Shown here one piece after another: positions 1 through 64,000 of a stretch of 64,000 bases of DNA (position 1 is the stretch's first letter; each line of letters begins with the position of its first letter). The translations under genes were made by a program, and so were the position numbers. This DNA comes from Clavelina lepadiformis (Eukaryota > Chordata > Ascidiacea > Aplousobranchia > Clavelinidae): NCBI RefSeq assembly GCF_947623445.1, contig NC_135246.1, positions 13,375,856 to 13,439,855 of the forward strand. Reading direction: 5' to 3'. A model generated the notes under the pieces. It saw only the letters and a list, made by a program, of their open reading frames with translations, searched no databases and was not told the origin of the DNA.

Positions 1-155
1 AGAATTCTAACCGCACGCAACAATAGAGTCAGATATTAATGTAGTAGGTTAACTAAAGACAATAACGTAAGATAAGATCGATAAACTCTGCATCTGCATC
101 TGTCGGCATCAACCTCTGCATTCCAACAACCTCGACAAACTAGCAACCTCTACAG

Positions 156-1233
156 TTCTGTTTGAATTGAAATCAATAATGATTTAAAAGTCCAAATGTT
201 TAATCTTGTTGTTTTTGCGAAATCTTTAGGGTAATGTCTGCTGTATTTCAACTTGTGCCAATGCTTTTAGTATACTACACCTGCAGAAATGCCAGCCTAG
301 TGGTGCACCAGTCTGGTCTTTCCAGAATGGTCGTACCCTGTTAGAGTTCGAGAAAATAGTGTAGTGCCACAGAATTGTGCTGCCGACCCTGGCGGCCATT
401 TTTAGTAACTGATTATGATCATGTGAAGTTTAGGATTATTTTACTATACAGCCAACACAACCTTTGAGCTAAGCATATATTTTGCTTTTTACTAGCAGCA
501 ACAAAGCAAACCACATTAAACACAAGTTTTTTATAAACTTGAAATTAATAAGACTCATTTAGTCTGGCGCAAATACCAAGTAATTTTGAAGCGCTTATCT
601 TGCCGCTTTCTGGCTTTTAAAAACTTTTCCTTATAAATTTTTTATTGACCCGCTCCAATTTCTTGTCCTCAAAAGTGTTATCGGTTTATAGGCACTGATC
701 ATGTCATACTAACAAATGGCGGACAGAACAGTCAGCACAATGTCGTAGCGCCACGTTTTCTTCTAATTATGACAATTAGCACACTCTAACAGGTTATTAG
801 TTTTATTACTCAATGCAATAGGTTGCTTTCATAAGTTTTCTTGTGTAGTTTTAAATCATTTCTGGTTTACTTGGCCTAAAATTTTAAACACCCAGGTAGT
901 GAGAATACATGGGAGTATTAGTGTTTTTGTTGAATGATTAATTGTTCATATTCAAACTCGACATATCCCTAATTATTGTGTCAACAGAAGCCGGTCCTAT
1001 TGCAGCTTCTAAACGAATAACCACTCCATATTTGACAAAATATGAACGTGCCAGAGTTTTGGGAACACGTGCACTGCAGATTTCGTAAGTATTTCATTAA
1101 GTAACAAACATAATAGTGTCCAGTTCATGTAGGATCGTGCTGTGAAATGTTATGTAATCATAACTTCTTTCTATTTTGGGCACTCATGTCACAAACTACC
1201 TTATGTTTTTCTAACAAAGTGAAATTGCTATTG
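156..1233 (+). repeat. Duplicated POLR2F intron 2 - exon 3 segment
   Basis: This stretch is nearly identical to 10183-11232 at an offset of about 10,027 bases, with differences mainly after position 1115. It carries the second half of POLR2F intron 2, all of exon 3 and the start of intron 3, with no other POLR2F exon nearby. It directly precedes the first CYP4 unit, so it marks one edge of the segmental duplication. The 155 bases before it show nothing recognisable. Confidence 0.9.
988..1084 (+). pseudogene. Orphan copy of POLR2F exon 3
   Basis: These 97 bases repeat POLR2F exon 3 (11016-11112), including the acceptor (acag) and donor (gtaagt), and encode the conserved [20 protein letters not shown] core of RPB6. 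The other four exons are absent from the neighbourhood, so the copy cannot make a functional subunit. It could still act as a decoy exon if transcribed. The copy appears identical to the source exon, which implies recent duplication or gene conversion. Confidence 0.88.
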
Positions 1234-1297
1234 TATTTGCTAAATTGCTATTGAAATTGTATTTTCTTAAAAAACTCGGACTCTTTCATGTTACGAT

Positions 1298-1721
1298 TAG
1301 GGATGGGCCGATACGAACCCGAACCCAAATAGATTCGCCGAATATTGCCTTTATGAAAGATTCGGGCGAACATGAATACCAACAATGACGAACCTGAATA
1401 CAATATTACTTACAAATTAACTGACTTTTGTTAAAAATGATGATCTAGTTTCCCGACAAAGCTAAACTAGAGTCAGCAGTATTTACAATGAAGGTCGTTT
1501 TCCTAACGATTTTGCCTTTTCAATCGTTTTTTAAACACTATTTTTCAAAAGAAAGCGATTTGTTTATCGATTACATCATGTTACAAGCAAGACTTGACAA
1601 CTTTTGGATGAAATTTTATTGTTTGGTTCTAATGCGAATAGATTCGGGATTCGTTCGTGTCGACCCTCATGATATTCGGGTTTGCACGAACCCGAATAAT
1701 CATCCTCGCGGCACATCCCTA
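1298..1721. mobile_element. hAT-type MITE, 424 bp, 8-bp TSD gttacgat
   Basis: The element begins tagggatgggccgatacgaa and ends with an inverted counterpart (cggcacatcccta). It is flanked by perfect 8-bp target duplications gttacgat at 1290-1297 and 1722-1729. The uninterrupted site survives in the paralogous unit at about 14083-14098 and, inverted, near 46963-46980. TIR sequence and TSD length fit the hAT superfamily. A relative lies at 12031-12459 in the opposite orientation. It encodes no transposase. Confidence 0.9.
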
Positions 1722-2075
1722 GTTACGATTGAAGGTAAAAACTAATTTTAAAGATGAAATGTTAAATTAATTTTCATTAAGTAGTTGAAACAATTATTTA
1801 GAAATATAAAATTTAGTGCTGAGGTAGACAACTATACTGGATTTTTTTAGTTTTATAACAGCTTTTGAAGAGTTTAGTACAAGAACTGAAGCAAAAGTGT
1901 GTCAAAAGTAAAACAACACTACTCAACGAGAAAACTAAGTTTTATTCTTGATTTAGAAAAAAACATAGCGCTTCCAAACCGAAAAAAATATCAATATAAT
2001 TCAATTAAAGTTTAAAGAATTAATGTTTAAATCTTGCTGGCTTTTACATGGTATTTCTTTTAAAGATTATAACAA

Positions 2076-5019
<2,944 letters not shown>

Positions 5020-7496
5020 TTCTTTTAACCGTTGCTTGCACTGTTTTATACGTAAAGTGTAAACTTGAAGCTAGTTATAAATTAACCATCTAAAAAAAAA
5101 TTCAATTTCCACATTTGTAAAACTTAAAATTCTTACCAACTTTTATAAGCAATCAATTTTGGCTGTTTAGTTTTGGCTGGTGCAGTGCTAAGCTCAATAC
5201 TATTATTAAACTCAATATTATAAAAATGTTTTTATATTTATCCTTTCAGTAATTTTAATTCGTTTCATAAATTAAATTTACAAATGGCCTATATATAATA
5301 TCTATTAAAGCAGATTAGTTTCGAGCAGTTTTTTTACTCTTGCGTTCTACAAGCTGAGAAAAATTTCTATGTCTTCTGTCTGAAACATTAAACGTTTCTC
5401 GAACAGACAAAATTCCTGTTGATGCAAGCTTAAAACTGAAAACTGTCTGAATCGAGCTTTGCAGTATGTAGGGCAAAGCAAAAAAAAGTAATCTAAACAA
5501 AGATTTTTATTTCTGAGAAATTTCCCTTCTGCTCGGAAACGGTTAAGTGCACTTTTATATTTACTTTGTATCGCCTACAATTCTACATAAAGGTTTAAGG
5601 TCAACATGCGACCTAAAAGCCTACGCGTTACTCGTTCATTCGCCCAGCATAGCACAGCTTGCGGTTTAACTTGCTAAACTTTCACAATTAAATGCTGTAG
5701 TGATATAGTGGATTTTCCATTTGGGCAAACCGTTAAAAATGTTTGACACTGCAAAAATAAAGTTTACATTTTTGCGCCTTTTTCCTAATTACTCAACTAT
5801 CCTTCTGCAAATAAAATGAAACTAAAAACCATTTCTTAAACGCTTTGAATCTCCACGTATATCGCTTTATATCTCGTTTATATTGCCATCTAACATCTTA
5901 CGATTGATACAGTGCTAGTAGAAACATATCTTTCATTGTACGTTGCTCATAATTCAACAAAGTTCTGTTAGCAATCAAACTTTTTTGTCTCAAGTAGAAC
6001 CTGCGTTTGTAGAAAATCTTTGCAAGGTGAGTTCAATAAATTATTTTCATAAATTTCATTATTGCTAAAATCTACTTTCAAGTTCTCCTTCTATAACTTC
6101 AATAACTTGCTTTTTAAATGGAATAACAACCTGTATGATATAACTAGGTTACTACCTTTTGCAATTAATTAACCTCTCAAGTTCTACAGCCCAGAAATTC
6201 CCAGCAAACAATGTGTTATCTCGAGTCGTTTGTTTCAAAACAGCAATAATCGTTTCATGAAAGTCTAACTGACGTCCACGTGAATCACGATTTATAACAT
6301 ATCCCGGAGTGCAAAAAGCTGACTAAGTAATCGTTACTTTTTTCTGAAAATTTTTTCTCTATTCGCAAATTTGTAAAACCTAAAGCAACTATATCCGCGA
6401 TAGTGATATTCGCCCGTATTGGTATAGGTTGCGCTGTAAAGCTGCATGGTACCGCCGTACATCGTGAAATGTTAGCAAGAAATTTGTTTGTCATTTTATT
6501 AATAATTTTTTTCAAAATTTGTTTGCATGTACCGTACCATCATATAACTGAAAAACTATGCGATAACATAAGATATTTCTATAAAAGCAGTACTAAAGGA
6601 TTTTAAGTAATAAACAGGTTGATATTCGTCTAGACTCTGTGATTAAGTCAATATTGCATTTACTGGAAAAGCGAAGAACTTACTCAAACTCTGAGTGCGC
6701 ATTTACCAACGACCGGTTGATGACTTCTCAGAAGTCGAGTTACAAAAAGAGCAAAATAAATTTTGGGCAAGCTGTTTGCTGACTTCGATTACACAAACTT
6801 CTAATTACACAAACTAGTGATTTTTACAGCATGCTGTTTTTAAAAACTAGGCCATTGTGTGATCCAAGTGCGCGTGCCGGTAAATTAACAATCATTAACC
6901 AGTGTTAAAATAATTTCCGTTAGCTGAGCGTATAGTTACATGCTTTACGAATACATTTTCCTAGCATGCTGAAATCAGCTACGCCTTGTGTTCAGTCATC
7001 TAGCTCCAATACTACAACCAAAGTTCTTGTTACGGATTGATATAGGCCTATAGGCTAATTAACAAACTGACTTGACTTGCACAATTTGTCCTTATAACTT
7101 TTCATGTCATGAAAGCTTGTATCCCTTCTGTTATGTCTAATGTATTATAGTTTAATGAAAACAAAGGGGTGTGATGTAAGTTACCGTTTGATAGCCTACG
7201 TTGCATCCATGGAGATATAGCTCAACGCAATAATTTTAGACGTGCAAACGTGGTTGTCGTCACTTGTAGTTTTTAAATAAAAGCAGTCATGCAGAAAAGG
7301 TTATAGAATAAATCCACACACTCAATGATTAACAGAGCAAGGGAATTTGTTTAGAATGTGGAATTTCGGTATGCTGTGATGATGTCACTGATTCCAGAAA
7401 ACTTTTGTGACATGGCGAGTTGTGCCGCGTCCCGTCCATCCTACACAACGTGACAGTGTGTTACAAGATACCTTTAGAAGAGTTGTGTCAAAATAA
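5020..7496. repeat. Spacer between CYP4 A and ankyrin fragment, repeated in every unit
   Basis: This sequence recurs with scattered substitutions and small indels upstream of each CYP4 copy (18049-20932, 23754-28897 with insertions, 43688 down to about 42700 inverted, and 48346-49496). ORFs of 60-110 codons occur, but indels break them between copies, for example a run of T's near 5980 that differs from 19410. I see no conserved coding frame. Regulatory DNA shared by the CYP4 copies would lie next to the ATG here. Confidence 0.75.
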
Positions 7497-7622
7497 TCAG
7501 GAAGACAAATATTTTGCAGATACCCTGTCCTTCTCCATGGAGTTGACCCCAAATTCCAGTAGAACTTCGATGACGGTTACATATCCATTATAAGCCGCCA
7601 CATGTAAAGGATTATAGCCACA
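7497..7622 (-). pseudogene. Orphan terminal exon of ankyrin-repeat gene
   Basis: This matches exon 7 of the intact ankyrin gene (49497-49622): an ankyrin repeat beginning CGYNPLHVAAY, then an acidic-basic tail and a stop. Homology to the other units ends near 7738, so exons 1-6 are missing and this is the truncated edge of unit A. The splice acceptor (cttttag) is still present. Confidence 0.8.
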
Positions 7623-7739
7623 CTAAAAGTTAGGAATATTTAAGTCTCAGCATTACAAAGTTGATTTCCATGAGTGATTTATAATTCGGTGCCATAACTT
7701 CCACCAAATGGGTAAGTATTGATTTGTTTGATTGACTTG

Positions 7740-9036
7740 TCTCGACACATCTAGTTTTTCAACAGTGAAGGATGTAGTAATTCGTAATGACCACGTATGC
7801 CTACATGTCGAGATTTTTAGCTCTGACGGTCGAACTACTAAAGCAATCGAAAATTAATGTGTTTATCTGAACGTATGCAAGTCATATCCTAGGACAACTA
7901 TTAACTAGCAATAGTTCCCGCTTCGAGATAAGATTCGCCAGTATCGAAGAATAACAGCAAAACTGTGTGGGGATTGGCGATGTAGATTGCTTTTAGGTTG
8001 GCGGCCTAAGGCCAAAGGCTATTAGTCTTTCTTTTAGAACTCCTAGACAATTGTGTCTTTGAATCCGTTGGCCTGCTTTCTCTATATTGTTTCTTTAAAT
8101 CAGCACCAAATTCATAAAGTCTAATTGTTATATTGTCCGAAATATTGTTGTATCAAATCAGAAACATTTTCATCATCCTTTCACATTTGAACAAAGCTAT
8201 AACTTCAATTCAGTAATGAACAGTCCAGAAGGTAAAAACTGATACTATGTGTAGAGACAACAAGAAGGCAGATTTTAACCAAACCTAAGTTTTTATACCA
8301 TATACATCAACCAATCAGCGAACGCCATGTTATTTTGCATTGCTACGTATAACCTATGTAATATCTAACATTATTCTATTGTCACCGAAGCTCTTGACCA
8401 AAGTACCATCAAAACGTCACACCGTAAAATACAATGCTACTTGAAACTGTGTCAGAGCGTCGGTTTTGGAACTCTTTGTTTGCTTATGGATTTAACTACG
8501 AAAAATACACTTCAAACACTCAATTGAATTGAATCTAGCTGGAGACACAACCCATGCATGTTTTAGAATGCCAATTAATATAAATTATTACAATTTACTA
8601 TCACGACCGCCACAACTGCATCAACTTCACCATCAATCTCGCTCAACTAAGGAATGACAGCCGAAAAGGAACATTGATGGATGTTACTGTTAGCCTATAG
8701 GTCAAGTAGCAAAATATACATCCATGAATCATTAAAAAAAATAAACTGTTACACATAAATAATAACGAAACTATCACCAAAAATTTATACCCGGTATCAA
8801 CAGTTTTTGAAACTCAATGAATTGCAAATAACCATGGCATACTTCCCAAGCCAATTTCTCGGCTTTTTCAACCGATTTCTTGGCTTTTTGTTTGTGACAG
8901 TTTTCTGTTGATGTCAGACGCCAATAGCAGAAGTGCTCATTGAGTTGCTCTGTTGTTGAGTGACGGTGGTTGGTGTGAAGTTGGCTTTCAGTAAGGTTAC
9001 CGGTTACATTTTTGCCGTTAAAGTTTATGGGTTTAG
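7740..9036. other. Unassigned intergenic DNA before POLR2F
   Basis: No conserved coding frame or recognisable repeat was found. An open frame of 94 codons on the minus strand (8774-9058) resembles no family I know and runs into a MITE. Confidence 0.5.
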
Positions 9037-9140
9037 TGGGTCTAGTATGCAAGTGCACAACCAGATGACGTTACAATTTTAGTAGCTAGTGTCTAGTATA
9101 GAAAGGCATCCTGTGGTTGTGCACTTGTATCCTAGACCCA
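9037..9140. mobile_element. 104-bp palindromic MITE, 6-bp TSD gtttag
   Basis: Termini read tgggtctagtatgcaagtgc and, inverted, gcacttgtatcctagaccca. The flanks at 9031-9036 and 9141-9146 are both gtttag. A second element of exactly the same length and ends sits at 9796-9899, and a longer relative spans 62045-62669. The superfamily is not certain. Confidence 0.8.
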
Positions 9141-9453
9141 GTTTAGTGGCCGTGCTAGGCTAGTTGTTACCAGTCAATTAATAATAATTATTACAGTAAA
9201 TTTTTGGAGCACATTTTAAGCCTTCACGGCTTTGTCAATTTCATTAGCACATGCTAATAACAACTGGCTAGCTTTTTTTGTCCCCACCGCGCTTTTGACG
9301 AAGAAATAAAATTATTGATTGGTATAGGCCTAGCCTTAGTGATTGGGAAAATCTTTGTACCGCAGTCTTCTGTCAGAGTTGCCTGTAGATTGTGCTAGTT
9401 TTCTTCAACGATTCTGCTGCAGTTTCCACTCTTTACTTTTGTCAACAATCATC

Positions 9454-13467
<4,014 letters not shown>

Positions 13468-14434
13468 TTGTGAATTCTCCCACAAGGATTGAGAAGATTT
13501 CTTCAGATGGTCATTTCGTGCAAGTTCTATGCATATGACAATGATTGGAGTTGAATGCGGCCACATTTAAGACAATACGCTGGTCCCCTTTACCGCTTAT
13601 AATTGATTATTATATATTTGCTAACAGCTTATAATTGCCAGAGAACCTTAACCCTTTGGTTTATTTCAAAGAATTTTTTTGCTCGAGGGATGTGGAAATT
13701 ACTCTGGCACTGGTAATTACTAGTATGTAAGAATATAATATTTCTTACCCATACAATGAAAATTTTTACAAACATTTTTTTACTACAGTTAAAAGAAAGG
13801 TTGTCAAGCAAAGTATGATACACAAAATAAATCTATCCGCAAACAGAACTAACAACTATTTCGTGAATTTTTTCTATCTTTTAGTAACAATTTGTTATTT
13901 CAAGAAAATTTTAATTGTTTCAAACCTAAGTAAAAATTGTTTGTTTGTATTGCCTGCGTGATGTGAGGTAATCTTCTGTGATCAATGTGATGTTAACAGA
14001 TTTGAAAAGATACGCAGTGGAAATGAAAAAATGATAGGCTGTTTAAGCACTCCTGTATTTTCTTAAAAAACTCGGACTCTTTCATGTTACGATTGAATGT
14101 AAAAACGAATTTTAAAGATGAAATGTTAAATTAATTTTCATTAAGTAGTTGAAACAATTATTTAGAAATATAGAAATTAGTACTAAGTTAGACAACCACT
14201 GGACTTTTTTTAGTTTTATAACAGCTTTTGAAGAGTTTAGTACAAGAACTGAAGGAAAAGTGTGTCAAAAGTAAAACAACACTACGCAACGAGAAGGCTT
14301 TATTCTTGATTTAGAAAAAAAACACAGCGCTTCCAAACCGAAAAAAATATCAATATAATTCAATTAAAGTTAAAAGATTTAATGTTTAAATCTTGTTGGC
14401 TTTTACATGGTATTTCTTTTAAAGATTATAACAA
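13468..14434. other. Intergenic DNA between POLR2F and CYP4 copy B
   Basis: Separates the convergent 3' ends of POLR2F (+) and CYP4 B (-). The block recurs inverted at 46622-48345 with an extra insertion, and its left-unit counterpart starts near 1262. No gene is seen. The empty site of the 424-bp hAT element lies at about 14083-14098. Confidence 0.7.
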
Positions 14435-18048
<3,614 letters not shown>

Positions 18049-20932
18049 TTCTTTTAACCGTTGCTTGCACTGTTTTATACGTAAAGTGTAAACTTGAAGC
18101 AAGTTATAAGTTAACTATCTAAAAAAAAATTCAATTTCCACATTTGTAAAACTTGTAATTCTTACCAACTTTTAGTAGCAATCAAATTTAGCTGTTTAGT
18201 TTTGGCTGGTGCAGTGCTAAGCTCAATACTTTTAGTAAACTCAACAATATTAAACAATATTATAAAAATGTTTTTATTTTTATCCTTTCATTAATTTTAA
18301 TTCCTTTCATAAATTAAATTTACAAATGGCCTATATATAATATCTATTAAAGCAGATTAGTTTCGAGCAGTTTTTTACCCTTGCGTTCTACAAGCTGAGA
18401 AAAATTTCTATGTCTTCTGTCTGAAACATTAAACGTTTCTCGAACAGACAAAATTCCTGTTAATGCAAGCTTAAAACTGAAAACTGTCTGAATCGAGCTT
18501 TGCAGTATGTAGGGCAAAGTAAAAAAAAATAGGCTAAACAAAGATTTTTATTTCTGAGAAATTTCCCTTCTGCTCGGAAATAGTCATGCGCGCTTTTATA
18601 TTTACTTTGTATCGCCTACGCCCTACATAAAGGTTTAAGGCAGTGATTCCCAACCGCGGCTCCAAGGTAGCCTTCTTGCGGCTCTCATTGACCCCTGAAG
18701 ATCCCACAAAAATATAAAAATTCTTTTTATAATAATTAGGACGATTATTTTTTGACTTGTCAAAAAAATGAAAAATTGGTCAAAATTTGTGTGATTTGTG
18801 TTATTTTTCTTGTTAGTGTTGCTATTCGTTGGTACCTGTTTTCATGTTTTAAAATTTTCGTTATAATTACTTGAGTGTTTTCATGCAGCTCCATACATAC
18901 TCTGAAGTTTGAAATTCGGCCCCGACACCAAAAAAGGTTGGAAACCACTGGTTTAAGGTCAACATGCGACCTATAAGCCTACGCGTTACACGTTCATTCG
19001 CCCAGCATAGCATATTGGTAAGCCTTTACTTTCAACAGGCCTTCAACTGTTATAGCACAGCTTGCGGTTTAACTTGCTAAACTTTGAATATTAAATACTA
19101 TAGTGAATAGTGAACAAAAATTATCTTAACATGGATTTTCAATTTGGACAAACCGTTAATATTTTTGGCACTGCAAAAACAAAGGTTACATTTTTGCGCC
19201 TTTTTCCTAATTGCTCCTATTACTCATCTATCCTTCTGCAAATAAAAGGAAACTAAAAAACATTTCTTAAACGCTTTGAATCTCCATTTATATCGCTTTA
19301 TATCTCGTTTATATTGCCATCTAACATCTTGCGATTGATACAGTGCTAGTAGAAACATATCTTTCATTGTAAGTTGCTCATAATTTAACAAAGTTCTGTT
19401 AGCAATCAAACTTTTTGTCTCAAGTAGAACCTGCGTTTGTAGAAAATCTTTGCAAGGTGAGTTCATTAAATTATTTTCATAAATTCCATTATTGCGGAAA
19501 CCTACTTTCAACTTCTCCTTCTTTAACTTCAATAATTTGCTTTTTAAATGGAATAACAACCTGTATGATATAACTAGGTTACTACCTTTTGCAATTAATT
19601 AACCTATCAACTTCCATAGCCCAGAAATTCCCAGCAAACACTGTGTTATCTCGAGAACTTGTCGCTTGTTTAAAAACAACAATAATCGTTTCATGAAAGT
19701 CTAACTGACGTCCACATGAATCACGATTTATAACATATCCCGGAGCGCAAAAAGCTGACTAAGTAATCACTAATCGTTATTTTTCTGAACATTTTTTCTC
19801 TATTCGAAAAATTGTGAAACCTAAAGCTACTATATCCGCGATAGTGTTATTCGCCCGTATTGGTAGGTTGCGCTGTAAAGCTGCATGGTACCGTACATCG
19901 TGAAATGTTAGCAAGAAATTTGTTTGTCATTTTATTAATAATTTTTTTCTAAATTCATTTGCATGTACCCGTTACCTTCATATGACTGAAAAACTATGCG
20001 ATAACATAAGATATTTCTATAGAAGTAGTACTAAAGGATTTTAAATAATAAACAGGTTGATATTCGTCTCGACTCTGTGATTAAGTCAATATTGAATTTA
20101 CTGGAAAAACGAAGCACTTACTCGAACTCTGAGTGCGCATTTACCAACGACCGGTTGATGACTTCTCAGAAGTCGAGTTACAAAAAAACAGCAAAACAGC
20201 TTTTGGGCAAGCTGTTTGCTGACTTCGATTACAGAAACCTGTAATTACACAAACTAGTGATTTTTTCAACATATTGTTTTTACAAATTAGGCCATCATGT
20301 GATCCAAGTGCCGGTAACTTAACAATCATTAACCAGTGTTAAAATAATTTCCGTTAGCTGAGCGTATAGTTAGCCTACATACTTTACGAATACATTTTCC
20401 TAGCATGCTGAAATCAGCTACGCCTTGTGTTCAGTCATCTAGCTCCAATACTACAACCAAAGTTCTTTTTACGGATTGGTATATAGGCTAATTAACAAAC
20501 TGACTTGACTTGTACAATGTGTCCTTATAACTTTTCCATGTCAAGAAAGCTTGTGTCCCTTGTGTTTTGTCTGATGTATTATAGTTCAATGAAAACAAAG
20601 GGGTGTAATGTAGGCTACCGATTAGTATTAGTCTACGTTGCATCCATGGAGATATAGCTCAACGCAATAATTTCAGGCGTGCAAACGTGGTTGTAGTCAC
20701 TTGTAGTTTTTAAATAAAAGCAGTCATGCAAAAAGGTTATAGAATAAATCCACACACTCAATGATTAACAGAGCAAAGGAATTTGTTTAGAATGCGGAAT
20801 TTTGGTGTGCCACGATGATGTCACAGATTCCTGAAAAATTTTGTGTCATGACGAGTTGTGCCGCGTCCAGTCCATCCTACACAACGTGACAGTGTGTTAC
20901 AAGATGTCTTTAGAAAAGTTGTGTCAAAATAA
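18049..20932. repeat. Spacer of unit B between CYP4 B and ankyrin fragment
   Basis: Counterpart of 5020-7496. It contains one extra insertion (18641-18950). An open frame of 111 codons (19224-19559, minus) exists only because of a one-base difference in a T-run compared with copies A and C, so I do not call it a gene. Confidence 0.7.
18641..18950. mobile_element. hAT MITE, 310 bp, TSD gtttaagg
   Basis: Begins cagtgattcccaacc and ends ggttggaaaccactg, a typical hAT-type terminal inverted repeat. The flanks gtttaagg at 18633-18640 and 18951-18958 are identical. The other units have the uninterrupted sequence (near 5590 and 24315), so this insertion is private to unit B. Confidence 0.9.
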
Positions 20933-22327
20933 TCAGGTAGAAAAATACTTTGCAGATACCCTGTCCTTCTGCATGGAGTTGACCCCAAATTCCAGTAGAA
21001 CTTCGATGACGGTTACATGTCCATGATAAGCCGCCACGTGTAAAGGATTATAGCCACACTAAAAGTTACGAATATTTAAGTCTCAGCATTACAAAGTTGA
21101 TTTCTATGTGTGATTTATAAATCGGTCCCATAACTTCCACCACACGGGTAAGCATTGATTTGTTTGATGGACATACGACCTACGACAACCAGAACGAAAA
21201 AAACTCAGAAAACCTTTTCTTACAAGTATAAGTGCTTACGCTGAGCAAACCAGTATATGGAAGTTTCTTCAACAGACATCGGACTATGTTGTCGTTTCCT
21301 TTACTTGCAGCCTTAAACAGGGGAGTGACACCATACTTGCTCCGAGACCTGCAAGAATACGTAATACATACAAGAGAAATTCCTGATTCACGGTATAATT
21401 GTTCAGTATAAAAGCACTATATTGTGAGGATATTTCAGTTAATCTATTCTTTTTCTTTGTACCTATCTGTATGCGCACCAGCATGGACAAGAAATTCTAC
21501 TACATTGTAGTGATCCATTTGACAGGCAATCCATAATGGAGATATACCATCCTAAAACAAATTTCATCACAGGATAAGTGACAAGTCAATACAGTGTACT
21601 TTTGTTCAAATTTTGCTTAACATTGATATTTAGCACCTAGGCAATGTATTAACAAGTGTTGCAAAAGTAACAAAACTTTCTGTTTGACATTTTGTTGCTA
21701 CCGTTCTCCTGCGATTTATGTCCGCACGAAGGTGCTCTAACACTTTTACAGTTTCCAGATGTCCGTTCTGCGATGCCACGAACGTTGGTGACGTCTTATC
21801 TTCAAAGGATAAGTTTACATTGGCTCCTTTTGAACATAGCAGTTCCACAATATTGTTAAAACCCAATTGTGACGCCGAAAAAAGAGCCGTTTCTCCATTC
21901 TTTAAAAAAAACGTCACTTCTCAGCTACATTAGCATAAGTAGGCTATGGATATCCTATAATCGTCCTACTGCAGCAGTCGGCTGTTATTAACTTACGTGA
22001 TTTTGGTCGTTTATTACAGCACCCCTGTTTATCAGTGGATTAACAATTTTGTAGAAACCACCTTGAGATGCCAGATAAAGCGCTGTACACCCAGTCTGAA
22101 TAAATACGTAAAATTTTCTTTAGACGACATATCCAGAGATAATAGTTGCATGACCCTATAGAATGTATAAATGTTCTGGTGACTACTGTAAGTGTATATT
22201 GATAAATTATAAACATGGCTATTTATACCATTCGTTTGGAATTGACGGAAGCTCCCATGTCAAGTAAGAATTCAACACAATCTCTGTAACCACCAACACA
22301 CGCGAACATCAGAGCGGTCGTGTTCTC
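20933..22327 (-). pseudogene. Ankyrin-repeat gene copy lacking exon 1
   Basis: Six exons correspond to exons 2-7 of the intact gene: 22229-22327, 21997-22095, 21702-21899, 21463-21551, 21240-21348 and 20933-21058. All lengths match the intact copy and no stop is seen. Exon 1 with the start codon is missing: homology ends near 22534, and a truncated CYP4 fragment begins at 22577. The protein could be made only from a new 5' exon. Each exon encodes about one ankyrin repeat, for example TALMFACVGGYRDCVEFLL and TALYLASQGGFYKIV. Confidence 0.8.
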
Positions 22328-22576
22328 CTGCAGACAAACAGGCTTGTGTGTTATGTTAGTTCTGCTAAATTATACAACTGAGGCCTAATAAAATAACATC
22401 GGTTATCATCATTATGTGTGCAGAAAAATAAACACGCAGAAATTGTTGATTTATTTAAAGAACATTTTTCCGTGTTTTCAAACACGTTCAAAAATATACT
22501 GTAAGCCCTTTATGCGGTTCATCTAACTAAGGCATACTATACCATACCATATCGCAGCAGGAAAAGTCAGTATTGT

Positions 22577-23753
22577 AAATATGACATTTCTTTCAACGCT
22601 TGTATGTAAACCCAGTTTTCTCTGTAATTGTAGAAATATGTATATGACCGCAGAGATTTGGTCTCATTTTGGGGTCAATCTTAAACGTGTTAATTTTTCA
22701 ATACGATTTGCTTCGGATGTTTTCAACCAGCAGGGCTATATAGCTTAAGTTATAAGTATTTTTTGCTTGACAAGAAGACTAACTCCGCATGCTTTGTCAC
22801 TTTCTTTGACATGACACATTCCATCATATTGCTAAATGAGAGATCTGCCAGCGGCGAAGTAATGTCAAAAGAAACTCCAGATTTGGATTTCAATTCACAT
22901 AATTCTAAGATGCTGGAGCTGTTAGCATTAAAAACGTCCACGTGTCTGTACATGCAAAAACTTTTTTGTTAACTTTTCTAATGTGGATAGTGATATTTAT
23001 CACTTCAATAAACGTGGTGCTGGCTAAACCATAAGTTTATGAAAGCACCTACGCCTTCAGTATGTCAAAGTGAAAAATTGGCGTCAACAGTCTACGATGT
23101 CGCTTCCAATAATCGCCTTCGGAAATTAGCACTCGATTACGTAACAAGGGGCGCAACATAAGCTTGTACATAAAAGCTTTCGGATCTAAAAACCAATTTT
23201 GTAAGTGCGCTTTACATTAGCATTGGTGTATAATTTTTGATATGTTTGATTATCCAGAGCGATAAAAAATTAGCTCACCATCCCATGTATTGAGTGCACA
23301 TTGCCGGAAATTCTTTAATTTTTTCAAGACTATTCATCAGTCCTTGGTGGGTATAGCCGTACTGCAGATATGGAAATATCACTTTGTCACGTGAGCATAT
23401 ATAAATGTATTTTTATTTGGTCTTATTATTGTCTTTTGTGTTTCACACTGGACACATTACGATAGCGTATAGTCTAAACAAAAGCAAACAGAACTTGCTA
23501 TCATTAACTTAAAGCTACAATGTTTCCTTTTTTTTGCAACAAAGATTCTTCAACCCACCTTTACACTGTCGCCTAACAACCAATGAGATTTAGGACCACC
23601 CACAATTTTTGCTGTGTAGTGGAGCTTGGCCATGTACTTTCCAGTTGGTGCCATCGCTGCAGCTATGTAACCGAGGGCAGCTAATGTTAGAAGATCAGCG
23701 AGTAAAGTGGAGAAAACAAATCCATCAGCAAATAAAACGGAACTAACAGTCAT
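22577..23753 (-). pseudogene. CYP4 copy C, 5'-fragment pseudogene
   Basis: Only the amino-terminal part survives: exon 1 (23559-23753), exon 2 (23279-23361), exon 3 (23053-23185), exon 4 (22772-22945) and 45 bases of exon 5 (22577-22621). Exon 2 is 83 instead of 142 bases. The missing 59 bases shift the frame, although the donor site is preserved. The heme-binding half is absent, joined instead to ankyrin-gene intron sequence near 22535-22576. It cannot encode a P450. Confidence 0.9.
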
Positions 23754-24958
23754 TTCTTTTAACCGTTGCTTGCACTGTTTTATACGTAAAGTGTAAACTT
23801 GAAGCTAGTTATAAATTAACCATCTAAAACAAAATTCAATTTCCACATTTGTAAAACTTAAAATTCTTACCAACTTTTATTAGCAATCAAATTTAAATGT
23901 TTAGTTTTGGCTGGTGCAGTGCTAAGCTCAATACTATTATTAAACTCAATATTATAAAAATGTTTTTATATTTATCCTTTCAGTAATTTTAATTCGTTTC
24001 ATAAATTAAATTTACAAATGGCCTATATATAATATCTATTAAAGCATATTAGTTTCGAGCAGTTTTTTACTCTTGCGTTCTACAAGCTGAGAAAAATTTC
24101 ATATGTCTTCTGTCTGAAACATTAAACGTTTCTCGAACAGACAAAATTCCTGTTGATGCAAGCTTAAAACTGAAAACTGTCTGAATCGCGCTTTGCAGCA
24201 TGTAGGGCAAAGTAAAAAAAGTAGGCTAAACAAAGATTTTTATTTCTGAGAAATTTCCCTTCTGCTCGGAAACGGTTAAGTGCGCTTTTATATTTGCTTT
24301 GTGTCGCCTACATAAAGGTTTAAGGTCAACATGCGACCTAAAAGCCCATGCGTTACTCGCTCTTTCGCCCAGCATAGCATATTGGTAAGAGTTTACTTTC
24401 AACAGGCCTTCAATTAATTTAGCACAGTTTGCGGTTTAACTTGCTAAACTTTCACAATTAAATGCTATAGTGAATAGTGATATAGTGGATTTTCAATTTG
24501 GGCAAACCGTTAAAAATGTTTGGCACTGCAAAAATAAAGTTTACCTTTTTTCGCCTTTTTCCTAATTGCTCCTATTACTCATCTATCTTTCTGCAAATAA
24601 AAGGAAACTAAAAAACATTTTTTAAACGCTTTGAATCTCCACGTATATCGCTTCATATGTCGTTTATATTGCTATCTAACACCTTACGATTGATACAGTG
24701 CTAGTAGAAACATATCTTTCATTGTAAGTTGCTCATAATTTAACAAAGTTCTGTTAGCAATCAAACTTTTTTGTCTCAAGTAGAACCTGCGTTTGTAGAA
24801 AATCTTTTCAAGGTGAGTTCAATAAATTATTTTCATAAATTCCATTTTTGCGGATACCTACTTTCAACTTCTCCTTCTTTAACTTCAATAATTTGCTTTT
24901 TAAATGGAATAACAACCTGTATGATATAACTAGGTTACTGCCTTTTGCAATTAATTAA
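23754..24958. repeat. Spacer of unit C upstream of CYP4 C
   Basis: Homologous to the spacers of the other units. It continues after two insertions at 25513-25606 and 27672-28897. No coding frame is conserved. Confidence 0.7.
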
Positions 24959-25512
24959 CCCTAATTTCAATAGGTGTGTTTCCTCCTTCACACAGTCACC
25001 GCAAAACATGGCGTACAGTTGCATTGTTTGCTGTAGAAACTTGAAATTTGGTGACTTTTCCTAAAAAATGTTCAGCTATCTGTCCATGTTTGTTTTATAA
25101 AGTTGGATTTTGTAATTATTGAGATATTGTCATATTTTCATAATTTTTCTCACTCTCCGCATTGAAGCGTATCGTTTTCGTTTACTCATTTACGCACCAC
25201 TAACTCGACTAACTATTCTCTTGAGTTCTCTTCTCGCAGTCAGCTGGTTTTCCGCACAGCGGGAGTGCGGCGTAATAAGAAAAATTTATAGAAATGTATC
25301 ACATTTAGAAATACTTAATTTACACTAAATTCACTTTCTTTAATTTTACAATTATGATGTATACAGGAAGCCAGATGTTTTTTCTACCAACCTGTAAAAA
25401 TCCGATCAGTTTACGACGTATAGTTTTTGAGTAATTAACGATTGAAAATATGTGTGCAGTGTCGGCCACACCGAGTTAAAATAGTAAAGTCGCAAGCCCG
25501 GCTTGGATAGGG
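24959..25512. mobile_element. 554-bp insertion with short CCCTA/TAGGG ends
   Basis: Compared with the other units, 554 bases are inserted between ttaattaa and ctaattaa, an 8-bp duplication with one mismatch. The ends are ccctaatttc and ggataggg. No transposase is seen. The class is uncertain. Confidence 0.6.
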
Positions 25513-25606
25513 CTAATTAACCTCTCAAGTTCCACAGCCCAAAAATTCCCAGCAAACACTGTGTTATCTCGTTAACTTGTCGTTTGTTTCAAAACAACAA
25601 TAATTA

Positions 25607-27671
25607 CACAGGCCAACAAAAAAAAATTTTTTTCAAAAGGCATGATATGTTAGATCGATTTAGGGGTATATCAGGGGCGCTGAGTCCGAAAATGCCATTA
25701 CTTTTGCTGAATTGGCTCTAGTTTTTGAGATATTGCTTTTTCCTAAATACGCCATGAAAAGTTACAAATGTATGCTAGTGAGTAACGTAGGTTAACAAAA
25801 ACTGAAGCCATGTGAAGCAGCTATTTAGTTTTGCCCAAATGTTGAGTTGTCTGGCACAAATTTCTCGCTTGTGAGGTAAATAAGACCTTAGATTAGTTTA
25901 TATCATCTCCCATCAAGCACTAACATAAGCCTTAACATCAACACATAGCATAACATTCTTGATTCGGCAACAAAAATAACGTTTTACCGGGACAGAGAAG
26001 AAATGTTAATGCAATTTTTCTCTCAAGAAGATAATTTTGTGTACTGTAAAAACATCGAAGAACTTCTTTCATCTATGGGTCTACTTGAGTATAAACCAGA
26101 AGAATAGAGGTCATTCATTGACAGCTCCAAAAAAGGCTTGAAATGTGTGCTACTTCACAACGAAAATAAGTTTGCCCGTGTTCCAATTGGCCACTCAGTC
26201 GTTTTAAAGGAACACTACCAAAGTGTAAAGATGATCTTGAAGAAACTTTCTTATACTGAGCATAACTGGGAGATATGCGTTGATTTGAAAATGTTCAACT
26301 TTCTCTTAGGACAACAAGGCGGCTACACCAAGTATCCCTGCTTTATTTGTTACTAGGATAGTCGGGCCACTGATCAACGCTGGATTAAAAAGGAATGGCC
26401 CATACGAGAACAGCTTGTCCACGAAGATAAACACATTGTAAATGAACCTTTGGTCATTTGTGATCGCATCATTTCACCCACATTGCACATCAAACTGGGT
26501 TTGATGAAACAATTTGTCAAGGCTTTAGATTAGATAAAGATGGTGCTTGTTTTGATCACCTGTGCAAAGTATTTCCTGGTCTTAGTATTGAAACGCTGAA
26601 AGCAGGAATTTTTGATGGGCCACAAATACGAAAATTAATTTAATATTAAGTTTTTCCATCACATATGACTGAAGTTGAGAAGGCAGCCTGGCACTCTTTC
26701 GTTGCAGTTGTAAAAGGATTTCTTGGAAGCACAAAAGCAAGCAACTATGTGGATCTCATAGAAGTAAAGCTTACAAACTTTCAAGCTCTTGGATCAAGGA
26801 TGAACATAAAAGTTCACTATCTATTTAGTCACTTGGATCGCTTCCCTGAAAACCTTGGAAATATGAGTGAGGAACAAGGTGAAAGGTTTCACCAAGATAC
26901 CAAATTAATAGATGAGGATATCAAGGTAGATGTGATACTCACATGATGGCAGATTACTGCTGGTGCCTAATGCGAAGCTGTCCACAACCAGACTACAAGC
27001 GAAAGTCGTACAAGAGAATTTTCCTGCAGATGACTTTAAGCTAATTTGAGTAATTAACTAGAGTGCATCTAAGAACTTCACTAATGTACATCCTGAGATG
27101 GGTATATTTTTTCGTATAGTGTTTTGTTTTGAATACTCCGTGGCAAATAAAAAAATTGATTGCTTGTTTATTTTGTCTGTTTTTACAAATTGTCGTCTTT
27201 CTTGTGTTGGCTTAGGCATACTTGGTTTGTTATTACCAAATTACTGCTATTTATTGTTCACTTCAAGCAAGTTTTAATGTGGTATTGGAAGCTAGTCTCA
27301 CACATTGCAGTATGTTAGGAGAATCTGTTGAAAAGACGAATAAATGGGGCATTTTTTGTGTTGAATATACGGAAAAGAATAGACTTATGCAGCACCTCTT
27401 CTTTTAGTTAATCTCATTGTGTCTTTAGCTTTTGCTCATTCTTGTGGTTTTAGTGCAGATAGACTTACAACAACATTTAATATAGGCTGTTCCTTAAGAT
27501 AAAATGCAACCTACGTTCAAAATTAAAAGGTACCAAAAATATCAAAATTCGCTAATATCTTAAAAACTAGAGCCAATTTGCAAAAACTAATGGCATTTTC
27601 GAGCTCAGCGCCCCTGATATACCCTAAAATCGTTCTTACCTTCCATGCCAAAATTTTTTTGTTGGCCAGTG
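25607..27671 (+). mobile_element. DNA transposon with CACWGGCCAACAAA ends
   Basis: The element interrupts unit C between caataatta and ttatcgtttcatg; the other units have the joined site caataatcgtttcatg. Ends are cacaggccaacaaaaaaaaa and its inverted form (ttttttgttggccagtg). A CAC start and the protein remnant suggest a CMC (CACTA/Chapaev)-like element, but the target duplication is unclear, so the superfamily is tentative. It carries a degenerate transposase gene. Confidence 0.7.
25985..26946 (+). pseudogene. Degenerate transposase, CMC-like family (tentative)
   Basis: A broken frame has blocks I recognise from a widespread invertebrate transposon protein family: SFIDSSKKGLKCVLLHNENK, ICVDLKMFNFLLGQQGGYTK followed by YPCFIC (a CxxC pair), LHIKLGLMKQFVKALD and FPENLGNMSEEQGERFHQD. 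In-frame stops fall at 26105-26107, 26354-26356 and 26531-26533; the last adjoins a 5-base duplication that shifts the frame. The start is not defined. The family resemblance is confident from memory, while the assignment to Chapaev/CACTA is not. Confidence 0.6.
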
Positions 27672-29834
27672 TTATCGTTTCATGTAAGTCTAACTGACGT
27701 CCACGTGAATCACGATTTATAACATATCCCGGAGCGCAAAAAGCTGACTAAGTAATAACTAATCGTTATAATTCCGAAATTTTTTTCTCTATTCGCAAAA
27801 TTGTGAAACCTAAAGCTACTATATCCGCGATAGTATTATTCGCCCGTATTGGTAGGTTGCGCTGTAAAGCCGCATGGTACCGTACATCGTGAAATGTTAG
27901 CAAGAAATTTGTTTGTCATTTTATTAATAAATTTTTTCTAAATTCGTTTGCATGTACCCGTTACCTTCATATGACTGAAAAACTATGCGATAACATAAGA
28001 TATTTCTATAGAAGTAGTGCTAAAGGACTTTAAATTATAAACGGGTTGATATTCGTCTTGACTTTGTGATTAAGTCAATATTGAATTTACTGGAAAAACG
28101 AAGCACTTACTCGAACTCTGAGTGCGCATTTACCAAAGATCGGTTGATGACTTCTCAGAAGTCGAGTTACAAAAAAACAGCAAAACAAATTTTCGACAAG
28201 CTGTTTGCTTACTTCGATTACACAAACTAGTGATTTTTACAGCATGTTGTTTTTAAAAACTAGGCCATTGTGTGATCCAAGTGCCAGTAACTTAACAATA
28301 ATTAATCAGTGTTAAAATAATTTCCGTTAGCTGAGAGTATAGTTACATGCTTTACAAATATATTTTGCTAGCATGCTGAGATCAGCTACGCCTTGTGTTC
28401 AGTCATCTAGCTCCAATACTACAACCAAAGTTCTTGTTACGGATTGGTATATAGGCTAATTAACAAATTGGCTTGACTTGTACAATGTGTCCTTATAACT
28501 TTTCCATGTCATGAAAGCTTGTGTCCCTTGTGTTATGTCTGATGTATTATAGTTTAATGAAAACAAAGGGTTGAAATGTAGGCTACCGTTTGATAGCCTA
28601 CGTTGCATCCATGGAGATATAGCTCAACGCAATAATTTGTGGCGTGCAAACGTGGTTGTCGTCACTTGTAGTTTTTAAATAAAAGCAGTCATGCAAAAAG
28701 GTTATAGAACAAATCCACACACTCAATGATTAACAGAGCAAAGGAATTTGTTTAGAATGCGGAATTTTGGTGTGCGGTGATGATGTCACAGAATCCTGAA
28801 AAATTTTGTGACATGGCGAGTTGTGCCGCGTCCAGTCTATCCTACACAACGTGACAGTGTATTACAAAATATCTTTAGAAAAGTTGTGTCAAAATAATCA
28901 GGTAGACAAATACTTTGCAGATACCCTGTCCTTCTCCATGGAGTTGACTCCAAATTCCAGTAGAACTTCGATGACGGTTACATGTCCATGATAAGCCGCC
29001 ACGTGTAAAGGAATATAGCCACACTAAAAGTTACGAATATTTAAGCCTCAGCATTACAAAGTTGATTTCCATGTGGGATTTATAAATCGGTCCCATAACT
29101 TCCACCAAACGGGTAAGCATTGATTTGTTTGATGGACATACGACCGACGACAACCAGAACGAAAAAAACTCAGAAAACCTTTTCTTACAAGTATAAGTGC
29201 TTACGCTGAGCAAACCAGTATATGGAAGTTTCTTCAACAGACATCGGACTATGTTGTCGTTTCCTTTACTTGCAGCCTTAAACAGGGGGGTGACACTGTA
29301 CTTGCTCCGAGACCTGCAAGAATACGTAATACATACAAGAGAAATTCCTGAATCACGGTATAATTGTTCAGTATGAAAGCATTATAGGGGAAACTCGTGT
29401 AATTTGGACCCCTTAAGCAAAAACTGTGATAATAACGAAAGTCCTTGATTGATTTCTTCCAAACTTCACTTGTTTATTTACATACATGAAAGGTACAACA
29501 TAACGAAGTATCGGGCTTAAATCATTTAAACTGCATGTACACTACCAAATTAAATTTTTTCATGTTAAGGGTCCAATTTGCACAAGTGTCGTGTGTCTTC
29601 CATTTTTGGCCAAAACATGCAACTTCATATTCAATTTTATTCGGATAGCACCTAACATCACTCTATAAGTTACTAATTCAATGACACTGCAGGTAAATAG
29701 TCAATTTCAATTTTTTCAAATAAGGGGCCAATTTACACAATGTGTGATTGTGCAATCTGGAACCATCGATAACTCACAAAAATAGAACAACCAACCCATG
29801 CAAAAGTTTTTGTTGCAAAAACAGAAACACACAT

Positions 29835-31210
29835 TTACAAACAGTTGTCGCAGTAATAATACTTGGAATCACGAATATCAGCACAATCTTCATGGGCCCA
29901 TTCCTTGCAGGTTTTGCATTGAATCCAGTCTTCATCTGCGGAATCTCCACACACCAGGCAGATGGATTTTTCTTTGTTCTCTGTTTTCCTTCCTCTCTTC
30001 TGTTTAGTTTTTTGTGCATCGCCTCTTTTCCTTTTAGTCACATCACTGTCTCTTTTGTTCAGAGTGTTTTTATGAGGAGAACTTGTCAAAATTGTGGCGC
30101 GTGAAGATTTTCTCCGTTTAGTACCAGGATTCATAGATCGGATTCGCTTTGGTAGAGGGCTGATATCTGTGACAGTTACAACACTTTTTTTTTCTCAGAA
30201 TAAGAAATGGATGAGGGTAGGCCTACAGGGCTGGCTTCCATGTCAGAAACTAGATTGCTGATTTCAGCTGTTTTGTTGATGCAAGCAGGAGTGGTGTTAA
30301 CTGCAGTTGAGCTTGCATTTTCCACTAGAGCTGAGCTTGTGGTGGCGATTACATCATCTGAATTCTCAGCTGGATCGGGTTGATCTGTGACATCAGCAGC
30401 AGCAAAATCACTGTCATTAAAGACCAGCATATTAACTGGATAAATTCCGGCCTTTCGAAATTTGTCACATATCACATTTTGTCCTATCACATTTTACATG
30501 TCACATTTTGTCCTCGCTCTTGACTAGTTATCGAGCCAACTTGATGTTTTCCCTTCTTAGCTAAAACTTTTGACAATTTCTGAACAACGTTTATCCCAGA
30601 TTCGTCCATATTATAAATTCTGGCAGCAGTTAAGTTGTTCTTTTCATAAATTTCATGAATGAGTTCAAAAAACTTAGCTATCTGTGGTTTGTTAAATCCG
30701 GATGCTCTCGCTAGTGATGTTGCCTCCGGGAATCGAAGAGATATTTCTGGATGCCTTTTCAGAAATCCTTTCACCCATTCATAGCCAGCAATTTTCTTTT
30801 CTGTGTTGAATCTAGTAGAAATGTTATTTGCTTCTGCAATTTGGAATGCAAGCTTTTGAAGGTCCATCAATGTCAAGCCATAAAACCTGGCTTCCATATC
30901 TTCAATATGCTTTGCCAATTGGTTTTCAATCTCTTCCGGGAGGTCAGTAGATCTTCCTAACATCTTGTGGCTGCCAAGATCTTTCTTGTTCATATTTTTC
31001 ATTCTTCTAAGAAGAGTCGTTTTGGGGACATGAAACTGTTTGGCTGCTTTTTTTGTACCCATTGTGCCATCTCTTACAGCCTCTATTGCATGTCGCATCG
31101 CTTCTTCATCCCACTTTCCATACACTCCTTTGCTCTTACGCTCAGCTCTTGTGGTCCTGTTTGTACTAAGTTCAAGATCAGAAGGATCACAAAATGACAG
31201 TTTAATACCC
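29835..31210 (-). pseudogene. pogo-like transposase with C-terminal PHD finger, core deleted
   Basis: The frame 30487-31210 encodes a psq-type helix-turn-helix (about KAAKQFHVPKTTLLRRM), a CENP-B-type DNA-binding segment (GYEWVKGFLKRHPEISLR) and the start of the DDE nuclease (RIYNMDESGINVV, with the first acidic residue). It opens at an acceptor-like site near 31210; the first exon was not found. The rest of the nuclease is missing: the frame stops after ERGQNVTC, and a second frame (30176-30490) resumes at the C-terminal part of the protein (FRKAGIYPVN). A third frame (29835-30134) encodes a basic region and a PHD-type zinc finger (CLVCGD, WIQCKTC, WAHEDC, YYYCDNC). The repeated ggacaaaatgtga at the junction suggests deletion between short repeats. 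Confidence 0.75.
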
Positions 31211-31984
31211 TAAGAAAACAGGTAATGTTATCTGCCTCCACGTGTATTTTGTATTATGGGTCCAAATTACACGTTTTATTGGGGTCCATTTTACACAAAC
31301 CTAAGCTGAAATTTCTTTCAGGCTCTTCACTAACATCTCAAACTGACAGTCTAATACTGTCATATGGAACGCCAACGCCGCAAAAATAGCAAAATGTTAA
31401 ATTGAATGGGAACTTTGCAAATTATGTTTTGTTTTCATAATTTGATTGGAAGGTTTTCAAACGTAATTTTATAGATTCAAATCACGAAACAACAAGCCAA
31501 ACGCCAAAGCCGGCAATCAAACGGTCTTTTCTGTGATTGCTGTTGCACGATTCATATGGCAATTTTCAAAATGGTTTCGCAACATTTACAATTACACCAC
31601 AGTTTTATAAACTTGATTTTTTAAATCAAACCACGACATTTTAAGTCAGATATAACAACTGCAAAGCAAACTGGCTGTTGGCAAGTTACAATGCCTAATG
31701 GCAAATGGTATTTTCTTTAATCGGATTGCAGTTTTGTTAATCACATGTCGGTTTTTTGAATCATGTAACTTATACCATGAATTATAAAATGGCCAAATGA
31801 TTGGAAATTAGTCTTCGTGAATTAAAAATGGGCGAACCAATTTGCAAAATACATACGTGATTAAACAAACATGCATTCCTAAAAGCACTAAATGATTCTA
31901 TAAAAGTACGTATGAATCACATAACGTCTTCATGAATTGCCAAGTATAGATGGATCGGCAAATGTATAGATGATTTGCCAAAAG

Positions 31985-32275
31985 TGCATGAATCGCCAAA
32001 TGTACATGATTCGACAAATGCATGCATGAATCGCCAAATGTACATGATTCGGTAAATGCATGCATGAATCGCCAAATGTACATGATTCGGTAAATGCATG
32101 CATGAATCGCCAAATGTACGTGATTCGACAAATGCATGCGTGAATCGCCAAATGTACGTGATTCGACAAATGTATGCGTGAATCGCCAAATGTACGTGAT
32201 TCGATAAATGTACGTGATTCGACAAATGTATGCGTGAATCGCCAAATGTACGTGATTCGATAAATGTATGGATGG
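31985..32275. repeat. 38-bp minisatellite, left foldback arm
   Basis: Tandem units alternate two ~19-base halves, gaatcgccaaatgtacatg and attcgacaaatgcatgcat, with variants. Neighbouring sequence outside the array looks like decayed versions of the same word. Because 38 is not a multiple of three, all three frames stay open and produce spurious ORFs. Confidence 0.85.
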
Positions 32276-32528
32276 TTCGTTGTTAGAGTGCGCCGCGCCA
32301 AGTGTGCAAAAATGTCTCTCTTGGGGATACCAAGAAGCAAAGGGATTTTGACAGAAGACAAAGTTTTCTGAATAGCCTATGTTTCGGGCAGGCCGAAAGT
32401 TACCGTGTACCGTCAGTGCAAAATACTTTGCGATCAGGAATAAGCGTAAGCTTAGTTTTGTTCGCAATGAAGAATGGGATGTTTCTTTAGAAGTTATTTC
32501 AACACAACACGCGTTAGGTTATGTTCTA

Positions 32529-33315
32529 CAGTCGACTCCGCTTAATTCGGACACTTTGGTTCCGCTCACTTTTGGCCGAATTAAGCGGAAAATCGATTGT
32601 TCGTTTCATGGTCATGCGTAAAGACAAACAACGCATTTAAAATACTGCAGTGTTGCGTAATAAATGAATTGCACCTGTGCTATACTGCAGTAATTGGCAC
32701 TGATCGCATAAAACGCACAAGAGTACGAGTAAATGAGTACGCATAAAACGCACATTCCGAGCCGCTTCCTCACTGTCTTTAAACCTCGTCCACGAAGCAT
32801 AGTCTCTTCACGTTGTTCACGCAGATTTGCATCATTTTTCTGCCAATCTTGCAAAGTACGTTTTGATACCAACGCAGCTAAATGACGAACTGTCAAGGAA
32901 GCGTCGTCATTTTTTTCTTCGTTTACTTTAGTGAGCAATTTCACTTTTTCTTCTAAATTTTTCTGTACCATTCTGTTCTACAAGATGGTCGCAATGGTAC
33001 CGAAGTAAAAGCGACTATGAAGCTGGCACGGCGTTATATGAATTCATTGTCGATTGTTATCGCATCAATCGTCATAGTTTCACCATAATCACTCATAATG
33101 CAATTGAATCTTGTCTTAAAACGAACGAAGTACTGTTTATTGTGTCATAACCTAACGATGGAATTGCGAACCTGTGTCCGAATTAAGCGGAGAATTGTCC
33201 GAATTAACGGGAGTTTTTTACGTTCAATTTTTACTTTTGTTCCGTTCCCGAGCATTTTGACCGAATAAAGCGCTTGTCCGGGTTATCCGGTGTCCGAATT
33301 AAGCGGATTCGACTG
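32529..33315 (-). mobile_element. Tigger-like element in left foldback arm, TSD TA
   Basis: Ends are cagtcgactccgcttaattc and gaattaagcggattcgactg, flanked by TA (32527-32528, 33316-33317). The right arm supplies the empty site (gttctatttgaaatg, inverted, near 34120-34134). A minus-strand frame (32612-32971) contains a possible helix-turn-helix remnant (HLAALVSKRTLQDWQKN) like the N-terminus of pogo/Tigger transposases; nothing downstream survives. About 787 bases. Confidence 0.8.
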
Positions 33316-33333
33316 TATTTGAAATGTGATTAT

Positions 33334-33914
33334 TAGGGCAACCAAAAGTCAATATGGTCAATTTTTTTTACCTGCTCAGAATGCTATCAAACAAGCACAA
33401 AACAAATTTCAGCTTTTTACGACGTGTGGTATAGAAGTTATTAGGTGAGACAAAGTCAAAATGTTACGTTAGGTCAAAATACGGTAAAATTGTTTCTTTT
33501 AGGTCAAAATCTATTAAAATTGTAATTTTGTAACCATTTTGTAATATTATTCTTCCGTTTTTCTCTTTTCTTGTACCGCAAACAATTCCAGTCCCGCAAA
33601 TTTTACTTAGAACCAAAGCCACAAAGAGAGGGAAGGCTTTTCAGCGCGTTTGGTGGCGTCACGATGTGACGTCATTGCATTTGAAACTGCAAGTTGTCAA
33701 TCTTAATACGCAGAAACGAAAAAAAAGTCAACACTAGAAAAGCATTTTGTCATTTTTAAATGCAGCTTTAGATTAGAAAGTTGCTGTAGACCGTGTAGAG
33801 ACTATCAGTATAGCGTTTTTCAAAATGAGATGAAAATTTAAACTTTTTAGGTCAAAATTTGCAAATTTTAAGGTCAAAATTTAAAAATTTTAGGTCAAAA
33901 AACTGGTTGCCCTA
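33334..33914. mobile_element. hAT-like element, 581 bp, TSD gtgattat
   Basis: Same family as 16308-16976: tagggcaaccaaaagtcaat at the left, aactggttgcccta at the right, perfect duplications gtgattat at 33326-33333 and 33915-33922. The right foldback arm has the empty site. It has fewer AGGTCA words than the copy in CYP4 B and no DR5 pair. Confidence 0.9.
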
Positions 33915-34404
33915 GTGATTATTAAGCCGGGCCAGTACTGCAGTGCTGTGGTAGGCTGGTATATCCTATTCAGGCTAGTCTTTCAAGATCGCCTTTTAGC
34001 GTTTTATTAAGCAGCACATGAGGTTGGTTGGGTTAATTTCATTTTGCAGTCAGAATTGCAGACCTGAATGGAAAGGAATACCACAGCACTGCAGTACTGG
34101 CCCGGCTTAATAATCACATTTCAAATAGAACATAACCTAGCGCGTGTAGTGTTGAAATAACTTCTAAAGAAACATCCCATTCTTCATTGCGAACAAAACT
34201 AAGCTTACGCTTATTGCTGATCGCAAAGTATTTTGCACTGACGGTACACGGTAACTTTCGGCCTGCCCGAAACATAGGCTATTCAGAAAACTTTGTCTTC
34301 TCTCAAAATCCCTTTTTCTTCTTGGTATCCCCGAGAGAGACATTTTTTCCCCAATAGAGACATTTTTGCACACTTGGCGCGGCGCACTTTAACAACGAAC
34401 CATC

Positions 34405-34752
34405 CATACATTTGTCGATTCACGTACATTTGGCGATTCACGCATACATTCATCGAATCACGTACATTTGGCGATTCACGCATACATTTGTCGAATCACG
34501 TACATTTGGCGATTCACGCATACATTTACCGAATCACGTACATTTGGCGATTCATGCATGCATTTACCGAATCATGTACATTTGGCGATTCACTCATACA
34601 TTTGTCGAATCATGTACATTTGGCGATTCATGCATGCATTTACCGAATCATGTACATTTGGCGATTCATGCATGCATTTACCGAATCATGTACATTTGGC
34701 GATTCATGCATGCATTTGTCGAATCATGTACATTTGGCGATTCATGCACTTT
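34405..34752. repeat. 38-bp minisatellite, right foldback arm
   Basis: Inverted counterpart of 31985-32275 with a slightly different unit number, consistent with replication slippage after the arms formed. The unit reads catttggcgattcatgcatg followed by catttaccgaatcatgta. Confidence 0.85.
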
Positions 34753-35691
34753 TGGCAAATCATCTATACATTTGCCGATCCATCTATACTTGGCAATTCA
34801 TGAAGACGTTATGTGATTCATACGTACTTTTATAGAATCATTTAGTGCTTTTAGGAATGCATGTTTGTTTAATCACGTATGTATTTTGCAAATTGATTCG
34901 CCCATTTTTAATTCACGAAGACTAATTTCCAATCATTTGGCCATTTTATAATTCATGGTATAAGTTACATGATTCAAAAAACCGACATGTGATTAACAAA
35001 ACTGCAATCCGATTAAAGAAAATACCATTTGCCATTAGGCATTGTAACTTGCCAACAGCCAGTTTGCTTTGCAGTTGTTATATCTGACTTGAAATGTCGT
35101 GGTTTGATTTAAAAAATCAAGTTTATAAAACTGTGGTGTAATTGTAAATGTTGCGAAACCATTTTGATAATTGCCATATGAATCGTGCAACAGCAATCAC
35201 AGAAAAGACCGTTTGATTGCCGGCTTTGGCGTTTGGCTTGTTGTTTCGTGATTTGAATCTATAAAATTACGTTTGAAAACCTTCCAATCAAATTATGAAA
35301 ACAAAACATAATTTGCAAAGTTCCCATTCAATTTAACATTTTGCTATTTTTGCGGCGTTGGCGTTCCATACTGTCATGGTACAGTATCTGCGAATGTTTT
35401 AGTTGTCTCGAAACGTTTAAATTATTTTCCTACCTGCCTCTAGCCTCCGATTATATCGAAATAACGCATCAACTAAAATAAGATCAAACACCCCTAATAG
35501 TTTACTTGCGTTTTCGTAACCAGACCACAAAAGAAACGAGACCAAACACAACTGCTGGGCGCTAGCACCTTGTCTTGCTAACCTCTTCCATGTCACGTGA
35601 TATTTGTGACGTCACCTACCGCTATTAATCTCAAATCAGCCGGGGTCCGATTTACACCACTTTCCCCTGTTGTGAGGATATTTCAGTTAAT

Positions 35692-36067
35692 CAAAGAGAT
35701 TTAAACACATGAGTAGAAACTTCTCTTTTGCGCATGACGTCATGTTTGTTTCTTTTATTCTCTTGGAGCATATTCTACTTTCTCCACGGTCACGGTTCAC
35801 TACATAACAATAAACATGCAGACGACGACAATGATTTTCAGATCTGTTTGCTGCTGGAACAGATTAGTCTTATTATTAGGGTGCAGTTATTGGGATCCAT
35901 TGGGTGTTAATTTTAATTGAAATTAATTATTGAAATCAGGTGAGAGTTTTAGGTTCAGCAATTAACTTAGTTTCAGTTCCTTGAACTGATAATGCTGCTG
36001 TTTTGTATCAAGGCATGACTTAGCCTACTTGAGTTGCGCGGGAAGATTTTTTCGTTCACCACATTTA
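35692..36067. repeat. Left terminal inverted repeat of P-like element
   Basis: Matches 41560-41934 in inverse orientation with few differences. It includes a subterminal block (35869-35940) that recurs in diverged form at 36161-36236, just where the first exon of the plus-strand gene begins. A frame of 60 codons inside the TIR is present at both ends and is not considered a gene. Confidence 0.85.
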
Positions 36068-36203
36068 TCTTCGACCAGGCAATTAGCAACTAAACTCATT
36101 ACTCATTAGCATAGGCCTTATGTTGCAGGTGTTGTGTCATTAAAATAGGCTACTGAAAGTCTGATTTCAGATCTTGTTATTGTGGTGCAGTTGTTGGGAT
36201 CTA

Positions 36204-37420
36204 ATGGATGTCAACTTGAAGTTAATTATTGAAATAGATTGTGACCCAGAAGACGATGCAGCAAACTTCATGTAAGATACGATATGCCTATTAATCAATT
36301 AGCCAACTGCTGTTGAGCTTGTCCTGTATGGCGGTCACCCAGAGTGTACGTTCTCGCCAATTTATAATAAACAGCCAAGCAAAACAACAAATTAATGTAA
36401 GTCGTAACGAGTATTTGAAGTAATACTGTACTGATATATTGATGTCATTTAATCTGATAATGAAAATATTTATTTGCAGATGTGGACAATGTTTGCATAA
36501 CTGCACAAGTAATGAAACTTTGCTGGCTCATCAAAAAACTGCTCACGGTATATTTGTTTTTTGTTTGAAACTTATTTCATTTTGAGCTCTATCATTGGCA
36601 GATTCCGATTAAAAAAATCAAACAAACTTAATTTTACACTTGTCTTGCAGAATCTTCTTGCAATAATGTTACAAGAGAAAAGCTGATGGAATGGTGGGAA
36701 ACAGTGGGTGGCGTTAAAACAGATCTAACTGCAGATGCGGTTAACTATTTTATGAAGCTATTTTCTTCGTACAGTTCACCGGATGAACTGTTTCATAAAT
36801 TCTCCTGTGATGGAATTACGTGCATCCCATCACTATTTTTCTTGCCAAGAAAATTGTCACTATGTTTAACACGAAAATTGTTTGATGTATTTTTATCACA
36901 CGTTACCACTGTTGCACACAACAAAAAGGGGAAACACTTGACATTACACAAGTTAACCCGAGACGAAGAATTCATAATTCAGTACATAGGTGGTTATATT
37001 TTGCAGAAACTCACTAAGCGCTGTATAAATCCGAGAGAAATAGATCTATTGTCTTGTTTAACTGATTATAGTAATGAAACCACTAATAGTTCCTTGATTT
37101 CCGCTTTAAATAATAACAATTATGGACATCTTACAGTTCCAGCAAAATCACTAGTGAAATTGTTGATGTATGTAGAAAGTGTCTTTAGGAAACAAGACAT
37201 AAAGGAGCACATCATGGAAAGTTGCATGTCTTCTTTGAGTGTTTGTAACATAAAAGATATATTTGAAAATCTTGTTTTTGATGAATGTTTGCAAAAATTG
37301 TGCATGAAAATATGTAAATTTTACGTGAAGATTAGATGCTATCAAAAAGCCAATCATTTAAATTCAGTACTGCATGTAACCTCTGATCAAAATGTAAGTC
37401 TGAGAAAATCATTAAAATGA
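36204..37420 (+). CDS. C2H2 zinc-finger companion protein of P-like transposon
   Basis: Three exons (36204-36271, 36480-36547, 36651-37420) with good splice signals join to 906 bases, 301 residues. Residues 24-45 form a canonical C2H2 finger (C-x2-C-x12-H-x4-H: ICGQCLHNC ... LLAHQKTAH). Around residues 150-165 lies DEEFIIQYIGGYILQKL, which resembles the (A/G)GY(I/V)-(x)RKL block found in many transposon-derived proteins. A basic tail (KFYVKIRCYQKANHLNS) follows near 265-285. The frame is fully open although the transposase next to it is broken. The start (MDVNLKLIIEI) is chosen because it gives an in-phase exon ending at gtaaga. Function is not known; a DNA-binding accessory or regulator of transposition is an inference. 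Confidence 0.7.
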
Positions 37421-37527
37421 ATGTACATTACATAGTTGTCTTCTTACATGTACTTCGTCAGTTTTAGCTCAAAAAGGATTAAGTGTTACTGTATTGTAAG
37501 CAGACTGTCAAAACACTCGAAATCAAG

Positions 37528-40500
37528 TTATTTTTTTCGCTTCGGCATTGGATCATCGCAAACATCACCATGTTTCCAGTCAATAACGTGATTTACATTT
37601 GACCCCTTAAGTGACTTGATATTCTTTTTGCACATTATCACATTTTCAAATTGTGCATATTGGTGAATATCAGGCACTTCATTTCGACGGCCAGTTTGTC
37701 TCATATGACCGAAATAGGCCTCCAATGGGTCTTGGTTTAAGCGCTTAGTTAAGACGTATGAACCTTCTGGGCTGTTCTCCAACAAGAATTTCACCAATTC
37801 AGCAATGGCCATGGATGTGGAAACTAAACCGTCGTAGGTTTGATGGCTCAGAAACTGCTTTGACTGTTCGGAAACGGACCCAGTTAAACTGCTTTACCAT
37901 TGTTTTAACTCTGAAAGGAATGTATTAAGCCATTTCAGACGAGGATCATCAATCGTTGTATATGGTTTCAAGTCAGGGTTGTATGAATAATTTAATCTGG
38001 TGTTCATGAGGTCAAACCACTTATTCATCAAACCAGCAAACCACGCACTCATCTTCATTTCTTCTCCACCACGACTCTTCATTAAACTGGAGACAGTTCC
38101 AGAGAGCAATTGTGCGGCATAGCAAACCCGCATTTTTGCGTAACTCTTATGGGAAAAATGGCCATCAGTCAACTTGCAACTTCTCAACTCTGAACTTTCA
38201 AATAGGTAGGGAACATGGCAAAAATGCTTCCACAAAATGAAATGTTGATTGTACTTCATCATTCTAGCTCCACCTGGACGGCTGGATCTCACACAGTTAC
38301 AGGCTGTCTTCAGCAAGTGTGGAGGGTCACTAATCAAATAAATAGGCATTTCTGGCTGATAAATATTAATGCACTTGTAGGGGACGGTCAAATTGGAATT
38401 ATTGAGCAATTGGAACAATTTTCGATTGCAGGATGCACCATCAGCAACAAGTGCTAAGACTGTAAAACCACATCCGGCCAAGGATTCAACCACTTCCCAG
38501 AACATGCTAACCAAGTGAAATGCCTTTGTATTCTTGGTGGCATAAAAAACAATAGGCCGGGAAAAATTGCTGAGGATACTCCTACCATAAAATTGTAGGG
38601 CATGTGTGGCAGGAGCTTCATTATTGTATTGTCTGTCGACACCCAGATCAACAAATCCTATTATTCGGTCTGTTGCTGCATTATACACAATATTTTCTTT
38701 CACTGTAAACAAAATAAGCAACAGGTTATATCTTGTGCATATACAGTTAATAACTTGTGTCATTGTTTTGTCATAAAGCATGAATAAGAATCTTACACAG
38801 TGTGATTAATAGTGTTAAAAATTCCAAGAAAAGTTTCACCTTTCATTTCATCGATTGATATAACGAGAAATCGTTCATGTGATGCTAGACTGAGACTTTT
38901 GGATTTCAGTTCTTCTAAAACATTATCTTGAATGCCAGGTGCAGTGCAGTAAACGTTTCTGAAAACAGTACAAAAGTGAGCAAGTGAAACAATTGCTCGT
39001 AGTTAGCTTGTAGTAGCCAAATTGCAGAGAACAGAACCCATACGCTACCGATAGTCATTTAGGGTACGTGAGCTTGGTAGTCGTAAAATGCCACTTTGTC
39101 GTAATTCTTCATAGGCGCTTTTACTTTTAGCAGCTAGACTCAAACAGAACTTATAAAGAAAATTGCAAGGGTTGATTTTAGCACGCTTTTACGAAATAAA
39201 CAAAAATTGAGGTCAACTGAACTTAGTTACTCAGTAGTAGTTCAGTTCTGAACTTAGTAGTTATTCAGTAGTTTATTACTCAAGGAGACCTAAACCTACT
39301 TTATTAACTCAGGGTGATATCTTTCCCCATTTCTTTTCATACTATTTAGCTTTTGCTGCTCTTTCCAAAAGATTGAGTAGAAGTTATCAATTTTATCCTC
39401 ATCTTGAGCTAAAAAAATGTATGATATTAACGTAAACTTCACAAAAACACACGACACAAAAAGACTGAGTTATATGCATTGTGTAGGTGCATCACATTAC
39501 ATTTGTAGCTTCATTGGAATAGTTATAAGTAACATATTCTGGATTACCAGCTTTGTAATCGGTATGATACCTGCTTTAACAATGGCTGTCATGTCATCTG
39601 ACATAATTTTATCTACCTCCACTTGCACCGTATCATCAGCTAACAGAGTCGAAACCTTAGCTTCTAATTCTCTAATGCTAATAAAGAATTACTTCATAAC
39701 AACAAGACTATCTTAAATAATACTGTTTTATTTCTATCTTCTGGCATTGCTCAATCTACATATAGTTAAGTGTAAAAAGCACAGCTACTGACACTGACAA
39801 TCTTGCGAATGAGACTATTACTAATAGGATTACGAAGTGCAATATCACCAAATTTCATTAGCAGTGAAGGTGGAGGTAATTCGAGATGGTAGGTTAAATG
39901 TTGGCTGCGCTGATCGTTTTAAAGGTTGATCTTTAACCATATGGTAATAATTTAGCCTTTTCTGGTTGAGCCGTCCCTCCTTTTCATCTACACTACAACA
40001 ACTCCTGCACTGACCACTTTCCTTGAGAAAAAGTTCACAACTTGCATTTCTAACAACAAGAAATTTGGTTCATTTAACAAGAAAAGTCACAAAATATGCC
40101 TAAGATACTGTGTACACTTTAAGTGCAATGCATTATCAGTGTTACCAAAAATAAGTAAGTATATGGTCACTAGCAGCATGCCATATTGACCCGTTACCGA
40201 CATACACATAGGCTTATACATATGCTTGTTAACAACCAGTTCGCAGATGTCATTAAAATTCCAAGAACCGGTTCGCACAAACCGGCTGAATCCCACCACT
40301 CTATATGATTCATTCAATGTTAAATAATGATAAATTTCATTTATGTAACAAATGCAATAGGCACAATTGAAAAACTAGTTTCACCTGTATGCAAGTTTCC
40401 TAACCGTTGGTGCATTTTCAGAACTGAATGGTGTCATAGATTTGGTGGTCATGTGTGGCAGGCCACTTCCAGAACTATACAATCCAGAACATATTGAAAA

Positions 40501-41377
40501 CGATTCAATATCTTTTATGGTGCCGTGTAGTGTTTGAGTAGTTATATCCAGGGAGTAAATACAACTTGAGCGAGGTGCTTTCCAGCCATAATAGCATATC
40601 CTTAATGACATGTCATATAATACTCCAATCGAGTATTTAGGTTGATCACAGCCATCATAAAAAGAAAAAACAAGATTTTTGTTTTCAAATGACCTCTGCC
40701 AACCTTCCGGCAAGCGAGCAGATTTCAAGGACGCAACAGATTTGAAATGTAATTTTGTTTCAAAGATACGCTTCTTCGGCGGCTTTCTTGAATGTACCTG
40801 CGCCAAAGTCAGCTTAGGCAAAGACAAAGTGGGTACTGCTCCTTCACGTAATTCTTTACGGGAACCCTCTGCAAAAAAACTCTTATTTGTGCATACATGA
40901 ACATTTTCAATTTTGATACTTGTAATGGTACATATATTAATCTGAAACCACAGTGAAGGTTTGCACTAATAGCTTGTCACAGATGCAGTGTTATGCTGTG
41001 CTTACTCGCTAGTAAATTTAATGAAGTTCTGCATCAAACCATCTCATGGAAAACAAACACTGCATCAAACGCTAGATATGCCATTACATTAAATATCTTT
41101 CCTCAATACACTAGTTACACTGCATGTAAGTCTATGTAGAACAAATTTTACTTAAAACAATGTCAGATCTTTCAAAATGCACTTCACACATTTTCACAGC
41201 ATCTCGAGCAAATAGATTTTTTATGTGCTCGTCGCTTCTGCAAGCCAGCACGATACACTCCAACCTTTCTGCCCAGCTTTCCTTCTCCTTTTTTACAAAT
41301 TTTCTCGAAGGTATCTTAAACAGAGTCACGGCAGGTGACCTGTTGTTGCACATTGGTAAACAGCACAAATTTGCCAT
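37528..41377 (-). pseudogene. THAP-domain P-element-like transposase with premature stop
   Basis: Exons: 41152-41377 (THAP zinc finger: CCLPMC, W, MCEVHF), 40385-40868 (THAP AVPT box, EGAVPTLSLP), 39571-39671 (coiled coil, ELEAKVSTLL), 39300-39408 (YHPELIK), 39049-39149 (FCLSLAAKSKSAYEELRQSG), 38840-38958 (VISIDEMK, likely first catalytic Asp) and 37528-38702 (LVADGAS, ISDPPHLLKTACN, then RLNQDPLEAYFG). About 770 codons if continuous, the usual size for the family. It is broken by an in-frame TAA at 37894-37896, upstream of the DPLE acidic residue, and the junction of the fourth and fifth exons is one base out of phase. A truncated protein might still bind DNA. The family call is firm; inactivity is inferred. 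Confidence 0.85.
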
Positions 41378-42585
41378 TATTTCAGACTATTTAGCTTATT
41401 TCAATAACTTAAAGCCTGCAACATAAGACCTGTACTATTGAGTCTTAATCTGTAAAGTTTTTATTCTGCGCGTGGAGCGAAATTTTATGCGCAGATGAAA
41501 CAATACAATATGACTCGGTCTATCTAAATTTTTCATCCATTCATTTTATTTTTCACCTTAAATGTGGTGAACGAAAAAATCTTCCCGCGCAACTCAAGTA
41601 GGCTAAGCCATGCCTTGATACAAAACAGCAGCATTATCAGTTCAAGGAACTGAAAATAAGTTAATTGCTGAACCTAAAACTCTCACCTGATTTCATTAAT
41701 TAATTTCAATTAAAGTTAACACCTATTGGATCCCAACAACTGCACCCTAATAATAAGACTAATCTGTTCCAGCAGCAAACAGATCTGAAAATCATTGTCG
41801 TCGTCTGCATGTTTATTGTTATGTAGTGAACCGTGACCGTGGAGAAAGTAGAATATGCTCCAAGAGAATAAAAGAAACAAACATGACGTCATGCGCAAAA
41901 GAGAAGTTTCTACTCATGTGTTTAAATCTCTTTGAGTTAATCTATACTTTTTGCTTATACCTATCTATGTGAGCACCAGCATGGACAAGAAATTCTACTA
42001 CATTGTAGTGATCCATTTGACAGGCAATCCATAATGGAGATATACCATCCTAAAAACAAATTTCATCGCAGAATAAGTGACAGGTCAACGCAGTGTAACT
42101 TGGTTCAAATTTTGCTTAACATTGAAATTTAGCACATATGCAATGTATTAACAAGTGTTGTAAAAGTAACAAAACTTCCTGTTTGACATTTTGTTGTTAC
42201 ATCCCTCCTGCGATTTATGTCCGCACGTTGGTGCTCTAACACTTTTACAGTTTCCACATGCCATGAACGTTGGTGACGTCTTATCTTCAAGAGATAAGTT
42301 TACATTTGCCCCTTTCGAATATAGCAATTCCACAATATTGTTAAAACTCAATTGTGACGCAGCTGAAAGAGCCGTTTCTCCATTCTTTAAAATAAACGTC
42401 ACTTCTCAGCTACAGTAGCATAAGTAAATGGATATCTCATAATCGTCCTACTACAGCAGTCGGCTGTTATTAACTTACGTGATTTTGGTCGTTTATTGCA
42501 GCACCCCCACGTTTATCAGTAGATTAATAATTTTGTACAAGCCACCTTAAGATGCCAGATAAAGCGCTGTACACCCAGTCTAAAT

Positions 42586-43657
42586 AAATACGTAAGACCT
42601 TGCTTAAGACGACATATCCAGAGAGACTAACTGCATGACCCTATAGATGTTTGGTGACTAAGTGTATATTGATAAATTATAAACGTGGCTATTTATGTTA
42701 TTCTGAGTAACGTACAATGAAAGATATGTTTCTACTAGCACTGTATCAATCGTAAGGTGTTAGATAGCAATATAAACGACATATGAAGCGATATAAATGG
42801 AGATTCAAAGCGTTTAAGAAATGGTTTTTAGTTTCCTTTTATTTGCAGAAGGATAGATGAGTAATAGGAGCAATTAGGAAAAAGGCGCAAAAATGTAAAC
42901 TTTATTTTTGCAGTGCCAAACATTTTTAACGGTTTGCCCAAATTGAAAATCCACTATATCACTATTCACTATAGCATTTAATTGTGAAAGTTTAGCAAGT
43001 TAAACCGCAAGCTGTGCTAAATTAGTTCAAGGCCTGTTGAAAGTAAACTCTTACCAATATGCTATGCTGGGCGAAAGAGCGCGTAACGCGTAGGCTTATA
43101 GGTCGCGTGTTGACCTTAAACCTTTGTGTAGGCGACACAAAGCAAATATAAAAGCGCACTTAACCGTTTCCGAGCAGAAGGGAAATTTCTCAGAAATAAA
43201 AATCTTTGTTTAGCCTATTTTTTTTTACTTTGCCCTACATACTGCAAAGCTCGATTCAGACAGTTTTCAGTTTTAAGCTTGCATCAACAGGAATTTTGTC
43301 TGTTCGAGAAACGTTTAATGTTTCAGACAGAAGACATAGAAATTTTTCTCAGCTTGTAGAACGCTATTGTAAAAAACTGCTCGAAACTAATCTGCTTTAA
43401 TAGATATTATATATAGGCCATTTGTAAATTTAATTTATGAAAGGAATTAAAATTACTGAAAGGATAAAAATAAAAACATTTTTATGATATTGTTGAGTTT
43501 ACTAAAAGTATTGAGCTTAGCACTGCACCAGCCAAAACTAAACAGCTAAATTTGATTGCTAATAAAAGTTGGTAAGAATTTCAAGTTTTACAAATGTGGC
43601 AATTGAATTTTTTTTTAGATAGTTAACTTATAACTTGCTTCAAGTTTACACTTTACG
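42586..43657. repeat. Inversion junction and inverted CYP4 spacer
   Basis: Ankyrin intron 2 sequence runs to about 42699 and is then joined to the CYP4 upstream spacer in reverse orientation (gagtaacgtacaatgaaag). This is one breakpoint of the inverted unit 42700-48345. No gene is present. A 64-codon frame (43206-43400) recurs in three units but shows no coding-type conservation. Confidence 0.8.
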
Positions 43658-43665
43658 TATAAAAC
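43658..43665 (+). promoter_or_regulatory. TATA-like box of CYP4 copy D
   Basis: TATAAAAC lies 24-31 bases before the ATG and is conserved at the same distance in copies A (5043-5050) and B (18072-18079). If used, transcription would begin almost at the start codon, giving a minimal 5' leader. Trans-splicing or an upstream promoter are alternatives. Confidence 0.35.
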
Positions 43666-43688
43666 AGTGCAAGCAACGGTTAAAAGAA

Positions 43689-46621
<2,933 letters not shown>

Positions 46622-46750
46622 TTGTTATAATCTTTAAAAGAAATACCATGTAAAAGCCAACAAGATTTAAACATTAATTCTTTAAACTTTAATTGAATTA
46701 TATTGATATTTTTTTCGGTTTGGAAGCGCTATGTTTTTTTCTAAATCAAG

Positions 46751-46756
46751 AATAAA
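46751..46756 (+). terminator. Polyadenylation signal of CYP4 D
   Basis: AATAAA located about 130 bases downstream of the stop codon, followed by GT-rich sequence. Plausible poly(A) signal; not proven. Confidence 0.4.
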
Positions 46757-47275
46757 ACTTAGTTTGCTCGTTGCGTATAGTGTTGTTTTACTTTTGACAC
46801 ACTTTTGCTTCAGTTCTTGTACTAAACTCTTCAAAAGCTGTTATAAAACTAATAAAATCCAGTGGTTGTCTAACTTAGTACTAACTTCTATGTTTCTAAA
46901 TAATTGTTTTAACTACTTAATGAAAATTAATTTAACATTTCATCTTTAAAATTCGTTTTTGCGTTCAATCGTAACATGAAAAAGTCCGAGTTTTTTAAGA
47001 AAATACAAGAGTGCTTAAACAGCCCATCATTTTTTCAATTCCACTGCGTATCTTTTTAAGTCTGTTAACATCAGATTGATCGCAGAAGATTACCTCACAT
47101 CACGCAAGCAATACTAAAAAAAATTTTTACTTTGGTTTGAAACAATTAAAAGTTTCTTGAAATAACAAATTGTTACTAAAAGATAGAAAAAATTCACAAA
47201 ATAGATGTTAGTTCTGTTTGCGGATGAATTTAATTTGTGCATCATACTTTGCTTGAGAACCTTTCTTTTAACTGA

Positions 47276-47882
47276 CCTGAGTTATACGGCGGCAGCCATA
47301 ACATCAAATTGTGAAGTGCACGGCAAGTAAACATTAAAACTTCATAAAATTTGAAAACGTTTTCTGTTTTCAAACACTTATTCAAACTATTTTTAATTCC
47401 AATTCCATTATTTAGTTTCATTAAAAAAAAACATTAAAAACAAATTAACGATGCGATTATTAAATTCACTTGTAGGTGAATGCAAATAATGAAAAACGCA
47501 AACACGTAAGTTGGGTAACTGAAGCTCCAGCGATGAAGAATCTTCGCCGAAATTAATGACTTTTCTTACTTTAACGATCACGAATTATTGTTATTTTAAA
47601 ATCTAATTCCTCCAAGATCTTGTGAGTATTGGGGGAATTCCCGAAAATGTTAAACATTTGTGAACTTTTTTAGAACAATATACAGTACTTACACTACTTG
47701 GAAAAATTAATCCTCTTCACATACAGTAATTCGTTATTGGTTGAATGGATTTCAAACCTTGTTAAGAGGTTAGTACTAATCATGACAAAGTTGTAGTAGC
47801 AAGTTCTCCAAGATTATTTTAGTTTAATTCGACTGTAGAATTGCACTATTGCATTAACTTCACTTTCAATATACGGTAGGCA
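47276..47882. other. ~600-bp insertion private to the inverted unit
   Basis: Relative to 13741-13810 (inverse), about 600 bases are inserted after cttttaactg, starting acctgagttatacgg. No convincing terminal repeats, target duplication or coding frame were found. The surrounding 46622-48202 is inverted intergenic DNA of the CYP4/POLR2F interval without a gene. Confidence 0.5.
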
Positions 47883-48202
47883 GTAAAAAAATGTTTATAA
47901 CAATTTTTATTGTATGGGTAAGAAATATTATATTCTTACATACTAGTAATTGCCAGTGCCAGAGTAATTGCCACATCCCTCGAGCAAAAAAATTCTTTGA
48001 AATAAACCAAAGGGTTAAGGTTCTATGGCAATTATAAGCTGTTAGCAAATATATAATAATTAATCAATTATATGCGGTACAGGAGACCAGTGTATTGTCT
48101 TAAATGTGGCCGCGTTCAACTCCAATCATTGTCATATGCATAGAACTTGCAGGAAATGACCATCTGAAGAAATCTTCTCAATCCTTGTGGAAGAATTCAC
48201 AA

Positions 48203-48290
48203 TCATTCAATGATTAATTCATCAATTGCCCAATCTTCGTAGCTTCCATCAGGCATATAACGACGTATTATTATCGGAATTTTTTTGGCT
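48203..48290 (-). pseudogene. Orphan copy of POLR2F exon 5
   Basis: Eighty-eight bases match POLR2F exon 5 (13380-13467) in inverse orientation, with the splice acceptor, the frame ([17 protein letters not shown]) and the stop intact. Part of intron 4 follows up to about 48345, where the sequence switches to CYP4-ankyrin spacer. No other POLR2F exon is near. Confidence 0.9.
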
Positions 48291-48345
48291 CTGGAAGAAA
48301 TATGCAAGAAAGTCCTGTGTTTGCTTTTACCATTTATTGCTTAAT

Positions 48346-49496
48346 CGTTATATTTCTGAAAATTTTTTCTCTATTCGCAAAATTGTGAAACCTAAAGCTA
48401 CTATATCCGCGATAGTGATATTCGCCAGTATTGGTAGGTTGCGCTGTAAAGCTGCATGGTACCGTACATCGTGAAATGTTAGCAAGAAATTTGTGTCCTT
48501 TTATTAATAATTTTTTTCTAAATTCGTTTGCATGTACCCGTACCTTTATATAACTGAAAAACTATGCAATAACATTAGATATTTCTACAAAAGCAGTCCT
48601 AAAGGACTTTAAATAATAAACAGGTTGATATTCGTCTCGACTCTGTGATTAAGTCAATATTGAATTTACTGGAAAAACGAAGCACTTGCTCGAACTCTGA
48701 GTGCGCATTTACCAACGACCGGTTGATGACTTCTCAGAAGTCGAGTTACAAAAAACAGCAAAACAAATTTTCGGCAAGCTGTTTGCTTACTTCGATTACA
48801 GAAACTTGTAATTACACAAACTAGTGATTTTTACAGCATTCTGTTTTTAAAAACTAGGCCATTGTGTGATCCAAGTGCCAGTAACTTAACAATCATTAAC
48901 CAGTGTTAAAATAATTTCCGTTAGCTGAGCGTATATAGTTACATGCTTTACAAATATATTTTGCTAGCATGCTGAAATCAGCTACACCTTGTGTTCAACC
49001 ATCTAGCTCCAATACTACAACCAAAGTTCTTGTTACGGATTGGTATATAGGCTAATTAACAAACTGACTTGACTTGTACAATGTGTCCTTATAACTTTTC
49101 CATGTCATGAAAGCTTGTGTCCCTTGTGTTATGTCTGATGTATTATAGTTTAATGAAAACAAAGGGGTGTAATGTAGGCTACCGTTTGATATTAGCCTAC
49201 GTTGCATCCATGGAGATATAGCTCAACGCAATAATTTCAGGCGTACAAACGTGGTTGTCGTCACTTGTAGTTTTTAAATAAAAGCAGTCATGCAAAAAGG
49301 TTATAGAATAAATCCACACACTCAATGATTAACAGAGCAAAGGAATTTGTTTAGAATGTGGAATTTTGGTGTGCGGTGATGATGTCACTGATTCCTGAAA
49401 AATTTTGTGACATGGCGAGTTGTGCCGCGTCCAGTCCATCCTACACAACGTGACAGTGTGTTACAAGATACCTTTAGAGGAGTTGTGTCAAAATAA
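48346..49496. repeat. Spacer of unit E upstream of the intact ankyrin gene's 3' end
   Basis: Homologous to about 19776-20932 in the same orientation. No CYP4 copy accompanies it; the junction with the inverted unit lies at about 48345. No gene is seen. Confidence 0.7.
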
Positions 49497-51612
49497 TCAG
49501 GTAGAAAAATACTTTGCAGATACCCTGTCCTTCTCCATGGAGTTGACCCCAAATTCCAGTAGAACTTCGATGACGGTTACATGTCCATGATAAGCCGCCA
49601 CGTGTAAAGGATTATAGCCACACTAAAAGTTACGAATATTTAAGTCTCAGCATTGCAAAGTTGATTTCTATGTGTGATTTATAAATCGGTCCCATAACTT
49701 CCACCACACGGGCAAGCATTGATTTGTTTGATGGACCTACGGTGCGCGCGATGATCAGTACGAAAAAAACTCAGAAAACCTTTTCTTATAAGTATAAGTG
49801 CTTACGCTGAGCAAACCAGTATATGGAAGTTTCTTCAACAGACATCGGACTATGTTGTCGTTTCCTTTACTTGCAGCCTTAAACAGGGGAGTGACACCGT
49901 AATTGCTCCGAGACCTGCAAGAAAACGTAATACGTACAAGAGAAATTCTTGATTCACGGTATAATTGTTCAGTATAAAAGCACTATATTGTGAGGATATT
50001 TCAGTTAATCTATACTTTTTTCTTATACCTATCTGTATGCGCACCAGCATGGACAAGAAATTCTACTACATTGTAGTGATCCATTTGACAGGCAATCCAT
50101 AATGGAGATATACCGTCCTAAAAAGAAATTTCATCACAGCATAAGTGACAAGTCAATGCAGTGTAACTTTGTTCAAATTTTGCTTAACATTGATATTTAG
50201 CACATATGCAATGTATTAACAAGTGTTGTAAAGGTAACAAAACTTCCTGTTTGACATTTTGTTGTTACCTCTCTCCTGCGATTTATGTCCGCACGATGGT
50301 GCTCTAACACTTTTACAGTTTCCAGATGTCCGTTCTGCGATGCTATGAACGTTGGTGACGTCTTATCTTCAAGGGATAAGTTTACATTGGCCCCTTTTGA
50401 ACATAGCAGTTCCACAATATCGTTAAAACCCAATTGTGACGCAGAAAAAAGAGCCGTTCCTCCATTCTTTAAAATAAACGTCACTTCTCAGCTACATTAG
50501 CATAAGTATATGGATATCTTATAATCGTCCTACTACAGCAGTCAGCTGTTATTAACTTACGTGATTTTGGTCGTTTATTACAGCACCCTTGTTTATCAGT
50601 AGATTAACAATTATGTAGAAACCACCTTGAGATGCCAGATAAAGCGCTGTACACCCAGTCTGAATAAATACGTAAAACCTGGCTTTAGACGACATAGCCA
50701 GAGAGACGTGCTGCAGGACCCTAATTGCATGACCCAGTAGATGTTTTGGTGACTACTGTAAGTGTATATTGATAAATTATAAACGTGGTTATTTATACCA
50801 TTCGTTTGGAATTGACGGAAGCTCCCCTGTCAAGTAAGAATTCAACACAATTTCTGTAACCACCAACACATGCGAACATCAGAGCAGTCGTGTTCTCCTG
50901 CAGACAAACAGGCATGTGTGTTATGTTAGTTCTGCTAAATTATACAACTTAGATCTAATAAAATAACATCGGTTATCATCATTATGTGTGCAGAAAAATA
51001 AACACGCAGAAATTGTTGATTTATTTATGGAACATTTTTCCGTGTTGTCAAACACGTTCAAAAGTATACTGTAGGCCCTATATATGCGGTTCATCTTAAC
51101 ATGTCAACGGCTTATATAAACATCAACATAAAAAATGTTTATAGATACGCCATATTGTTGTTTTTTTGTAACGGTATCGTTGATGAAATGAGAAAAACAT
51201 TTCAATTATTCTTGTTAACCCGTCACAATTTATTTACGGAGGTGCCCTTTTTCACCTTACGTCACTGTTTACGCACGAGCATAACGTATTGACGTACAAA
51301 ACTTAGCAGCTGTCCCTTGCTCCCAGTTATTAATAACCGTGACTTACCATTTGTCATGAAGTAATTACTTCAATAGTTAAGAACATGTGAAAGTCTGCAC
51401 GTTTATGTCGTGCAAAACTTACCTCAGTCCGAGATCAAAAATTTCAACGACAACTAATACCAGCCAACAGACACGCAAACGGGCATACATACATACATAA
51501 AACCCAAACTCACCGAATCGCATGCATCCACACCGACTTCTCCCACATCTAATATCTGTTGGAGGAGTTGTATGTTTCCGTTACTCGCAGCGCCGTGTAA
51601 TGCTTCCGCCAT
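49497..51612 (-). CDS. Small ankyrin-repeat protein
   Basis: Seven exons: 51514-51612, 50799-50897, 50561-50659, 50269-50466, 50029-50117, 49806-49914, 49497-49622, joining in phase to 819 bases (272 residues). Exons 1-3 are each 99 bases, one 33-residue repeat each; exon 4 is 198 bases (two repeats), so repeats and exons coincide. The start MAEALHGAASNGNIQLLQQ resembles a capping ankyrin helix. Recognisable repeats include TALMFACVGGYRNCVEFLL, SPLWIACQMDHYNVVEFLV, TPLFKAASKGNDNIVRCLL and NPLHVAAYHGHVTVIEVLL. There is no other domain, signal peptide or membrane segment. It is probably a cytosolic or nuclear interaction scaffold; the partner is unknown. It is the only copy with exon 1; three other copies in the window are partial. 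Confidence 0.85.
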
Positions 51613-53900
51613 GGCCGGAACCGGCTGTAAACAGAAGTACAAAGTTTCATACGTGCACAAAACAGCGTATAGGCTGATCGACAGGCGTTGTTGGTATAAT
51701 ATGATATCAGAGTCTTTAACCTCGGACTGAGGAAAGCTTTTGCATCTTATAAATTCGGCGATGATTTCTCATCGCATTCATCAACATAAATACCTAAATA
51801 GGCTATTTTAATTTGTATACTTTACGATCACCATACTGCAAATGGATAATGGTGGGCTTACGTGTTAAAGCAGTATTTTTTATGCTTTCAATTTTGACAG
51901 ACAGAAAATATTGAACCAAAGACACAAGTTAGAGCGCTGTGTGAAGTAAATTCTGTCTGTAACATTTTTGCATATGAAAAAACGAATTATGACTGGATTA
52001 ACTATAGGAAAGACTAGAGAAAACTTAACTCTCCATAACCAACCGACATCACGTTATTAAATCAGCATATTACAGGTCTGGCCCTAGAGTCTAGGGCCTA
52101 GACAATGTTAAAAATTGTTTTAAGTTGTTTTATAACTTTAAATTTGTCCACATAACTTACCGTCTGGTGCAGTGACGTAAAGGAGTTGAGGGGTCAATCA
52201 ACAAAGCACAGCCAGAGTGTCCAGGTAAGCAGACAACCCTCCTGGTACGATTGTTGTTCAAGAAATCTCCGCTAGCAACTGTTCTTTCCTCTTTAAACAT
52301 TACTATCAGCTCAACTATGCAAGAAGCGTCACCTGCTTAAGCTATTTTGTGTAACTTAGGTATGATACGAAACACAAGAAGAGATTATTATTAAAAGACA
52401 ACAAGGCAAGCGATGGAGTATTACTTCTTACTGATTGAGTATTCTGGTAGTTCTAACCAGACAAGCCCAGAGCTAATTTAGGGCATACCTTACTAAAAGT
52501 TATATGCTCTCCAGGGACCAAAGGCTTATGCTTTTACACGAATGCTTTCCTATAAATACCACCGTTGGTCGTTTTTGGCTGACGTCACTTTATTTATTTA
52601 TCCTGGTCTTGGTATTTTCTTATCATACTGAACATCCGATACAATTTTCTTATCGTGTTTGATCATTAATGTAGATTATTTCATTCAATTTGTGTTAGGC
52701 TGGGCAAAACTACTCCGAGGCCAATTGTACTGCAAAACCTACAAACTCACCTACTACAACTAACTGCTGCAAACTACCTTCTACAGTACATTCAACAAAA
52801 TCAGTTAGTGAAAGTTTTTGTCTCACTTATTTTCCCTTTCTCTGACAAAAGTTTTGGTTTGAACATTTTCTTGAGATCCTCGTTGTTGTATGATCTCCTT
52901 CGTAGCAAATTTGTCATTGATTGTAATTTGGTGATATTTATGTATGTTGCGTGTTGGTTTTGCAAATACACGTGCGCTGAGTTCACTTTACTGTAAACTT
53001 GTAAAGTAAATATTGCGCCATAACAAGTACAGTACTATCAACGATTATATTGCTGCATACAAAACTTAAACACTGTTTGTTACAGAAACATGTAATATTA
53101 CATAAACCGTGATGTTGTCTGAACCGTGCTAACCAAATTTTAAAGTAAAATAAAAAACAGGATAAAGTTTGGCACTCTGAAGGTTAACTTTATATTTTTA
53201 TATTCATTTTAACTTCATAGTTTTTAAAAATATAAAGTTACCTTCAGAGTGCCAGACTATATCCTGTTTTGTTTTATTATATAAACCTTGTCTACATAAT
53301 TTCGTGGGGAGACTTCAGGAGCAGGCTACGCCATAATATTTTCACTATTTGTGTACTCTTATTCTACCTATCACAATATTTGGAGTTCGGATCTACAAGT
53401 TATGCAATTGTAGTGTAGTATAGCTTTTGGTAGGCTATCTGTTATTGTAATCTTTAAACACCAACATCATTTAATTCGACCCTCACTCCCCGCTTGAAAT
53501 CGGTAGTTTCTTTTTTGTTAAGTCGTCTTAAGTATATTTCAGTACAAATAAAAAAAAGTTGGATGGTTTGCAAGTTAGAAAGTAATTGGGCACATTCAGT
53601 GAATTTCCTCTGTGTTTTGGTCAATTTCCATCCGTATTTTGTCAATGAGGTGAACAGCATAGGATAGATTATTATTGCTTAGATGAGTCATCTATGTTGT
53701 GCTTTCCAATTCTTTATGGTTTATTTGCAAACTTGTTCATCTATTATTCTATTTTTTATTTATATGTTGGTCGCCAGCTTTTGTAAAACTAGCGAACAGT
53801 GTTCGCCAGACACTGTTTGCTAACTTGACTCAGTTTGGTTTTTAATCAACGGCCAATATACCATGCTATACCGGATTGCCCGTGCGTAAGTTAGTTAAGA
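51613..53900. other. Intergenic DNA between ankyrin gene and MTRR
   Basis: The two genes are transcribed divergently, so promoters of both lie here. Apart from a hairpin at 53147-53279 I see no gene. Short frames are not supported by codon pattern or homology. Confidence 0.5.
53147..53279. repeat. Near-perfect hairpin (MITE-like)
   Basis: Arms of about 54 bases (53147-53200 and 53224-53279) share aacaggata, ggcactctgaagg and aactttatattttta in inverse orientation around a 23-base loop. Probably a small palindromic MITE; no clear target duplication. Confidence 0.7.
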
Positions 53901-56900
53901 ATGACGACGACAAGACGGAAAATTGTGGTTTTATACGGGTCACAAACAGGTAAGGTAATTTGTTGTATGTAAAAAAGTGTTGCTCACTAGTAATATACAC
54001 GCGTACACAGAGGCGGGGTCATAACTTGTAACCAAAAGAACGGGTGCAGTAACCTGCTGTTTTCCAGTAACACCTATTTTTTTCTTGCCGCTCAGTGACT
54101 GAAAGTCGCTGTTTGTGACGTAATGAATAGCAGCTTAGTTTTTTAACAAAGTGAGCGGTTGATGTGGATTTTTCTGAGAAAAGTGTGCCTTGGTTTTTTT
54201 GAAAAGAATATAGGCCTATATGAGGATAGCGTAATTTGTGTTCAAGTGGACCTTGAATGCCTGATGATATAAACATAATAGTAAGCTGTCCTGTTTTCAG
54301 CAGCAATCAATAGTTGAGTTCTACTCGAGCAGTCACAGTCTGCAGCCTGTCAATTACAGTGCAACAACCAACTGCAAGGCCTGTGTTACTTAAGAAATTA
54401 CAGGCTGCTGTTCATTGTAAATCTCATAAACAGCAGCTTGTCAATTACTGAGCAGTAAAGAATAATGGGATGGTATTTGATAACGTGCTGTACAAACATA
54501 AAAAACACACATTTTTCTGATTACGACCCTGCCTCTTGAAACCACTTATCAGCAACTATGTGGCATCACCAATAACAGTGTGCTATACCGATCAGAAACC
54601 ACATAACTTCACTAATTGCAGGGTGCTGCTCGAAAACAGCAGGAGCTGCTGCAATTGGTGATGTCTGGAGAAAATTTTAACATGTGCTCAGTTAAACCTG
54701 TTAATGCGTACACACACATTCTGAGACAAATCATTGTATGTCAATCATTGCAAATCAATGACTGAACATGCACAGTTTCACATGTTAATTTCCAATAATA
54801 AACAAACCTGTTTACTTTAACACCAATTTATAATGAAAACTTGGACGGATGTACAGATCAAAATTTTAGATTTTGCACACAACTTCCCGATGTGACATTC
54901 TGATTTATATCATACAATACGCAACTTTCATATTTCTCTTGTACTTTTCTAAGTTAGCATTTTAGGGCTGTGGAGTTTAAAATATAAAGACTATACTATA
55001 CCTATACTTGTTGTACTTGATGTAGGGCAAGCTGAAACCATTGCAAATGGGATTCATGAAGATGCGGTTTATAACAATTATGATTCCAATGTTTTTTGTT
55101 TAAAAGAAGAAGGAAAGGAATTTGTAATCACTGATGTGACATGTGTAATTTTTGTCTGTTCTACAACAGGTATTGTACTAATTAATATAATATAAATAAG
55201 GATATGATTAAAGGAAATTATGTTTTGTGGAGCATTTTGGTGATAATCATGTGGAAGTGACACACATTGTTCTGAATACTAGGTGACGGAGATCCACCTG
55301 AAAATGCCCGTAAATTCATACGCTCAATTAATCGCAAAAGTCTTTCTGAAACTCATCTTTCGAAGTTGAATTATGCATTACTTGGGTTGGGTGACACAAA
55401 CTATTCAACTTTTTGTGGTGGCCCAAAGAAGTTGGAGAAGGCTCTCAAACAGAGAGGGGCCAAGAGCTTTTTCAAAACAGCTTATGCTGATGATGGCACA
55501 GACCTCGAGGACACAGTGGAGCCTTGGATAGAGGGGCTATGGCCTGCCTTAGATGTTTACTTCAGTTCACTGGGTACAATGCCTAATAATGTAATGGTTC
55601 GGAATGTGCAGTCTTGTGAGACAGTGAACCACACAAGAACGGAAGTGAATGATGTGAAGGCAGACATGGAAAATTTGGCGCTGAGTAAAGATAAAATACC
55701 AACAATTCCCAAAGATGATCCAAGCACTTCCAGCCTTCTTTCTAATATGACCAGTGTAGACTCATCACAGTCACTTTTGAATAGTTTTGAAACCGAAATT
55801 CCAAGTAATGAAATGCTCAATATGTCCTCTGCTCCATTTCCAGGAAGCGAAGAACTTGCCACCATTACTTTATCACCCCTCTCAAAGCAATGGATTGGCA
55901 TGAGGTTTGTTGATGCAGAAAGAATTTCGCTACAATCACAGGATTTTAAATATCAGAATGGTCATTCGTTTCCCTTGGCAACATCTGAAACGATATTAAC
56001 TAAACTTGTTGAAGCAAAGCAGCTTACAAGAGATGATGCAGTAAAAATTGCAATGGAAATAACTTTGAAAACAGAAGATCAATTTCCTTACCAACCTGGT
56101 GATTCAATTTCTGTCTGTTGTGAAAATCCGAAAGAGGAAGTCGATTGGTTGATCAGCAGGTAATAGTCACAGTTCATAAATACTACTTTGAAACTGCTTG
56201 AGATCTTGTAAATGTTACAATGAAATTTCGCTATCATTCCACTGAGTTTGCTTTTTTCAGGTTGTCCTTGAATGATGTTGCCGACAATGCTGCAGAGTTT
56301 TTCGTGCTGCCTAACAGCAGCAAAAAAGCTACCAATCCGTGTCCATATGTTCCAAGGATTTTTACAATTAGATATGCCTTTACCTATTGTATAGAAATAA
56401 GATCTGTACCGAAAAAAATGCTGCTTCGAAGTTTGGCTGAATATACCACAGATCAAAGCGAAATTCGTAGACTGCAAGAACTATCTAGCAAACAAGGAGG
56501 ACATGAATACGTTGCTCTAATCCGTGAGAAAAATGTCTGCATACTAGACTTACTGGCAGCATTTAAAACTTGCAGTCCGTCCTTTGAGTTGCTTGTTCAG
56601 CATCTACCTCGACTTATGCCGCGTCGATATTCTCTCATTAATTCACCTCTTGTCAGCAAGAATCATCTTTCTTTTGCTTTTAATGTAGTGAAATTTGAAA
56701 AAGACATTGGTCGTATGTATGCCAGAGATGGAATTTGCACAGGTTTTTTGCACAACCTTGGAAACGCTTCTTCAAATACCACAAATCAAAATATTTCACA
56801 GTTACCTTCCATTAAAGTCTTTCGCACAAAATCGACTGGTTTTTGTTTGCCGACTGATACTTCACCACCACTAGTTATGATTGGACCTGGCACTGGTGTT

Positions 56901-57326
56901 GCACCTTTTATTGGTTTTCTTCGTCACCTGGAGGCACTTTCTGCCCAAACAACTGACCGTTGGTTGTTTTATGGTTGCCGACATAAGGATCGAGATTACC
57001 TATATAAAGATGAGTTAGAGAGTTATTTAAATAAAGGAATTCTTTCAAGACTGTTGGTTGCGTTTTCGCGAGATCCCACATCATCTGAATCTCCTAAGTA
57101 TGTCCAAGATAACTTGAAATTGCACAGCTTGGACATAGCTAACCTTCTTTTCCAGAAGAGAGCAATATTCTATGTATGTGGTGATGCAAGAAACATGGCG
57201 AAAGATGTCCGGCAATGCATAATTGAGATAATCACAAAAGAAAGAAATTGCAGTGACAAGGAAGCTGTAGACTTGTTTAAACAAGTTTTAGATGAAAAAA
57301 GGTATAGGGAAGATATATGGGCATGA
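53901..57326 (+). CDS. MTRR: Methionine synthase reductase
   Basis: Cytosolic diflavin reductase that passes electrons from NADPH through FAD and FMN to reactivate cobalamin-dependent methionine synthase. Four exons (53901-53949, 55026-55169, 55283-56159, 56261-57326) join to 2136 bases, 711 residues, close to vertebrate MTRR. FMN domain: YGSQTGQAE near residue 12, STTGDGDPP near 62, LGLGDTNYSTFC. A Ser-rich linker follows. FAD domain: PRRYSLINSP near 476 and GICTGFLHNL. NADPH domain: IGPGTGVAPFIGFL near 563, FYGCRHKDRDYLY, YVQDNLK, YVCGDARNMAKDV and a C-terminal EKRYREDIWA. I preferred MTRR over NDOR1 or POR because of the insert SVPKKMLLRSLAEYT followed by RRLQELSSKQG, and the C-terminus. 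Convergent with DBT. Confidence 0.95.
54009..54537. mobile_element. Possible MITE in MTRR intron 1
   Basis: Inverted ends agaggcggggtcataac and gattacgaccctgcctct enclose about 530 bases rich in GCTGCTG/CAGCAG-type short inverted words. No clear target duplication was found. A transposon origin is likely but not proven. Confidence 0.45.
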
Positions 57327-58156
57327 AATACTTTTGATCACCAAAATCACACAGTTTTTATAATTGATCATCTTATACAATCTTTAATACTATGCAGATA
57401 TTTGTTTGTTTGTTTGTTTCAATTTTATGATGTCATGCTTTAACCTGATCAAGTAAAACTAATCATACAAGTAACATATATCCAATTATCCATGTAATCA
57501 TTCTATTCACCATTTATTAAAATATGTAAGCACAGCAGTATCTCCAACAACGCAATGACACATGTGCATAGTAAGAAAATATCAAATTGTGCTGGTGTGT
57601 GGAAATCGAAGTATAATTGGTTAAGTGTTTTATGCCTTTAACATAGTTACCCATGTTGGCTTTGCTTGTGCTTAAAAGTTTAGATCTGAGTTTCTAAGAC
57701 TTTTTTGCTAAACCCAAACGACGCAAAAATAAAAGCATAATCATGAGCAGTTGTGCGTTTAGCATTTTGTGTATATGCGAGATAAGAGAAAATGAAACAG
57801 CATATATGCAACAAAGCAATAATAGGTAAAAAGAAGGCTAGTATGATTCAAAACGCATTGATTAACATGCTACTTATTACTTTGCCATGTTAAACTTGAT
57901 CCAGGATTCTAAAAACCAAAATATTGTGGCTAGAAACTGTTTGCTTCACTAAATGTCATGGATTTCATATAGGTAAGTGGGTCATCTACAAAATGGTATT
58001 GTAGTGCACAGGACGTTATACGTGAACACAATTTGCTACTTTACTACGTTTATGCTCAAATGCTAATTAAATGTAAAAATAGCTGACAAGTTTGGTCTAC
58101 AATACTCTTGCAATTCTGAAGCAGATTAAAGCAATAAAAATTTCCACTAAAGGCTA
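57327..58156. other. Convergent 3' intergenic DNA, MTRR and DBT
   Basis: Contains 3' untranslated regions of both genes. AATAAA-type signals occur, for example near 57728 for MTRR. No gene or repeat is recognised. Confidence 0.5.
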
Positions 58157-60689
58157 TCATTTTAAATGCATCAACATCTTTGCAGGCTCTTCAAGATAGT
58201 CTTTAAGCTGATTAGAAAACCTCGCCATGGTTGCGCCTTCAATTACACGGTGATCTCCCGACCAACTGATGCACATGACATGTGCTTTGACAACATTTCC
58301 ATGGTAATCGAACCTTGGAAGGACCTGTTATGACAAAACTGATCATTGAAAAGTTCTGTGTTAACTCAAATATTAACAGTTACTTGACATGCAACCAAAC
58401 CCAAATTCTAAATTAAATGAATACAAAAATACTGATACCTGTATCCTGCCAAGGGCACCAATAGCTACTTGTGGGGGAAATATCACTGGTCTAGCATAGG
58501 TTCCACCAATCTAAATTCAAATTGAAAATCGCACAAATAAATTACAAAATCACCATGGGAATAATATTGAATCATAATTGTATCACTAAAAGTGCTTGCA
58601 GAAGACTTACGTTTCCTATGTTTGATAAGCTAAAGGACCCGCCAGCAATATCTGCAGGAGATATCTTATTGTTTAGTCCTGCTTCATGGAGCCTATTAAG
58701 TTCTGCAGTTATGTCAAGAATTGAAAGGTTTTGTACTTGTTTTATGCATGGCAGTAGCAACCCATGTGGCGTGTCCGTTGCAATGCAAATGTTGTGGTCA
58801 GCCTTTGATAAAAACACACAATTTTTGTTATTGAAAACTACAGTAGAATTATTGTTTGTTGTGTTATAATCAGAGCTAGGAGCCGGAGCTTTGCATTATC
58901 AAACAGAGCTGGAGCTGTATGTAAAATTCAGGTGGAGCTAAAGCCAGTTTTTTGATAGACAGCTCCAATTAATTTCATGAGATGCTGTTGCTATTGGCTG
59001 ATAACCATTTTGAATTCTTTGATTGTGTTGTTTTATACTTCAATTTTTAATATACTGTATTATCTCATATAATAAGTGCGTCTGCTATTTCGTAAGACTT
59101 TAAATTTGGGGTGATTACTGATCGAGGGCGACTATTAATGAAGTCGTTTACTATTCGAGAAAATACAGAGCTGGAGCATCATCTTCATGCTGGCTCTAAA
59201 GCCCTGGTTATAATCATGTTAAAAATGCATTGTTAGCAGTTGAACCAAATAAATGCTGTAGCAATGAATCACCTTAAATACTAAGTTATCTCCATCAATC
59301 TGTGAGTTAAGAATAGGATGTTCCTTAAGAGCTAATGAAGTTGCTTTGATAATAAAAGGCATATAAGATAGTTTCAAGCCAGTAGTGTGCTTCACTTCTT
59401 TCTTTAGCTTGTACCGCAAATCTACCAACTGACCTAAATCGAACTCATCGTCATATCCAAAATGTGGTATGGATAAAGATTCCTTCATACTGGTAAACAT
59501 AACCTATGATGCGAGAATATCATTAGATAAAAAGTCATTTGGAAACAAATCAGTGTCAAGCATATTTATTGGTTCTGACCTTTCTAATCCCTTTTATTGG
59601 TTCGATTCTGTCTTCAGCAAGTGGTGTAACTTTAGTAGAAGGAGGTGGAACTGTGGGTGGGGCAGTCAGTGAAGGCCCTGATTGGCCAATATAAAGTAAA
59701 ATGTCTTCCTTTAACACTCTGCCATCTTTGCCAGTTGCCTTAAAGTAAAAACCTGTATAGTCTCAAAACTAGTGCAATCAAAACCAACAACAGTTACTTA
59801 ATGCAGTACCTACCTTGATATCAGACAAACTAACATTGTGCTCTTTTGCCAGTCTCCTGACAGCTGGGGTGGCAAGCGCTTTGTCATGTACAACTTGAAC
59901 TGGAGCCTCGGTAACATTTTGAACATCTTGCACAGTAGTCTCAGATACAGTCTCTGCTAAAATCGCAATAAAACATCAATTTAAAAATTATTTATATATA
60001 TACAACATACGTCGTAGACACGATAAATGACCAAGCCCACAAAGCATAAAGCCAACAAGAAAAGCTAGCAGTGTATACCATACATACTTTCTGGGACTTT
60101 TTCTGTTGTGGCTTCATCATCTGCAACTTCAATATCAACTAACGTATCACCAACTTGGGCAACATCACCAACTTCATGATGTAACTTTTTCACAGTTCCA
60201 TCATATCGACTAGTGATTGTTACAGCTGCTTTATCACTTTGTACCTGTAGTCAAAAGGTCAAAACTTATGATGCATCAGAGTGCATAAAAGGATATGGAA
60301 CTGTCCGAACCACATGTAAATATGTAAAGTATAACTTATAAAATTTGTACAAAATCTTGCTAAGTAAAGGTTTCACTAACCTCGCAAATGTTGTCAAATT
60401 GTGAAACTTCATCACCAACGGCAACAAACCATTCCAACACTTCAACTTCTTTAATTCCTTCTCCAATATCTGACAGTTTAAATGGGACTACAGTGCAACA
60501 TACGTGTGATGAATGAAAGTTCCTTTTTACATATTGTACAGAATGGCAAGGACTTTTATTCATAAAAAGATATGATTTGGTTCCATTAATAGAGTAAGTT
60601 GAAAGCCGGCAGTATGACTGTGTACGGTTGGTATAACTTGGTTTCTTGAAGCGAGCAAATATATTTTTAATGATACGTCCACGATTCAT
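58157..60689 (-). CDS. DBT: Branched-chain 2-oxoacid dehydrogenase E2 (dihydrolipoyl transacylase)
   Basis: Mitochondrial core enzyme of the BCKDH complex, transferring branched acyl groups from lipoyl to CoA in Val/Leu/Ile breakdown. Eight exons: 60381-60689, 60088-60244, 59814-59956, 59580-59738, 59273-59503, 58611-58802, 58439-58510, 58157-58324; 1431 bases, 476 residues (human about 482). Order: basic Ser/Thr-rich N-terminus (mitochondrial presequence, to ~66), lipoyl domain ([17 protein letters not shown] with lipoyl Lys108), E1/E3-binding domain ([33 protein letters not shown]), catalytic domain ([30 protein letters not shown]). The active-site motif reads [14 protein letters not shown]: His446 is present, but the usual Asp of HxxxDG is Glu450. 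Otherwise the gene looks intact. Intron 5 contains a hAT MITE. Confidence 0.95.
58871..59206. mobile_element. hAT MITE in DBT intron 5, TSD gttataat
   Basis: Begins cagagctaggagccgg and ends ggctctaaagccctg, with identical 8-bp flanks gttataat at 58863-58870 and 59207-59214. The interior is rich in GAGCTGGAGC words. 336 bases, no coding capacity. Confidence 0.85.
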
Positions 60690-61540
60690 TTTGTAATTAT
60701 TATACGCTAAACTCTGACAATTTATTAAATATCACTTAATTGAATAAACTAGGCCTAACAACATCACCAATTATGACATTATGGACTCAAGTTGAAGTAC
60801 TGAATTAAAAATGCACACTACCATAGGTGGGCACAGCCATTGCTGAAAAAGCAGCTCATGGCTACAGTTAATTGATGGATGACATAGCACAGCCACTGTT
60901 ACCATGCAAAAATAAACCGCTATCAGTTTTGTGTTTTGTCTCACAGACTATGAAAAAATTTGCACAGATTCTTTTTCTAGAGTTTCAAACATTAGCTTGT
61001 AGGCTAGCACAAAAATTCATTTAAAAGTCGATTGAAGCAAATTAAATAAAGAAATTGTTCATCGTTGTTAATACCCAGCAAACAATGCTTTTTGCTTGTG
61101 AACACTTCTTGCTCAGCTATGCTGAGGTGCATTTTTTTCTTTTTTCACTTCTAAAGATTTCATGATTTATACCAGTACAGTATCCTAAAGCTAGGCCTAG
61201 TAACAATGATATAGTTTTATGAATGACATTAACTAAGAAAAAAATTTTAACCTATCATTTCTCAATACTCCATCGTGATAGAAGGGCAATAAAAAAAAGC
61301 CCACAGGCTCTGCTTTTTAAACAAAACAATTTAAAGTTTCACTGCCTCTTAAGATTAATGTGTTAGGGTTGGTGACCGTACTAACCTTCCATCGTTGTAA
61401 CACAATTGTAATTTAAACATTGCACATTTCAATCTCTCAGGGCTTTGCCGCTTTTTCGTTTTCGATCATTGTTTGTGAGTGTGTTTCTTGTTTGACCATT
61501 CTACAACGAGGTTAGCACTATACTTTTCACTACCCACATC
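60690..61540. other. Upstream region of DBT
   Basis: Should hold the DBT promoter. No TATA box at a convincing position, no gene and no repeat with clear ends were seen. Confidence 0.4.
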
Positions 61541-61751
61541 CCAGAGTGGAAAGCATGATGGCAACTGTACCCTAGACAGTTTTAAAAATGGTGCTTGCTG
61601 CACCCAAAAGTTTCAGATTTACCTCTGTAAAACAAAGCCCAAAACAAAACAAACTGTGCGCTTTGCCTACATAACTGCAAAATGCACGATTTGGGCCGTT
61701 CTGCACCCCAGAGATCTCATCTACAAGTGCCATGCATGCTTTCCACTCTGG
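61541..61751. repeat. Palindrome-ended repeat (ccagagtggaaagcatg)
   Basis: The left end ccagagtggaaagcatgatg and right end gcatgctttccactctgg are inverted copies over about 25 bases. An overlapping inverted pair, ccctagacag (61571) and cagtctaggg (near 61815), suggests nested palindromic elements. No target duplication is evident. Confidence 0.5.
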
Positions 61752-62044
61752 CTCACAGTCAATGGCAAAAAAATAAATAATACAAATAAACATGATACAA
61801 TATCATGTGGAAGCAGTCTAGGGTGCACAACTGACATTTAGTTAACCAGCTAATGCTCATTGTTAAACATTCTTGCTTACCCCATAAATCTACTAACCGT
61901 TCATCATAAAGTGTATATAGGCTACGTAAAAATGGCAGAATTCTTGTATTATATGCAGTAATAAAGTCGAAATAGGTAGTGGCTAATACGTTGCAACATG
62001 AACTTGGTTGAAGGTCGGTGAATAATGTTGTTGCGCACACCCTG

Positions 62045-62669
62045 GGACCTGGTATACAAGTGCACAACCAGATGACGTCACACAGTAATTGCACCCACAC
62101 GCAATTGCACAAGTTCGGGCTTTGGGGCTGCAAGAGCAGCAAGAAACAAGTACTGTAATACATAAGGAAATACGTTACGTACGTACCATGGATAACAGTT
62201 TAGGAAAATATATTTAGCCTAAAAGGTGGATTACACGAATAGATAAAATATTAACATTATATCATTTATAAATCTTGTTTATACCATATCTATGGTTGCA
62301 AGAAATCAAATTCGTGCTATACGGCGTTTCAAAATTGTACACTTTAAATTTCCAGCTACTATTGTACAAATAAATGTTAGTTGAGTTTATAAAAGATATA
62401 GTGTTTATATTGTATCTATGGGTATGACCCACATATTATCTTAAATTTGTTTTCTTAAATCATTTAACTGTAATCCATGATACGTAAGAAATATTTCCTT
62501 ATGTATTACACTAATTACAGTACTTTTTTCTTACAGTTCCAAAGCCCGAACGTGTACAACTGCGTGTGGATGCAATCCTGTGTGGTTGCAATTCCGTTTA
62601 GGTGCAATGACATGGCCTCCGTCTACTATACAAAGGAATCCTGTGGTTGGACATTTGTATACTAGACCT
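62045..62669. mobile_element. Long palindromic relative of the 104-bp MITE
   Basis: The left end gacctggtatacaagtgcac and the right end (inverse) match the GGTCTAGTATACAAGTG termini of 9037-9140 and 9796-9899. Additional inverted blocks lie inside: cgggctttgg near 62114 versus ccaaagcccg near 62540, and aatacataaggaaata near 62156 versus its inverse near 62495. This is a foldback-type member of the family; the TSD is not clear. Confidence 0.65.
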
Positions 62670-63489
62670 CACATCCTTTAGCAGTTTAGCTACTTGCACA
62701 CATAAACACAGCAAAGGTACTCACTTCTCATAATCCCCTACTTAACTCAGGAGACAAAACGAGGTTGTGGTCTTGTGCTAATTGTCATAATTAGCCCTTA
62801 TTCCTACGGAATTCTCGTGCAGATCTGATGATATTATAATATTATTTGTGTTCTATTTCGTGTGTTTAACAACAAGCGCTGTAGGCGCTATTATATTTTG
62901 GCCGTGTATAGTATACACGGACCGGTTTTGATGACTTCCGAATTACGTTATTCGTACTACAACGCAACGCGTCAGTTCTGATATTGTGAGTCTGGCAATG
63001 ACAGTCTGTAATTTACAGTCTACAGAATGCAGCTTTATTCTGTGCACTGAAAACAGTAACCGTTTTGTTGAGAACTAATAGTAAATAATTATTTAAGACA
63101 TTGACAGTTTGGTTCTGGTACTGTTAGGCCTATGCTCAACTAGGCTATCAGGGGTTAATGAATGCGCTATCAATGGAGTTAGATTAGCGAACAACCGATC
63201 AAGCAATAATTATATATAATATAATATTCAATCAAGAAATATAATAATTAACAACAGTTCACAACCCCAACAATACGCCTAACTTGCACACTGGTGATTC
63301 AAGAGCATTACCATAGCCATTTATGAGACGTTCACAACGAACGGCAGCATAGAAGACGAAAGCATTTGTGAGTGGACTTCTCGTTTCTGAGAAGCTGCAA
63401 TCAAAGAAATCAACAGCAATAACAACAAACTTTAGTAAGATGATTGCATAGTTGGCACAGTGTCAACACTGTTTAATTCAGTGACAACA
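62670..63489. other. Unassigned DNA
   Basis: AT-rich with short TATAAT-like runs near 63210. No gene, repeat boundary or RNA gene recognised. Confidence 0.4.
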
Positions 63490-63852
63490 ATGGCTACAAG
63501 TCAGAATAGTTCAGATTCTGAAGGAGATGACGAAGATGATGATGACGATGACGACCCAAGATTTGTAATTGAATTGACTAACGGATCACGGAAAATTGTC
63601 TCTGTAAACCGGTTAGAGCCGTATTTTGAGCTTACCGCAGTTTCACAAACCAATCAGGAGTTTAATGTGGGAACGGAAAGACAGGAAGTGTCACATACAC
63701 TGCAAAAGAGTCAACCTGATTTCCGACAAGCTGAGTACTACTCCTACCAAGATTTTGCCGAATTATCGTTAACACTCGTTTTCCCGTTCATTGAAGAACA
63801 TATCTTCCCCTACGTTGTGCCATCAGGCAAGGCATTATGCTCCAGTTTTTAA
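63490..63852 (+). CDS. Hypothetical acidic protein, 120 residues
   Basis: The frame starts at an ATG in good context (acaacaatgg): MATSQNSSDSEG followed by a run of Asp/Glu. The next part, FVIELTNGSRKIVSVNRLEPYF, resembles the C-terminal tail of Ty3/gypsy-type integrases (GG/GSRKxVSVxRLKP). The rest is not recognised. It may be a fragment of a retroelement or domesticated gene, the first exon of a gene continuing beyond the window, or spurious. No other retroelement domain is visible between here and 64000. The frame stops at TAA before 63853; no splice donor was identified. Confidence 0.35.
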   Translation: MATSQNSSDSEGDDEDDDDDDDPRFVIELTNGSRKIVSVNRLEPYFELTAVSQTNQEFNVGTERQEVSHTLQKSQPDFRQAEYYSYQDFAELSLTLVFPFIEEHIFPYVVPSGKALCSSF

Positions 63853-64000
63853 ATGACGCAGGACAGATCTACCGCCTAGTAGGACTTCTTTCACCCTCCA
63901 TCACACCTTACGCGTAGAACAGTTGCTCAAGCTTTTTGTTGGACTGCGTTGACCAACGGTCACTGTGTGATGCAACTCGTAATCAAACTCTCCCTCGTTG

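What the first reader, a model, noticed from the sequence alone, without database searches (positions are those of the whole stretch)
35692..41934. P-element-like transposon with two convergent genes
Seen: clear 375-bp inverted repeats, a 7-bp target duplication, a seven-exon THAP transposase on the minus strand and a separate three-exon, 301-codon gene on the plus strand ending 107 bases away. Known: P elements and THAP9 are single-gene systems encoding THAP plus an RNase-H-like nuclease. A dedicated second gene with a C2H2 finger and an IGGYIL block would be a different organisation, comparable in principle to Harbinger elements, which need a second DNA-binding protein. Inference: the second product assists or regulates transposition.
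Basis: partly seen in the sequence, partly recalled or inferred. Interest (0 to 1): 0.78.

Follow-up and report, generated by a model that had tools for sequence, protein, structure and literature searches.

The report
P element with a split transposase
In a sea squirt, a family of jumping genes related to the fruit-fly P element seems to make its cutting enzyme in two pieces, from two genes that face each other, with the enzyme's usual tail moved onto the second gene next to a zinc finger.

Summary
The element is real: 6,243 bp, 375-bp inverted repeats (368 of 375 identical), 7-bp duplication AGTTAAT, one of many copies in Clavelina lepadiformis. The minus gene is a P-superfamily transposase (THAP, HTH, RNase H with GTP-binding insertion) with 8 exons, not 7; it ends where RNase H ends. 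The plus gene is not private to this copy: exon 3 is open in 20 of 25 full-length genome matches, and a second family with other repeats has the same convergent pair at 35% identity. Its C-terminal half is homologous to the C-terminal domain (CTD) of ordinary one-gene P/THAP9 transposases: a CTD profile made without it finds it, and nothing significant on the transposase strand, and its modelled fold has one clear PDB match, 6p5a_B, which I take to be the Drosophila P transposase CTD. Best reading: a transposase split into two convergent genes, the CTD supplied in trans on a protein with a C2H2 finger. The function is inferred. The window copy's own transposase is broken twice; 1 of 32 copies examined is open in both genes.

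The parts
35685..35691 (.). left target-site duplication AGTTAAT
35692..36066 (+). left terminal inverted repeat, 375 bp
36204..36271 (+). gene 2 exon 1: acidic N-terminus
   Evidence: splice sites and translation; conserved IEI motif with family 2
36480..36547 (+). gene 2 exon 2: C2H2 finger C-x2-C-x12-H-x4-H
   Evidence: four ligands and both flanking intron phases conserved in family 2; Pfam zf-C2H2 22.7 bits on family 2, below its cut-off of 25.2
36651..37420 (+). gene 2 exon 3: helical domain (about 36653-36910) then CTD-like part (about 36923-37417) and stop
37528..38702 (-). transposase exon 8: rest of RNase H, GTP-binding insertion, end of RNase H, stop (reading given for an undamaged copy)
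37894..37896 (-). in-frame TAA that breaks the transposase in this copy
   Evidence: other copies show a 425-codon frame here
38840..38958 (-). transposase exon 7: first catalytic Asp (IDEMK)
39049..39150 (-). transposase exon 6: second part of HTH; acceptor reads AA in this copy
39300..39408 (-). transposase exon 5: first part of HTH
39571..39677 (-). transposase exon 4
39849..40049 (-). transposase exon 3
40385..40868 (-). transposase exon 2
41152..41377 (-). transposase exon 1: start codon and most of the THAP domain
41560..41934 (-). right terminal inverted repeat, 375 bp
41935..41941 (.). right target-site duplication AGTTAAT

Best explanation
A P-superfamily cut-and-paste transposon whose transposase is divided between two convergent genes. 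Gene 1 (minus) makes the THAP, HTH and RNase H/GTP-binding catalytic chain and stops before the C-terminal domain. Gene 2 (plus) makes a 301-residue protein: acidic N-terminus, one C2H2 finger, a helical domain, then a P/THAP9-type CTD. Shown here: the domain split, its copy number, its conservation in a second family. Inferred: gene 2's product joins the gene 1 dimer and does in trans what the CTD does in cis in Drosophila, where it hangs on a disordered linker, lies between one subunit's RNase H domain and another's GTP-binding domain, and touches transposon and target DNA. The finger would add a DNA contact at the transposon end or the target. Both genes start just inside near-identical 375-bp repeats, which may act as matched promoters (inference; family 2 has repeats of only about 29 bp).
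For: Gene 1 has THAP, HTH, RNase H N-terminal part and GTP-binding insertion over Pfam cut-offs and aligns to 6p5a_A residues 137-552 of 569 (E 3.5e-20), ending there. A profile of three one-gene CTDs (A5, no split sequence in it) hits gene 2 of the window (domain E 8.5e-8) and of family 2 (7e-4) in six frames; best hit on the window's transposase strand E 0.13. hhalign gene 2 pair against fused CTDs: score 45.3, 0 of 300 shuffles reach it (max 25.3); against whole fused transposases 32.4, best place is the CTD, 0 of 150 shuffles reach it (max 24.0). Model of the window CTD: pLDDT 76, pTM 0.73; Foldseek top of 350,542 chains is 6p5a_B, E 2.5e-3, prob 1.00, TM 0.73 by target, next E 1.0, prob 0.06. 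Same convergent pair in family 2. CTD role in Drosophila: PMC7776569 passages.
Against: No expression, binding or activity data. The model and the PDB profile hit used an alignment that includes fused CTDs; without them gene 2 alone or the two-family profile does not find 6p5a_B and the model is poor (pLDDT 49, no fold match). In one search the whole-sequence E is 0.0036 but the best single domain only 0.96. A genome scan with Pfam THAP9_C gave 5 weak hits, none over cut-off and none at a gene 2 copy (it also missed L056, so it is insensitive). One-to-one comparisons with fused proteins are weak. Only 1 of 32 copies is open in both genes. Within-family selection is weak and between-family dS is saturated. 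No full transposase was seen in family 2.
Confidence: 0.68

Rival explanations
1. Gene 2 is a regulator: a CTD-plus-finger protein that occupies transposon ends or the transposase and represses or tunes transposition, while the CTD-less transposase works alone.
For: Gene 2 is kept more often than gene 1 in the copies: open in 15 of 32 against 2 of 32. P elements are known to make shortened regulatory proteins (PMC7776569 passages).
Against: Gene 1 lacks the CTD in both families, which is easier to explain if the CTD is needed and supplied elsewhere. Gene 1 spans about three times more DNA, so deletions hit it more often anyway.
Confidence: 0.18
2. Gene 2 is an unrelated accessory DNA-binding protein as in Harbinger elements, with only a chance likeness to the CTD.
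For: It has a C2H2 finger conserved between families. Harbinger mobilisation needs two element-encoded proteins (PMC2836001, start of abstract in the listing).
Against: About half of the protein matches the transposase CTD by profile and by modelled fold. The finger and helical domain could still add such a role.
Confidence: 0.06
3. Gene 2 is a passenger: a fragment of another P element, or of a host gene, trapped in reverse and not used.
For: Its CTD could have come from a one-gene P element of the same genome. Within family 1 protein-changing differences are only weakly held back.
Against: Open in most full-length copies (20 of 25 exon 3 matches); same layout, finger ligands and intron phases in a family at 35% identity, with pN 0.44 against pS 0.83.
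Confidence: 0.08

Closest known systems
Drosophila P element transposase (PDB 6p5a, 6pe2)
   Same: THAP, HTH, RNase H with GTP-binding insertion, catalytic acids in aligned places; a helical CTD whose fold matches gene 2.
   Different: One chain from one gene, 31-bp TIRs, 8-bp TSD (PMC7776569 passages). Here the CTD is on another gene on the other strand, with a C2H2 finger and a helical domain; 375-bp TIRs, 7-bp TSD.
Vertebrate THAP9 / zebrafish Pdre2
   Same: P-type transposase; Pfam THAP9_C resembles the CTD of a fused Clavelina relative (L056, 22.3 bits, cut-off 24).
   Different: One chain including the CTD; 13-bp TIRs and 8-bp TSD in zebrafish (PMC10983969 passages).
Galileo (P superfamily, Drosophila)
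   Same: Long TIRs and 7-bp (sometimes 8-bp) TSD (PMC4168063 passages).
   Different: Described there with one transposase-encoding segment.
One-gene P-like elements of the same genome (L053, 860-aa frame; L040; L056)
   Same: P-type core; L053 also THAP; CTD homologous to gene 2.
   Different: CTD in the same open frame, after RNase H.
PIF/Harbinger
   Same: Two element-encoded proteins needed (PMC2836001, start of abstract).
   Different: Other transposase family; its helper is Myb-like (recalled), not a transposase domain.

Membership tests
P superfamily of DNA transposons | THAP domain at the N-terminus | tested here: met
   PF05485, 33.1 bits, cut-off 23.9
P superfamily of DNA transposons | P-type HTH and RNase H with GTP-binding insertion | tested here: met
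   PF12017 23.3 (cut-off 23), PF21787 96.1, PF21788 32.7 bits; RNase H C-terminal motif PF21789 15.2, under its cut-off of 24; alignment to 6p5a_A
P superfamily of DNA transposons | three catalytic acids (which positions they are is recalled) | tested here: met
   IDEMK, VADGA and LNQDPLEAYFG align with Drosophila FDEMK, VSDLG and LNQDIVEHFFG
P superfamily of DNA transposons | terminal inverted repeats and 7-8 bp target duplication | tested here: met
   29 of 31 paired ends have 7 or 8 bp
Canonical one-gene P element / THAP9 | CTD on the same chain as RNase H | tested here: not met
   Gene 1 ends after RNase H; CTD profile hits only the other strand significantly
Canonical one-gene P element / THAP9 | GTP-dependent transposition activity | not testable with these tools
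   needs an assay
PIF/Harbinger-type two-protein transposon | Harbinger transposase plus Myb-like helper (recalled) | tested here: not met
   Pfam scans show a P-type core in gene 1 and no Myb domain in gene 2 of either family

The most novel reading that the evidence does not exclude
A lineage of P transposons works as an obligate two-component enzyme: a CTD-less catalytic chain plus a separate CTD subunit with its own zinc finger, made from convergent genes behind matched repeats, so that end recognition and target handling can evolve apart.
Probability: 0.55. Interest if true: 0.82.

Novelty: new variant of a known kind. Interest (0 to 1): 0.7.

Why it matters
P transposases are treated as single-chain enzymes, and what their C-terminal domain does is known mainly from one structure. 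A natural split makes it directly testable: leave the CTD protein out, add it back, and see which step (excision, target capture, strand transfer) needs it. It would also show how a transposon can gain a second DNA-binding specificity without touching its catalytic chain. I saw no two-gene P element in the listings (titles and abstract starts) or in passages of three P-superfamily papers. Repeat databases were not searched, so a precedent there is possible.

Tried and rejected
Capture private to this copy: rejected. Host-gene source: none seen, but of the 88 matches I looked only at family 1 copies and at L048-L052. Relatives elsewhere: gene 2 pair in viral contigs, transposase in genome contigs and viral contigs: none; these hold little animal DNA, so nothing follows for other animals. 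Pfam THAP9_C over the genome: no hit at gene 2. One value equal to the real score in the shuffles I take to be a stale output file; one search repeated the test with fresh files (one search used the older script; its top shuffle was 22.7). In one search, 298 of 300 shuffles gave a score (max 20.8 against 42.9). In one search the flag 'E6 acceptor AA' on other copies comes from padding with window bases (searches show AG). L025 was scored not open there without a stated reason and left so. One search's stop counts for some exons were in the wrong frame; one search replaces it. Dropped: transposase exons 3-7, 2 multi-step and 2 stop changes in the transposase, 1 multi-step and 4 stop changes in gene 2. 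Single fused proteins one at a time: hhalign E 0.0012 to 0.13, L053 best at a wrong place.

Full report
WHAT IS THERE. The window lies in G000:C7. The nine large contig lengths agree within 0.01 Mb with chromosomes 1-9 of Clavelina lepadiformis kaClaLepa1.1 in PMC10884593 (passages), so the host is that sea squirt. The element spans 35692-41934, with 375-bp inverted repeats identical at 368 of 375 positions and the duplication AGTTAAT.

COPIES. One search lists 41 full-length matches of the left repeat and one of 336 bp (both ends of copies; 40 of 116 candidates scored). I fetched 31 copies, L009-L039, and examined them with the window, 32 in all. Of 31 paired ends 28 have a 7-bp duplication, 1 an 8-bp one, 2 none; 3 further left ends had no right end in the stretch. 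Most long matches to the window copy are 97-99.8% identical (L027 is 94-98%), and many copies have internal deletions, so the family moved recently. In one search, 25 genome matches cover exon 3 of the plus gene from residue 1 or 2 to 256; 20 have no stop (one of them with a short in-frame loss) and 5 have stops. Of the 32 copies, 23 have all gene 2 exons and 15 are open with splice sites. All eight transposase exons are present in 6 and open in 2, L009 and L031; L031 alone is open in both genes. The window copy has an open gene 2 but a transposase with a stop at 37894-37896 and an exon 6 acceptor AA, where the 17 other copies aligned all have AG.

GENE 1. Eight exons give an 840-residue chain in a copy without these defects (L009): THAP, P-type HTH, RNase H N-terminal part and GTP-binding insertion over their Pfam cut-offs, the short RNase H C-terminal motif under its cut-off. 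It aligns with Drosophila P transposase chain 6p5a_A over residues 137-552 of 569, E 3.5e-20, with the three catalytic positions (recalled) matched. It ends about 40 residues later.

GENE 2. Three exons code for 301 residues: an acidic start, one C2H2 finger in its own exon, about 85 residues of helical domain, and a C-terminal part. The helical domain is modelled with pLDDT 61-89 per block of ten but has no structural match. What is the C-terminal part? The same genome holds ordinary one-gene P transposases, for example an 860-residue open frame at five of the places listed (one read). After RNase H they carry a module with a GY motif and a later G-x-L-x-x-P. Pfam THAP9_C matches one of them (L056, E 1.1e-4, 22.3 bits against a cut-off of 24).

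FIVE LINES TIE GENE 2 TO THAT MODULE. (1) A profile from three one-gene CTDs, with no split sequence in it, hits the plus gene (domain E 8.5e-8) and the family 2 gene (7e-4) in six-frame translations; the best hit on the window's transposase strand has E 0.13 (E-values for that small set). (2) hhalign of the gene 2 pair: score 45.3 against fused CTDs (0 of 300 shuffles reach it), and 32.4 against whole fused transposases with the best place at the CTD (0 of 150 shuffles reach it). (3) Window protein against L056: blastp, 168 columns, 25% identity, E 1.3e-5 with one subject. (4) A model of the window CTD, built with fused rows in the alignment, has pLDDT 76 and pTM 0.73; Foldseek puts 6p5a_B first of 350,542 chains (E 2.5e-3, prob 1.00), the next at E 1.0, prob 0.06. 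(5) The same alignment as a profile puts 6p5a_B first among PDB sequences, E 0.0036, though its best single domain has only E 0.96; the fused-only profile also ranks it first, E 0.12. That chain B is the CTD is my inference from its sequence and from chain A ending at RNase H. Lines 4 and 5 lean on the fused rows: without them neither the window protein nor the two-family profile finds 6p5a_B, and a genome scan with THAP9_C did not hit gene 2.

A SECOND FAMILY. L048 holds a diverged element: repeats of about 29 bp (a 31-bp match), duplication GTCACAC, THAP and RNase H exons on one strand and the second gene on the other, with 139 bp between the stop codons (read). Its transposase is 61% identical over the matched stretch, the second protein 35%. 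The finger's four ligands, the phases of the two introns around it and the last residues LRKSLK are conserved. L048 seems to lack the transposase exons with the HTH and the first catalytic acid (read by eye), so it is not complete. L049 is a decayed copy and L051 a deletion copy with the same order. Between families pN is 0.44 and pS 0.83 for gene 2, 0.29 and 0.87 for the transposase exon; pS is saturated, so no ratio is given, but protein-changing sites are held back. Within family 1 the signal is weak: ratios 0.42 (shared, 10 N and 6 S) and 0.76 (private, 36 and 12) for gene 2, 0.29 and 0.50 for transposase exons 1, 2 and 8.

HOW IT PROBABLY WORKS (INFERENCE). In the Drosophila complex the CTD hangs on a disordered linker, lies between one subunit's RNase H domain and another's GTP-binding domain, and touches transposon and target DNA (PMC7776569 passages). 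A domain held that way can be cut loose. I propose that gene 2's protein docks at that place and that its finger adds a DNA contact. A possible parallel is HIV-1 intasomes assembled with excess integrase CTD protein (PMC11281638, title and start of abstract). Both start codons lie just inside the near-identical repeats, and diverged repeat pieces reach towards both starts, so the repeats may serve as matched promoters.

NOVELTY. By core, THAP, HTH, repeats and duplication this belongs to the P superfamily; it fails the one-chain feature of canonical P/THAP9. Long repeats with 7-bp duplications are known from Galileo (PMC4168063 passages). The searches listed no two-gene P element; repeat databases and most subscription papers were out of reach. 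I call it a new variant of a known kind.

Noticed in passing
G000:C1:10967738, C4:3181863, C5:23016847, C9:14579836, C6:9138941 (first one in L053): An 860-codon open frame with THAP, RNase H, GTP-binding insertion and CTD in one chain, at five places: apparently a second, young one-gene P family in the same genome.
   Followed up: partly
window 36172-36235 and 36079-36164 with 41382-41469: Diverged copies of inner repeat sequence lie beside both start codons, and gene 2's start codon sits in one of them, as if the repeats once reached both genes.
   Followed up: partly
L033 and L034 (G000:C8:17837500-17850800): Two long copies lie next to each other with the same 7-bp sequence GTCTGAC at and between their ends.
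   Followed up: no
L048:2523-2843: A 144-bp inverted repeat (about 76% alike) sits in the family 2 transposase where its HTH exons would be expected.
   Followed up: no
window 41951-42049 and 42151-42405, minus strand: Ankyrin-repeat coding sequence begins right beside the element (Pfam Ank, 31.7 and 21.9 bits); by eye the insertion lies just inside an intron of that gene.
   Followed up: partly
window 36653-36910: Helical domain of gene 2 between finger and CTD, confidently modelled but without a match in the PDB, and found in both split families.
   Followed up: partly
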